54,492 nucleotides of DNA, taken from contig SVGN01000014.1 of the NCBI GenBank assembly GCA_015056315.1, positions 1 to 54,492 on the forward strand, given 5' to 3'. Under the pieces are notes generated by a model, which saw only the letters and a program-made list of their open reading frames with translations, did not search any database and had not been told where the DNA came from. The position numbers and the translations under genes were made by a program. This DNA comes from Clostridiales bacterium (GTDB taxonomy: Bacteria > Bacillota > Clostridia > Christensenellales > Aristaeellaceae). Shown here piece after piece: positions 1-54,492 of the stretch; the first letter of the stretch is position 1; every line of letters begins with the position of its first letter.

Positions 1-66
1 CATTGTCCTTATTACTTGTTCCTTAAATTCCGGTGTATACCTCTTGTTTGGCATTCCTTTTGGCAT
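1..66 (-). CDS. IS3-family transposase OrfA, N-terminus only (runs off window)
   Basis: The first 22 codons of a minus-strand reading frame start at an ATG at 66 and continue past the left edge. The peptide begins MPKGMPNKRYTPEFKEQV, the typical opening of the helix-turn-helix OrfA protein of IS3-family elements, which binds the element ends and is joined to the DDE transposase OrfB by frameshifting. The start lies 36 bp inside a terminal inverted repeat (102-126), as expected for an IS3 left end. The rest of the element is outside the window, so whether it is intact cannot be judged. Confidence 0.75.
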   Translation of the reverse strand, partial: MPKGMPNKRYTPEFKEQVIRTM

Positions 67-126
67 ATTAAACACCCCACTTGTTATTCAGTATATCATA
101 CTGTCTAACAAATGGGGTGCAGTTCA
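1..126 (-). mobile_element. Left end of an IS3-like insertion sequence
   Basis: The end is marked by a 25-bp sequence at 102-126. Read on the minus strand it begins TGAACTGCACCCC and continues ATTTGTTAGACA, closely resembling IS3/IS150-group inverted repeats. It is followed 36 bp further in by the OrfA start. Only one end is in the window, so the target duplication and element length are unknown. The element abuts a copy of the cassette right-end repeat (178-240), so it may sit inside or replace part of a cassette. Confidence 0.65.
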
Positions 127-177
127 GAAAGGGTTTGCAGTTTTATTTGTAGTTATTCGCCGTAGCACATCATGATG

Positions 178-240
178 TAATGCGAAGGACAACTCTTTCC
201 TTTCCATCCTTCTTACTGGCGTGACCCGGTTTTTCACTCC
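178..240. repeat. Cassette right-end repeat, degenerate copy 1
   Basis: This stretch carries the core GCGAAGGAYAACTC followed by TCCTTTCCATC and then ACTGGCG with a short T run. The same order occurs in the right ends of the cassettes at 21615-21737 and 54387-54492. The AACAGCAA hairpin and promoter present in the other copies cannot be recognised here; the 50 bp before this copy have diverged, and the IS3-like element ends at 126. Confidence 0.55.
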
Positions 241-250
241 CCTGATCCGA

Positions 251-691
251 TCAGCCCTTTGCCTGTTCCCTGCGCTGCCGGAGCAGGCAGAAGCCCAGCC
301 CCAGCACAGAAGTTCCCAACAGGATGAAAAAGCCCCAGATCAGATTCCACCAGGGCGAACCCACATCGAACATCATGGCAAGCAGATCGCTCCACACTTT
401 CAGATCAATGGCGATGGCAAACAGGTCAAACAGCAGGTAGCCGCCGCCGAAAAGATAGATCCACCGCCACCAGTAGTTGTTTTTCAAATGCCGGAAAAAG
501 ACGACCATGCCGCATACGCACAGCACCGCCAGAATACCCATCAGGGCGAAATAAAGGAACCCTTTCTCTGCCAGAACGCCCAGCCAGAAATCCGCATAGC
601 TCTGCCGGTCGATCAGCCCCCAGATCCGGTGCATGTGGAAAAGACCAAAGAAGATGAAGAACCAAGGCTCCCATGCATAAATCTTTTTCAA
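251..691 (-). CDS. Small polytopic membrane protein of unknown function
   Basis: The product is about 146 residues and very hydrophobic, rich in Trp and Phe, with about four predicted membrane segments and a basic C-terminus (RQRREQAKG). I do not recognise a family. An in-frame ATG at 733 would add 14 residues. However, a good promoter (739-767) places the transcription start almost on that ATG, and an AAGGCG ribosome binding site at 701-706 is spaced correctly for the TTG at 691, giving a protein starting M/LKKIYAWEP. The start is therefore probably 691. It lies downstream of the pyrimidine operon but has its own promoter. Confidence 0.6.
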   Translation of the reverse strand: MKKIYAWEPWFFIFFGLFHMHRIWGLIDRQSYADFWLGVLAEKGFLYFALMGILAVLCVCGMVVFFRHLKNNYWWRWIYLFGGGYLLFDLFAIAIDLKVWSDLLAMMFDVGSPWWNLIWGFFILLGTSVLGLGFCLLRQRREQAKG

Positions 692-738
692 GGAATTCAC
701 CGCCTTATTGTTATCACTGGTAACGAGAATCATTACAT

Positions 739-767
739 ATCATACCATATACCCATTCTAAAAACAA
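739..767 (-). promoter_or_regulatory. Sigma-A-type promoter of the small membrane protein gene
   Basis: On the minus strand, TTGTTT (762-767) and TATGAT (739-744) are separated by 17 bp. Transcription would start close to 733, which supports a downstream translation start for the gene. Confidence 0.6.
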
Positions 768-775
768 AACCCCAC

Positions 776-870
776 CCCCTGTGCCCGTGTAACGGGCACA
801 GAGAGCGGGATTCTTAAGGGCCTCTTAGGCCCTTAAGCGGGGTGCAGGGGCAGCGCCCCTGCCGTACCCC
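776..870. repeat. Composite palindromic intergenic repeat, copy 1
   Basis: Three hairpins lie in a row: TGTGCCCG/CGGGCACA, CTTAAGGGCC/GGCCCTTAAG and GCAGGGGC/GCCCCTGC. The same kinds of hairpin recur at 2895-2985, 39268-39470, 51881-51960 and 53120-53215. It separates pyrI from the membrane protein gene and could act as the end of the pyrimidine operon, although no U-tract is present. Confidence 0.6.
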
Positions 871-872
871 TC

Positions 873-1286
873 TCACGCCTTGCTTTCGCAATACAAGCAG
901 CGGTACGTTCCCTTCTGGCGGTTGGCCAGCTTGAAGATATGGGGCAGCTCCTGCTCGATGGTGGTGATGCAGCGGGGGTTCTTGCAGGCGATCACGCCCA
1001 CCAGCTTCTCGGGCAGCTCGGGGCGTCTCTTTTCCACCTCTTCGCCCTCACGGATGATGTTGACGGTGCAATCGGGGGCCAGGTAGCCCAGCACATCCCA
1101 GTTCAGGTCGATCACTTCATCCAGCTTGATGATGTCCTTGCGGCCCATCTTCTTGCTGGGTACGTTCTTGAGCAGGGCAACGGAGCACTCCAGGCCGTCC
1201 AGCTTCAGGTACTGGTAGAGCAGCATGGCCTTACCGGCGGGGATGTGGTCGATCACGATGCCGTTCTTGATAGAATCAATGGTCAT
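873..1286 (-). CDS. pyrI: Aspartate carbamoyltransferase regulatory chain PyrI
   Basis: This 137-residue zinc protein binds nucleotides and forms the regulatory subunit of aspartate transcarbamoylase with PyrB. The N-terminal part is the allosteric domain; the C-terminal part carries the four zinc ligands as CKNPRC (near residue 108) and CLYC (near 131). Its ATG overlaps the pyrB stop codon, the usual pyrB-pyrI translational coupling. A longer in-frame extension to 1448 has no support. It is the last gene of the pyrimidine operon. Confidence 0.95.
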
Positions 1287-2200
1287 TTGCCCGCCTCCTC
1301 CAGCAGTTTCAGGATCAGCGCCATGCGGATAAACTTGCCGTTGAGCGCCTGGCGGAAATAGCAGGCGCGGGGGTCGTCGTCCACGGCAACGGCGATCTCG
1401 TTTACACGGGGCAGGGGATGCAGGATGCGCAGATCCTCCTTGGCGCATTTGAGCTTTTCGGGGGTGAGGATGTAGCTGTCCTTCAGGCGCAGGTACTCCT
1501 CCTCGTTGAAGAAGCGCTCCCGCTGTACACGGGTCATGTAGAGGATGTCCAGCTCGGGCATCACGCTGTCCAGATCGGTGGTCTGCTTGTAGCTGAGCCC
1601 CTTCTCCTTGAGCAGATCCTTCACGTAGCTGGGCACCTTCAGCTCCTGGGGCGAGATGAGCACGAACTTGATGTTCTCATACCGGCTCAGGGCGGTGATC
1701 AGGCTGTGCACGGTGCGGCCGAACTTCAGGTCGCCGCAGAAGCCCACGGTCAGGCCGTCGAAGTGGCCTTTTTCCCGCTTGATGGTAAGCAGGTCGGTCA
1801 GGGTCTGGGTGGGGTGGTTGTGGCCGCCGTCGCCTGCGTTGATCACGGGGATGTCGCTGCGCATGGCAGCCACCAGGGGCGCGCCCTCCTTAAAGTGGCG
1901 CATGGCGGCGATGTCTGCATAGCAGCCGATCATCTTGATGGTATCGGCAACGCTCTCGCCCTTGGCAGAGGAGGAGTTGCCCGCATCGGAAAAGCCGATC
2001 ACATGGCCGCCCAGCTCGTACATGGCCGCCTCAAAGCTGAGGCGGGTACGGGTGGAGGGCTCAAAAAACAGCGCAGCCAGCTTCTTGCCCTCGCACTTGT
2101 GGGCATAGGCGGCAGGGTTTTGGATGATGTCGTTGGCGGTCTCGATCAGCTCATCGATCTCCGCCGTGGTCAGATCCAGAATGTCGATGAGGTGTCTCAT
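1283..2200 (-). CDS. pyrB: Aspartate carbamoyltransferase catalytic chain PyrB
   Basis: Condenses carbamoyl phosphate with L-aspartate to N-carbamoyl-aspartate, step two of UMP synthesis. The 305-residue length is normal. The carbamoyl-phosphate loop STRTRLSFE is near residues 50-58 and the HPTQTLTD motif near 128. The ATG overlaps the pyrE stop and the stop overlaps the pyrI start, so pyrE, pyrB and pyrI are translationally coupled. Together with PyrI it should form the allosteric class of ATCase. Confidence 0.97.
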
Positions 2201-2853
2201 GCCTTTGCTCCGTTCACAGCCAGATAGTTCTTGATGCGCTGCACGTTTTCGGCGTTCTTCTCGTCCTCTTCCAGGTACTCGATGATGTCGTACACATCCA
2301 CAACAGAGTAGACCGGGAAGCCGAACTCCTCAGCCACCTCGCCCATGGCGCTCTTGTCGGTCTTGCCCTTTTCCTTGCGGTCCACCATCACGAAGGTGGC
2401 GGCCACCTTCACATCCTCCAGAGCAGACAGGATGGCCATGCTCTCGCGGATGGCGGTACCGGCGGTGATCACGTCCTCCACGATGACCACTTCCTCACCG
2501 GCCTTGGGCACGTAGCCCACGAATACGCCGCCCTCGCCATGATCCTTGGCTTCCTTGCGGTTGAAGAAGAAGGGAACATCCAGGCCTTCCTTGGAGAGGG
2601 CGATGGAGCTGGAAACAGCAATGGAGATGCCCTTGTAGGCGGGGCCGTAGAGCACGGTGCGGCGGTTGCCTACCTTCTCCAGGTAAGCCTTGGCGTAGAA
2701 CTCGCCCAGCTTGGCGATCTGGTCGCCGGTCTTGATGTCGCCCGCGTTGATGAAGTAGGGGATCTTGCGGCCGCTCTTGGCGGTGAAATCGCCGAACTTC
2801 AGCACGCCTGCGCCTTCCAGAAACTGAATAAACTCTCTCTTGTAAGCTTCCAT
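2197..2853 (-). CDS. pyrE: Orotate phosphoribosyltransferase PyrE
   Basis: Transfers ribose-5-phosphate from PRPP to orotate to give OMP. The protein is 218 residues, with the PRPP-binding motif [13 protein letters not shown] near residues 120-132 and an acidic C-terminal extension. A ribosome binding site (AAAGGAGCC in the RNA) precedes the ATG at 2853. About 150 bp with a palindromic repeat separates it from the upstream GyrI-like gene. Confidence 0.96.
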
Positions 2854-2894
2854 GTTGTGTGGCTCCTTTCAGATGGTGTGGTGTTGCTCCGCAG

Positions 2895-2985
2895 GGCAAG
2901 GGGCGCCGCCCCTTGCATCCCCGGCAGGGGCCTGAGGCCCCTGCACCCCGCATTTTGCGCCATTTCATGGCGCAATGGGGGTGAT
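2895..2985. repeat. Composite palindromic intergenic repeat, copy 2
   Basis: Three hairpins follow one another: AAGGGGCgccGCCCCTT, GCAGGGGCctgaGGCCCCTGC and TGCGCCatttcatGGCGCA. It lies inside the pyrimidine operon between the GyrI-like gene and pyrE, so it may modulate processing or read-through of the transcript. Confidence 0.65.
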
Positions 2986-3003
2986 GAGTGGTCGAAAAAA
3001 TGG

Positions 3004-3486
3004 TTACAGAACAGAAATGCCGTAATCGAGGATCACATTGCCCTGTTCATCCGGTGTGGTAAAGCGGGGGCACTGGTAGCGTTCGAAGCACCAGTTATCC
3101 TCGAAACGGGTCATGCCTGCGGCTTCGATGGCCTTGAGGCACTTTTCGTGGGTCTCGGGGGCGTAGAAGTCGGGGCTGCCTTCCTTGTCCTTCAGGTAGC
3201 AGACCGCATAATCCATCGGCGGGATGTCTGCGGCCTCAAAGCCCTCCGGCACAGGGGTCTCCGGCGGGAACAGCATGCCGATCCAGCGCTCCGGCCTGCC
3301 GCCTTGGATGCGTACCATGCCGAAGTAGGCATCCTGGTTGAAGGGCAGGCGGGGCTGGGCCTCCAAACGGTCGAACCAGCCGTTCTGCCACCACTCGCCC
3401 CAGTTGGGGGCGGCCTCGTACCGCTTGCCGATGAGGCGCGCGGCAGGGCAGTGCTCCTTTTGGATCTCAAGGATCTCAATAGCCAT
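3004..3486 (-). CDS. GyrI-like / AraC effector-binding-domain protein
   Basis: A 160-residue stand-alone protein resembling the small-molecule-binding domain of AraC/BmrR/SbmC (GyrI) proteins. The supporting features are a MDYAVCYLKD strand, a following helix and a C-terminal ERYQCPRF segment ahead of a DYGISV strand. No DNA-binding domain is present. It lies 21 bp downstream of pyrF and in the same direction, so it is co-transcribed with the pyrimidine genes. Its ligand is unknown; a nucleotide or base would be a guess from context only. Confidence 0.65.
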   Translation of the reverse strand: MAIEILEIQKEHCPAARLIGKRYEAAPNWGEWWQNGWFDRLEAQPRLPFNQDAYFGMVRIQGGRPERWIGMLFPPETPVPEGFEAADIPPMDYAVCYLKDKEGSPDFYAPETHEKCLKAIEAAGMTRFEDNWCFERYQCPRFTTPDEQGNVILDYGISVL

Positions 3487-3507
3487 AGCCTTACCCTCCC
3501 AAGGGGC

Positions 3508-4209
3508 TTATTCGCCCACGAACTCGCGCACGCAGCGCTTGTAGGCAGCTACCGGATCCTCCGCAGCGGTGATGGGGCGGCCCACCACGATGAAGTCGGA
3601 GCCGATCTCACGGGCAGCGGCGGGGGTCATGACGCGCTTCTGGTCGCCCACATCGCCGTCGGCAAAGCGCACGCCGGGGGTAACGGTCAGGAACTGCTTG
3701 CCGCAGCGGTCGTGTACCTTGCCAGCCTCCAGGGGAGAGCAGACCACGCCGTCCAGACCGGCATTCTTGGCGGTCTCGGCATAGTGCATGACCACCTGAT
3801 CGATGGGCTCCTTGATGAGCAGGTCGTTCTCCATGGCCTCCTGGTCGGTGGAGGTGAGCTGGGTAACGGCGATCAGCAGGGGGCGGGTGCCGTCCTCGCG
3901 GGTCAGGCCCTCGATGGCGGCCTTCATCATGGCGGTGGTACCGGCGGCGTGCAGGTTGGTCACGTCCACATCCAGGTTGCGCAGCACGGCCATGGCCTTC
4001 TTAACGGTGTTGGGAATGTCGTGCAGCTTCAGATCCAGGAAGATCTTGTGGCCGCGGCGCTTGATCTCACGCACAATCTCGGGGCCCTCGGCATAGTACA
4101 GCTCCATGCCGATCTTTACAAAGGGCTTTACATCGGTAAACTTGTCCAGAAAAGCAAGGGTGGCTTCGCGGCTGGCAAAGTCGCAGGCGATGATGACGTC
4201 TCTTTTCAT
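3508..4209 (-). CDS. pyrF: Orotidine 5'-phosphate decarboxylase PyrF
   Basis: Converts OMP to UMP, the final step of the pathway. The 233-residue TIM-barrel protein begins [11 protein letters not shown] and contains the catalytic [10 protein letters not shown] array near residue 60. The phosphate-binding end is seen as VTPGVR and VVGRPITAA. Its ATG at 4209 overlaps the pyrD stop codon. A longer frame reaching 4647 runs through pyrD in another phase and is not used. Confidence 0.96.
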
Positions 4210-5120
4210 GCGTGTGCTCCTCCAATTATGTCGGTCAGGTTGGTGATATGGTACTTCGCCATTACGGCGGGGAGATCGTCGATGATCTGCTTCGAGGCGC
4301 AGGGGTCGATCAGGTTGGCAGCGCCCACCTGTACGGCGGTGGCACCGGCCAGCATCATTTCGATCACATCCTCGGCAGTGGAAACGCCGCCCATGCCGAT
4401 GATGGGGATCTTGACCGCATCGTACACCTGGTAGACCATGCGCACCGCCACCGGGAAGATGGCGCTGCCGGAGAAGCCGCCCATCTTGTTGGCGATCACC
4501 GGCTTTTTGCGGTTCAGGTCGATGCGCATGCCCAGCAGGGTGTTGATCAGGCTCAGGCCGTCGGCACCGGCCTCTTCGCAGGCCTTGGCGATGGAGACGA
4601 TATCGGTCACGTTGGGGGAGAGCTTGATGTACACAGGCTTCGTGCACACGGCCTTCACGGCGCGGGTCACCTCCGCAGCCGCCTCGGGGCTGGTGCCGAA
4701 GCTCATGCCGCCGCCGTGCACGTTGGGGCAGGAGATGTTCACCTCGATGAGGCCCACCTGCTCCTCCTTATCCAGCTTGCGGGCGCAATCCACATACTCC
4801 TCCACGGAGAAACCGCTGATGTTGGCGATCACCGGCTTGTGGAAGCAGGTCTTCAGCTTGGGCAGCTCCTCGGCGATCACCTTGTCCACGCCCGGGTTCT
4901 GCAGGCCCACGGCGTTGATCATGCCCATGGGGCACTCGGCGATGCGGGGGGTGGGGTTGCCGAAGCGGGGCTCCCGGGTGGTACCCTTGAAGGAGAAGCT
5001 GCCCAGCACGTTGATGTCGTACCATTCGGTAAACTCGTAGCCGTAGCCGAAGGTGCCGCTGGCGGGGATGACCGGGTTATCCAGCTGCAGGCCGGAAAGA
5101 TTCACCGCAGTGTTTACCAT
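4206..5120 (-). CDS. pyrD: Dihydroorotate dehydrogenase class 1B catalytic subunit PyrD
   Basis: FMN enzyme that oxidises dihydroorotate to orotate and passes electrons through PyrK to NAD+. The 304-residue protein has the class 1 active-site Cys in [10 protein letters not shown] (near residue 130), and the FMN-binding tail [12 protein letters not shown] followed by AVQVGAANL. It overlaps pyrK by 7 bp upstream and pyrF by 4 bp downstream. The adjacent pyrK identifies it as class 1B, as expected in an anaerobic Gram-positive. Confidence 0.96.
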
Positions 5121-5836
5121 ATGATCTCCTCCTTTACCAGCACGGGGCCATCCTTGCAGATGCGCTTGTTACCGTATTTGGTCTTGCAGCTGCAGCCCAT
5201 GCAGGCACCGAAGCCGCAGCCCATGCGCTCCTCAAAGGAAAACTGGCCGCTGGTCTCGGAGGCGTTGTACACCGCCTTGAGCATGGGTTCGGGGCCGCAG
5301 GTGTAAATGTAGGTGTAGCCGGGCTGCATGGCGTTCGTCACAAAGCCCTGTACGCCGTAGGAGCCATCCACGGTGGTCACCGTTACATGGCAGCCAAGGG
5401 CGGCGAACTCCTTTTCGTAGAAGACCTCATCCTTGGTGTTGAAGCCCAGGATGACGGATACCTCCTTGCCCTGCGCCCGCAGCTGCCTGGCCGCAAGGTA
5501 CAGGGGCGGCACGCCCACGCCGCCGCCGATGAGCAGGGGCCGGTCGCCGGAGAGGGAAAGGTCGTAGCCGTTGCCCAGGCCGGTGAGCACATCCAGCTCA
5601 CCGGTCTGCATGCGGCTCATCTGCTCGGTGCCCTTGCCCACCACCTTGTAGATGAGGGTGAGCACGCCATCCTCCACATCGCACACGGAGATGGGGCGGC
5701 GCAGGAACAGCCCGTCCAGCTTCAGGTTGACGAACTGCCCCGTGCGGATGCCCTCGGTATCGCCGCTCAGCTTCATGCGGTACACATTGGCGGTGAGGGC
5801 GGTGTTTTCGGTCACTTGGAAAATAGCCTGTTTCAT
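5114..5836 (-). CDS. pyrK: Dihydroorotate dehydrogenase electron transfer subunit PyrK
   Basis: The 240-residue FAD/[2Fe-2S] protein links PyrD to NAD+. The FAD-binding part includes RRPISVCDV (near residue 50) and the nucleotide-binding part IGGGVGVPPLY. The cluster ligands appear near the C-terminus as CGFGACMGCSC with a distal Cys in RICKDG. It overlaps pyrD by 7 bp and starts 9 bp after carB. Confidence 0.95.
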   Translation of the reverse strand: MKQAIFQVTENTALTANVYRMKLSGDTEGIRTGQFVNLKLDGLFLRRPISVCDVEDGVLTLIYKVVGKGTEQMSRMQTGELDVLTGLGNGYDLSLSGDRPLLIGGGVGVPPLYLAARQLRAQGKEVSVILGFNTKDEVFYEKEFAALGCHVTVTTVDGSYGVQGFVTNAMQPGYTYIYTCGPEPMLKAVYNASETSGQFSFEERMGCGFGACMGCSCKTKYGNKRICKDGPVLVKEEIIW

Positions 5837-5845
5837 AAGCGCTCC

Positions 5846-8800
5846 TTATGCGTCGATGGTGGAGATGCACATGGTGGTTTCTTCCAGAACGTCCAGCAGC
5901 ACGCGCACGGTATCCAGGGCGGTGAACACGCTTACATTGTTCTCCGTGGCGCAGCAGCGGATCTTGTAACCGTCGCTGAGCTGGTCGGTGGAGCCGATGT
6001 CGCGGGTGTTGAGCACGTAGGCCAGGTGACCCTGACGGATGGCATCCAGGATCTCCTCGCTGCCATCCCGCAGCTTCTTGCGCTCGTGGGTGCGGATGCC
6101 GTTCTGCTTGAGGAAGGTGGCGGTGCCGCTGGTGGCCTCGATGTTGAAGCCCAGGTTGTAGAACCGGCGGATCAGGGGCAGGGCCTCCTCCTTGTCCTTA
6201 TCGGCGATGGTGCAGAACACGGTGCCGTAGTTCTGCAGGTGCATGCCGGAGGCCTCCAGGGCCTTGTAGAGGGCGCGGTTCAGCTTGTCGTCGTAGCCGA
6301 TGGCTTCGCCGGTGGACTTCATCTCGGGGGAGAGGTAAGCATCCAGACCGCGGATCTTGCTGAAGGAGAACACGGGCACCTTTACGTACCAGCGGTTCTT
6401 CTCTTCGGGGTACAGGTCGAAGTAGCCCTGCTCCTTCAGGCTCTTGCCCAGGATGACCTCGGTGGCGATATCCGCCAGGCTGTAGCCGGTGGCCTTGGAG
6501 AGGAAGGGCACCGTGCGGGAGGAGCGGGGGTTGACCTCGATGATGTAGACGTTCTCGTTCTTATCGACGATGAACTGGATGTTGTACAGGCCCACGATGC
6601 CGATGCCCAGACCCAGCTGCTTGGCATACTGGAGAATGGTGCCCTTCACCTTGTTGGAGATGGAGAAGGCGGGGTATACGCTGATGGAGTCGCCGGAGTG
6701 GATGCCGGTGCGCTCGACCAGCTCCATGATGCCGGGCACGAACACGTCGCGGCCGTCGCAGATGGCATCCACCTCTACCTCTTTGCCCACGATGTAGTGG
6801 TCTACCAGCACGGGCTTATCCTCGTCGATCTCAACGGCGGTCTTCAGGTAGTGGCGCAGCTGGGTCTCGTTGCCAACGATCTGCATGGCGCGGCCGCCCA
6901 GCACGAAGCTGGGGCGTACCAGCACGGGGTAGCCCACCTGAGCGGCGGCCCTTACGCCGTCCTCAATGTTGGTAACGGCATGGCCTTCGGGCTGGGGAAT
7001 GCCCAGCTCCTCCAGGATCTTCTCGAAGCTGTCGCGGTTTTCGGCGCGCTCGATGGCTTCGCAGTCGGTGCCGATGATCTTGACACCGCGCTTCATCAGC
7101 GGTTCGGCCAGGTTGATGGCGGTCTGGCCGCCCAGGGAGGCGATCACGCCCTCGGGCTTCTCAAACTCGATGATGTTCATTACATCCTCGGGGGTGAGGG
7201 GCTCGAAGTAGAGCTTATCGGCGGTGGTATAGTCGGTGGAGACGGTCTCCGGGTTGTTGTTGATGATGATGGCCTCGTAGCCGCTCTTCTTGATGGTGGT
7301 GACCGCATGCACGGTGGAGTAGTCGAACTCTACGCCCTGGCCGATGCGGATGGGGCCTGCGCCCAGCACGATGATCTTCTTCTTATCGCTCAGGCGGCTG
7401 TCGGTCTTGCCGGTGTAGGAGGAGTAGAAGTAGGGGATGTAGGCGTTGGTGTGGCAGGTATCCACCATGCGGTAGGCGGGCATCATGCCCTGCTGCTTGC
7501 GCAGGTTCCACACATCCATCTCGCCCACGTTCCACAGCTTGGCAATGAAGGGATCGCAGAAGCCCATCTGCTTGGCAGCGGAGAGAACGGTCACATCCAT
7601 GGGCTTGGCCTTGAGGATGTTCTCCATCTCCACGATGCGCTGGAAAGCGCGGAGGAACAGCTCGGTGATCTTCGTCACCTCGTGGATCTTTTCGATGCTG
7701 GTGCCAAGGCGCAGAAGCTGCATCACGGCGAAGAGGTTGTCGCTCTTGAAGGTCTGCAGGTAGGTGAGCAGCTCTTCTTCGCTCATGCTGTCGAACTTGG
7801 ACATGTACAGGTGGTTCACGCCGATCTCCAGGCAGCGAACGCTCTTGAGCAGGCTTTCCTCCAGGTTGGAGCCGATGCCCATCACCTCGCCGGTGGCCTT
7901 CATCTGGGTGCCCAGCTGGTTGGAGGCGCTGGTGAACTTATCGAAGGGGAAGCGGGGCAGCTTGGCCACCACGTAATCCAGCTGAGGCTCGAAGGCGGCG
8001 GTAGTGTTGGCGATCTCGATCTCCTCCAGCGTCATGCCCACGGCGATCTTGGCAGTAACGCGGGCAATGGGGTAGCCGCTGGCCTTGGAGGCCAGAGCGG
8101 AGGAGCGGGATACACGGGGGTTTACCTCGATGAGATAGTACTCGCTGGTCTCGGGGTTGAGGGCAAACTGCACGTTGCAGCCGCCTTCGATCTTCAATTC
8201 GCGGATGATCTTGAGGGCGCTGTCGTTGAGCATCTTCAGATCGTGGTCGTTCAGGCTCAGGATGGGGGCCACCACGGCGCTGTCGCCGGTGTGGACGCCT
8301 ACGGGGTCGATGTTCTCCATTCCGCAGATGGTGATGGCGTGGTCGGTGGAGTCGCGCATGACCTCGAACTCGATCTCCTTGTAGCCCTTCACGCTCTTTT
8401 CGATGAGCACCTGGTGCACGGGGGAGAGCTTGAAGGCGTTGATGCCGATCTCCACCAGCTCTTCCTCGTTATCGGCAAAGCCGCCGCCGGTGCCGCCAAG
8501 GGTAAAGGCGGGGCGCAGCACCACCGGGTAGCCGATGTGGGCAGCGGCTGCCTTGGCCTCCTCCAGATTGTAGGTGATCTCGGAGGGGATGGTGGGCTCG
8601 CCGATGGACTGGCACAGTTCCTTGAACAGCTCGCGGTCTTCGGCGCGCTCGATGCTGGCGCTGCTGGTGCCCAGCAGCTCTACGTGGCACTCCTTGAGCA
8701 CGCCCTTCTTTTCCAGCTGCATAGCCAGGTTGAGGCCGGTCTGGCCGCCGATGCCGGGCACGATGGCATCGGGGCGCTCGTAGCGCAGGATGCGGGCTAC

Positions 8801-9019
8801 GAATTCCAGCGTGAGGGGCTCCATGTACACCTTATCGGCGATGGAGGTATCGGTCATGATGGTGGCGGGGTTGGAGTTGGCCAGGACCACCTCGTAGCCC
8901 TCTTCCTTCAGGGCAAGGCAGGCCTGGGTACCGGCATAGTCGAACTCTGCCGCCTGGCCGATGACGATGGGGCCGGAACCGATGATGAGGATCTTCTTAA
9001 GGTCTGTACGCTTTGGCAT
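5846..9019 (-). CDS. carB: Carbamoyl-phosphate synthase large subunit CarB
   Basis: Makes carbamoyl phosphate from bicarbonate, ammonia and two ATP. At 1057 residues it has the full length: two homologous ATP-grasp halves (first half from MPKRTDLKKIL; second from about residue 550, KKIIVLGAGPIRIGQG) and a C-terminal allosteric domain with DRDEEALPL-like and RDIGSTDQ segments. The RNA has AGGAGG before the ATG. No glutaminase subunit gene (carA) is present next to it or elsewhere in the window, which is unusual because ammonia is normally supplied by CarA. Confidence 0.97.
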   Translation of the reverse strand: MPKRTDLKKILIIGSGPIVIGQAAEFDYAGTQACLALKEEGYEVVLANSNPATIMTDTSIADKVYMEPLTLEFVARILRYERPDAIVPGIGGQTGLNLAMQLEKKGVLKECHVELLGTSSASIERAEDRELFKELCQSIGEPTIPSEITYNLEEAKAAAAHIGYPVVLRPAFTLGGTGGGFADNEEELVEIGINAFKLSPVHQVLIEKSVKGYKEIEFEVMRDSTDHAITICGMENIDPVGVHTGDSAVVAPILSLNDHDLKMLNDSALKIIRELKIEGGCNVQFALNPETSEYYLIEVNPRVSRSSALASKASGYPIARVTAKIAVGMTLEEIEIANTTAAFEPQLDYVVAKLPRFPFDKFTSASNQLGTQMKATGEVMGIGSNLEESLLKSVRCLEIGVNHLYMSKFDSMSEEELLTYLQTFKSDNLFAVMQLLRLGTSIEKIHEVTKITELFLRAFQRIVEMENILKAKPMDVTVLSAAKQMGFCDPFIAKLWNVGEMDVWNLRKQQGMMPAYRMVDTCHTNAYIPYFYSSYTGKTDSRLSDKKKIIVLGAGPIRIGQGVEFDYSTVHAVTTIKKSGYEAIIINNNPETVSTDYTTADKLYFEPLTPEDVMNIIEFEKPEGVIASLGGQTAINLAEPLMKRGVKIIGTDCEAIERAENRDSFEKILEELGIPQPEGHAVTNIEDGVRAAAQVGYPVLVRPSFVLGGRAMQIVGNETQLRHYLKTAVEIDEDKPVLVDHYIVGKEVEVDAICDGRDVFVPGIMELVERTGIHSGDSISVYPAFSISNKVKGTILQYAKQLGLGIGIVGLYNIQFIVDKNENVYIIEVNPRSSRTVPFLSKATGYSLADIATEVILGKSLKEQGYFDLYPEEKNRWYVKVPVFSFSKIRGLDAYLSPEMKSTGEAIGYDDKLNRALYKALEASGMHLQNYGTVFCTIADKDKEEALPLIRRFYNLGFNIEATSGTATFLKQNGIRTHERKKLRDGSEEILDAIRQGHLAYVLNTRDIGSTDQLSDGYKIRCCATENNVSVFTALDTVRVLLDVLEETTMCISTIDA

Positions 9020-9071
9020 GGAAAACCGCCTCCTGTTGATCTATCTGTAGGTTGAATGGTTGGTCGGGGTA

Positions 9072-10265
9072 TCAGCGGGCGTCGTAAACGGGCTTGCCGT
9101 TTTTGAAGGTGGCAGCGCAGCGCCCGAAGAGCTTTGCGCCGGCAAAGGGAGTAGCACGGCCCTTGGATGCGAAGGTCTCCGGATCCACGGTGTATTCCGC
9201 GTCCAGATCCCACAGGGTGTAGTCGCCGCTTTCCAGCGGGATGCCGAACCGCTTGCGGGGGGCAAAGACCATCAGATCCATCAGCTTATCGATGGTGATG
9301 AGGCCGGGCTTTACAAAGTGGGTGTACATGACCGCAAAGGCGGTCTCCAGCCCGACGACGCCAAATGCGCTGCCTGCAAGGCCCTTGCCTTTTTCCTCGG
9401 CAGTGTGGGGGGCGTGGTCGGTGGCGATCATATCGATGGTGCCGTCCAGAAGACCGGCTACCAGGGCTTCGCGGTCTTCGGCGCTGCGCAGGGGCGGGTT
9501 CATCTTGAAGCGGCCCTCCTCCTGCAGCATGCTGTCGTCCATCACCAGGTAGTGGGGGCCGGTCTCGCAGGTAACATCCAGCCCTTCCAGCTTGGCCTTG
9601 CGGATCAGCTCCACGCTCTCCTTGGTGGAGATGTGGCATACATGGTAGCTGCAGCCGGTCTCCCGCACCAGCTCCAAATCACGGGCGATGGGGCCCCACT
9701 CGCTTTCGGAGCAGATGCCCTTGTGGCCGTGGGCCCGGGCGTATTCGCCGTCGTGGATGTAGCCGCCGCGGAGCAGGCTGTTATCCTCGCAGTGGGCGGC
9801 GATCAGCTTGCCCAGCTTCTTGGCGCGGAGCATGGCTTCTTTCATCATCTCCCGGCTCTGCACGCCGCGACCGTCATCCGAGTAGGCGATGGCGGTGGGG
9901 GCCAGGGCTTCCAGATCTACCAGCTGCTCGCCCTTTTCGCCCACGGTGATGGCGGCGTAGGGGTATACGGCGATGGAGGCATCCCTGCGGATGGCGCTGA
10001 GCTGCACCTCCATGTTAGCGGGGCTGTCGGGCACGGGATTCAGGTTGGGCATGGTGCAAACGGCGGTGTAGCCGCCTGCCGCTGCGGAGGCGCTGCCGGT
10101 GAGGATGGTTTCCTTCAACAAAAAACCCGGTTCTCTGAAATGCACATGCACATCACAGAAACCGGGAAATATTGCGAGTTTGGAAGAAGAAACAGCATCC
10201 CCTTCGGTGGCAAGGGCACTGCGCCACGCAGCCAATGCGGATTGGGTGTCCATGTAAGCAGCCAT
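9072..10265 (-). CDS. pyrC: Dihydroorotase PyrC
   Basis: Cyclises N-carbamoyl-aspartate to dihydroorotate; first gene of the operon. The 397-residue amidohydrolase shows the metal site DVHVHFREPG near residue 42, CHIST and later MIATDHAPHT. The ATG at 10265 is chosen because an AGAAAGGAGCG ribosome binding site stands directly before it. The frame is open back to 10328, but that stretch is occupied by the leader terminator. Read-through of that terminator controls entry into this gene and all eight downstream genes. Confidence 0.95.
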   Translation of the reverse strand: MAAYMDTQSALAAWRSALATEGDAVSSSKLAIFPGFCDVHVHFREPGFLLKETILTGSASAAAGGYTAVCTMPNLNPVPDSPANMEVQLSAIRRDASIAVYPYAAITVGEKGEQLVDLEALAPTAIAYSDDGRGVQSREMMKEAMLRAKKLGKLIAAHCEDNSLLRGGYIHDGEYARAHGHKGICSESEWGPIARDLELVRETGCSYHVCHISTKESVELIRKAKLEGLDVTCETGPHYLVMDDSMLQEEGRFKMNPPLRSAEDREALVAGLLDGTIDMIATDHAPHTAEEKGKGLAGSAFGVVGLETAFAVMYTHFVKPGLITIDKLMDLMVFAPRKRFGIPLESGDYTLWDLDAEYTVDPETFASKGRATPFAGAKLFGRCAATFKNGKPVYDAR

Positions 10266-10285
10266 TGGTACGCTCCTTTCTGCCA

Positions 10286-10388
10286 ACAAAAAACGTCCTG
10301 CCGCAAACCGGCAAGACGGTACAGACACACAGAAAAAACCGCAGCCTTTCGTGCGTTGGATCGATCTTGCCGATCACTCGGTATCGGC
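10286..10388 (-). promoter_or_regulatory. Pyrimidine operon leader with alternative terminator and antiterminator
   Basis: In the minus-strand RNA a terminator hairpin (stem from positions 10318-10294, GTCTTGCCGG/CGGCAGGAC type) ends in a U run at 10293-10288, 23 bp before the pyrC start codon. Its 5' arm TCTTGCCG (10309-10316) is fully complementary to CGGCAAGA upstream (10365-10372). That upstream segment also forms part of an earlier hairpin, GCCGAT (10383-10388) with ATCGGC (10369-10374). So three mutually exclusive structures exist, the layout of PyrR-type attenuation. I did not find a clear PyrR consensus site, and no pyrR gene lies in the window. Confidence 0.8.
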
Positions 10389-10407
10389 TTAAAAATCATT
10401 CTTATAG

Positions 10408-10436
10408 ATGTTAGCAGAGGTTATGGGTTTTGTCAA
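10408..10436 (-). promoter_or_regulatory. Promoter of the pyrimidine operon
   Basis: TTGACA (10431-10436) and TAACAT (10408-10413) on the minus strand are 17 bp apart. The transcript would start about 135 nt before the pyrC ATG and contain the attenuator. Confidence 0.85.
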
Positions 10437-10542
10437 TAAAAATCTTGTCGAAAAACCGGCCATATATAACAAGGAAGACTTGCAACGCCCATAGGGCAAG
10501 GCGGCGGGTTTCTCAACAATCGTTGAAGTTGACCTGCGAGCC

Positions 10543-10572
10543 TTGCGGCAAGCGGTTTTGGTATGATATAAC
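10543..10572 (+). promoter_or_regulatory. Possible promoter of the PlsC-like gene
   Basis: TTGCGG (10543-10548) and TATAAC (10567-10572) are separated by 18 bp, about 50 bp before the ATG at 10623. It is divergent from the pyrimidine promoter. The match is moderate and an overlapping TATGAT at 10562 is an alternative. Confidence 0.4.
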
Positions 10573-10622
10573 ATAACAGTCGGTTTTTGCCGGAGATCAG
10601 CCCCGATGAGGGCAATGGAGTG

Positions 10623-11306
10623 ATGCAGACCATGGGTATGCTGTACAAAATGCTCAGGGGCATGGTGCGCCTGTTCAGCCGCAAATGGGAGACCGTCTGG
10701 GAGGAGCCCTTCGACGGGGAGCTGGCGGTGTTCTGCCCCAACCACGCGGGAGCCATGGGCCCCATCCGCATGTGCGCTCATTTTGAACTGACCGACAGCT
10801 GCTATTCCTGGATGAACAACGGCATGATGGAGGCCAAAGAGGTGCCTGCCTATGTGCGGCAGGATTACTGGTGGGAGCCCGGCTGCAAGCTGGAGCCCCT
10901 GTACAACGCCACCCTGCCTTACATCGCCGCGGCCATCATCCCGCCCATCCTGCGCAGCGCGCCCGGCATCCCGGTGTACCATGATGCCCGGGTGCTCAAG
11001 ACCTTCCGCCAGAGCATCGAGCGGATGAAGGAAGGCAACCACATGATCATCTTTACCGAGCAGCCCGCAGGCCACGGCACCAGTGAGGGAGAGCTGAACA
11101 GCGGCTGGCTGCAGATCGCCCCCATGGCGTGGCGCATCATGAAGGTAAAGCTGAAGATCTACCCGGTGAATATCGATCTGGAAAAGCGCCGCATCTCCGT
11201 GGCAAAGCCCGTGCAATACGACCCGGAGATCCCGCTCCGGGAGCAGCAGGAGACCATCCTCAGCGCCATCAAGAAGGGCATCTCCACCGGCCAGTTCGAG
11301 AATTGA
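10623..11306 (+). CDS. Divergent PlsC-like glycerolipid acyltransferase
   Basis: About 227 residues resembling the 1-acylglycerol-3-phosphate acyltransferase fold. The block NHAGAMGP near residue 35 stands where the HX4D motif should be, and IFTEQPAGHG near residue 145 where the FPEGTRS block should be. The catalytic Asp of HX4D is replaced by Gly, so standard activity is doubtful. The ATG at 10623 follows GAGGG with a 10-bp gap; an in-frame TTG at 10587 is less likely. It is a single gene closed by a strong terminator. Confidence 0.6.
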   Translation: MQTMGMLYKMLRGMVRLFSRKWETVWEEPFDGELAVFCPNHAGAMGPIRMCAHFELTDSCYSWMNNGMMEAKEVPAYVRQDYWWEPGCKLEPLYNATLPYIAAAIIPPILRSAPGIPVYHDARVLKTFRQSIERMKEGNHMIIFTEQPAGHGTSEGELNSGWLQIAPMAWRIMKVKLKIYPVNIDLEKRRISVAKPVQYDPEIPLREQQETILSAIKKGISTGQFEN

Positions 11307-11313
11307 TCGAGAT

Positions 11314-11345
11314 CCCCCGGCAGGCGTTGTCTGCCGGGGTTTTTG
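11314..11345 (+). terminator. Intrinsic terminator after the PlsC-like gene
   Basis: A perfect CCCCGGCAG/CTGCCGGGG stem with a short loop is followed by TTTTT. Confidence 0.9.
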
Positions 11346-11393
11346 CTGCCGGTCGTATGGCTGGCAGGGCGTCCCCGGGAAGCGGAACAGAAA

Positions 11394-11434
11394 TGAGAAA
11401 ATGCCCGGCTGCTGTACCAAAAGCAGCCGGGCAT
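11394..11434 (-). terminator. Intrinsic terminator after the BlaR1-type gene
   Basis: A long ATGCCCGGCTGC/GCAGCCGGGCAT hairpin (11401-11434) is followed on the minus strand by TTTTCT. Confidence 0.85.
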
Positions 11435-11468
11435 CTTGTATTTTGTTGCTTCTGCCGGCGGGTCTGCC

Positions 11469-13019
11469 TCACTCCCCGCTGTTCATGGCATCCTTTTCAT
11501 ACATGACCACCCGTACCTGCGGCTTCACCATCAGGGCCAGACCGTCGCCCAGCACGGCACCGTCCGTGCCGGTGAGGGTGGTCAGCACCAGATGCACGCC
11601 TCCGTCGGCGGTCAGGTCGTTCATGGGGGTGGCAGCCGCTACCGCACGCCCGGGCAGGCAGGCAGCCGCAAAGGCAGCGGCGTAGCCATCCAGGCTGGGG
11701 GAGGGGGCAGAGCGGGTGGCCAGCCAGCCCAGAGAGGTGAGCTGCCCAAGGGCAGGCGTGCCGTCGTAGAGCAGCACCTCTCCCTCAGGGGAGAGCACCA
11801 GCGTGTACAGGGCCTGTCCCGCTGCTTCGCCGGTGATGCGCCAGCCCTGCTCATCCTCCCGGCAGGAAAGGGTCAGTTCGGCGGTATCCACCGCCACGAA
11901 GGGCGATTCCAGAAAACGGCGGGCGCAGGCGGCGGCGGCATCCGTATCCGCCAGCGGCTCCAGGGCCGCCGACCAGCTCGCCTTGGGTATGCTGCGGATG
12001 CTGACCGGGGTATGGCTCTCCCGGGTGGCAAAGGCACCCAGCACCACCACCGCACACAGCAGCGAGGCCAGCGCAACGCCCCATTTGCGCACCTTTGCGG
12101 TGCGCAGCACCCCGTTGATGCGCTGCTTGAGCCACTTGCCGCTGAGCATCAGGCGGCTTGCGCCGGTGCAGCACCGCCCGGCAGCGCCCGCCAGCGCATT
12201 GGCGTAGGCCAGCCGCTCCATGCCCGGCAGCTGCTGGGTGACCCGGCTGTCGCAGGCGCGCTCCGCATCCTCCCGGCTCAGAAAGGCTGCCAGCCAGACG
12301 AGGGGGTTGAGCCAGTGGAGCATGCAGCACACGTTACGCACCGCCGACCACCACTGGTCGCCCGCTTTCAGGTGGCACAGCTCATGGGCCAGCATGTAAG
12401 GGATGTGGGCAGGGGCCGAATCCTCCGGGATGGCAATGAAGGGCTTGAGCCGCCCCACGATGCAGGGGGCGGTCAGGTACTGCACCAGATAAACGGGCAC
12501 TGGCTTGCATTTGTATTGGCTGCACAGCTCCAGATACCGGGCGTGGAGCGCCTCCTCCGGCTGCCCGGTGCGGTTGCGCAGGATGCGGCTTTTGCGGCGG
12601 CAGGAGCGGTACACCAGCGCCACGCCCACCAGCGCACCCACCGCGCCGTAGCCCACCAGCAGCCACTTTCCGGCTCTGCCGCTGCGGGTCTCGTCGCCCA
12701 GATGGGTAAGAGCCTGTGCGCCTGCGCTCTCGCCGCCTGCCAGCGCATCCACCGTATCCAGGAACCGGGTGCGTATCTGATCCGCCACCGGGCGGGCGTC
12801 CCCGTCCACCGACAGGGTGGGGCGCAGGTGGTTCATCAGCGGGTTGGGCAGGCTGATGGGCAGCAGCAGCCGGATGGCCACCACCAGCCACAGCGCATAG
12901 ATCACCCGGCTGGAGATGCGGCCGCCCAACAGCGCACGCACCGCCATGATCACCAGCACCAGCGCGCTGCCGATCAGCGTTGCCTCCAGCAGGAAATTGA
13001 ACAGGATCATGCTTCTCAT
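11469..13019 (-). CDS. BlaR1/MecR1-type M56 membrane metallopeptidase
   Basis: The 516-residue protein has N-terminal membrane helices (from residue 5 and around 35-55), a cytoplasmic/membrane metalloprotease part with the zinc motif HELCH near residue 200 and the distal REDAERACD Glu helix. A further helix near residue 300 leads to an extracytoplasmic C-terminal region of about 200 residues that does not look like a penicillin-binding sensor. BlaR1-type proteins normally cleave a BlaI/MecI repressor encoded next to them; no such gene is adjacent. The ATG at 13019 has an AGAGGGGG ribosome binding site. Confidence 0.85.
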   Translation of the reverse strand: MRSMILFNFLLEATLIGSALVLVIMAVRALLGGRISSRVIYALWLVVAIRLLLPISLPNPLMNHLRPTLSVDGDARPVADQIRTRFLDTVDALAGGESAGAQALTHLGDETRSGRAGKWLLVGYGAVGALVGVALVYRSCRRKSRILRNRTGQPEEALHARYLELCSQYKCKPVPVYLVQYLTAPCIVGRLKPFIAIPEDSAPAHIPYMLAHELCHLKAGDQWWSAVRNVCCMLHWLNPLVWLAAFLSREDAERACDSRVTQQLPGMERLAYANALAGAAGRCCTGASRLMLSGKWLKQRINGVLRTAKVRKWGVALASLLCAVVVLGAFATRESHTPVSIRSIPKASWSAALEPLADTDAAAACARRFLESPFVAVDTAELTLSCREDEQGWRITGEAAGQALYTLVLSPEGEVLLYDGTPALGQLTSLGWLATRSAPSPSLDGYAAAFAAACLPGRAVAAATPMNDLTADGGVHLVLTTLTGTDGAVLGDGLALMVKPQVRVVMYEKDAMNSGE

Positions 13020-13286
13020 GGGTCGATCCCCCTCTTGTGTATGGGCAGAATACCTCTATAAAGTAAAGACGAAAAAAACACGGAAAATGTTGCATGGCGC
13101 CAAAAGAAATTGTACCACACCCTGCCCCGCAGGGAAAGCCTCCCCCGGCGGGCCGGAGGTCTGAAAGTCTCTCTCCGGCTGTATTTCGAGCAGAAAAAGT
13201 GCTGCAAAGAAAAAAGCTGCCCTGGGTACATCGTTAAAATATTGACATTTTTATGCCAAATCCCGACCATGTTCCCCGCTGAACGG
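13020..13286. other. Intergenic region between divergent genes
   Basis: No gene or recognisable RNA is seen. It contains small GC-rich hairpins (for example CCCTGCcccGCAGGG near 13122-13136) and, near 13243, a second TTGACA with no good -10 partner. The BlaR1-type gene must be transcribed from here, but no convincing minus-strand promoter or BlaI-type operator was found. Confidence 0.4.
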
Positions 13287-13315
13287 TTGACAAGCCCCCT
13301 TGTAAATTCTATAAT
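13287..13315 (+). promoter_or_regulatory. Perfect-consensus promoter of pyruvate:ferredoxin oxidoreductase
   Basis: TTGACA (13287-13292), a 17-bp spacer and TATAAT (13310-13315) match the sigma-A consensus exactly. This fits the expected very high expression of this enzyme. Confidence 0.92.
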
Positions 13316-13321
13316 AAGTAC

Positions 13322-16972
<3,651 letters not shown>

Positions 16973-17030
16973 GCTGCCAGCGCTTGCGCAGGAAGGCTCC
17001 TTCGGGAGCCCTCCTGCGGGGTAACATAAC

Positions 17031-17072
17031 AAGACCCCTGAAAGAGAGATCTCTTTCAGGGGTCTTTTCTGT
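17031..17072. terminator. Bidirectional terminator between convergent genes
   Basis: A perfect AAGACCCCTGAAAGAG inverted repeat has T-rich sequence on both sides and serves both the oxidoreductase gene and the facing glycosyltransferase gene. A second GC-rich hairpin (GCGCAGGA to TCCTGCG, about 16986-17019) precedes it. Confidence 0.9.
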
Positions 17073-17106
17073 GTACAGCAGATCATTTTTCGCTGTCCTG
17101 CGCCCG

Positions 17107-18663
17107 TTACCGCTCCTCCAGCGCCGTGAGCCGGTACAGGTATACATCGGAAAACCAGAGGCCCTCCGGGGCGGGGCAGGTATCCGCAAGGGTGTACAGG
17201 GCGCCCAGCTCCTCCTTCAGCGGTACACGGGTGACCACGAAATCGCTCAGGCCCTCCCGCACGTAGCGCTCCTGCTCTGCATGCAGCTCGGGCAGGGGCA
17301 TGTTGGCCAGGTGGTAGTACTTCAGGTGGGGCGCTACCTGGGCTGCGGTGTAGAAGCCCCAATCCAGAAAGCCGTAGTTGAGCAGGGTGGCATCTTTGTA
17401 GGGTTCCATCACGGCGGCAAAGCGGTACTGCATCAGCTCCTCTTTGGCAGGCTGCTCAAAGGGCTTGTTGGGGGAGAGCACAGGGCACAGCACCAAAGAA
17501 AGCACGGTGAGCCCGGCCAGCACGGCAGCGGCTGCCCTTGGGCTGCGGGGCGCAGTGGCAGCAGCTTCTCCGGCTGGGGCGCTGCCCTTTGCGGCCCGGC
17601 AGCGCGCCCAGCGCCCCAGCACCGCCGCAAAGAACAGGGGCACCATGGCACCGAAGGCAAAGCCGTAGTACAGGTAGTACCTGCCGCCGAAAAACACGGT
17701 GATCAGCCCCAGCAGGCCGCACAGCACCCAGGCGACCTTCTCCCGGGGGCGGTGATCCCGGTCGAGCAGCACCCATACAGCCCCCACCAGCAGGGGCAGG
17801 GTGTAGCCGGGGTTATCCCGGAGCCAGGAGAGCACCGATTTGGCAATGGCCTTCAGCTGGCCAAAGAGGGTCAGCGGCTCGGCGGCACCGGCGTAGAGGA
17901 ACAGGTTGTCGTACAGGTAGGTTTTCAGCATGGGCAGGAGCGCACCCTGCAATGCATACTGGAGCACCCAGGGCAGGGTGGAAAGGGCAAAGCCCAGCAG
18001 CATCCGGCCGATATCCTTCACCGCCCCGCGGATGCCCTCCCGGCGCAGCCCCAAAAAGGCCAACATCAGGCATACGGCGGCGGGGATGCCCACCAGCGTG
18101 AATTTGAGCCAGAATACGCAGCCCAGCAGGAAGCCGGTCACGGTGAGCTGGCAGCGGGTGGTGCGCCCCTCCTCCTTTCGCAGGGAGCGCATGAGCCGGT
18201 ACAGGGGCCAGAGCATCATGGGCAGGGCCAGCTCCTCGGCGCTGTCGCCCATCTGAAAGCTGACGGAGGTGAGCAGCATCACTGCCAGCAGGGGCAGCGC
18301 CCAGGCAGCGGTCAGCTCATCGCAGTAGAGGCACAGGAGCCGGTGGGCGATCAGCAGAAACGCCGTAAACAGGGCGATTTCCATCAGCCAGACCCCGAAA
18401 AAGCTCTCGGAGGATACCAGCGCGCACAGGGCATGCAGCGCAAAGAGCAGCGGCCCCTTGTGGTCGTACAGGTCGCGGTACATCACCCGGCCCTCCAGCA
18501 TGCCCTTGCCGGCTGACAGGAACACGTTGGCATCCGGCCAGTCGTTGAGGGGGTAGAGGGGGGAGCATTTGGAGGTAAACAGCAGCGCAGCCGCAGCCAG
18601 CAGCAGCGCATAAAGAAAGAAAGCAACGCTGGTCTCTGCTTTGCGGCGGGGTCGGGTGGGCAT
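17107..18663 (-). CDS. Membrane glycosyltransferase-like protein (GT39/ArnT-type fold)
   Basis: About 518 residues with roughly ten predicted membrane helices. The first extracytoplasmic loop holds PDANVFLSAGKGMLEG and then RDLYDHKGPL, the acidic-loop signature of polyprenyl-phosphate-sugar-dependent glycosyltransferases of the GT39/GT83-like superfamily. A short soluble tail follows. It probably adds a sugar to a cell-surface polymer or protein; the substrate is unknown. The ATG at 18663 is favoured by AGAAGG seven bases upstream; the frame extends 14 codons further without a ribosome binding site. It is divergent from the solute-binding-like gene. Confidence 0.7.
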   Translation of the reverse strand: MPTRPRRKAETSVAFFLYALLLAAAALLFTSKCSPLYPLNDWPDANVFLSAGKGMLEGRVMYRDLYDHKGPLLFALHALCALVSSESFFGVWLMEIALFTAFLLIAHRLLCLYCDELTAAWALPLLAVMLLTSVSFQMGDSAEELALPMMLWPLYRLMRSLRKEEGRTTRCQLTVTGFLLGCVFWLKFTLVGIPAAVCLMLAFLGLRREGIRGAVKDIGRMLLGFALSTLPWVLQYALQGALLPMLKTYLYDNLFLYAGAAEPLTLFGQLKAIAKSVLSWLRDNPGYTLPLLVGAVWVLLDRDHRPREKVAWVLCGLLGLITVFFGGRYYLYYGFAFGAMVPLFFAAVLGRWARCRAAKGSAPAGEAAATAPRSPRAAAAVLAGLTVLSLVLCPVLSPNKPFEQPAKEELMQYRFAAVMEPYKDATLLNYGFLDWGFYTAAQVAPHLKYYHLANMPLPELHAEQERYVREGLSDFVVTRVPLKEELGALYTLADTCPAPEGLWFSDVYLYRLTALEER

Positions 18664-18779
18664 CGGGTCACCTTCTCTTGCATCAGGATGGGTACAGCGT
18701 AACATATTTTGCAGGCGCGGGCAAGTATTTCCCGGCAGGGGCGTGCATAGCCTGTGGGTACAGGAGGGGAGGCGATGGC

Positions 18780-19859
18780 ATGAGCCGCTACACGGGGATG
18801 CTTTCTGCCCTGGTGCTGACGGCGCTGCTCTTTTGGTTGCTGCCGGGGCTGGTATCCGGGCAGCTGCGGGAGGACGGGCGCATCGATCACAGCCTGCGGC
18901 CTGCCCGGGCCCGCACGATGGTGGTGTGGGTCACCTCCTGGCAGCCGGAGGACAGGAGCCTGCTCAGCGGGCTGTGCAGTGCCTTTGAGAAGCAGCGCCC
19001 GGGGCTGCGCATCTATCTGCGCCGGGTGGATGCGGAGGAATTGTACCTGAAGGAGGCCGTGCTGCCGGATGTGGTGCTGCATGCGCCCGGGGAGATCCTT
19101 GCGCCGGATCAGGTGCTTCTGCCCCTGACTGCGCCTGCGGGCTACCCGGAGAATGCGGTGTGGAGCGGTATGTACCGGGGCAGCCTGTATGCGCTGCCCC
19201 TGTGGTACAGCCCCAACCTGCTCTGCCTGCCGGAAAGCTGGCAGCAGGCCCCGCAGGGCGCACCGCAGGAGGCAAAGGAGGGGCGTGCTTATTTTGCTTT
19301 GGAGACTCCTGTGCCTCAAGTGACTGCCCCGCCCCTGACCGCTGAAAGCCTGCCCTGGGCAAGGCTCACCGAAAAAGGGGCGGTCTGGGCAGACAGCCCC
19401 ATCGCCCTTACCCAGCTGATGCATCTCTGCCCCACGGCCCTGCGGCAGGAGCTGGCACGCTGTACCCCGCAGACCGGCCCTGCGCCGGAGGACGCGGCCT
19501 TGCTCCGCTCGCTGGTCAGCCATCTGTCGGCAGAGGATGGGCGCATCCCGCTGGTGCTGCCTGCGGTCACCAGCCTGCGGGTGCGCTATGCCTCCCTGTG
19601 CAGATACAGCGGGGATGCAGCCGCATTCATCGCCTTTCTGGCAGAGGCGGCGGAGGCAGCGGCAGAAAAGCAGCTGGTGCATGCAGGGGGCGGCTTGCCT
19701 GCCAGGGGCGATCTGCTGGGGCAGACCCTGGCGCTGGCCGGGAGCGGGCAGCTGCTGCCCAATGCCTTCGTCATGAGCCGGGAGGCCATGGAGCGCCTGT
19801 GCCTTGAAGGCTTCACCGCCGGAGAGGATCCCGTTGCCACGCTGCTCCGGCTGCGCTGA
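18780..19859 (+). CDS. Solute-binding-protein-like membrane-anchored or secreted protein
   Basis: The 359-residue protein starts with a signal-like hydrophobic segment (residues 8-26). It then follows the pattern of family 1 extracellular solute-binding proteins: a first strand VVWVTSWQ, a helix ending AFEKQRPGLRIYLRR, and PDVVLHAPGEILA. There is no lipobox Cys and no ABC permease genes nearby, so transport is doubtful; sensing or a structural role is possible. The ATG at 18780 lies 9 bp after AGGAGGGG. The RsfA-like gene follows 66 bp downstream in the same direction. Confidence 0.55.
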   Translation: MSRYTGMLSALVLTALLFWLLPGLVSGQLREDGRIDHSLRPARARTMVVWVTSWQPEDRSLLSGLCSAFEKQRPGLRIYLRRVDAEELYLKEAVLPDVVLHAPGEILAPDQVLLPLTAPAGYPENAVWSGMYRGSLYALPLWYSPNLLCLPESWQQAPQGAPQEAKEGRAYFALETPVPQVTAPPLTAESLPWARLTEKGAVWADSPIALTQLMHLCPTALRQELARCTPQTGPAPEDAALLRSLVSHLSAEDGRIPLVLPAVTSLRVRYASLCRYSGDAAAFIAFLAEAAEAAAEKQLVHAGGGLPARGDLLGQTLALAGSGQLLPNAFVMSREAMERLCLEGFTAGEDPVATLLRLR

Positions 19860-19925
19860 AAGGTATAGATCCCCTCGCTGGCGGCATACTAAGCACATCA
19901 CAAGATTCATTCGGAGGCGATGACC

Positions 19926-20756
19926 ATGACACAGACAGCGGCGATCCATCCCCGGGGCGGCTGGCAGCCGGAGGAGACCGATCTGCTGTTCGGGGCGATC
20001 AGGACGGCGGCAGAGAGCGGTACGCCCCTCAGAGACGTGTTTATGCAGGTGGGGCAGCAGCTGAACAGGAAGCCCAACAGCATTCGGAATTATTACTATG
20101 CGTGCATCAAGGAGCGGCCGGAGCTGGCTCCCGGCAAGACCACCTTCCGGGCCTTTGACCGGGAGGAGCTGCATCTGCTGCTGCGGGATGTGCTCATGGC
20201 CAGAGGCCGGGGCGAAAGCGTCCGTGCCTGCGTGACCCGCCGCGCAGGCGGCGACCGTTCCGCTATGCTCCGCTACCAGAACAAGTACCGCTCCATTCTC
20301 AAAAACCACCCGGAAATGCTGCTGGAGGTGGCCAAGGAGCTGCGCAGCGAGGGGCTGCCCTGCCCGGTGCAGGTGGCAGCCTGCCGCCGGTATACCGCCC
20401 CGGAGGGGCAGCAGAGCGGGATGATGCTGCCGGAGGGCTGGCACCGGGAGCCGGGCGCTGCTGCTGTGGTGGAAGGGCTCGATATGCTGCTGCGCCGCCT
20501 GGAGGCGCAGGCCGCAGCCCTCCGGGAGCGGGAGGAAGCCCGCAGTATGCAGCCCCCGCAGCTGCCGGAGGCGGCGGCCCCGGGGGGCGGTGCTGCCGGG
20601 GCTTCGGTGCCCTATGAGAAATGGCTGAAGACCCGCCAGGAGGCCGACCGCCTGCGTGTGGAGGTGGATCTGCTGAAGATCGCCTTGGAGGAAGCAGAAA
20701 AGGGTGCGCAGATGGCGGGAACGGCGGCCGAACCGGCGGTGGGGGAGAGCGAGTAA
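19926..20756 (+). CDS. RsfA-like transcriptional regulator with Myb/SANT-type domain
   Basis: A 276-residue protein with an N-terminal Myb-like helix bundle: GGWQPEETDLLFGAI, then VFMQVGQQLNRKPNSIRNYYY (about residues 12-62). It resembles the Bacillus RsfA family of prespore regulators. A second similar helical unit around residues 80-130 (FDREELHLLLRDVL to KYRSILKNH) and a C-terminal coiled coil (about 235-262, KTRQEADRLRVEVDLLKIAL) follow. The ATG at 19926 has GGAGG eight bases upstream; the ATG at 19920 is too close. It is downstream of the solute-binding-like gene. Confidence 0.6.
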   Translation: MTQTAAIHPRGGWQPEETDLLFGAIRTAAESGTPLRDVFMQVGQQLNRKPNSIRNYYYACIKERPELAPGKTTFRAFDREELHLLLRDVLMARGRGESVRACVTRRAGGDRSAMLRYQNKYRSILKNHPEMLLEVAKELRSEGLPCPVQVAACRRYTAPEGQQSGMMLPEGWHREPGAAAVVEGLDMLLRRLEAQAAALREREEARSMQPPQLPEAAAPGGGAAGASVPYEKWLKTRQEADRLRVEVDLLKIALEEAEKGAQMAGTAAEPAVGESE

Positions 20757-20794
20757 GAGAGCGGACGGCGCACAGCAGCGCCGGTTGCGTGAGG

Positions 20795-20970
20795 AAAGCC
20801 CTGGTTGGCGGGAGGGTTCTTAAGGAACAGTTTATCCAATAGCGAACAAGCGAGCATCCAACATTTGGATGCTCGCTTGCTTATGTGCTTATGTAAACGC
20901 AATGCACCGGAACGGTGCGTATCATTGCGCCCTCAGAGATGGTAGGAATTTGTTTTCGTCTACTGAAAAA
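20795..20970. repeat. Cassette left end, copy A
   Basis: It begins AAAGCC and can be aligned over about 175 bp with 53289-53465. Shared landmarks are AAGGAAC, TTATCC, a 14-bp hairpin (20847-20860 with 20866-20879, arms GCGAGCATCC), a second hairpin GCACCG-gaa-CGGTGC, then TTGCGCCCTCA and GTTTTCGT. Where the two copies differ inside the stems, both partners have changed, so pairing is kept. Confidence 0.85.
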
Positions 20971-20983
20971 AACGATTTTGTCA

Positions 20984-21586
20984 CTAAGCCTTTAGAAAAT
21001 GTTGATATGACAGTATACCAATTGGAAAGAAATACGTGCACCAACCCAATAGTGCAAAGGTTCCACCGTTTCCGGCTTCTTCGCTTGCCATACTTGTAAA
21101 CATCCCCGTCATCGGCAGAAAAAAACAACTGACGAAGAAAATACCGTGTATGAGCATCAAGCATTTCAGCCACTTATCTGTTTTGCTGTTGGGAACGATA
21201 GACAGGCCGATGAAGAACGTAGAAAGGGCCATCATTCCATAGCCGAGCAGATCATAATTGAACAGCAGCCCACCACGCTGAAAATCCAGTATTCGAAGGG
21301 CTTGCTCGCTCAAATCATCCAGCCGGACAGTTGTTGTTTGTGCAAAATATACCAAAAGAATCAATACTGCATAGACCGCAGCCATAACTACACCGATATT
21401 GGCAGCGACCCGTCGTTCCTCGCAACTTTCATATTGAAAACCCACCGCCATCATAATGTATCCCAAGGGCAAAAACATACACACGAGATACGAACCAAAC
21501 GGAAAATCAACAATCATACATACAGCAAAAAGAAAGACCGTGATTGTGACAACCGCCGCACCAATTCGGGGAATTGTTCTGTTCAT
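20984..21586 (-). CDS. Cassette cargo: six-helix membrane protein, unknown function
   Basis: The 200-residue protein has about six hydrophobic segments, beginning IGAAVVTITVFLFAVCMIV and ending FALLGWCTYFFPIGIL. I recognise no family. Base composition is much poorer in GC than the surrounding genes, suggesting acquisition. A strong ribosome binding site (GAGGAGGG) precedes the ATG. Transcription would come from the TTGCTG/TATAAT promoter in the cassette right end (21620-21649). The stop codon lies immediately inside the left end. Confidence 0.75.
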   Translation of the reverse strand: MNRTIPRIGAAVVTITVFLFAVCMIVDFPFGSYLVCMFLPLGYIMMAVGFQYESCEERRVAANIGVVMAAVYAVLILLVYFAQTTTVRLDDLSEQALRILDFQRGGLLFNYDLLGYGMMALSTFFIGLSIVPNSKTDKWLKCLMLIHGIFFVSCFFLPMTGMFTSMASEEAGNGGTFALLGWCTYFFPIGILSYQHFLKA

Positions 21587-21614
21587 CTTTAGCCCTCCTC
21601 AATTCAATTGATCA

Positions 21615-21737
21615 CTCTCATTATAGCATGGCGGTACAAGAAACAGCAAATCTTAGCGGGCTTGCTGTTTCGAGATTACTGTGGCATAAAGCGAAGGATA
21701 ACTCCATCCTTTCCATCACCCCCACTGGCGGGGCTTT
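21615..21737. repeat. Cassette right end, copy A
   Basis: Shares order and most bases with 54387-54492: GAAACAGCAA/TTGCTGTTTC hairpin, then GCGAAGGATAACTCC with TCCTTTCCATC, then on the plus strand CCCC-ACTGGC-GGGG followed by CTTTCTTTTT, which looks like an intrinsic terminator facing out of the cassette. The outermost six bases, GGCTTT, are the inverse of the left end. Confidence 0.85.
21620..21649 (-). promoter_or_regulatory. Promoter inside cassette A right end
   Basis: On the minus strand TTGCTG (21644-21649), an 18-bp spacer and TATAAT (21620-21625) point into the cassette gene. The -35 lies in one arm of the right-end hairpin. The equivalent sequences exist in the other cassette. Confidence 0.75.
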
Positions 21738-21783
21738 CTTTTTATTTTCGCCCTCCAGCTTCATGATTGTAAATCATTGGCAC

Positions 21784-21820
21784 TCTGGTTGCGTTTTCGA
21801 CCTGCTGCTTCGTTCCTATA
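21784..21820 (+). promoter_or_regulatory. Candidate ECF-sigma promoter, copy 1
   Basis: A CTGGTT block, a T-rich spacer and CCTGCTGCTTCGT followed by TATA match the element at 22994-23030 at about 29 of 36 positions. Both copies end 45-49 bp before the start of a secreted-protein gene next to an ECF sigma gene. GGTT and CGT would be the -35 and -10 elements. The assignment is inferred from position and similarity only. Confidence 0.5.
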
Positions 21821-21864
21821 TATGTACCCACAAACATACCCGACTTACAGGAGGTGCGATCTGT

Positions 21865-22953
21865 ATGAAACGTATCATTTCTGTTCTGTGTCTGCTGGCA
21901 GCGTTGGCGGTGCTGCTCAGCGTTCTGCCCGCAGCCGCCGAGACCCTCTTTACCACAGACGATTTTGAAATGCTCTGCTGGGCGCAGGATGAAAACGGCG
22001 ATCTGCTGATCGGCGGCATGAGCAAAAGACCGCTGGGCAGGCTCATCTGTGTGGATGCCACCGGCAGGCTGCGTTGGTCGCTGGTCAATGAGCTGGAGGA
22101 TGCGGATTGGTACAGCGGCATCGTGCCCTGCGGCAACGGGCGGTACATGGCGCTGCACAACGAGGGCTTCAGCCGGCAAAGAGAGTGGCTGGAGGTCATC
22201 GAAGACGGACAGGTGATCCGCAGTATTCGTCTGCCCGATGAACAGGCCTTCTCCCTCTACCCGGCGGAGGGCGGGGTGCTGCTGCTTACCGGCGGCGCCA
22301 TCGATGCCACCCACCTGACCAAGTGGAGCTACGATGGCGAGCAGCTCTGGAGGCTGGATTTCGGCAAGGGCTACCGCTTCGAGGAGGTGCTTACGCTGGA
22401 GGAAGGGTATCTGGGCATTGGCTACCATATTCCCAACCACGATTCTGCCGGTGATGCTGCCGTGTGCCTGATCGACAAGGAAGGGCGGTGGGTTGAGGAG
22501 TACTTCCCGAAAAAGGATTCCCAGTGGGTGGATGCCGCCATACACAGCGGTAGCCTGTACCTGGTGGGCCAAACCGAGCATGAGCAGCGGTTCAAGGGCA
22601 TCGTAGCTGCCAATACCTCTGCCGAAGGTATGGAGCCGGTCATCTACACCCCGTATGCCCAGCAGAGTCTGACCCCTTTTTCCCTGCTGCCGACGGATGG
22701 GGGCTTTCTGGTGGCTGGCTTTCTGTGGAACCGTCGGTTCCCAACAGCGCTCACCCTGACCCGCTTCGATGCGGAATGCCGGGTGGTGGACAATGTTACC
22801 TGCCCCATGGAGGGGATGCATGCCATCAGTGATTGCAGATTGTTTATGCAGAATGGTCAGGCCTTTGCGCTGGTGTGCGGCACGGTGAAGGATACCTTCC
22901 AATTCACCACCCGCCTGGTTCGGCTCCCCGTTGATGAGGGGGCTGCCCGGTAG
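21865..22953 (+). CDS. Secreted beta-propeller-like protein of the sigma module
   Basis: 362 residues with a clear signal peptide (MKRIISVLCLLAALAVLLSV to PAAAE). The mature part has repeated short strands with GGxxDATHLTKWSYDGEQLW-type blades, like WD40/PQQ-style propellers, but no named family is recognised. The ATG at 21865 has AGGAGG at 21849. It heads the run that includes the ECF sigma and anti-sigma genes, and carries the first copy of the shared upstream element, so it may be a regulon member or an accessory sensor. Confidence 0.6.
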   Translation: MKRIISVLCLLAALAVLLSVLPAAAETLFTTDDFEMLCWAQDENGDLLIGGMSKRPLGRLICVDATGRLRWSLVNELEDADWYSGIVPCGNGRYMALHNEGFSRQREWLEVIEDGQVIRSIRLPDEQAFSLYPAEGGVLLLTGGAIDATHLTKWSYDGEQLWRLDFGKGYRFEEVLTLEEGYLGIGYHIPNHDSAGDAAVCLIDKEGRWVEEYFPKKDSQWVDAAIHSGSLYLVGQTEHEQRFKGIVAANTSAEGMEPVIYTPYAQQSLTPFSLLPTDGGFLVAGFLWNRRFPTALTLTRFDAECRVVDNVTCPMEGMHAISDCRLFMQNGQAFALVCGTVKDTFQFTTRLVRLPVDEGAAR

Positions 22954-22993
22954 CCTTGCGCCCGGGGGAACCGAACCGCAGAAAATTTAAGCC

Positions 22994-23030
22994 GCTGGTT
23001 TCTTTTTCCTCCTGCTGCTTCGTCTGTATA
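22994..23030 (+). promoter_or_regulatory. Candidate ECF-sigma promoter, copy 2
   Basis: Same element as 21784-21820: CTGGTTTC, T-rich spacer, CCTGCTGCTTCGTC and TATA. It stands 49 bp before the GTG of the gene directly upstream of the sigma factor, as expected for an autoregulated ECF operon. A small TCTGTATAGACAGA inverted repeat overlaps its end. Confidence 0.5.
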
Positions 23031-23078
23031 GACAGACGGGTTCCCGGAAAGGGAACAAACGGCAGGAGGTGCTGTGGT

Positions 23079-23723
23079 GTGAAGCGAACCCTTTCCATAT
23101 TCTTACTGATCCTTGCCGCCCTGGGGCTGCCTGTGGGCGGGCTGGCCGCTGACGATATGCAGCCGCCGATCGTCAGCTTTGTGGAAAAGACGATCCTGCC
23201 TGCCGCAGCAGCAGATGAGGATGCCGTCTTTACCCGGCAGGAGCTGGAGCTGCTGCTGGAGGCGGCGGCCAAAAACAGCATCGCTTTCCCCGAAGAGCAG
23301 GCAGCACGGCTGGCCGAGGCTGTCCAGCTCCATGAAGTGGAGCTGATCGAGCTGGTGTTGGGCACCGAATACGGCAGCTACCCTATGGCGTGGCCCTGGC
23401 AGGTCTTTCTGTGGTACGATCAGCTGTGTATGCAGCTGGGGTATCTTTCGGGCGAGAGCAACCTGTGCATGCCCGCCGAGGGGGAGCTTACCGAGGCGGA
23501 GGCGCTGGAGACCGCCAAGGCGGCCATTATGCAAAGCTGCGGCTATGCTCCGGAGAGGCTGGAGGGCGAAAGCTGCATCCTGGAAAGATGCTTCTACCGC
23601 CAGATGACCCCTGAGGGCACGGAGGAAAGGCTTTGGCTGATCCATGTTTTCTGGACGGATCACCCCTTTCTTTCCCACACGGTGATCATTGCGCCGGATG
23701 GCAGCATCCGGTCGCTGGAATAA
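23079..23723 (+). CDS. Secreted PepSY-like protein upstream of the sigma factor
   Basis: 214 residues beginning at a GTG (23079) nine bases after AGGAGG. A signal peptide (VKRTLSIFLLILAALGLPVG) is followed by a helical region and a C-terminal part (LTEAEALETAKAAIMQSCGY to VIIAPDGSIRSLE) with the helix-then-four-strand pattern of PepSY/YPEB-like domains. It lies 21 bp before the sigma factor and is surely co-transcribed. The function is unknown; an extracytoplasmic partner of the anti-sigma protein is a reasonable guess. Confidence 0.6.
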   Translation: MKRTLSIFLLILAALGLPVGGLAADDMQPPIVSFVEKTILPAAAADEDAVFTRQELELLLEAAAKNSIAFPEEQAARLAEAVQLHEVELIELVLGTEYGSYPMAWPWQVFLWYDQLCMQLGYLSGESNLCMPAEGELTEAEALETAKAAIMQSCGYAPERLEGESCILERCFYRQMTPEGTEERLWLIHVFWTDHPFLSHTVIIAPDGSIRSLE

Positions 23724-23744
23724 CGACTACGGGAGGTGAGACCG

Positions 23745-24251
23745 ATGGCTGCGGGCACCGCAGAGGACGCATTGATCCGCTTGATGCGCAGATACGAAAA
23801 GGAAGTGCTGAAGGTATGCACCGTTTACCTGCGGGATCTGACCCTGGCAGAGGATGCGGCGCAGGAGACCTTCTTCAAGGCCTTCAAGGCCATGGATCGG
23901 TTTTTGGGCGATTGCAGCGAAAAGACCTGGTTGATGCGCATCGCCATCAACACCTGTAAGGATATCCGCCGGGCGGCCTGGTTCCGCCACACGGAGCGGC
24001 GGGTATCGCTGGAGGAACTGCCGGAGCCTTCGGAACCTGCCAGGACAGACAGCATCCTTACCACGCTGGAGGTGATGCAGCTGCCCGCCAAGGAGCGGGA
24101 GGTGGTGCTGCTGCGTTATTACCAGAACATGACGTTGGCAGAGGTGGGGCAGGTGCTGAACATCAGCCCGGCGGCGGTAGCCAAACGGCTCCGTAAAGCC
24201 CATGCACACCTTGACCCCATCCTGAAGGGAGGCGACCGGAATGAGGAATGA
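23745..24251 (+). CDS. ECF-family RNA polymerase sigma factor
   Basis: 168 residues with sigma region 2 (YEKEVLKVCTVYLRDLTLAEDAAQETFFKAF, residues 16-48; then TWLMRIAINTCKDI) and region 4 (LPAKEREVVLLRYYQNMTLAEVGQVL then SPAAVAKRLRKAHAHL). There is no region 1 or 3, as in SigW/RpoE-type factors. The ATG at 23745 is preceded by GGGAGG. It overlaps the next gene by 11 bp, the classical sigma/anti-sigma coupling. Confidence 0.93.
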   Translation: MAAGTAEDALIRLMRRYEKEVLKVCTVYLRDLTLAEDAAQETFFKAFKAMDRFLGDCSEKTWLMRIAINTCKDIRRAAWFRHTERRVSLEELPEPSEPARTDSILTTLEVMQLPAKEREVVLLRYYQNMTLAEVGQVLNISPAAVAKRLRKAHAHLDPILKGGDRNEE

Positions 24252-26460
24252 TCTGGAAAACCGCATCCGCTCCGGCATTGACGATTGCCTCTCCGGCGTG
24301 GCCCGGCGGCCCTCTCTGGAAGGCCGTGTGCTGGAGCGCATCCGGGGGCAGCGCCGTGCGCCTGCCAGGCTGACCGTGGCCATGGCGCTGGCGCTGATCG
24401 TTACGCTGCTGGCTGCCACCGCACTGGCGGTGGGGGCCCTCTCCGGCTGGTTCCGGGTGGAGCAGCAGCAGGCAGGTGCGATGCAAAGCTGTGTATCCGA
24501 TGGGGATACCTTGTATCTGCTCACGGGCCGGGGTCTGTATACCTGGCAGCCGGAGGATGCAGAGCCTGCGCTGCTGCTCTCTGCCGGGCAGCTTTGGGGC
24601 AACGGCCACTCGCCGGAAGCCCTGCTGTGCCGGATGAGGGAAGCGCTTGCTTTGCTTCATCCCGAGACCCGGACCCTGTGGCAGGTGGATGGGCAGAAGC
24701 TGCGACCGCTGGCTGACTACAGCGGTACAGCGTTGGATAACGGCAGCCTGCGGATCAGCGCCGTGGCGTGTGCCGGTGAAACGCTGCTGATCCGGGCCGT
24801 TCCTCAGGCGGGGCGGGAGGAGGAAGCACAGCTTTTCCGCTGGCATCTGCCAACGGGCATCGTGGAGCAGCTGCCCCTGCCCCATGTGGTGGAGCTGTGC
24901 GCTCAGGATGATACCCACGCGCTGGTGCTGCGGCGGGATGTATCCGCACAGGAAGAGACCCTGTGCCGGATCGATGCTGCCACCGGCAGCATTGCAGAGA
25001 CCCTGTACACCGCCCCCGTGCATGGCATGGAGGGCATTACGGTACACCCCAAAACCGGGCAGCTCCTTGCCTTTGTGGCGGGCGCACCCTCCCTGTGGAA
25101 CGGTACCGGCTGGGAGCCCATGCAGGGCTATGGGCTGAGCATCCATACAGATGCCTGCGCCATCATCGGGGATGGTCTGGCAGCCATCAACTACAATGAT
25201 CTGCAGGTGATCCCCCTGGTGCCGGAAAACAGCCTGACCACCCTGCGCATCAGCGGCATCATGCCCCTGAACAACGAGGATGACACCTTTCAGCAGCAGC
25301 ACCCGGGTATTGCCGTGCAGCGGGCGAAGAATGCTGCATTCACCGCTGCGGATATCCGGCAGGCCATTGCCGATGGGGATACCACCGACCTGTTCCATGT
25401 GTCGCTGAATGGGGAGCTGGCAGCGCTGTTCCGGGATGGCACCCTGGCTGCGCTGCCGCCCTCGCCGGTGCTGGCAGCGGATGCGCAAGGCATGCTGCCC
25501 GCCTTCCGGGAGGGGCTTTGGGTGGATGACACCGGGTATGCGGTCCCCTCCGGCGTGTTCGTAACGGTATGGGAGAGCAGCGAGCCGATCCCGGCGACCG
25601 TTGCCGGGCTGCTGAAGGCGCAGGCCGGTGCCGAAGCGCCGTACATTGCGCCCCAGTGGTCGGGCATCGGCTGGACGAAGAAGGAATATGCCGATCATCT
25701 GCTGGAAAGCTGGCTACTGGCAAGCGGCGAAGGGAATGTGGACTTCCATCACCCGGCCTTTGCCGAGGCCCTGCAGGCCCTGCGGAATGCGCAGCTCCCG
25801 GCGGAGGGCCTGCCCGGGGAGCCTGTGATCACCACGGAGATATCGGTCGGGCTGCATGGTCAGCTGCTTTCTCCCGTACAGCAGGGCGAAAGCAGGAGAT
25901 ACGAGCCCGACGAGCCGGAGCAGGCAGCGCCCATCCTGTGGCAGCTCCCCGCTGCTGCCGGTGCGGAGGTGCCGCCGGTGGCTCCTGCCCGGCTGACGGT
26001 TTATGTGCTCAACCCCAACGCAGCCGAGCCGGAGCTGGCGCTGCGCTATCTGGAATACATCGCCGCCCATCGCAGCCCGGAAACGGATGCGCTGCTGAAG
26101 CCCATGACCGCCGAGCCGGTGCTGGATCCCGATGTGGAAGCGCAGATCGACCGGATCACGGAGGAGCAGCGGGCGCTGGACGAGGCGCAGGGTCTGGTGA
26201 CCGATGCGGCTGCCTTGGAAAGACGCATCGGGGCGATCAAAGCCACACCGGATTTCTGGGCGGTGGAGGAAGCCCGCCTGCAGACCTACCGGGAGCAGAT
26301 CGCACCCCATGTGCGGTTGCAGCTCCATCCCCTGCTGACGAGGCAGGCCAAAGCGCCCGGTGGCGTATACGACCGGATGCTCCGTGCCGTGCTGGCGTAT
26401 GCCGATGGCGAGGGCACGCCGGAGGAATGCCTGCACAAGCTGGATGCCCTGCTGCCCTGA
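24241..26460 (+). CDS. Anti-sigma-like membrane sensor with propeller and solute-binding-like domains
   Basis: 739 residues. About 45 N-terminal residues are cytoplasmic (MRNDLENRIRSGIDD, basic), then one membrane helix (about 44-66). Residues about 80-340 form propeller-like repeats (LYLLTGRGLYTWQP, TLCRIDAATGSI). From about 340 the sequence follows an extracellular solute-binding protein: LRISGIMPL, FQQQHPGIAVQ, TTDLFHVSLNGE, and near the end YADGEGTPEECLHKLDALL. The 11-bp overlap with the sigma gene and the topology point to an anti-sigma factor, but no ZAS zinc motif (HxxxCxxC) is present. The combination is unusual. Confidence 0.65.
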   Translation: MRNDLENRIRSGIDDCLSGVARRPSLEGRVLERIRGQRRAPARLTVAMALALIVTLLAATALAVGALSGWFRVEQQQAGAMQSCVSDGDTLYLLTGRGLYTWQPEDAEPALLLSAGQLWGNGHSPEALLCRMREALALLHPETRTLWQVDGQKLRPLADYSGTALDNGSLRISAVACAGETLLIRAVPQAGREEEAQLFRWHLPTGIVEQLPLPHVVELCAQDDTHALVLRRDVSAQEETLCRIDAATGSIAETLYTAPVHGMEGITVHPKTGQLLAFVAGAPSLWNGTGWEPMQGYGLSIHTDACAIIGDGLAAINYNDLQVIPLVPENSLTTLRISGIMPLNNEDDTFQQQHPGIAVQRAKNAAFTAADIRQAIADGDTTDLFHVSLNGELAALFRDGTLAALPPSPVLAADAQGMLPAFREGLWVDDTGYAVPSGVFVTVWESSEPIPATVAGLLKAQAGAEAPYIAPQWSGIGWTKKEYADHLLESWLLASGEGNVDFHHPAFAEALQALRNAQLPAEGLPGEPVITTEISVGLHGQLLSPVQQGESRRYEPDEPEQAAPILWQLPAAAGAEVPPVAPARLTVYVLNPNAAEPELALRYLEYIAAHRSPETDALLKPMTAEPVLDPDVEAQIDRITEEQRALDEAQGLVTDAAALERRIGAIKATPDFWAVEEARLQTYREQIAPHVRLQLHPLLTRQAKAPGGVYDRMLRAVLAYADGEGTPEECLHKLDALLP

Positions 26461-26490
26461 TCGCCCGCCGATACGAATGGAGGCGCTGTG

Positions 26491-27213
26491 ATGAAACGTT
26501 TTTCTCTGTTGATCGCCCTGTGGCTGTGCTTGCTGCTGCCGCCCGCAGCCTGTGCCGATGCTTATGTGCTGCATGAGCCTTCCGGGGGGCAGCTCCGGGC
26601 AGAGGAGGCGATCCCGCTGGCCTGTGCTTTCGTGCAGGAGCTGACCGGAGTAGAGCTGACCGGCCTGTATTCCGTCGTGGATGGCATGAAGGTGGAGGGC
26701 AGGCCTGAAATGTACTTCGGCCCCGGTCGGCAATGGGGCGCAGAGACCGATGAGGATTGCTGGGTGCTGATCCTTCGGAACGGCACCCCCATCGATCAGT
26801 CTATGGTGGTGCTCCACGGCAGCACGGGCCGGGTGCTGTACTGGCAGTACAGCGATACACGGACGAACTGCACCTACCTCCATATGCTGCCCCCGGAGGG
26901 CTGGCTGGATGCGCAGGCCGCCGCTGTATTGGCGCAGGAACGGTATGCTGTACTGGAGGCTGGCACCCTGCCGGAGCCGGACAGGACGGATCTGTGTCTC
27001 GGGGCTTCGGAGAACTGGTCTTTGCAGCCGCCGAACCGGGAGAGTGCGCCTGTGTGGAACCTGAACCTGCAGAGCGCCGATGGGGCTGCCCGCTACAGCT
27101 ATTGGCTGGCGGTGGCTGCCGATGATGGGAGCATTCTTTCGGAGGAACTGTACCGCATCCGGGAGGATGGGGCGGTGACAGAACTGGTGAACAGCCGCAC
27201 CCCATCCCGGTAA
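26491..27213 (+). CDS. Secreted protein of unknown function, last gene of sigma module
   Basis: 240 residues with a signal peptide (MKRFSLLIALWLCLLLPPAACA) and two similar alpha/beta units (EEAIPLACAFVQELTG to GRVLYWQYS; QAAAVLAQERYAVLEAG to DGSILSEELY), a pattern like paired PepSY-type domains. The ATG at 26491 has GGAGG seven bases upstream. It follows the anti-sigma gene by 30 bp and resembles the smaller secreted protein upstream of the sigma factor in general design. Confidence 0.6.
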   Translation: MKRFSLLIALWLCLLLPPAACADAYVLHEPSGGQLRAEEAIPLACAFVQELTGVELTGLYSVVDGMKVEGRPEMYFGPGRQWGAETDEDCWVLILRNGTPIDQSMVVLHGSTGRVLYWQYSDTRTNCTYLHMLPPEGWLDAQAAAVLAQERYAVLEAGTLPEPDRTDLCLGASENWSLQPPNRESAPVWNLNLQSADGAARYSYWLAVAADDGSILSEELYRIREDGAVTELVNSRTPSR

Positions 27214-27240
27214 GTACCCTCATCCCGCCCACCCCCTCCA

Positions 27241-27270
27241 TTGACAATCCCCCTGCCGATAGGCTACCAT
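27241..27270 (+). promoter_or_regulatory. Promoter of the GH2 gene
   Basis: TTGACA (27241-27246), an 18-bp spacer and TACCAT (27265-27270) lie 40 bp before the start codon. Confidence 0.65.
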
Positions 27271-27309
27271 AACACATGCAAACCAACCGTTGATCGGAGG
27301 GGACGACCA

Positions 27310-29979
27310 ATGATGAAGCTGGATCTGAGCGGTCTGTGGCAGGTGTATTTGGATGGGGAGAAGACCCCCGCCCTGCCCGCAGCCTACCCGGAGGAGATGT
27401 ACCTGCCCGGTACCACCTCTGCGGCGGGGCTGGGCCCGGAGAACCCTGCCCGGGAGACCTATTTTTTGACCGATGCACACAAATTCGAGGGCTACGCCTG
27501 GTTCCGGCGCAGCTTTACCGCCGCAGGCTGGCAGGGCAGGCAGACGCTGCTCACGCTGGAGCGCACCCGCAAGACCCGGGTGTGGCTGGATGGGGCGGAG
27601 GTGCAGGGCCTTGCCCCTGCCGATCACGACAGCCTTTCCACCCCGCACCGCTATCTGCTGCCCGCTGTTTCGGAGGGGGAGCATGAGCTGGTCATCTGTG
27701 TGGATAATACCGATTACCCCACCCGGGGCGGTCACCTGACCAGCCCGGATACCCAGAGCAACTGGAACGGCATCACCGGCGAGATCAGCCTGACGGTGGC
27801 AGAGAGCATCGCTGAGGGGCTCCGGGTCATCCCCATGGGCTGCACCCTCCGGGTGGTGGCCGATGTGCTGGGCGTGCAGCCTGCGTATGCGGAGGTGCTT
27901 CTGCCCGGCCAGCAGCCCCAGCGGGTGGCTGTGAAGGATGGCCGCATCGACGGTGTATGCGCCCTGACCGGCCAGGAGGCCCTGTGGGATGAGTTCAGCC
28001 CCGCGCTCCACACCCTTACCCTGCGCCTTGGCAACGATGAATACACCCGCACCTTCGGCCTGCGGGTATTCCACAATGAGGGACGCATCCTTCTGTGCAA
28101 TGGCCGGGAGGTGTTCCTCCGCGGCAAGCACGACGGGCTCATCTTTCCCCGCACCGGCTATGCGCCCACCGATGTGGATTCCTGGCGGCAGGTGATGCAG
28201 ACCGCCAAGGATCACGGCATCAACCACTACCGCTTCCATACCTGCTGCCCGCCGGAGGCTGCCTTCCGGGCGGCGGATGAGCTGGGCATCGTGCTTTCGC
28301 CGGAGCTGCCCTTCTGGGGCACAGTGGCCGATGAGGGCGAGGAGGGCTACGATGCCCGGGAACGCGCCTTCCTGATCGGCGAAGGCTTCCGCATCCTGCG
28401 GGAGTTCGGGCACCACCCCTCGTTCGTGTTCCTGTCCATGGGCAACGAGCTGTGGGGCAGCAAACCCGCCCTGAACCGCATGCTGGCGGATTACCGGGCC
28501 TACGACCCGGGCAAGCTGTATGTATCCGGCGCAAACAACTTCCAGTGGGTGCCGGAGGTGCTGGCTGAGGAGGATGTGTTCGTGGGCGTGCGCCTCAGCG
28601 GCGAAAGGCTGATCCGCGGCAGCTATGCCATGTGCGATGCGCCCCAGGGCATCGTGCAGACCACCGCCCCCGAATCCGTTACCAATTACGATGCCATGGT
28701 GGCCCCCAAGGTGGAGGGCGGCGCAGCCGGGCAGAGCGGCAAGGTGCTCATCCAGTACGGCACCGGCGTGAAGGAAGTGGATGCAGAGGCCGCCGAGGCC
28801 ATGATCCCGGAGGTGCCGGTCATTACCCACGAGGTGGGTCAGTACCAGTTCTATCCGGATTTTGACGAGATCGATCAGTACACCGGCCCCCTGAAGGCAC
28901 GCAATTTCGAGGTGTTCCGGGAGCGGCTCACCGAGGCGGGCCTGTGGCAGGAGCATGAACGGTTCTTCCGCTGCGCCGGACAGCTGGCAGTGGATTGCTA
29001 CCGCCGGGAGATCGAGACCGCGCTGCGCTCCGGCGAGATCGCAGGCTTCCAGCTGCTGGATCTGCAGGATTTCTCCGGCCAGGGCACGGCGCTGGTGGGC
29101 GTGCTGAATGCCTTTATGGAGTCCAAGGGCCTCATCGCCCCGGAAAAGTGGCGGCAGTTCTGCGCCTCCACGGTGGTGCTGGGCCTGCTGGATACCTTTG
29201 TGTACCAAAGCGGAGATGCGCTCTGCTTCTCCGTACAGATCAGCGAGTGCGACCCGGCAAAGCGGCACAGTGCCGTTACCTGCCAGCTGTGGGCAGGGGA
29301 GACCCTTCTTGGGCAGGAGACCGTGCCCGTCAAGGCCACGGAGCGCCGCCTGTCCGCGCCGGTCAGGGTGGAGCTGGGCACTCTCAGCGCCGAAAGCACC
29401 ACCCGGCTCACCCTGCGCCTCCTGCTGGAGGATGGCACCTGCAACGAATACCCCCTGTGGGTGTTCCCCAAGGTGGAGGTCTCCATCACCCGGGAGGGCA
29501 TCGCACTGGGCGGGAAGCGCATCGCCTTTGTGGCCAGCGCAGAGGAAGCTGCCGGGAGCACTGTGCCTGCGGTGGTCGTCCCTCCGGCGGAGGGCAAGCT
29601 GCCCGCTGCCTATGCCTCCGATTTCTGGTGCTACCCCATGTTCCGCAGCATTTCCGAAAGCATGGGCAGGCCGCTGCCGATCGGCACGCTGGGCCTCTGC
29701 ATCGCTGCGGAGCACCCCTGGCTGCATGGCTTTACCAAGGAGGAATACACCACTCCGGCCTGGTACGGCATCCTGCAAACGGCGCACTGCGAGAATGTGC
29801 CCTGCGCCGAGCCTGTGGTGCAGATGATCGATAACACCGAGCGCTGCCAGCGGCTGTGCCTGCTGTGGCAGCAGGAGGGCGTTGCCTATCTGACCGCCCG
29901 CCTGTGGGAGAATGCACAGGATCCGGCGGTGCGGGCGTTTGCCGCATCGCTGGCAGAGGGGCTTTGCAAGGAAAAATGA
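27310..29979 (+). CDS. Glycoside hydrolase family 2 enzyme, cytoplasmic
   Basis: 889 residues in the GH2 order: a sugar-binding jelly roll (LDLSGLWQVYLDG onward), an immunoglobulin-like domain, a TIM barrel and C-terminal beta domains. The acid/base Glu is in FLSMGNELWGS (near residue 380) and the likely nucleophile in ITHEVGQYQ (near 510). There is no signal peptide, so it acts on imported oligosaccharides. The specificity (galactosidase, glucuronidase, mannosidase or arabinosidase) cannot be told from the sequence. The ATG at 27310 is nine bases after GGAGG. Confidence 0.85.
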   Translation: MMKLDLSGLWQVYLDGEKTPALPAAYPEEMYLPGTTSAAGLGPENPARETYFLTDAHKFEGYAWFRRSFTAAGWQGRQTLLTLERTRKTRVWLDGAEVQGLAPADHDSLSTPHRYLLPAVSEGEHELVICVDNTDYPTRGGHLTSPDTQSNWNGITGEISLTVAESIAEGLRVIPMGCTLRVVADVLGVQPAYAEVLLPGQQPQRVAVKDGRIDGVCALTGQEALWDEFSPALHTLTLRLGNDEYTRTFGLRVFHNEGRILLCNGREVFLRGKHDGLIFPRTGYAPTDVDSWRQVMQTAKDHGINHYRFHTCCPPEAAFRAADELGIVLSPELPFWGTVADEGEEGYDARERAFLIGEGFRILREFGHHPSFVFLSMGNELWGSKPALNRMLADYRAYDPGKLYVSGANNFQWVPEVLAEEDVFVGVRLSGERLIRGSYAMCDAPQGIVQTTAPESVTNYDAMVAPKVEGGAAGQSGKVLIQYGTGVKEVDAEAAEAMIPEVPVITHEVGQYQFYPDFDEIDQYTGPLKARNFEVFRERLTEAGLWQEHERFFRCAGQLAVDCYRREIETALRSGEIAGFQLLDLQDFSGQGTALVGVLNAFMESKGLIAPEKWRQFCASTVVLGLLDTFVYQSGDALCFSVQISECDPAKRHSAVTCQLWAGETLLGQETVPVKATERRLSAPVRVELGTLSAESTTRLTLRLLLEDGTCNEYPLWVFPKVEVSITREGIALGGKRIAFVASAEEAAGSTVPAVVVPPAEGKLPAAYASDFWCYPMFRSISESMGRPLPIGTLGLCIAAEHPWLHGFTKEEYTTPAWYGILQTAHCENVPCAEPVVQMIDNTERCQRLCLLWQQEGVAYLTARLWENAQDPAVRAFAASLAEGLCKEK

Positions 29980-29995
29980 TGGGTCGCCGGGGAGC

Positions 29996-30063
29996 GTTCT
30001 GAAGGGATGGTCGATCCGGCAACCAACAAAGGAGCATCCGGCGTTCGGATGCTCCTTTGTTGT
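29996..30063. repeat. Solo cassette left-end-like sequence with hairpin
   Basis: TTCTGAAGG, ATCCGG, AAC and AACAAA-GAGCATCCGG appear in the same order as at 53323-53360, ending in a 16-bp perfect hairpin (30025-30040 with 30046-30061). No second hairpin, cargo or right end follows. It sits after the GH2 stop and could also serve as its terminator. Confidence 0.6.
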
Positions 30064-30102
30064 ATAAAAAGGGGGGCTGTTGCTTTCGCAACAGCCCCCT
30101 TC
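30064..30102 (-). terminator. Terminator of the 5'-nucleotidase gene
   Basis: On the minus strand, GGGGGCTGTTGC/GCAACAGCCCCC with a GAAA loop is followed by TTTTT. Confidence 0.9.
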
Positions 30103-30134
30103 CCTGCTCCACAGAAGCAAGGGTATCGGAGAAT

Positions 30135-31817
30135 TTACTCGGCAGCGGGAGCCTCGGGCACAGCCACGATGCGGCCCTGGCCGTAGGGCTCGGCGTACTC
30201 TGCGCCGACCACACCGCCCAGAACGTCGGTGATGTAGGTCATCAGCACCTGGTTGTCCACCATCACTTCGTCCAGGATGATCTTGTTATCCGCGAAGTGG
30301 GTGTAGCCGTCGCCCATATCCTTGATCTTGTAGTTGTGGGAGGCCAGGGTGTAGGTCTTGGCGGGGTCGATGGGTTCGCCGCCCACCAGCACGTTCTGGA
30401 TGCGGCGGGGAGCGCCTTCCTTCACGCCAACGAACATCTTGGCTTCGTCCATTTCAACGGGGCTCTCGATGTAGGTGTGGATCTCGAAGGTCATGCCGCT
30501 CACCTGCAGGAAGCCGCCGAACTCGCCGGGCATGGAGCGCACGGAGAACTCCAGCGCATCCAGGATCTCCTGACCGGTCACCTCGATCATGCACATGGAG
30601 TTGCTGTAGGGGTGCACCAGCAGAATGTCGTTGAGGGTGATGTCGCCGGCCTTGATGGTCTTACGGATGCCGCCGCCGTTGACGATGGCAACATCAGCGC
30701 CGCTCATGGCGCGGTAGGCATCGGCGCACAGGTCGCCCAGATTGGTCTCCGCGTTGCGGATGATGCGGATGGGCTTGCCGTTCTCGTCCACGGCAACGGG
30801 GTCTTCGATGAGCAGGTCAACAGAGGTCTTGGCGACCACTTCCTTCAGCTTCGCATCCAGCTCGTCGGTGGCGGCCTTCACGGCGGTGGCAGCATCGTTC
30901 TCAATGCCGAACAGCTCGGGAGCAGCCACGTCGTTGCCCCACATGTAGATGCCGGTCTCCATGGCGCCGTTGGTGCCGATGGTCAGGTAGCCGATGCCTT
31001 CCAGCTTGGTGCCGCAGGCAGAGCGCAGAACGGTGTTGCCGTCCTTGTTGAGCATCTCCACCTGGTTGGTGTCGTGGCTGTGGCCATCCAGCAGGGCATC
31101 CATGCCGGTGGTGTTGGCGATCACGTCGGCGTAGGTCCAGGGCTGGCACTCGGCCTCGTTGCCCAGGTGGGCCAGACCGATCACGTACTGAGCGCCTTCG
31201 CCCTTGGCGGCATCGATGGCGGTCTGCACGGCAGCGTACAGGGCAGCGCCGGTCTCATCCTGGCAGAAGCCGTAGATGAAGTTGCCGTTCTCATCCTGGA
31301 AGTACTTGGGGGCAGAGGAGGTGATGGTCTTGGGGGTGGAGATGCCCAGGAAGGCGACCTTCACACCATCGAACTCCTTGATGATGTAGGGGGCAAAAAC
31401 GGGTTCGCCGTTCTTGACGAAGTTGCAGGAAACGTAGGGGAACTCGGCCATGGCTACCAGCTCATGGAAGCGCTCCATGCCGTAGTCGAACTCGTGGTTA
31501 CCGATGGTGGCCACGTCGTAGCCCACAGCGTTCATCAGCTTGATGTTGGCTTCGCCTTTGGTCATGGTGCCGATGGGGGCACCCTGGATGGAGTCGCCGT
31601 TGTCTACCAGAACAACGTGCTTGCCCTGAGCTTTCAGGTTGTCGCGCACGGCAGCCAGACCGGCGTAACCAAAGCCGGTATCAACACCGCAGTGTACGTC
31701 GCTGGTAAAGAGCACGACCAGCTCCTGCTGGAGCGCGGGGGCTTCGGCGGTTTCGGCAAAGGCAACGCCGCTCAGCAGCATGCACAGCGCCAGAAGAAGA
31801 CCAAGAAGCTTTTTCAT
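30135..31817 (-). CDS. Secreted 5'-nucleotidase / UDP-sugar hydrolase (UshA-like)
   Basis: 560 residues with a signal peptide (MKKLLGLLLALCMLLSGVAFA). The N-terminal metallophosphatase domain has SDVHCG, NGDSIQG, GNHEFD, LAHLGNE and DGHSHD, the dinuclear metal site. The C-terminal 5'-nucleotidase domain has NGGGIR and a substrate-stacking region. It would release nucleosides and phosphate from extracellular nucleotides. There is no cell-wall sorting signal. It has its own promoter, a GGGAGG ribosome binding site and a terminator. Confidence 0.9.
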   Translation of the reverse strand: MKKLLGLLLALCMLLSGVAFAETAEAPALQQELVVLFTSDVHCGVDTGFGYAGLAAVRDNLKAQGKHVVLVDNGDSIQGAPIGTMTKGEANIKLMNAVGYDVATIGNHEFDYGMERFHELVAMAEFPYVSCNFVKNGEPVFAPYIIKEFDGVKVAFLGISTPKTITSSAPKYFQDENGNFIYGFCQDETGAALYAAVQTAIDAAKGEGAQYVIGLAHLGNEAECQPWTYADVIANTTGMDALLDGHSHDTNQVEMLNKDGNTVLRSACGTKLEGIGYLTIGTNGAMETGIYMWGNDVAAPELFGIENDAATAVKAATDELDAKLKEVVAKTSVDLLIEDPVAVDENGKPIRIIRNAETNLGDLCADAYRAMSGADVAIVNGGGIRKTIKAGDITLNDILLVHPYSNSMCMIEVTGQEILDALEFSVRSMPGEFGGFLQVSGMTFEIHTYIESPVEMDEAKMFVGVKEGAPRRIQNVLVGGEPIDPAKTYTLASHNYKIKDMGDGYTHFADNKIILDEVMVDNQVLMTYITDVLGGVVGAEYAEPYGQGRIVAVPEAPAAE

Positions 31818-31879
31818 TTCGGTTTCCTCCCTTTTTGGTTGTATGGTTTTTGGGGAACGGGAACTTTTTTCCGTACCTC

Positions 31880-31907
31880 ATTATACCATAACCGTGCGTG
31901 TTTTCAA
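31880..31907 (-). promoter_or_regulatory. Promoter of the 5'-nucleotidase gene
   Basis: TTGAAA (31902-31907), 16 bp, TATAAT (31880-31885) on the minus strand. Confidence 0.75.
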
Positions 31908-32092
31908 GAGGCGCATTGGCGGCGGCAGGGCTGCGGTTCGCTGCAACGAAAGGCCATAGCGGCTGTGGAACGTTTTTTTCCAAGCATACCGGTATCCTCT
32001 TACGCTGCCGCTCCCCCCCGGTTGATGGTGAGTTGATCATATGTGGTATACTGTGCATGTGCAATTATTGAAGATAACGGAGGTTTTTCCCG

Positions 32093-32827
32093 ATGGATCA
32101 GCCGTATTCCAAAACCGTTACCCTGGATGCCGCCGTCTGCGATATGAGCGGCCGCTGGCAGCCCGGTGCCATCCTGCGCACGATGCAGGAGGTCTCCGGC
32201 GAGCATGCGGAGGGCTGGGGCCTGGGCCGCGAAGCGCTTACCAATGCAGGCATCGCCTGGGTGCTGAGCCGCTCCGCCCTCAAAATGGATCGCTACCCCC
32301 AGTATGGCGATGCCGTTACCATCCACACCTGGCCGGGCGCTACCCGCCATGCCTTCTTCCCCCGCCATTATACCTTTGAGCTGGATGGGGAGATCATCGG
32401 CTGTGCCACGGCGCTGTATGTGCTGCTTGATATCGGGGAGCGCAAGATGGCCCACCCCTCCCGGCTGCCCGGCGAGCTGCCCGTGTACGACATCCCCGCA
32501 CCCATGCCCACGCCGGGGGTCATCGCCCTGCCGGAGGCGGAACCCCTCTGCACCGACCGCCCCGTGCGCTATACCGATCTGGACTTCAACGGCCATGTGA
32601 ACAACACCCGTTATGTGGATTGGTATGTGGACTGCTTCGATTGGCAGTACCATACCGGCCATGAGCTGGCCCACCTGACGGTGCATTACCTGCAGGAGAT
32701 CCGTCCCGGCGAGGCGGCGGCGCTCCAGCTGCGCCGGGATGGCGATACCGCTGTGCTGCAGGGCTTCGTGGAGGAGCAGCCCCGGTTCCAGATGAAGGGC
32801 ATCTGGCGGGAGCGCACCGCCGAATAA
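32093..32827 (+). CDS. Acyl-ACP thioesterase (FatA/FatB type)
   Basis: 244 residues forming two hot-dog domains. It hydrolyses acyl-ACP to free fatty acids. The second domain holds the catalytic segment YTDLDFNGHVNNTRYVDW (near residue 165); the first includes GIAWVLSRSALKMDRYP. The length is typical of bacterial members. The ATG is nine bases after GGAGG. A TATACT at 32047 could be the -10 box, but the -35 match is weak. Transcribed divergently from the nucleotidase. Confidence 0.88.
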   Translation: MDQPYSKTVTLDAAVCDMSGRWQPGAILRTMQEVSGEHAEGWGLGREALTNAGIAWVLSRSALKMDRYPQYGDAVTIHTWPGATRHAFFPRHYTFELDGEIIGCATALYVLLDIGERKMAHPSRLPGELPVYDIPAPMPTPGVIALPEAEPLCTDRPVRYTDLDFNGHVNNTRYVDWYVDCFDWQYHTGHELAHLTVHYLQEIRPGEAAALQLRRDGDTAVLQGFVEEQPRFQMKGIWRERTAE

Positions 32828-32860
32828 GGGCAGTTTTCCTGCATTTTCCCTGTATGTTCG

Positions 32861-32890
32861 TTGAAATCTGCCGGGGTGCTGTGCTAAAAT
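32861..32890 (+). promoter_or_regulatory. Promoter of the decarboxylase gene
   Basis: TTGAAA (32861-32866), 18 bp, TAAAAT (32885-32890). Confidence 0.65.
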
Positions 32891-32930
32891 GGTGGCGTTC
32901 GTTTATCCCCGATCACCAAGGAGGGTGCCC

Positions 32931-34202
32931 ATGCCTAATTTTTCTTTGACCGATGATGTATTCTTTCAGGCTGCGGAGCAGTTTCAGACCCCGTTCCACC
33001 TCTACAGCGAGAAGGGCCTGCGGGAGAATGCCCGCCGCCTGAACGGAGCGTTTTCCGCGCTGCCCTCCTTCAAGGAGTTTTTTGCCGTAAAAGCGCTGCC
33101 CAACCCCACGGTGCTCCGCATCCTCAGGGAAGAGGGCTGCGGCGTGGATTGCGCCAGCTGGACCGAGCTGATGCTGGCAGAGGCCTGCGGCTTCCGGGGC
33201 GATGAGATCATGTTCAGCGCCAACGATGTGCCGCCCGAAGAGTTTGCCTACGCCCGCCGCCTGGGCGCTACCGTCAATCTGGACGACATCACCCACGTAG
33301 AGACCCTCCGCGCCAACGGCGGCATCCCGGAGGAGGTCTGCCTGCGGTTCAACCCCGGCGGTGCCTTCCGCATTGGCAACACCATCATGGGCGACCCCGG
33401 CGATGCCAAATACGGCATGACCCGCGAGCAGCTCACCAAGGCGCTGCTGAGCATGAAGCCCGACGGCCTCAAGCGCTTCGGTCTGCATGCCTTCCTCTCC
33501 AGCAACACCACCGACCCGCTCTACTACCCCACGCTGGCCAAGCTGCTCTTTACCGTGGGCAAGGAGCTGATGCAGGAGACCGGCCTGCAGCTCAGCTTCG
33601 TCAACCTGTCCGGCGGCATTGGCATCCCCTACCGCCCGGATGGGGAGCCCGCCGATCTGGAAGCCATCGGCGCAGGGGTCGCCGAGCAGTACCGCAAGGC
33701 CTTTGAGGGCATGGATATGCCTCCCGTGGCCGTTAAGAGCGAGCTGGGCCGCTACATGACCGGCCCCAACGGCTGGCTGGTGACCCATGTGATTCACGAG
33801 AAGAACATCCACAAGCGCTACATCGGCCTGGATGCCTCCGCCTGCGACCTGATGCGCCCCGCCATGTATGGCGCGTACCACCACATCACGGTGCCCGGCA
33901 AGGAGCATCTGCCCCATACCGACCTGGTGGATGTTACCGGCAGCCTGTGCGAGAACAACGATAAGTTCGCCATCGACCGTATGCTGCCCCCCATGGAGAT
34001 CGGCGACCTGCTGGTGATCCACGATACGGGTGCCCACGGCCTGAGCATGGGCTACAACTACAACGGCAAGCTGCGCTGCAAAGAGGTGCTCTGCGCCGAG
34101 GATGGCACCTTCCGCCTCATCCGCCGGGAGGAGCGCCCCGCCGATTACTTCGCCACGCTGGATATCGACCCCATCTGGGAACAGCTGGACCGCAACCACT
34201 GA
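32931..34202 (+). CDS. lysA: Diaminopimelate decarboxylase (fold III PLP enzyme)
   Basis: 423 residues of the alanine-racemase-fold decarboxylase group. The PLP lysine is in FFAVKALPNP (near residue 45), followed by GVDCAS, SANDV, and the phosphate-binding LSGGIG. The C-terminal active-site block reads GSLCENNDKFA instead of the common GPLCESGD form, so a related substrate is possible; lysine synthesis from meso-diaminopimelate remains the best call. The ATG at 32931 follows AAGGAGGG. Confidence 0.8.
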   Translation: MPNFSLTDDVFFQAAEQFQTPFHLYSEKGLRENARRLNGAFSALPSFKEFFAVKALPNPTVLRILREEGCGVDCASWTELMLAEACGFRGDEIMFSANDVPPEEFAYARRLGATVNLDDITHVETLRANGGIPEEVCLRFNPGGAFRIGNTIMGDPGDAKYGMTREQLTKALLSMKPDGLKRFGLHAFLSSNTTDPLYYPTLAKLLFTVGKELMQETGLQLSFVNLSGGIGIPYRPDGEPADLEAIGAGVAEQYRKAFEGMDMPPVAVKSELGRYMTGPNGWLVTHVIHEKNIHKRYIGLDASACDLMRPAMYGAYHHITVPGKEHLPHTDLVDVTGSLCENNDKFAIDRMLPPMEIGDLLVIHDTGAHGLSMGYNYNGKLRCKEVLCAEDGTFRLIRREERPADYFATLDIDPIWEQLDRNH

Positions 34203-34211
34203 TGTTTCTGT

Positions 34212-34248
34212 CCCCTTCCGCTGCCAACAGGCACGGAAGGGGTTTTTT
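34212..34248 (+). terminator. Terminator after lysA
   Basis: CCCCTTCC/GGAAGGGG stem followed by TTTTTT. Confidence 0.88.
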
Positions 34249-34291
34249 CTCTTTTGCGGCAGCCCGTGCTATAGCCAAGCTGTGGAAACAA

Positions 34292-34357
34292 TGCTATAAT
34301 CTATTCTGGGGCAGCAGTCTGTTCTTTCGCCCGATGGGCGCAAAGGCTGCTGCCCGG
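34292..34357 (+). promoter_or_regulatory. Extended -10 promoter and leader hairpin of relA
   Basis: TGCTATAAT (34292-34300) is an extended -10 promoter without a good -35. The leader then forms GGGCAGCAG/CTGCTGCCC around an inner CGCCC/GGGCG hairpin (about 34310-34355). There is no U-tract after it, so it is not an obvious terminator. Confidence 0.6.
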
Positions 34358-34399
34358 AAAGACCCGATCAACTGTTATCGGCAGCAAGGAGGCGACCCG

Positions 34400-36598
34400 A
34401 TGCTTACCTATATCACCAACGAATGTATGCCGCTGGAAAAAATGCTGGCACGGGTGGAGAAGCATCACCCCGGCGGGGAAAGCGCGCAGCTGGTCAAAAA
34501 AGCGTACGAGTTTGCCGAGAATGCCCATATGGGGCAGGTGCGCAAAAGCGGCGAGCCTTATTTCATCCATCCGGTATCGGTGGCCAGCATCCTTACCGAT
34601 CTGATGATCGATGCCACCACCATTGCCGCAGGCTTTCTGCACGATACCGTGGAGGATTGCCCGGAGGTAACGCTGGATACCATCCGCGCCGAATTCGGCG
34701 ATGAGGTGGCCCAGCTGGTGGACGGCGTTACCAAACTGGATAAGCTGGATTTCACCAACCGGGAGGAGCAGCAGGCCGAGAGCCTGCGCAAAATGATTCT
34801 TGCCATGAGCAAGGATATCCGCGTGGTGATCATTAAGCTGGCAGACCGGCTGCACAATATGCGCACCCTGCGCTTCCAGGCCGAGCACCGGCAGAAGGCC
34901 ATCGCCCATGAGACGCTGGATATCTACGCCCCTCTGGCGCACCGTCTGGGCATGGGCTCCGTCAAGAGCGAATTGGAGGATCTCTCCTTCAAGTACATCG
35001 ATCCCGAGGCCTTCCACGACATTGCCCAGAAGGTGGGCCTGCGCCGCACCGAGCGGGAGGAGAACATCCGCATGGTCATCTCCGAATTGTCGGAGAAGCT
35101 GGAGAGCCAGGGCATCCGCTACGATATGGACGGCCGCCCCAAGCACCTGTATTCCATCTACCGCAAAATGCGCGGCCAGGGCAAGACCTTCGACCAGATC
35201 TACGACCTGATCGCCGTGCGCGTGATGGTGGATACCGTGCAGGACTGCTACACCGTGCTGGGCATCGTGCACACGCTGTGGAACCAGATACCGGGCCGGT
35301 TCAAGGATTATATCTCCGTGCCCAAGGGCAATATGTACCAGAGCCTGCACACCACGGTGATCGGCGGGCGCAAGATGCCCTTCCCCTTCGAGATCCAGAT
35401 TCGCACGTGGGAGATGCACCGCCTGGCCGAATACGGCGTTGCCGCCCACTGGCGCTATAAAGAGGGTTCCAAGGCCGGCAGCATGGATGATAAGCTCTAC
35501 TGGCTGCGCCAGATCCTGGATTGGCAGGGCGATACCCGGGACAGCAAGGAGTTTATCGACTCCCTCAAGACCGACCTGTTCAGCGAAGAGGTGCTGCTCT
35601 TTACCCCCAAGGGCGATATCATTTCCATGCAGAGGGGCGCTACCCCCATCGATTTCGCCTACCGTATCCACTCCGGCGTAGGCAACCAGTGTGTGGGTGC
35701 CAAGGTGAACGGCCGCATCGTGCCTTTGGAGACTGAGCTGCAGACCGGCGACCGTGTAGAGGTGATCACCTCCGCCAACTCCAAGGGCCCCAGCAACGAT
35801 TGGCTCCGCATCGTCAAGACCCAGCAGGCCAAGAGCAAGATACGCCAGTTCCTGAAGCGGGAGCTGAAGGGCGAGAACGTGCAGAAGGGCCGCGATATGC
35901 TGGAGCATGAGGCCAAGCGCCGGGGCGTGGATCTTTACGCCCTTACCAAGCCGGAATACTACGAGGGCCTGCTCAAGCGCTATGCCTTTGCCGACCTGAA
36001 CGATATCTACGGCGCGGTGGGCTATGGCGGCATTGCCAGCGCGTATGTGATCTCCCGCCTGCTGGAGGAGCAGCATAAGGCGGAGGTCGCCGCCGCCCCC
36101 AAGGTGCAGGAGGTTACCGAAGATGAGGTAAAGGCCCATCTGGGCAAGCCCAGCCACGGTATTTATGTAAAGGGCGAGAGCGGCATGCTGGTGCGCTTTG
36201 CCCGCTGCTGCAACCCCCTGCCCGGCGATGAGATCATCGGCTACATCACCCGCGGGCGCGGCGTTACCGTGCACAAGGCCGATTGCCCCAATATGCAGAA
36301 CGAGACCGACGAACGCCTCGTAGAGGTGACCTGGGCAGACCCGGAGGCCAATGCGGAGTTCAATGCGGGCATCAACATCATCGCTTACGACCATGTGAGC
36401 CTTTTGGGCGAGCTGGCTATGGTCATCGGCAATATGGGCATCCCCATCGTGGCGGCCTCGGCCAAGCGGGATCAGCGCAAAAAGACCAGCGTGATCACCA
36501 CGGTTGTGCAGGTCAAGAGCCGCGAGCAGCTGGACCGGCTTATCAAGCAGATCCAGAAGCGCAGCGATGTGGTGGATGTATACCGCTCGTCCAACTAA
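34400..36598 (+). CDS. relA: Bifunctional (p)ppGpp synthetase/hydrolase RelA/SpoT
   Basis: 732 residues with the full Rel layout: HD hydrolase domain (HDTVEDC, residues about 78; KLADRLHNMRTL), synthetase domain (YDLIAVRVMV; VPKGNMYQSLHTTV; EIQIRTWEMH), TGS (VLLFTPKGDI), a zinc-finger/RIS region with CC in ARCCNPLPGD, and a C-terminal ACT domain (INIIAYDHVSLLGELAMVI). It controls the stringent response. The ATG at 34400 lies seven bases after AAGGAGG. First gene of relA-dtd-MBL-hemZ. Confidence 0.96.
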   Translation: MLTYITNECMPLEKMLARVEKHHPGGESAQLVKKAYEFAENAHMGQVRKSGEPYFIHPVSVASILTDLMIDATTIAAGFLHDTVEDCPEVTLDTIRAEFGDEVAQLVDGVTKLDKLDFTNREEQQAESLRKMILAMSKDIRVVIIKLADRLHNMRTLRFQAEHRQKAIAHETLDIYAPLAHRLGMGSVKSELEDLSFKYIDPEAFHDIAQKVGLRRTEREENIRMVISELSEKLESQGIRYDMDGRPKHLYSIYRKMRGQGKTFDQIYDLIAVRVMVDTVQDCYTVLGIVHTLWNQIPGRFKDYISVPKGNMYQSLHTTVIGGRKMPFPFEIQIRTWEMHRLAEYGVAAHWRYKEGSKAGSMDDKLYWLRQILDWQGDTRDSKEFIDSLKTDLFSEEVLLFTPKGDIISMQRGATPIDFAYRIHSGVGNQCVGAKVNGRIVPLETELQTGDRVEVITSANSKGPSNDWLRIVKTQQAKSKIRQFLKRELKGENVQKGRDMLEHEAKRRGVDLYALTKPEYYEGLLKRYAFADLNDIYGAVGYGGIASAYVISRLLEEQHKAEVAAAPKVQEVTEDEVKAHLGKPSHGIYVKGESGMLVRFARCCNPLPGDEIIGYITRGRGVTVHKADCPNMQNETDERLVEVTWADPEANAEFNAGINIIAYDHVSLLGELAMVIGNMGIPIVAASAKRDQRKKTSVITTVVQVKSREQLDRLIKQIQKRSDVVDVYRSSN

Positions 36599-36622
36599 AC
36601 CATCAAAAGGGAGGCGCGGCCA

Positions 36623-37072
36623 ATGCGCGCAGTGATCCAACGGGTAAAGGGTTCCTCCGTTGCCATCGACGGGCAGACGGTGGGGCAGTGCGGCCACGGG
36701 CTGATGGTGCTCATCGGCGTGGAGGCCGGGGATACCGAGAAGGATATGGCATACATTGCCGACAAGGTACCCAATCTGCGTATTTTTGAAGATGATAACG
36801 GCAAGATGAATCTGTCTCTGATGGATATGGGCGGGCAGATCCTGGCCATCAGCCAGTTCACGCTGCTGGGCGATGCCCGCGGTGGCCGCCGCCCCAGCTT
36901 TACCGCCGCCGCCCGCCCGGATACCGCCGTGCCTCTGTACGAGGCGCTGGTGGAAAAATGGCGGGGGCTGGGCATCCATGTGGAGACCGGCGTTTTCGGT
37001 GCCGATATGCAGGTGAGCCTGGTCAACGACGGCCCCGTCACCATTCTACTGGACAGCCACAAGCTGTTCTGA
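36623..37072 (+). CDS. dtd: D-aminoacyl-tRNA deacylase Dtd
   Basis: 149 residues, start [17 protein letters not shown]. It hydrolyses D-amino acids and glycine mischarged on tRNA. The active-site motifs SQFTLLGD (near residue 77) and NDGPVT (near 136) are both present. It follows relA by 24 bp with GGGAGG before the ATG; relA-dtd is a common clostridial pair. Confidence 0.96.
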
Positions 37073-37102
37073 TGCCCCGATCTTTACTGGGAGGCGATAC
37101 CC

Positions 37103-37720
37103 TTGGCACAGATGAAAATGGAGTGCCTGCCCGTTGGCGAGATGGGCGTGAATTGCTATATTCTTGAAAACCCCGAGACCCACCAATGCCTGGTGGTGGA
37201 TCCCGGCGACGAGGGCGAGCGCATCCTTGCCCGCATCGGCAGCCGTCAGGTGTGCGGGGTGCTGCTCACCCACGGGCATTTTGACCACATCGGCGCGGTG
37301 GATGCGGTGTGCAAGGCTTTTTCCGCCCCCGTGTACATCCACTCCGGCGATCTGGACAAGCTCACCAGCCCGGTGGCCAACTGCGGCGCAGGCTTTGGCA
37401 TCTACCGCACCGTGGAGACCCCCGGCACCCCGCTGGAGGATGGCGATGTGATCGATGCGGCAGGCTTCCCGGTAGAGGTGATGCACACCCCCGGCCACAG
37501 CAACGGCAGCGTCTGTTACCTGCTGCCGGGGGATGCGGGCGTCATCACCGGCGATACGGTATTCGCCCACGGCTATGGCCGCACCGATTTCGCCGACGGC
37601 GATTTTCATAAGCTGGTCAACTCCTTCCGCAGGATCATGCGGATCACTCCCCGCCGAACCAGCTGGCCCGGGCACGAAGGCCCCGGTCTCGTGGGGCGGG
37701 ATCTGCCGGAGGATGCCTGA
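37103..37720 (+). CDS. Metallo-beta-lactamase-fold hydrolase (glyoxalase II-like)
   Basis: 205 residues with the metal-binding LTHGHFDHIGA near residue 55, a second His in HTPGHSNGS near 130, and a C-terminal GHEGPG. The start is a TTG at 37103, eight bases after GGGAGG; an ATG three codons later is possible but worse spaced. It is embedded between dtd and hemZ, a conserved order. The real substrate is unknown; a hydroxyacylglutathione hydrolase label would be by homology only. Confidence 0.88.
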   Translation: MAQMKMECLPVGEMGVNCYILENPETHQCLVVDPGDEGERILARIGSRQVCGVLLTHGHFDHIGAVDAVCKAFSAPVYIHSGDLDKLTSPVANCGAGFGIYRTVETPGTPLEDGDVIDAAGFPVEVMHTPGHSNGSVCYLLPGDAGVITGDTVFAHGYGRTDFADGDFHKLVNSFRRIMRITPRRTSWPGHEGPGLVGRDLPEDA

Positions 37721-39270
37721 TGGAGAGCGTACTGATCACCCTGGAAACGCCGCTGAGCGGCTTTGCCAACGAATATGCGGATGTGCTGAAGCTGTTTTAC
37801 AGGCTGGCGGGGTTCGAGGTGAACCCTGCGGACAGGCTGCCTGCGGAGCCGCCGGTGAACGGCGGGGCGGGCGGTGCCCACACCTTTGCCGCCGCCCTTG
37901 ATCCCGTTACCGGCCTCATGCCGGAGCGGCTCATCCATACCCACGAAGAAACCGAAAGCGTGATGCGCTCCACCTTCACCTTCCGGGGCATGAGCCACAC
38001 GCTGGAGGCCCCCCTGCCCCCGCCGGAGGAGGATGGGGAGCATTACGCCATCGTGCTCAAGCGCAGCCGCAAGCGCCTGAGCAAAACAGCCCTGTATCAG
38101 CTGCTCAAAAAGCTGACCGGGCATCAGCCGCCCTGGGGCAGCCTGACGGGCATCCGTCCCACCCGGCTGGTGTACGAGGGGCTGGCCCAGGGGCTTACCC
38201 TGCCCGAAGCCGCCCGCCATGTGGAGACCGCCTTTGATGTGACCCACGAGAAGGCCGAGCTGCTGCGGGAGATCGTCTCCGTGCAGCAGACCCTGCCCCT
38301 GCCTACGGTGGAGGAGGCGGATGTGTATCTGTCCATCCCCTTCTGCCGCACCCGCTGCGCCTATTGCTCCTTCCCCGGCGAGGCGGTGGGCAAGGGCAAA
38401 ATGATCCCGCCCTATCTGGATGCCCTGCTGTGGGAGATGGAGGAGAGCGCCCAAATGATGCGGGAGGCCGGGCTGCGGCTCCGCGCCCTCTACGTGGGCG
38501 GCGGCACTCCCTCCGCGCTGGATGAGAGCCAGTTCGCCCGCCTGATGGAGCGCACCATGGAGCTGTTCCCCGGTGCGGTGGAGTACACCGTGGAGGCGGG
38601 CAGGCCGGATACCATCACCCGGGGCAAGCTGGAGACCCTGCACCGCCTTGGGGTGGGGCGTATCTCCATCAATCCCCAGACCATGAACGACGAGACCCTG
38701 CGCATCATCGGCAGGGATCATACCGCTGCCCAGACCGTGGCCGCCTTTGAGATGGCCCGGGAGATCGGCTTTTCCGACATCAATATGGATGTGATCGTGG
38801 GGCTCCCCGGCGAGATGCCGGAGCATTTCCGCCACACCATGGACGAGATTTTGCGCCTCAGCCCCGACAGCCTCACCGTGCATACGCTGGCCATCAAACG
38901 CTCCAGCCGCCTCAATCTGGAAAAAGCCCCCCTGCCCGATGCGGATGTGGCCGCCCAGATGGTGCGCATGGGCGAGGAGACCGCAGAGGCGCTGGGCATG
39001 CGGCCCTACTACCTCTACCGCCAGAAATACATGGCCGGGCAGCAGCAGAACGTGGGCTACGCCCGCAACGGCTGCGCCTGCCTCTATAACATCGATATCA
39101 TGGAGGAAAACACCTCCATCGTGGCCATGGGTGCAGGCGCCATCTCCAAGCGGGTCTTCCCCGACCGGGAGCTGCGCATCGAGCGCGCCCCCAACGTGAC
39201 CAACGTGCAGGTCTATATCGACCGGGTGGACGAAATGATGCAGCGGAAGAAGATGCTGTTTTTGGGGTGA
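37720..39270 (+). CDS. hemZ: Radical SAM coproporphyrinogen dehydrogenase-like protein HemZ
   Basis: 516 residues. An N-terminal extension of about 160 residues typical of HemZ precedes the radical SAM core with the cluster motif CRTRCAYCSF (near residue 205), then YVGGGTPSAL and the NMDVIVGLPGE strand. HemN/HemZ proteins act in oxygen-independent haem synthesis, though many clostridial HemZ proteins have no proven role. The start codon overlaps the stop of the upstream hydrolase gene. Confidence 0.9.
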   Translation: MESVLITLETPLSGFANEYADVLKLFYRLAGFEVNPADRLPAEPPVNGGAGGAHTFAAALDPVTGLMPERLIHTHEETESVMRSTFTFRGMSHTLEAPLPPPEEDGEHYAIVLKRSRKRLSKTALYQLLKKLTGHQPPWGSLTGIRPTRLVYEGLAQGLTLPEAARHVETAFDVTHEKAELLREIVSVQQTLPLPTVEEADVYLSIPFCRTRCAYCSFPGEAVGKGKMIPPYLDALLWEMEESAQMMREAGLRLRALYVGGGTPSALDESQFARLMERTMELFPGAVEYTVEAGRPDTITRGKLETLHRLGVGRISINPQTMNDETLRIIGRDHTAAQTVAAFEMAREIGFSDINMDVIVGLPGEMPEHFRHTMDEILRLSPDSLTVHTLAIKRSSRLNLEKAPLPDADVAAQMVRMGEETAEALGMRPYYLYRQKYMAGQQQNVGYARNGCACLYNIDIMEENTSIVAMGAGAISKRVFPDRELRIERAPNVTNVQVYIDRVDEMMQRKKMLFLG

Positions 39271-39470
39271 CCAAAGGGCTCTGCCCTTTGGAAACCCGGC
39301 AGGAGGCCGGTGCCTCCTGCACCTCCGGACGGAGGCCGTTTCATGACCTCAGAAGGGGAGCATTTTCTTGTGCTCTTGCCTTTCGAAACAATGCAGCCAA
39401 CGGGAAATGCGATCTGTTTTGCACCCATGCAATGGGTGCAAAGAGCGGGCAGAGGGCTTCAGGCCTTGCC
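39268..39470. repeat. Composite palindromic intergenic repeats, copies 3 and 4
   Basis: CCAAAGGGCtctGCCCTTTGG, then GGCAGGAGGCcggtGCCTCCTGC, then later TTGCACCCatgcaatGGGTGCAA and GCAGAGGGCTTCAGGCC-type pieces. Together they fill most of the 233-bp gap between hemZ and glpK. No clear glpK promoter is seen in the gap. Confidence 0.6.
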
Positions 39471-39503
39471 CTGCGGAGCATAAAACACATAGGAGGAGAT
39501 CAT

Positions 39504-41003
39504 ATGGGCAATCCTGTACTCGTAGCACTGGACCAGGGCACCACCTCCAGCCGGGCCATCGTGTTCGATCTGCACGGCGCGACGCTGGCATCCCATGCCA
39601 TCGAGTTTGCGCAGCACTACCCCCAGCCGGGCTGGGTGGAGCACGACCCGGATGATATCCTTACCACGCAGATCACCGCCCTTCGGGAGGCGGTGCGCAT
39701 GAGCGGCGTGGATGTGAGCGACATCGCCGCCATCGGCATCACCAATCAGCGGGAGACCACCCTGCTCTGGGAGAAGGATACGGGCCGCTGCGTGCACAAC
39801 GCCATCGTGTGGCAGTGCCGCCGTACCGCTCCCTATGTGGAAAAGCTGGTGGCCGACGGCAAGAGCGATATGATCCGGCAAAAGACGGGTCTGGTGCCGG
39901 ATGCGTATTTCAGCGGCACCAAGCTGGCTTATCTGCTGGATACCCTGGGGCTGCACGAGCGTGCCCGCCGGGGCGAATTGTGCTTCGGCACGGTGGATAC
40001 CTTTCTGGCCTGGCATCTGGTGGAGGGCCGCCCCCATGTGACCGATGCCACCAACGCAGGCCGCACCATGCTGTTCAACCTGCACACCCAGCAGTGGGAT
40101 GACGAGCTGCTTTCCATGCTGAACATTCCCCGGCAGGTGCTGCCCACCGTGGTGGACAGCGCCCATGTGATCGGCAACCTGCGCCCGGAGATCCTGGGCC
40201 GCCCCATTCCGGTGGCCGCCATGGCGGGCGACCAGCACGCCTCCCTGTTCGGGCAGGCCTGCTTTGCGCCGGGCATGGTCAAGAACACCTACGGCACCGG
40301 CTGCTTCATGCTCATGAATACCGGCGATACGCCGGTGGAGAGCAAGAACGGCCTGCTCACCACCATGGCCTGGCGGCTGAACGGTCAGCCCACCTATGCG
40401 CTGGAGGGCAGCGTGTTCATGGGCGGCGCTACCGTGCAATGGCTGCGGGATGAGCTGGGTCTCATCAAGACCGCTGCCGAGAGCGAGCCGCTGGCCGAGA
40501 GCGTGCCCGACACAGCGGGCGTGTTCCTGGTGCCCGCTTTTACCGGTCTGGGCGCACCCCACTGGGATATGTACGCCAGAGGCACCATCGTGGGCATGAC
40601 CCGGGGCACCGGGCGGGCGCATATCGTCCGCGCTGCATTGGAAGCCATCTGCTACCAGAGCTACGACCTGTATGCCGCCATGGTGGCCGACAACGGCGGG
40701 CAGAAGCCCGTACAGATGAATGTGGATGGCGGTGCCAGCGCCAACCGGTTCATGATGCAGTTCCAGTCGGATATCATGGGCGTGCCGGTGGTGCGGCCCG
40801 TGGTGCTGGAGACCACGGCGCTGGGCGCTGCGCTGCTGGCGGGCATCGGTGTTGGGCTGTATGCCAGCAAGGAGGAGGCCGCCGCCATGGTGCGCCCGGA
40901 TCTGACCTTCCACCCCCGCATGGCGGAGAGCGACCGGGGGCTGGCCCTGTACGGCTGGCACCGGGCAGTGGAGAGGGCCAAGGGCTGGGTAGAGACCCGC
41001 TGA
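39504..41003 (+). CDS. glpK: Glycerol kinase GlpK
   Basis: 499 residues, the usual length. It phosphorylates glycerol to glycerol 3-phosphate. Motifs: LDQGTTSSRA (phosphate-1 loop, residues 9-18), NQRETT, WQCRRT, the FGGY-type MAGDQHASLFGQ near 245, and MNVDGGASANRFMMQ near 405. The ATG at 39504 is preceded by AGGAGGAG. No glycerol facilitator or glycerol phosphate dehydrogenase is adjacent. Confidence 0.95.
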   Translation: MGNPVLVALDQGTTSSRAIVFDLHGATLASHAIEFAQHYPQPGWVEHDPDDILTTQITALREAVRMSGVDVSDIAAIGITNQRETTLLWEKDTGRCVHNAIVWQCRRTAPYVEKLVADGKSDMIRQKTGLVPDAYFSGTKLAYLLDTLGLHERARRGELCFGTVDTFLAWHLVEGRPHVTDATNAGRTMLFNLHTQQWDDELLSMLNIPRQVLPTVVDSAHVIGNLRPEILGRPIPVAAMAGDQHASLFGQACFAPGMVKNTYGTGCFMLMNTGDTPVESKNGLLTTMAWRLNGQPTYALEGSVFMGGATVQWLRDELGLIKTAAESEPLAESVPDTAGVFLVPAFTGLGAPHWDMYARGTIVGMTRGTGRAHIVRAALEAICYQSYDLYAAMVADNGGQKPVQMNVDGGASANRFMMQFQSDIMGVPVVRPVVLETTALGAALLAGIGVGLYASKEEAAAMVRPDLTFHPRMAESDRGLALYGWHRAVERAKGWVETR

Positions 41004-41008
41004 ACGGA

Positions 41009-41037
41009 TTGACAACCATTCACTTGGGTGCTAAGAT
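41009..41037 (+). promoter_or_regulatory. Promoter of the DUF1858/ferritin-like pair
   Basis: TTGACA (41009-41014), 17 bp, TAAGAT (41032-41037), starting only 6 bp after the glpK stop. Confidence 0.75.
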
Positions 41038-41093
41038 AGGCAGGAACATCGGCATTGCCGGTGTGATCAACAAACATTTGGAGGAAAACGAAA

Positions 41094-41297
41094 ATGACTG
41101 TTAACAAGGAAATGTCCATTGGTCAGGTTTTGAATATGGATCCCACCACCGCCAACATCTTTCTGAGCTTTGGCATGCATTGCCTGGGCTGCCCCCATGC
41201 TGTGGGCGAAGCCATCCAGGATGCCTGCGCCGCTCACGGTGCCGATGCCGATGCCCTGGTGGAGAAGCTGAACGCTCACTTTGCCCAGAAGGCCTGA
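41094..41297 (+). CDS. DUF1858 small redox-disulfide-type protein
   Basis: 67 residues. The sequence MSIGQVLNMDPTTANIFLSFGMHCLGCPHA carries the CLGC pair typical of the DUF1858/ScdA N-terminal domain, often linked with Fe-S repair or hybrid-cluster proteins. A GGAGG ribosome binding site precedes the ATG. It is followed after 32 bp by a ferritin-like gene. Confidence 0.85.
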   Translation: MTVNKEMSIGQVLNMDPTTANIFLSFGMHCLGCPHAVGEAIQDACAAHGADADALVEKLNAHFAQKA

Positions 41298-41329
41298 TCA
41301 ACGGTTTTTGACCGAAAGGATGTGATGGC

Positions 41330-41797
41330 ATGCGCGTAACATCTGAACAGGAAGCGATGTACATCGCCTGTGCCATGGAAAGCTCCGCCGTGCAGCTCTA
41401 CAGCCGTGCCATGCAGGTGCTGGAGGGGCAGGGCAGGCAGGAGGAGGCGCTCTACCGCTCCATTGCGGCCATGCGTCTGGAGGAAATGAGCCACCTGAGC
41501 CGCTTCCGCTCCTTCTACAACGGCCTGGATGCGGATACGGAAAACCAGCTGATGCTGGGTGCCGTAGCCGACGGCATCCTGTTTGAGGGCGGCCTGATGG
41601 GCGCAGCCCGGGCGGGGGTTTTGAAGGATGTGGAGAGCATGCTGAGCTATGCAGCCCGCTGCGAGGCCACCTCGGTGGAGAAATACCGGGAGTTTGCTGC
41701 CAACGCCCAGAGCCAGGAGGCGCGGGAAGCGCTTCTTGCCATTGCGGCAGAGGAGGCTCGTCACCTTACCGAGCTGACGGAGCAGGCCAAGGGCTGA
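41330..41797 (+). CDS. Ferritin-like di-iron protein (rubrerythrin-type fold)
   Basis: 155 residues, all helical. Four helices carry the expected ligands: Glu in CAMESSAVQLY, ExxH as EEMSH, Glu in RCEATSVEKY, and ExxH as EEARH. There is no rubredoxin domain. It would handle peroxide or iron; pairing with the DUF1858 protein suggests a small redox-stress unit. Confidence 0.75.
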   Translation: MRVTSEQEAMYIACAMESSAVQLYSRAMQVLEGQGRQEEALYRSIAAMRLEEMSHLSRFRSFYNGLDADTENQLMLGAVADGILFEGGLMGAARAGVLKDVESMLSYAARCEATSVEKYREFAANAQSQEAREALLAIAAEEARHLTELTEQAKG

Positions 41798-41826
41798 AAA
41801 CGACCTTCCATACATACTGCGCAAAG

Positions 41827-41862
41827 AGGGGGCGGCTCAGGCCGCCCCTTGTTTCTTGTTTT
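41827..41862 (+). terminator. Terminator after the ferritin-like gene
   Basis: GGGGCGGC-tcag-GCCGCCCC followed by TTGTTTCTTGTTTT. Confidence 0.85.
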
Positions 41863-41902
41863 AGACCCTGATGATTTTGAATGAACGGGAGATGACCTCT
41901 CT

Positions 41903-42415
41903 ATGAAAAGAGAGACGAAGCGTATCTATTCTGTAGAAACACTCACCCTTGGCGGCGTGATGGCCGCCCTTGTGTGCATTGCCACCCTTGTGTTCAAGCT
42001 GCCGGTGCCGGTCACCCAGGGCTACATCCATCTGGGCGATGCGCTGGTGGTCACCGCCGGTGCGGTGCTGGGGCCGGTGGGCGTGGCGGCTGCTGCGCTT
42101 GGCAGCATGCTGGCCGACCTGCTGGGCGGCTACTTTACCTATCTGGTGCCCACGCTGCTGGTAAAAGGGCTGGTGGCGCTGGCGGTGTTTGCGGGCCTGC
42201 GCCGGGAAAGACCGCTGTGGCAGCAGCTGTGCGTGCTGGTGGCGGCAGAGGCCATCATGGTGCTGGGCTATTTTTTGGCGGAATGCCTGCTCTACGGCGC
42301 TGCCGCTGCTGCGGGCGCGGTGCTGCCCAATGTGGTGCAGGGCATCGGCGGCGTGGTGTTCGGCGCTTTGCTGATCCCCGTGTTCCGGCGTATTCTGGCC
42401 GCTTTGAAGCGGTAA
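41903..42415 (+). CDS. ECF transporter S component (vitamin-binding membrane protein)
   Basis: 170 residues with about six membrane segments, starting LTLGGVMAALVCIATLVFK and containing YIHLGDALVVTAGAVLGPVG, the conserved front of the ECF-trnsprt substrate-specific family. It would bind a vitamin or cofactor and use a shared EcfA/A'/T energy module encoded elsewhere; none is in the window. The upstream gap has a terminator but no recognised riboswitch, so the ligand is open. Confidence 0.82.
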   Translation: MKRETKRIYSVETLTLGGVMAALVCIATLVFKLPVPVTQGYIHLGDALVVTAGAVLGPVGVAAAALGSMLADLLGGYFTYLVPTLLVKGLVALAVFAGLRRERPLWQQLCVLVAAEAIMVLGYFLAECLLYGAAAAAGAVLPNVVQGIGGVVFGALLIPVFRRILAALKR

Positions 42416-42453
42416 GGGAGTCGGCTGCCCCAAGTCCTGCCCCCTTCCACACA

Positions 42454-42503
42454 GGCTCCCTCTTCAGAGGGAGCTGTCACCCGAAGGGTGACTGAGGGTG
42501 CCG
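42454..42503. repeat. GGCTCCCTC palindromic repeat, copy 1
   Basis: GGCTCCCTCTTCAGAGGGAGC hairpin followed by TCACCC-gaa-GGGTGA and CTGAGGGTGCCG. It is the same unit as 49391-49439 and, inverted, 49531-49576. Confidence 0.8.
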
Positions 42504-42522
42504 AAGACTATCCATAAACGAA

Positions 42523-42749
42523 ACAGGGCTGCCGTTTTGGCAGCCCTGTCAGACTGTCGAAAAGCCCATACATACCAACATGAGCCGCACATCTTGCACC
42601 TTCGGTGCTCGCTGTGCTCACAAGAAAGCGCTGCGGCGCAAGGTTTGTGGGCTCTGCCCACACCCGGCAGGAAACTGAGTTTCCTGCACCTTCCCCTTTT
42701 TTTGACAACGAAACAGGGCTGCCGTTGGCAGCCCTGTTTCGTTTTCCGT
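42523..42749. terminator. Two near-identical terminator hairpins flanking a repeat-rich spacer
   Basis: Hairpin 42523-42549 (ACAGGGCTGCC/GGCAGCCCTGT) and hairpin 42707-42743 (a perfect 17-bp stem with the same core, T-rich on both sides) bracket 157 bp. That spacer contains CTTGCACCTTCGGTGC, TTGTGGGCTCTGCCCACA and GGCAGGAAACTGAGTTTCCTGC palindromes followed by seven Ts, and no gene. Together they close the convergent S-component and 42752-43066 genes. Confidence 0.75.
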
Positions 42750-42751
42750 TT

Positions 42752-43066
42752 TTACACATCCTCCAGCACATGCCGCCTGCGCTGGGTCTTGCCCTCGTCC
42801 TCGCCGTACACGTAGCTGATCTCCATGCTGTCGAAGGGCACGGCCTCCATAAAATGCTCGGGCTTGAAACGGGTCATGGCATAATCCGCCCAATCGGCCT
42901 CGTGGCGGCTCAGCCACAGGGGCTGGCTCAGATCCAGCCCGGGCAGTGCGGTCTCCAGGGCTGCCTTGGGGTCGTCCCGGGTGCAGGGCACCATCAGGCT
43001 GCCGGTTACCTTGTGCTTGCGGATCAGCCGGATCCACAGCCGTCCCTGGTTCTCCTGTTGCGCCAT
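42752..43066 (-). CDS. Small conserved-looking protein of unknown function
   Basis: 104 residues, soluble, starting MAQQENQGRLWIRLIRKHK and containing WADYAMTRFKPEHFMEAVPFD. It is compositionally normal for the genome. The ATG at 43066 is preceded by AAGGAGGAG. I do not recognise the family. It is a single gene, converging on the S component. Confidence 0.7.
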   Translation of the reverse strand: MAQQENQGRLWIRLIRKHKVTGSLMVPCTRDDPKAALETALPGLDLSQPLWLSRHEADWADYAMTRFKPEHFMEAVPFDSMEISYVYGEDEGKTQRRRHVLEDV

Positions 43067-43161
43067 GTGTGCATCTCCTCCTTGCTGATGGTGGTATTAT
43101 ACACGTTTGCCGCTCCGGCTGCAAGGCATGGGCCCGCATCTGTACAGGTGTTTTCCGGCTA

Positions 43162-43189
43162 TTGACCTTGGCAGAAAATGCAGTATAAT
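43162..43189 (+). promoter_or_regulatory. Promoter of the GH127-like gene
   Basis: TTGACC (43162-43167), 16 bp, TATAAT (43184-43189). Confidence 0.75.
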
Positions 43190-43243
43190 GGTGTAGAATA
43201 GCGTATATTATCGGCGTTTACCGCCTGAAATGGAGAGAAACCT

Positions 43244-44914
43244 ATGCCTACAGCAACCGCTTACCGCCGCGCACCCCTGGTCGACCCCTCCTACGTTACC
43301 CTGCCGGACAGCGCCGTTCATCTGGATGGCGTAATGGGGCAGCGCTGTCAGCAGGCGCTGAGCATGGTGGATCTGCAACAAATGTCTGTGCTGGATGCGG
43401 TTCTGGCCAGCAAGTTGGGCGGCTATGCCGAAATGCCGCCCATGCCCAGGCTGGAGGAGCTGGCTGCCGCCCTGCCCGAGCAGGTGGCAGAGCTGATCCG
43501 CGCCCTTTTTGCGGGCATGCTCATCGCCTCCTCCAACCGGGATAAGAACGGCATGCTGCGGGTGCTGGAGGGCACCCGTGCCTTTATGGAGGCGCTGCCC
43601 CACATCAGCGAGGAGGTGCTTTTCGGCGTGGGTGCCGATGCCCTGCGCCTTACGGTGGAGCTGTACCGCCGCACCGGGCAGCAGTTCCTGCTCTCTCTGC
43701 TGGAGAAGCTGCGCTCCCGCCTGCCCGATGTATCCGGCCTGATGCATATGTTCCCCTTCACCAAGGAGTTCCGCCCCGAGACCGGCGCAGCCACTGCCGA
43801 TGAGCAGGCCTACTACGACCGTATGGAGCGCTTTGCCACCGGTACCGGCACCGCCGATTCCCTGGCCATGACCACCTACCTGGCCCAGTACAGCGGCAGC
43901 GGCCGCGATGCCACCGCCGCCCACACCGGCGCTGCTGCCCTGAACCGCTACCACGGCATGCCCGGCGGCGCTTTCTCTGCCGACCCCTTCCTGGCAGGCC
44001 GCGATCCGGCCCGTGCCGTTACCCTGGAGGCCCTCTGCGCCCAGATCGAAGCCGGGCTGGATGCCCTCTGCGCCGATGGCGACCTGACCGTGGCCGACCG
44101 GCTGGAGAAGCTGTTCCTCAACGGCCTGTGCGATGTATTGGCAGAGGGCGGTGTGCGGGATCTGTCTCCCACCAACCGCCTTGCCGGAGACGACAGCTGC
44201 GATGTGCATAAGCCCGAGAGCGTGCAGGTAACGGCGCTGCTCCGTGCCTTCTATGCCCTGCGCCGCAGCGTATGGCTCGCCAAGGACGATGAGACCGTGG
44301 CCCTCATGCTGCCTGTGGACAGCGGCTGCGTTACCCGCTTCGGCGGCGTGCCCGTACGCCTGACCGCCCGCTGCACCGGCGCGTGGGAGCGCAAGGTGAC
44401 CCTTTTGGTGGAGAGCCGCCAGCCCGCCCGCTTTGCCCTGCAGCTGCGCATCCCCACCTATGCGGAGGGTGCTACCGTTACCGTTGGCGATGTTACCGGC
44501 AGGGATGCCGCCCCCGGCGAGCTGTACACCCTCAACCGCACCTTCCACAACGGCGACGAGGTGACCCTCACCTACCGCATCACTCCCAGGCTGGAGAAGG
44601 GTTACCGCAACAGCACCTCCGTGTGGTGCGGCAACCAGCTGATGGCCTTCTGCATGCCCGAGAACGAGATGGAATGGCGCTACGCCTACGTGGAGGGCGC
44701 GCGCATCACCGCCACCCAGCAGGGCCAGCAGCCTCAGGTGATCATGACCGCCTGCGCTGCCCCCGAATGGAAGGAAAAAGGCGGCTTCATCATGCCGCCG
44801 CCCCAGCGCGTGGCGGCTGGTATGGCCTATGAGCTCACGCTGCTTCCCTTTGCCGGTACCGAGGGCCGCATCGCAGCCTTCCCCACCGCCACTGCCGGGA
44901 GCGGGAATGCATGA
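43244..44914 (+). CDS. Degenerate GH127-like (beta-L-arabinofuranosidase fold) protein
   Basis: 556 residues. The general path of GH127/DUF1680 is visible: an alpha-helical barrel part with YHGMPGGAFSADPFLAG (near residue 235), DRLEKLFLNGLCDVL (the ERTLYNG block), then a beta part with LQLRIPTYAEGATVTV and EMEWRYAYV. However, the zinc/nucleophile Cys clusters (ETC and CSCCP) are not seen at their places, and the N-terminus is short. It may be inactive or use another chemistry. Its stop overlaps the dus start, so the two are co-translated. Confidence 0.55.
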   Translation: MPTATAYRRAPLVDPSYVTLPDSAVHLDGVMGQRCQQALSMVDLQQMSVLDAVLASKLGGYAEMPPMPRLEELAAALPEQVAELIRALFAGMLIASSNRDKNGMLRVLEGTRAFMEALPHISEEVLFGVGADALRLTVELYRRTGQQFLLSLLEKLRSRLPDVSGLMHMFPFTKEFRPETGAATADEQAYYDRMERFATGTGTADSLAMTTYLAQYSGSGRDATAAHTGAAALNRYHGMPGGAFSADPFLAGRDPARAVTLEALCAQIEAGLDALCADGDLTVADRLEKLFLNGLCDVLAEGGVRDLSPTNRLAGDDSCDVHKPESVQVTALLRAFYALRRSVWLAKDDETVALMLPVDSGCVTRFGGVPVRLTARCTGAWERKVTLLVESRQPARFALQLRIPTYAEGATVTVGDVTGRDAAPGELYTLNRTFHNGDEVTLTYRITPRLEKGYRNSTSVWCGNQLMAFCMPENEMEWRYAYVEGARITATQQGQQPQVIMTACAAPEWKEKGGFIMPPPQRVAAGMAYELTLLPFAGTEGRIAAFPTATAGSGNA

Positions 44915-45870
44915 AAACCGACCTGCCGTTCGTTTATGGGTTAGCGCCCATGGCCGGTATGACCGATTGGCCCATGCGCGTGCTGTGCTACCGGATGGGT
45001 GCCAACTACGCCTGCTCCGAGATGGTCAGCGCCATGGGGCTCATGTGCGCAAAGCCCGGTAATATGGTGTACCGCCACCTTTTGGAGGTGCATCCGGAGG
45101 AGACCAACACCGCCTGCCAGCTCTTTGGCAGAGACCCCTCTGTAATGGCGGAGGCGACCCAGCGCATCACAGCACTGGGGCGGTTCAAGTCCATCGATAT
45201 CAATATGGGGTGCCCGGCCCGCAAGGTGGTGCACTCCGGCGAGGGCAGCGCCCTTCTGTTGAAACCCGATCTGGCGTATAAGATCATGGAGGCGGTCAAG
45301 CGCAGCACCGATCTGCCCGTTACCGTCAAGACCCGTCTGGGCTACGATGAGGACAGCATGAACGCCGTGGAGCTGGGCAAGGCCGCCCAGAGCCTGGGGC
45401 TCAGGTGGCTGTGCGTCCACGGGCGCACCCGTCAGCAGCAGTACAGCGGCAAGGCGGACTACGCCGCCATTGCCCGCATCCGGGAGCAGCTCACCCTGCC
45501 GGTGATCGCCAACGGCGATGTATTCACCCCGGCGGATGCCCTGCGCATCCGGCAGGAAAGCGGCTGCGAGAGCCTGATGATCGGCCGCGGAGCTATGGGC
45601 GACCCCTGGCTCTTCCGCGCTGCACTGGCAGCGATCCGGGGCGAGGAAGCCCCGACCGTCACCCTGCAGGAGCGGGTGGATACCGCCCGCCTCCACGCCC
45701 AGTGGATGGTGGCCTACAAGGGCGAGCGCCTGGGCGTGATGGAGATGCGCAAGCACATCGGCCACTACATCGGCGGGCTCAGGGGCGCTACCGCCCTGCG
45801 CCGGGAGCTGAACCTGGCCAAGACCCTTAAGGAGCTGGAGAGCCTGCTGGGCAGGCTTCTGGAGGAATAA
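44911..45870 (+). CDS. dus: tRNA-dihydrouridine synthase Dus
   Basis: 319 residues. This FMN enzyme reduces uridines in tRNA D-loops. Visible features: LAPMAGMTDWPMR (residues 11-23), the catalytic Cys in INMGCPARKV (near 99), VHGRTRQQQY near 168 and IANGDVFTP near 200, then IGRGAMGDPW. It overlaps the upstream gene by 4 bp and is followed after 22 bp by two secreted-protein genes. Confidence 0.95.
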   Translation: MKTDLPFVYGLAPMAGMTDWPMRVLCYRMGANYACSEMVSAMGLMCAKPGNMVYRHLLEVHPEETNTACQLFGRDPSVMAEATQRITALGRFKSIDINMGCPARKVVHSGEGSALLLKPDLAYKIMEAVKRSTDLPVTVKTRLGYDEDSMNAVELGKAAQSLGLRWLCVHGRTRQQQYSGKADYAAIARIREQLTLPVIANGDVFTPADALRIRQESGCESLMIGRGAMGDPWLFRAALAAIRGEEAPTVTLQERVDTARLHAQWMVAYKGERLGVMEMRKHIGHYIGGLRGATALRRELNLAKTLKELESLLGRLLEE

Positions 45871-45892
45871 GTTTTTTCGAGGAGGGATCGTG

Positions 45893-47464
45893 ATGGGCAA
45901 GCACATCCTGCGGCTCTGGGCTGTGGTGCTGGCGTTCTGCCTGTGCTTTTCCTGCGCCGCTGCCGAGGCTGGCTGGCTGGATGCTCAGCTGGCACCGCTG
46001 CTGGGGCAGGAGCCGGATACGGCCTTCTCTCTGGGGATCCATCTGAACCAGCTCTACCCCTTCGGCGATGAGACCCTCACCATGCTCAACGGTGTGCTGG
46101 AGCACATCCGGGTGGAGGGCCGGGTGCGGGGCGAGGACTCCGCCATGGCCTTCAGCGTGGGCGGCGAGAGCCTGTTTACGCTGAACGAGGGCAGACAGGG
46201 CCAGCGGATGGCCCTCACCACCGATCTATTGGAGAACCGTCTTTTGGTAGCGGATACCTCGCCCATGGATGCCCTCAGCGGCAACGAGATGGCCGTGGAG
46301 CAGCCCTTTGAGCTGGAGCGGGCCATCGGCGAGCTGGAGGGCTGCTGGCAGGCACTGGCGGAGGCCATCGTGCCCTACGCAGAGGAAAAACAAGCCAATT
46401 ACCGTATCGATGATATCGGCCGGGCCCGCTGGGTGCGCCTTGCCAAGCTCTCCGCCGAGGATGGCGCAGCCCTTGCGCCCTATGTGCGCTCTGTGCTGGA
46501 ATGCGGCATGGATGCAGCCTTCCGCAGCACGCTGGAGGGCCTTTCGCTGGGTGATGAGTTCACCGTTGCCCTCTACTCCGACCAGCAGGATGGCACGCCC
46601 ATCGCTCTGTATATGAAGGGCAATGTGTACCTTGGCGAGGAGCTGCGCTGGTCGCTGGCCTGGCAATGGGCCTTTGCCGATGCGGATGGCAAGCGCACCG
46701 ACACTTACCGTTACGAGCTTACCGCCGCCAAAGCCCCCAAGCACAAGCGGGTGCTCACCGCCGACCGGAGCATTACCGAGGAGGAGGGCAAGCTGACCCT
46801 TGCCCGCAACCTGAAGCTCTCCCTGAAGGATGATCTCCGTGAGGAGAGCATCACCGGCAAGGATCGGCTCACCGCTACCCGCAGCGGCAGCACCGTGGAG
46901 CTTTCCGGCAAGCTGGAGACCACCGTGAAGGATCAATCCGGCAAGGAGACGGTCGCTACGGTCACCACCATCACCCCGGCGCTGACCATGGGCGGTTCCC
47001 AGGGCACCGGCACGCTCACCGGCTCCGTGCAGCTGACCCAGCAGCAGGGCAAGACCACCCTGCGGGATCTGTTCCTCACCTTCCACCCCGACCCGGTGCT
47101 GGCCATGGGGCTGGAGCCGGGCATCGCTACGGATGAGGTGGATCCGTCTGACCCCTCTGTGGCAGGCAGCAGCCTGTCCCAGAATGTGGATGTGGCCTGG
47201 GAGGGGCCCGCCGAACCTTTTCAGGTGGGCAGGCCGCCGCTGGAGATGACCCAGCATATCGTGCCCGCAGCGATGACGACGATCGATCTTTCGCAGGCCG
47301 AGGAGGCCCAGCTGGCTGCCCTGCTGGACGAGATGGCGCAGAACTGCGCAGGCAGGCTGCTGATCGCACTGGCCCGGCTGCCCGGCGAGCCGCTGGCGCT
47401 TTTGACCGATAACATGACCGCCGAGGATTATCAGGTTTTCCTGTCCTGGCTGGAGGCTCGTTAA
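45893..47464 (+). CDS. Large secreted protein of unknown function 1
   Basis: 523 residues with a signal peptide (HILRLWAVVLAFCLCFSCAAAEA). The mature protein is strand-rich with repeated charged hairpins (KLTLARNLKLSLKDDLRE, TVELSGKLETTVKD). The CxxA near residue 19-23 might act as a lipobox. I recognise no family. The ATG at 45893 is favoured over the GTG at 45890 by spacing to GGAGGG. It is followed at 29 bp by another secreted protein with a similar N-terminal design, likely a functional pair. Confidence 0.7.
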   Translation: MGKHILRLWAVVLAFCLCFSCAAAEAGWLDAQLAPLLGQEPDTAFSLGIHLNQLYPFGDETLTMLNGVLEHIRVEGRVRGEDSAMAFSVGGESLFTLNEGRQGQRMALTTDLLENRLLVADTSPMDALSGNEMAVEQPFELERAIGELEGCWQALAEAIVPYAEEKQANYRIDDIGRARWVRLAKLSAEDGAALAPYVRSVLECGMDAAFRSTLEGLSLGDEFTVALYSDQQDGTPIALYMKGNVYLGEELRWSLAWQWAFADADGKRTDTYRYELTAAKAPKHKRVLTADRSITEEEGKLTLARNLKLSLKDDLREESITGKDRLTATRSGSTVELSGKLETTVKDQSGKETVATVTTITPALTMGGSQGTGTLTGSVQLTQQQGKTTLRDLFLTFHPDPVLAMGLEPGIATDEVDPSDPSVAGSSLSQNVDVAWEGPAEPFQVGRPPLEMTQHIVPAAMTTIDLSQAEEAQLAALLDEMAQNCAGRLLIALARLPGEPLALLTDNMTAEDYQVFLSWLEAR

Positions 47465-47493
47465 CACTTCGTTTGTCAAGGGAGGTACCTACC

Positions 47494-49386
47494 ATGAGAA
47501 AGGAACGGTTTGCACGGCTGTGCTGCGCGCTGCTCTCGCTGGTGCTGTGCCTTAAGGCGTTCACACCCGCCCTTGCGGAGCTGGATTACACCATGGGCAC
47601 CAAGTTTTTCCGGCAGCTCTGGGCAGGCTGCGGCCTGATGGCTACCATGCAGGTGGAGCTTTCTGCCAACGAGGCGGCCGGGGGCGAAGCACTGGTCACC
47701 CGCCAGCCCTTTGTGATCGATCTGGATTACATCTATCTGGAGCCGGATGAAAAGTCTGCCTTCAAGCCCCACCACCGCCTCAATGCGGTTTTGAAGGATG
47801 GCGATGCCGCCGCCTCTCAACTGCACATGCAGCTGATGGAGGGTGTGGTATCGCTGAACACCCCGCTGCTGGGAGAGAAGTGGTGGTCTGTGCCTCTGGC
47901 TGACCTGCTCCGGGAGGCTGCTCAGGGCCAGGAGAACACCCTGGCCGCCCAGCTGACCCCCGCTGTGCAGGATGCGCTGAAGACCAGCGGCATGCCCGCC
48001 ATGCTGCAGATGCTGCTGCCCCAGCTGTTGCGCATGCAGTACCAGAACGATGCGGTGGATGCCCTGATGAGCCGCATCTACCTGCGCACCGATCTGTGGA
48101 TCGAGGGCTACCGGCAGGATGCTGCCCTCAGCCGTCTGGAGGATGGCAGCCCGGTGGTCACCGTCAACTATCAGGTGGCTCCCGCCAGCATCAAGGCCCA
48201 GGCCAAGCAGCTGGTGCTGGAGCTGCTCAGCGATGAAGAAGCCCTCCAGGCCCTGCGCGCCGCCACCGACGAGGAGACCGCCGCCCTTCTGCTGAACCCG
48301 GCCTTCCAGCCCTACTATTTTGCCGCCATCGATCAGCTGCCCCTTACCGGCGACCTGACCCTGAGCCGTACGCTGGATATGCAGGGCGAGACCATGGCGC
48401 TGCACCTGTCCCTGCCCTTCTACGATGCCCAGAGCGGTGCCGTTACCCTGATGTACGACCGTGCCCGGGGCGAGGGCGATCTGCCCGACACCAACACCCT
48501 CACCGTGGAGGGCGATGGGCAGGGCATGAGCCTTTCTTACCTGACCTACCGCAGCCTGACCGATGTGACCGTTTACCAGGGCACCCTGCACTTTACCGGC
48601 GGCGAGGCCGAGCCCCTGCCGGATATCGCCTTCACCCTGAGCAGCCGCTCTGCCCAGACCAAGGAAGCGGGCGATATGAACGTGCACACCCTCAACTGGC
48701 AGCTGCAGCTGGAGCCCGACCCCAACGGCAATGCGCCGGAGGCCTTCCTGCCCCTGCAATTGAAGCTGGATGCCGCCTTCAGCAGCAGAACGCCCCAGAC
48801 CGCCGCCACCTATCTGGAGGCCCTGCTGACCGTCTCCGGCGATGAGCGGCCCCAGACCGTTGCCCTGCGGCTGGATGGCGAGATCCGCCCCAGCTGGGAG
48901 CCGGAAGCCATCACCGGCGAGCAGGGCGAGCTGCTGACCCTTACCGGCACCGACCTGGAGGATCTGCTGGCCACCCTGCTCACCGAAAGCAGCGAGCTGG
49001 TAGCCCTGCTGGCTCAGAACACCACCGTGGAGACCACCGGGGATGGGCAGCAGGCCGCAGCCCCCGCTGAGGATGCCGCCGAGCTGGAGAACCCCGCTGA
49101 TACTCCCACTGAGGAACCTGCCGGGGATGCCGCCGAAGAACCCGTCGGGGATACCACCGAGCCGGAAGCTCCCGCTGGAGACACCGCCGAGCCGGAGGCC
49201 CCCGCCGAGGAGCCCACCGGAGACACCGCCGAGCCGGAGACTCCCGCTGAGGAGCCCACCGGGGACACCGCCGAGCCGGAGACTCCCGCTGATACTCCCG
49301 CTGAGGAGCCCACCGAGGACACCGCCGAGCCGGAGGCCCCCGCCGATACTCCCACTGAGGAACCCGCCGAGCCGGAGGCCCCCTGA
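47494..49386 (+). CDS. Large secreted protein 2 with acidic Pro-rich repeat tail
   Basis: 630 residues with a signal peptide (RLCCALLSLVLCLKAFTPALA). Residues about 25-520 are a strand-rich body of unknown family. Residues about 525-630 are a tail of imperfect repeats of the type TAEPEAPAEEPTGD, extremely rich in Pro, Glu, Ala and Thr. Such tails often span the cell wall, but there is no LPXTG signal or membrane anchor after it. The repeats are tandem at the DNA level, so the tail length probably varies between strains. Confidence 0.7.
   Translation: MRKERFARLCCALLSLVLCLKAFTPALAELDYTMGTKFFRQLWAGCGLMATMQVELSANEAAGGEALVTRQPFVIDLDYIYLEPDEKSAFKPHHRLNAVLKDGDAAASQLHMQLMEGVVSLNTPLLGEKWWSVPLADLLREAAQGQENTLAAQLTPAVQDALKTSGMPAMLQMLLPQLLRMQYQNDAVDALMSRIYLRTDLWIEGYRQDAALSRLEDGSPVVTVNYQVAPASIKAQAKQLVLELLSDEEALQALRAATDEETAALLLNPAFQPYYFAAIDQLPLTGDLTLSRTLDMQGETMALHLSLPFYDAQSGAVTLMYDRARGEGDLPDTNTLTVEGDGQGMSLSYLTYRSLTDVTVYQGTLHFTGGEAEPLPDIAFTLSSRSAQTKEAGDMNVHTLNWQLQLEPDPNGNAPEAFLPLQLKLDAAFSSRTPQTAATYLEALLTVSGDERPQTVALRLDGEIRPSWEPEAITGEQGELLTLTGTDLEDLLATLLTESSELVALLAQNTTVETTGDGQQAAAPAEDAAELENPADTPTEEPAGDAAEEPVGDTTEPEAPAGDTAEPEAPAEEPTGDTAEPETPAEEPTGDTAEPETPADTPAEEPTEDTAEPEAPADTPTEEPAEPEAP
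49060..49383 (+). repeat. Tandem repeat coding for the acidic tail
   Basis: Imperfect units of about 45 bp with the core GACACCGCCGAGCCGGAG, at least five copies, inside the C-terminus of the preceding protein. Synonymous differences among copies show they are not all recent. Confidence 0.8.
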
Positions 49387-49390
49387 TCCC

Positions 49391-49576
49391 GGCTCCCTCT
49401 TTAGAGGGAGCTCCCGCCGTAGGCGGGTGAGGGTGCCGACACAGCTCAATTCCATATCAAAAAAAGCACTGCCTTCCCTGTGCCGGGCGGGCAGTGCTGC
49501 TTTATGCAGAAAAGTCGCTTGTCCTTCCTCGGCACCCTCAGCCCCTGGCGGGGCAGCTCCCTCTAAAGAGGGAGCC
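49391..49576. repeat. GGCTCCCTC repeats, copies 2 and 3, in inverted orientation
   Basis: 49391-49439 reads GGCTCCCTC onward to GAGGGTGCCG; 49531-49576 is its reverse complement (GGCACCCTC to GAGGGAGCC). Between them is the terminator of the secreted-protein operon. The pair could fold into one long structure. Confidence 0.8.
49459..49505 (+). terminator. Terminator of the dus/secreted-protein operon
   Basis: AGCACTGCC/GGCAGTGCT stem, A-run before and GCTTTAT after. It lies inside the inverted repeat pair. Confidence 0.7.
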
Positions 49577-49679
49577 TTATGCTTCAGCACCCGCCGCATA
49601 CACATTCCGCCACCCGGACACACAATGCTCCGGGCGGCGGTTTTTGTTTTGTATGCAGCCCCCACAGCCTCCCGGATGC

Positions 49680-49708
49680 TTGACAGCCCAACCGGCTTGG
49701 CATATAAT
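49680..49708 (+). promoter_or_regulatory. Perfect-consensus promoter of glutamine synthetase
   Basis: TTGACA (49680-49685), 17 bp, TATAAT (49703-49708), about 80 bp before the start codon. Confidence 0.9.
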
Positions 49709-49786
49709 GCATACACGCGGCGCATGGCATGTTCCACGCGCCGCCGTGTTATTTTGACAGCCGTTCAGGCAAAGGGGCTGGGAGAT

Positions 49787-51877
49787 ATGAGCAATCCGTT
49801 CGATCTGTTTGGCGAGAATGTTTTTGACGATAATGTGATGCAGAAACGTCTGCCCAAGGAAACATACAACGCACTCAAGCGCACCACCGAGGAAGGGCGC
49901 TCCCTGAACCCGGCCATCGCCAGCATCGTGGCCAACGCCATGAAGGATTGGGCGCTGGAGAAGGGCGCTACCCACTTTACCCACTGGTTCCAGCCCATGA
50001 CCGGCGTTACTGCCGGTAAGCACGATGCTTTCATCTCCCCCAAGAAGGACGGCACGGTGCTTTTGGAGTTCAGCGGCAAAGAGCTGGTGCAGGGCGAGAG
50101 CGATGCCAGCTCCTTCCCCTCCGGCGGTCTGCGCGCCACCTTCGAGGCCCGCGGCTATACCGCGTGGGATCCCACCAGCTATGCCTTCATCAAGGATGGC
50201 ACCCTGTGCATCCCCACGGCGTTCTGCTCCTTCGGCGGGCAGGCGCTGGACCAGAAAACGCCCCTGCTGCGCTCCATGGAGTGCCTCAACAAGCAGGCGC
50301 TGCGCATCCTGCGGCTGTTCGGCCACAGCGGCGTGGTACGCGTGTACCCCACCGTTGGCGCAGAGCAGGAGTATTTCCTGGTGGATAAGGAGCAGTGGCG
50401 CATGCGCCCCGATCTGGTCACCACCGGGCGCACCCTGTTCGGTGCCCGTCCCCCCAAGGGCCAGGAGCTGGACGACCACTATTTCGGCGTTATCAAGCCC
50501 CGAGTGCAGGCCTTTATGCAGGATCTGGACAACGAACTGTGGAAGCTGGGCGTGCTCTCCAAGACCAAGCACAACGAAGCTGCCCCCGCACAGCACGAGA
50601 TGGCCCCCGTGTTCTCCATCGTCAACATTGCTGCCGACCACAACCAGCTGACCATGGAGATCATGAAGAAGGTGGCCGACCGGCACGATCTGGTCTGCCT
50701 CCTGCATGAGAAGCCCTTCGGCGGCATCAACGGCAGCGGCAAGCACAACAACTACGCCCTCTCCACCAATACCGGCATCAACCTGCTGGATCCCGGCGAT
50801 ACCCCCAGCGAGAACGCCCAGTTCCTGCTGTTCCTCTCTGCGGTGATCGCCGCCGTGGACGATTATCAGGATATGCTGCGCATCACCGTGGCCAGCGCAG
50901 GCAACGACCACCGTCTGGGTGCCAACGAAGCGCCGCCCGCCATCGTCTCCATCTTCCTGGGCGACGAGCTCACCGCCATCATCGAGAGCATCGTCAGCGA
51001 GAGCCGCTACGAGAGCCACCAGCGGGAGCCCATGCGGCTGGGTGTGCACATCCTGCCCAAGTTCCCCAAGGATACTACCGACCGCAACCGTACCTCGCCC
51101 TTTGCCTTTACCGGCAACAAGTTCGAGTTCCGCTCCCTGGGCAGCGCCCAGAGCATCAGCGCCCCCAATGTGGTGCTGAACACCGCCATCGCCGATACCC
51201 TCCAGAGGATGGCGGACGAGCTGGAGACCGCAAACGACTTCACCACTGCCGTGGATGCCCTCATCCGCCGCACGCTGAGCAAGCATATGCGCATCATCTT
51301 CAACGGCAACGGCTACGATGATGCCTGGAAGCAGGAGGCCGCCCGCCGGGGCCTGAGCAATCTGCCCACCACTGTGGATGCGCTGCCCCATTATCTGGAT
51401 GAGAACAACATCGCTCTCTTCGAGCGCCAGAAGGTCTACACCCGCGAGGAGATGCACTCCCGCTACGAGATCCACATGGAGAACTACGTCAAAGTGGTGG
51501 ATATCGAGGCCCTGAGCATGCTGGATATGGCCCGGCACCTGATCATTCCTGCGGCCATCACCTTCTCGGGCAAGGTGGCGCAGGCTGCTGCGGGCAAGAG
51601 CGCCGTATGCCCCGAGCTGACCCCGGTGGTGGAGCGCCGTCTGCTCACCGCTGTCGATACGCAGCTGGTGGCCCTTCAGAACGGCATCGACGAGCTGGAG
51701 GCCGCTCTCAACGAGGCCAACCACAGCGCCGATCTGCTCACCCGTGCCCAGCACACCCGCGATCATGTGATCTCCGCCATGAACCGCATCCGCATCGCCG
51801 GGGATGCCCTGGAGGAGCTGGTGGGCAAGCAGGATTGGCCCATGCCTACCTATCAGGATCTGCTCAACGGGGTGTGA
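49787..51877 (+). CDS. glnN: Glutamine synthetase type III
   Basis: 696 residues, the large GSIII class of anaerobes. It makes glutamine from glutamate and ammonia using ATP. The N-terminal GSIII domain begins NPFDLFGENVFDDNVMQ; catalytic-domain motifs include HFTHWFQPMTG (near 58), EQEYFLVDKEQW, HNEAAPAQHEMAPVF, KPFGGINGSGKHNNYAL and RLGANEAPPAI. The helical C-terminal region follows. The ATG at 49787 lies after AAAGGGG. Single gene with a strong promoter. Confidence 0.95.
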   Translation: MSNPFDLFGENVFDDNVMQKRLPKETYNALKRTTEEGRSLNPAIASIVANAMKDWALEKGATHFTHWFQPMTGVTAGKHDAFISPKKDGTVLLEFSGKELVQGESDASSFPSGGLRATFEARGYTAWDPTSYAFIKDGTLCIPTAFCSFGGQALDQKTPLLRSMECLNKQALRILRLFGHSGVVRVYPTVGAEQEYFLVDKEQWRMRPDLVTTGRTLFGARPPKGQELDDHYFGVIKPRVQAFMQDLDNELWKLGVLSKTKHNEAAPAQHEMAPVFSIVNIAADHNQLTMEIMKKVADRHDLVCLLHEKPFGGINGSGKHNNYALSTNTGINLLDPGDTPSENAQFLLFLSAVIAAVDDYQDMLRITVASAGNDHRLGANEAPPAIVSIFLGDELTAIIESIVSESRYESHQREPMRLGVHILPKFPKDTTDRNRTSPFAFTGNKFEFRSLGSAQSISAPNVVLNTAIADTLQRMADELETANDFTTAVDALIRRTLSKHMRIIFNGNGYDDAWKQEAARRGLSNLPTTVDALPHYLDENNIALFERQKVYTREEMHSRYEIHMENYVKVVDIEALSMLDMARHLIIPAAITFSGKVAQAAAGKSAVCPELTPVVERRLLTAVDTQLVALQNGIDELEAALNEANHSADLLTRAQHTRDHVISAMNRIRIAGDALEELVGKQDWPMPTYQDLLNGV

Positions 51878-51880
51878 TGC

Positions 51881-51960
51881 GCCAAAGGGCTCTGCCCCTT
51901 GGAGACCCGGCAGGGGCATGATGGCCCTGCACCCGCGTTTGCGCCCGTTTCACGGGTGGG
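51881..51960. repeat. Composite palindromic intergenic repeat, copy 5
   Basis: CCAAAGGGCTCTGCCCCTTGG, then GGCAGGGGCATGATGGCCCTGC, then GCGCCCGTTTCACGGGTG, the same three-hairpin order as the other copies. Confidence 0.65.
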
Positions 51961-51978
51961 CGGGAGAGCACTCGCCAA

Positions 51979-52014
51979 AAACAGCAAGCTGCATTTGCCC
52001 GCGGCTTGCTGTTT
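51979..52014 (+). terminator. Terminator after glnN
   Basis: AACAGCAAGC/GCTTGCTGTT hairpin followed by TTGATAT. The stem bases are strikingly like the AACAGCAA hairpin of the cassette right ends. Confidence 0.7.
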
Positions 52015-52088
52015 TGATATCTGCCCCTGACAAATGGAGCAGGTTTACAGACGATTGGCAGAACTTGTCTTTTCTTTCGGGCATTATC

Positions 52089-52097
52089 TGCTATAAT
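52089..52097 (+). promoter_or_regulatory. Extended -10 promoter of the DUF4003 gene
   Basis: TGCTATAAT about 43 bp before the ATG, with no convincing -35 at normal spacing (TTGTCT is 21 bp away). Confidence 0.55.
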
Positions 52098-52139
52098 GAA
52101 AACTGCCAACCGGGAAGCTTGGCAGAAAGAGGTGCCGAT

Positions 52140-53111
52140 ATGAACGCGAATTTGCAGGCCGCATGTGAACAATTCATCCTCGACCGGGATCAGGTCAAGC
52201 AGCTGGGCGCACTTTGCAGCAACTATCTGCCCCCTGTCTGCGCCCATCTCTACGGCGCGCAGGGCAAAACGGCGGATGTGGAGCACATCAAAGCCTGCCG
52301 GAGCCTGCTCCGGGAAAAGACAGGCATCTTCTCCAGCTTCCGCAACAGTATGGAGCTGGCCTTCACCTGCATGCTGACCCTGGAGGAGCAGCCGGAGCAG
52401 GCGCTGGAGAATGCCCTCTCGGCCTATCAGCTGCTCAAGAAGGAGTTTTTCGCCTCCCAGTACCTGCCTCTGGCAGCCTTTCTGCTGAAGGATGAGGCAG
52501 ATGTGCCCGCACTTGTGGCCCGTGGCCGGGAGATCTATCTGGCCATGCGCAAGGAGCACCCCTTCCTCACCTCCGATGAGGACAGCGTCTTTGCCGTGCT
52601 GATGGCTTTCTCCGACAAGCCCAACGATGCCCTCATCGAGGAAACGGAAGCCTGCTACACCGCACTGCGGAAGTACTTCTACAACAGCAACTGCGTGCAG
52701 ACTGTCTCCCATGTGCTGGCGCTCTCCGAGGGCACCCCGGCGCAGAAGGTGGGCAAGCTCATGGATCTCTTCGATACCCTGCGGCGCTCCGGCCTCAAGT
52801 ACAGCAAGTACTATGAGCTGTCCACGCTGGCTGCGCTTTCCGTACAGCCTGTGGAGAACCGGCAGATCGTGATGGATATGCTGGATGTGGACACCTGGCT
52901 TTCTCAGCGGAAGGGCTACGGCTTCTTCGGTCTGCCCAAAGCCACCCGGCTGATGCATGCCGCCATGATCCTCTCCAATGTCTATTCTGCAGACACCATG
53001 ACGGGCACCGCCGCCATGACCGGCACCCTGGGCATGATCGTCAGCCAGCAGATCGCCACCATGGCCGCCATCGCCGGTGCCAATGCCGCTGTTGCTGCTG
53101 CTAACAATTGA
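52140..53111 (+). CDS. DUF4003-family protein
   Basis: 323 residues, mostly helical. The body (FILDRDQVKQLGALCSNYL, ACRSLLREKTGIFSSFRNSMELAFTCML, FLTSDEDSVFAVLMAFSDK) matches my memory of DUF4003 proteins, which have no assigned function. The C-terminal 60 residues (MTGTAAMTGTLGMIVSQQIATMAAIAG) are Ala/Met-rich and hydrophobic and might associate with membrane. The ATG at 52140 lies after AAAGAGGTG. A single gene. Confidence 0.75.
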   Translation: MNANLQAACEQFILDRDQVKQLGALCSNYLPPVCAHLYGAQGKTADVEHIKACRSLLREKTGIFSSFRNSMELAFTCMLTLEEQPEQALENALSAYQLLKKEFFASQYLPLAAFLLKDEADVPALVARGREIYLAMRKEHPFLTSDEDSVFAVLMAFSDKPNDALIEETEACYTALRKYFYNSNCVQTVSHVLALSEGTPAQKVGKLMDLFDTLRRSGLKYSKYYELSTLAALSVQPVENRQIVMDMLDVDTWLSQRKGYGFFGLPKATRLMHAAMILSNVYSADTMTGTAAMTGTLGMIVSQQIATMAAIAGANAAVAAANN

Positions 53112-53119
53112 GATGGGGG

Positions 53120-53215
53120 GACGTGGCCAAGGGGCTCTGCCCCTTGGATCCCCGCCAAAGGGCCTGAGGCCCTTTGGAAACCCGCATATGCGCCCGTTTC
53201 ACGGGCGCAGGGGGC
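53120..53215. repeat. Composite palindromic intergenic repeat, copy 6
   Basis: CCAAGGGGCTCTGCCCCTTGG, CCAAAGGGCCTGAGGCCCTTTGG, then GCGCCCGTTTCACGGGCGC. This is the most regular copy and stands just before cassette B. Confidence 0.75.
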
Positions 53216-53288
53216 GGTTATCAGGGGCGGCGGAAGGATGCCGTTGTAAGCCATCGGCAAGCAAAGCCGGCTCGCCGAACCCCCCAAA

Positions 53289-53465
53289 AAAGCCTCCCTT
53301 GTGGTGGGAGAATTCTGAAGGAACAATTTATCCGGTAACGAACAAACGAGCATCCGGTTGGATGCTCGTTTGCTTATGTACGTGTACAAACACAATGCAC
53401 TGGAACAGTGCGTATAATTGCGCCCTCATGAGAGGGGAGAAATCCGTTTTCGTTTGCTCAACAAA
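53289..53465. repeat. Cassette left end, copy B
   Basis: Begins AAAGCC like copy A. Hairpin 1 has a 13-bp stem (53343-53355 with 53360-53372, arms ACGAGCATCC) and hairpin 2 is GCACTG-gaa-CAGTGC. Relative to copy A, stem positions changed in pairs (GC to AT in hairpin 1, CG to TA in hairpin 2). Confidence 0.85.
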
Positions 53466-53506
53466 TTGGAACTTATCGTCTTAACAGGAATTGCTCCAGT
53501 GTTGCC

Positions 53507-54355
53507 TTAAATATCAATTTTATCTTTTGACATATCTGATGCTGATACATATGGATGGTGATATGGTTTCCTGCCTTTTGGTATTCCCATTATTTTGGCA
53601 ATCCTAAAGTCATTTGGATTTACATTCATTTTCTCAAAATCTTTATCTGTTAATTTGTAGCCAATTGCGTTTTTGGGGCAATAGCTGACGCAAGCCATAC
53701 ATTGAGCACAGTTGTGCTTAAAATGAGGTTTGCTATTTATCAGTTCAATATTATTCACAGGACAAACCCTTGAACAAACTCCGCAAGAAACACAGCTGTT
53801 GCTGATTTTAAATCCGTAATCAGCAACATTCTGGATACCCTTGTATTTTTTCATGCTTGCAATTTTTGCGCGTATCATTGCATTAGCACGAGGGATTTTA
53901 CGAATTATTCTGTCAGAAATTTCTTTGCCGATTTTTTCAAGTTGCTTTTCAGTTCTAGGAATTACAATTTTGGGAGATGGCATAGGGGGATATACTGTTA
54001 CATAATTAGCAACATTGTTTACTTTTGTACCATAGGACAGATTGATACCTTTACTTTTAAGAATCTGTTCGAGTTTCTCACACGCTTCTCCGCAAATTAT
54101 TGAAGGCATAGCAACGCAAAAAACATATGCATTGGGGTTAATTTTGAGCCTTTGAACAAACTCCGCAGCGGGTTCTGGCATCGTCCAATGGTATACAGGA
54201 AAAACAAATCCTACTACATCACAATGTTCTGCCGAATTATCGTCAGGACTACTCTTCATTGATATTAAAGTACAATTATTAATATACCTTCCAATTTTTA
54301 AAGCAGCACGCAGACTATTTCCCGTACCCGTAAAATAGTATATTTTATTTTCCAC
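53507..54355 (-). CDS. Cassette cargo: EFR1-type flavodoxin-ferredoxin fusion
   Basis: 282 residues. The N-terminal flavodoxin-like domain shows the FMN-phosphate loop YYFTGTGNSL (residues 6-15) and FVFPVYHWTMP. The C-terminal part has two [4Fe-4S] motifs, CVSCGVCSRVCP (near 188) and CAQCMACVSYCP (near 216). It would pass electrons between a ferredoxin-type donor and an unknown acceptor. Low GC and AT-ending codons mark it as foreign to this genome. A GGAGGG ribosome binding site precedes the ATG; the promoter is in the cassette end. Confidence 0.88.
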   Translation of the reverse strand: MENKIYYFTGTGNSLRAALKIGRYINNCTLISMKSSPDDNSAEHCDVVGFVFPVYHWTMPEPAAEFVQRLKINPNAYVFCVAMPSIICGEACEKLEQILKSKGINLSYGTKVNNVANYVTVYPPMPSPKIVIPRTEKQLEKIGKEISDRIIRKIPRANAMIRAKIASMKKYKGIQNVADYGFKISNSCVSCGVCSRVCPVNNIELINSKPHFKHNCAQCMACVSYCPKNAIGYKLTDKDFEKMNVNPNDFRIAKIMGIPKGRKPYHHPYVSASDMSKDKIDI

Positions 54356-54386
54356 AATGCTCCCTCCAAATTCAAGTTTGTCGCTT

Positions 54387-54492
54387 TCATTCTATCACGC
54401 AGAACAAGAAACAGCAAGCCTTGGCGGGCTTGCTGTTTCGGTATTTCTTTGGTGCAAAGGGAAGGATAACTCCTTCCTTTCCATCCTCCCAG
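54387..54492. repeat. Cassette right end, copy B (incomplete)
   Basis: GAAACAGCAAGCC/GGCTTGCTGTTTC-type hairpin, then GGAAGGA-taac-TCCTTCC, a perfect 7-bp stem, and TTTCCATCCTCCCAG at the window edge. It corresponds to 21615-21737 base for base over most of its length. Confidence 0.85.
54389..54417 (-). promoter_or_regulatory. Promoter inside cassette B right end
   Basis: TTGCTG (54412-54417), 17 bp, TAGAAT (54389-54394) on the minus strand, at the same place as in cassette A and pointing at the cargo gene. Confidence 0.7.

Follow-up and report, generated by a model that had tools for sequence, protein, structure and literature searches.

The window that we analysed comprises all 54,492 nucleotides of contig C58, which belongs to a draft genome of 3.09 Mb (G000) with 80% completeness. 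It includes two cassettes, A and B, each of which places a gene between a left end (LE) and a right end (RE). As an earlier note on this DNA had claimed, the two cassettes share the same ends in the same orientation (LE, 80% identity over 166 bases, E 5e-35; RE, 83% identity over 92 nt) and enclose cargo genes that are unrelated to each other and that both read from right to left. Cassette A spans positions 20806 to 21727 from TG to TG, wherein the element proper (20808–21725) is flanked by two copies of this dinucleotide. In cassette B, the TG begins at 53302, and the element proper runs from 53304 past the contig end, which leaves its final base off the contig. The bounds first assigned, 20795 to 21737 and from 53289, identify these same elements, but the proper limits are those given here. 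Likewise, the AAAGCC and its inverse that had been taken for the outermost bases of the element are actually the arms of a split host terminator, and the bases just outside the LE are not conserved among the 15 copies in this genome.

Table 1. Features of cassettes A and B and of other end copies in the window
Feature	Positions	Strand	Remarks
Left arm of host terminator hairpin split by cassette A, ending in target dinucleotide TG (20806–20807)	20790..20807	.	Joined with right arm, folds at -20.3 kcal/mol
LE of cassette A: inverted repeat ~20808–20837, then two hairpins with covarying pairs	20806..20946	+	Model match 20806–20946, E 5.6e-35
Cargo gene of cassette A, 200 aa, membrane-type according to the earlier note, no family match	20984..21586	-	No Pfam match at 1e-6, no NCBIfam match
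RE of cassette A: promoter-like sequence, hairpin, terminal inverted repeat	21602..21725	+	
Second TG (21726–21727) and right arm of terminator split by cassette A	21726..21738	.	
Left arm of terminator split by cassette B, and TG (53302–53303)	53287..53303	.	Right arm off contig
LE of cassette B	53302..53439	+	Model match 53302–53439, E 2.0e-34
Cargo gene of cassette B, 282-aa EFR1-family ferrodoxin	53507..54355	-	
RE of cassette B, cut by contig end	54367..54492	+	Complete in near-identical G014 cassette (L043/L052)
RE of a third cassette, broken by IS3-like end, TG at 217–218, cargo off contig	127..218	+	Left boundary by eye
Outer part of an LE (inverted repeat and hairpin), alone directly after a stop codon, no RE	29987..30064	+	

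Other copies of the ends also lie on this contig (Table 1). The lone LE part looks as if a cassette leftover had become the terminator of the gene that precedes it. By eye, the same IS3-like terminus is found within the RE hairpin region of three cassettes (window positions 1 to 126, and L029 and L031 on contigs C15 and C98 of the same genome), and a different IS-like end is found within the RE hairpin region in L030 (C70); the impression is of insertion sequences with a preference for the cassette hairpin. Rfam, at gathering scores, has zero matches within the window. A homologue of the cassette A cargo occurs in genome G009 (L317), where the ends were not detected around it, and a copy in genome G014 (L316) has a partial LE and a partial RE, as in a decayed cassette. 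When an empty site for cassette A was sought in relatives, the neighbouring gene was present and the gene order was not kept.

The LE and RE of a cassette are two different sequences whose termini form imperfect inverted repeats of ~30 bp with an inner box, AAGGAnnnAnTTATCC. Across the outer 32 bases of 61 cassettes, the LE and the reverse-complemented RE are 56% identical in register and 74% identical in the box, compared with 22–40% when the sequences are slid and 28% when they are shuffled. The box occurs 73 times in six genomes and the reversed pattern 0 times, where a few of the 73 matches appear by eye to fall in coding sequence. Both LE hairpins exhibit covariation: at one base pair both partners have changed in 8 of 40 sequences, and at another in 21 of 40. 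A loose pattern for promoter-like sequence matches 61 of 72 REs, and 23 of 72 once each RE has been shuffled a single time. Given that the RE usually carries promoter-like sequence and the LE carries conserved hairpins, the cassette looks like a promoter–gene–terminator unit. The cargo had been described as AT-richer than its surroundings, and GC content is indeed lower inside in all 58 cassettes of a first set (mean 0.41 inside versus 0.57 in the flanks).

As had been supposed, A and B are members of a family of gene cassettes with common ends and unrelated cargo. From 304 sequences we extracted 94 distinct complete LE-to-RE cassettes, 501 to 2187 bp in length, which include no same-flank duplicates at an identity of at least 98%. 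The ends are therefore not mere isolated terminators, a possibility that was looked for, although partial LEs and LEs without a detected RE also occur. The latter, for which no RE was found inside 2.6 kb, lie at 30 distinct places, six of which have an RE-like box; several of the 30 are contig or locus ends or have an RE broken by an insertion sequence. Seven LEs are listed where just the outer part survives. In three genomes (L026, L095, L288), an LE without a detected RE precedes what by eye seems to be the same sdpR/sdpI-type operon, and this LE could be an inherited remnant or a co-opted end.

Within G000 the LE has 15 matches and the RE 12, several of them at contig ends. A DNA search found the LE in 10 of 60 genomes, counting G000 itself, and a covariance model found it in 40 of the 308 genomes of the taxonomic family, distributed over 6 of 50 genera. 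We also used an LE search pattern, which recovers 34 of 80 known LEs and for which 1.6 chance matches are expected, and it matched 111 stretches in a named genome collection. Among the 80 of these 111 matches that were listed, 77 are in MAGs of Clostridia, Clostridiales or Oscillospiraceae, 49 of which are titled deer, goat, sheep or buffalo gut and 28 of which come without a stated source; the other three (Gottesmanbacteria, Alphaproteobacteria and Cloacimonadota) look like chance. Phages, plasmids and viral contigs yielded zero matches, and no paper describing these ends was among the matches listed from the open-access literature. Nearly all sequence examined is from draft genomes, and it holds three distinct tandem RE–LE junctions in all; further arrays may hide where contigs break at the ends.

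The cargoes of the 94 cassettes fall into 75 groups (grouped at 35% identity), and in 89 of the 94 the longest open reading frame runs from RE to LE. Among the families listed, GNAT acetyltransferases are the commonest cargo (PF00583 in 2 of 37 and 7 of 38 representatives), followed by phosphotransferases, HTH regulators, glyoxalases and hydrolases, and further by a MATE transporter, methyltransferases, an amidase, nucleotide kinases and unknowns. Forty of the 42 representatives of at least 180 aa were scanned singly at 1e-6, and the remaining two were scanned apart from these. Of 33 shorter representatives, one was scanned singly and 32 in grouped scans, for which the 25 commonest of 73 and of 58 families were listed. 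Pfam at 1e-6 gave no family for five of the 42 longer representatives, and NCBIfam gave no match for four of these five or for the cargo of cassette A. No recombinase or transposase family was matched by any of these 42 longer representatives in the family scans, and it is on this result that the putative movement in trans, as proposed in the earlier note, rests.

Atypical cassettes exist as well. One (L027, ~626–3739 on contig C29 of the same genome) is 3.1 kb long and carries a 900-aa gene in the opposite direction; by eye its product is EAL-type, and its RE keeps little besides the inverted repeat. Another carries a 4.5-kb operon as cargo. REs with the box AAGGATAAATTTATCC were considered as parts of a possible autonomous element and rejected, as one of them bounds the 4.5-kb operon cassette and the others run off their contigs.

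We evaluated the nature of the insertion target by comparing the left and right flanks, which are complementary to each other. Seventy distinct sites were drawn from the 94 cassettes, the others being duplicates or having no 30 flank bases or complete end match. At 30 of these 70 sites the best partner of the left arm is its own right arm (~1 expected), and at 45 of 70 the own right arm is among the top three. A hairpin of -15 kcal/mol or lower with at least six spanning pairs forms at 50 of 70 sites versus 8.7% of 3000 swapped pairs, and 20 of 70 sites fall short of the -15 kcal/mol mark. AAAA is present in 54 of the left flanks and TTTT in 55 of the right flanks. Weaker thresholds fail to discriminate because A-runs and T-runs pair in any combination: -8 kcal/mol is reached at 57 of 70 real sites and by 57% of swapped pairs, and at least six spanning pairs alone are found at 36 of 42 real sites and in 74% of swapped pairs. 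The latter set of 42 derives from 44 sites, with cassette B of the window and L089 left out because they have no right flank, and with the right-end register moved one base by hand in L071, L090, L111 and L123. The pairing of own arms and the excess over swapped pairs at -15 kcal/mol therefore place most cassettes at the apex of terminator-like palindromes.

The orientation of neighbouring genes, which was assessed by codon-position scoring, is convergent at 36 of 71 sites and divergent at 6 of 71. This count is rough, in that the scoring labels cassette A divergent despite a 278-aa open reading frame that reads toward A from the left, and it disagrees with a cruder count using plain longest open reading frames, in which 26 of 67 sites are divergent.

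The dinucleotides at the two ends of the cassettes are TG/TG at 54 of the 70 sites and CG/CG, TA/TA and CT/CT at one site each, and they are mismatched at 13. The CT/CT site is probably a register shift, and some of the 13 mismatches are a one-base shift of the assigned register. Two empty copies allow a direct comparison. In one case (L059), three near-identical units stand in a row, two of them empty and one filled, where no bases have been lost and TG is present at both ends. In the other (L211), the paralogous empty unit has CG and the filled site has CG at both ends. Both comparisons are between paralogous units inside one genome (G014), such that the difference between occupied and empty sites that the earlier note had looked for between strains is seen, but on another basis than a strain comparison. 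Tandem repeat units with a terminator palindrome recur at several places in this genome (L059:1459–2020; L058, L061 and L054) and provided the unoccupied sites for these comparisons. The CG/CG and TA/TA pairs suggest that both copies of the dinucleotide come from the target, as a 2-bp target duplication at a pyrimidine–purine step, where the differing dinucleotides at 13 of 70 sites make a true duplication less than certain.

Near-identical cassettes are found at unrelated places. Over 1194 bp, cassette B and a cassette in G014 share 96.3% identity; L161 is 89–99% identical over 942–1070 bases to the five other DUF5131 cassettes, and L203, L206 and L231 are mutually 97–99% identical. The left flanks of all near-identical pairs nevertheless match at only 0.36–0.44, as do random flanks (mean 0.40, range 0.30–0.47). 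Conversely, orthologous left flanks can adjoin different contents. L006 and L128 are 92% identical over 250 bp of left flank with unrelated inner sequence (just 140 inner bases being available for L128), and L033 and L170 are 88% identical over 248 bp and have different contents; a third left-flank pair, at 77% identity, is without inner sequence for comparison. Thus, the cassettes have moved as precise units.

The likely explanation is that A and B come from a large family of mobile cassettes, non-autonomous and usually with a single gene, that an enzyme acting in trans puts at the apex of terminator palindromes. Such an enzyme would pair the two ends and either cut and paste the unit or form a circle. 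The unit would then go in at a pyrimidine–purine step in the apex, with the enzyme recognizing either the hairpin or cruciform itself or sequence features common to such terminators. The landing sites would be intergenic, and the cassette's own hairpins may stand in for the split terminator.

The enzyme was sought in 17 genomes of the genus and in wider sets. The integron integrase model TIGR02249 had no match over its cut-off in the 17 genomes, all of which have weak tyrosine-recombinase matches; these genomes are drafts, and thus the missing integrase is not proof of absence. Serine recombinase domains (PF07508 and PF00239) are found in 14 and 16 of the 17 genomes, respectively, and neither is found in G000, which is 80% complete. 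A large serine recombinase of 731–747 aa from four cassette-bearing genomes of the genus was rejected as the mover on two grounds. The survey of 308 genomes showed it fused to a SpoVT C-terminus that forms a separate gene in many other genomes, and of the 18 genomes in which a near-full-length copy occurs, 8 bear cassettes, versus 40 bearers in all among the 308. The in-frame fusion with this sporulation regulator (L263, L271, L272 and L264 in G014, G016, G001 and G008, and others) perhaps reflects an element that has integrated in spoVT and whose excision is possibly linked to development. Tyrosine recombinases were likewise set aside, being present in 17 of 17 genomes including cassette-free ones, as was an IS110-type transposase (PF02371), present in 4 of 17 and in none of G000, G006, G008, G009, G014 and G030. 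In the genomes searched, then, none of IntI, serine recombinases, IS110 or tyrosine recombinases follows the cassettes.

Two kinds of enzyme are compatible with the precise movement observed. It is quite possible, if short of an even chance, that the cassettes are mobile insertion cassettes of one insertion sequence family with a palindrome-targeting transposase like that of IS1272 (IS1182 family). The imperfect terminal inverted repeats with their inner box are as expected for such an element, the end dinucleotide follows the target (CG in L211, TA/TA at one site), and hairpin targeting without a sequence consensus is described for IS1272 in the passages cited (PMC4923244). However, the loci read from the 73 box matches in six genomes include no copy in which such ends enclose a transposase. 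Comparison with the two empty copies here also shows no loss, whereas part of the stem-loop is removed by IS1272.

Somewhat more doubtful, yet still a tenable proposal, is that a serine or tyrosine site-specific recombinase moves the cassettes via a circle, with the terminator palindromes as attachment sites and the RE–LE joint as an imperfect dyad around a core dinucleotide, which would make the system a functional analogue of the integron. This proposal agrees with the wide cargo of the single-gene units, the presence of a dinucleotide at both ends, the dyad that the ends form and the one shared dinucleotide at each of the three tandem RE–LE junctions (TG at two, CG at one). It is opposed by the recombinase searches described above, in which no integron integrase exceeded the cut-off in the genus, no serine recombinase domain was found in G000 and tyrosine recombinases extended to cassette-free genomes, and by a core dinucleotide that varies from site to site. 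In favour of a recombinase are the dyad at the joint and the integron-like cargo, and slightly more in favour of a transposase are the varied dinucleotide and the inverted repeats with their inner box. That the dinucleotide varies is explained somewhat better by a transposase that duplicates 2 bp of target than by a site-specific recombinase whose core is fixed. That the ends instead spread by homologous recombination, or are repeated terminators next to native genes with no dedicated enzyme, is very improbable: lone LE fragments where a terminator is expected and the 30 LEs with no detected RE would suit it, but boundaries are fixed to a base or two at 70 sites, near-identical units occur at unrelated left flanks and the empty copies at L059 and L211 are exact.

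Gut Clostridia, many of them from ruminants, hold a pool of small single-gene units with common ends that have moved as units into terminator loops. Integrons are the standard example of gathering and swapping single genes. We lean, with modest confidence, toward regarding the present cassettes as an integron-independent system in six genera of one Clostridia family, in which promoter–gene–terminator units are exchanged between species and kept singly in terminator loops, harmless landing sites over the chromosome, by a kind of enzyme not yet linked to gene cassettes. If so, a second, unrelated route would explain how gut Clostridia in which no integrons are visible trade single genes (acetyltransferases, phosphotransferases, transporters, hydrolases and regulators). 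By landing generally in terminator loops, an element would have a simple way to spare its host. With the LE and RE as queries, mobile genes that lack annotation can be sought in these genomes, and the enzyme question becomes open to direct test.

Several known systems invite comparison. Integron cassettes have one attC and carry cargo of similar kinds, including GNAT acetyltransferases, phosphotransferases, hydrolases and unknowns. Like them, the cassettes described here are small single-gene units shared between species. They differ in having two unlike ends instead of one attC, promoter-like sequence in the RE and mostly one cassette per scattered site; tandem arrangement was seen at three RE–LE junctions, and contig breaks at the ends may hide others. 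The difference from integron cassettes that the earlier note had suggested also agrees with the integron integrase not being found over the cut-off in these drafts (0 of 17 genomes).

Mobile insertion cassettes consist of inverted-repeat ends around passenger genes. As far as the cited passages go, examples such as MIC231 of Bacillus cereus have no transposase of their own, and the cognate IS231 transposase acts on them in trans (PMC3129680, PMC1196294). The present cassettes resemble them in having inverted-repeat ends around passenger genes and no transposase in 42 of 75 cargo groups, nor in the rest among the families listed from grouped scans. The differences are the 75 cargo groups, the promoter-like sequence and hairpins inside the ends and the insertion at terminator apexes, as well as a parent insertion sequence that was not found among the box loci read. 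For the targeting of hairpins, the closest precedent is IS1272/TnSha1 (IS1182 family) of staphylococci, which, according to the portions cited, targets hairpins, several of which are transcription terminators, with little sequence preference (PMC4923244), and deletes part of the stem-loop with no target duplication (PMC4923244, PMC5678879). Unlike in that description, the stem-loop is kept at the two empty copies here and two bases recur at both ends.

Because the defining feature tested does not hold for integrons or for IS1272, and the parent insertion sequence expected of a mobile insertion cassette was not found, we set these cassettes apart as a variant, and membership in the mobile insertion cassettes or in the integron cassettes is not established. 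The system works like mobile insertion cassettes with integron-like cargo, and the nearest known kinds are mobile insertion cassettes by structure and integron cassettes by biology.
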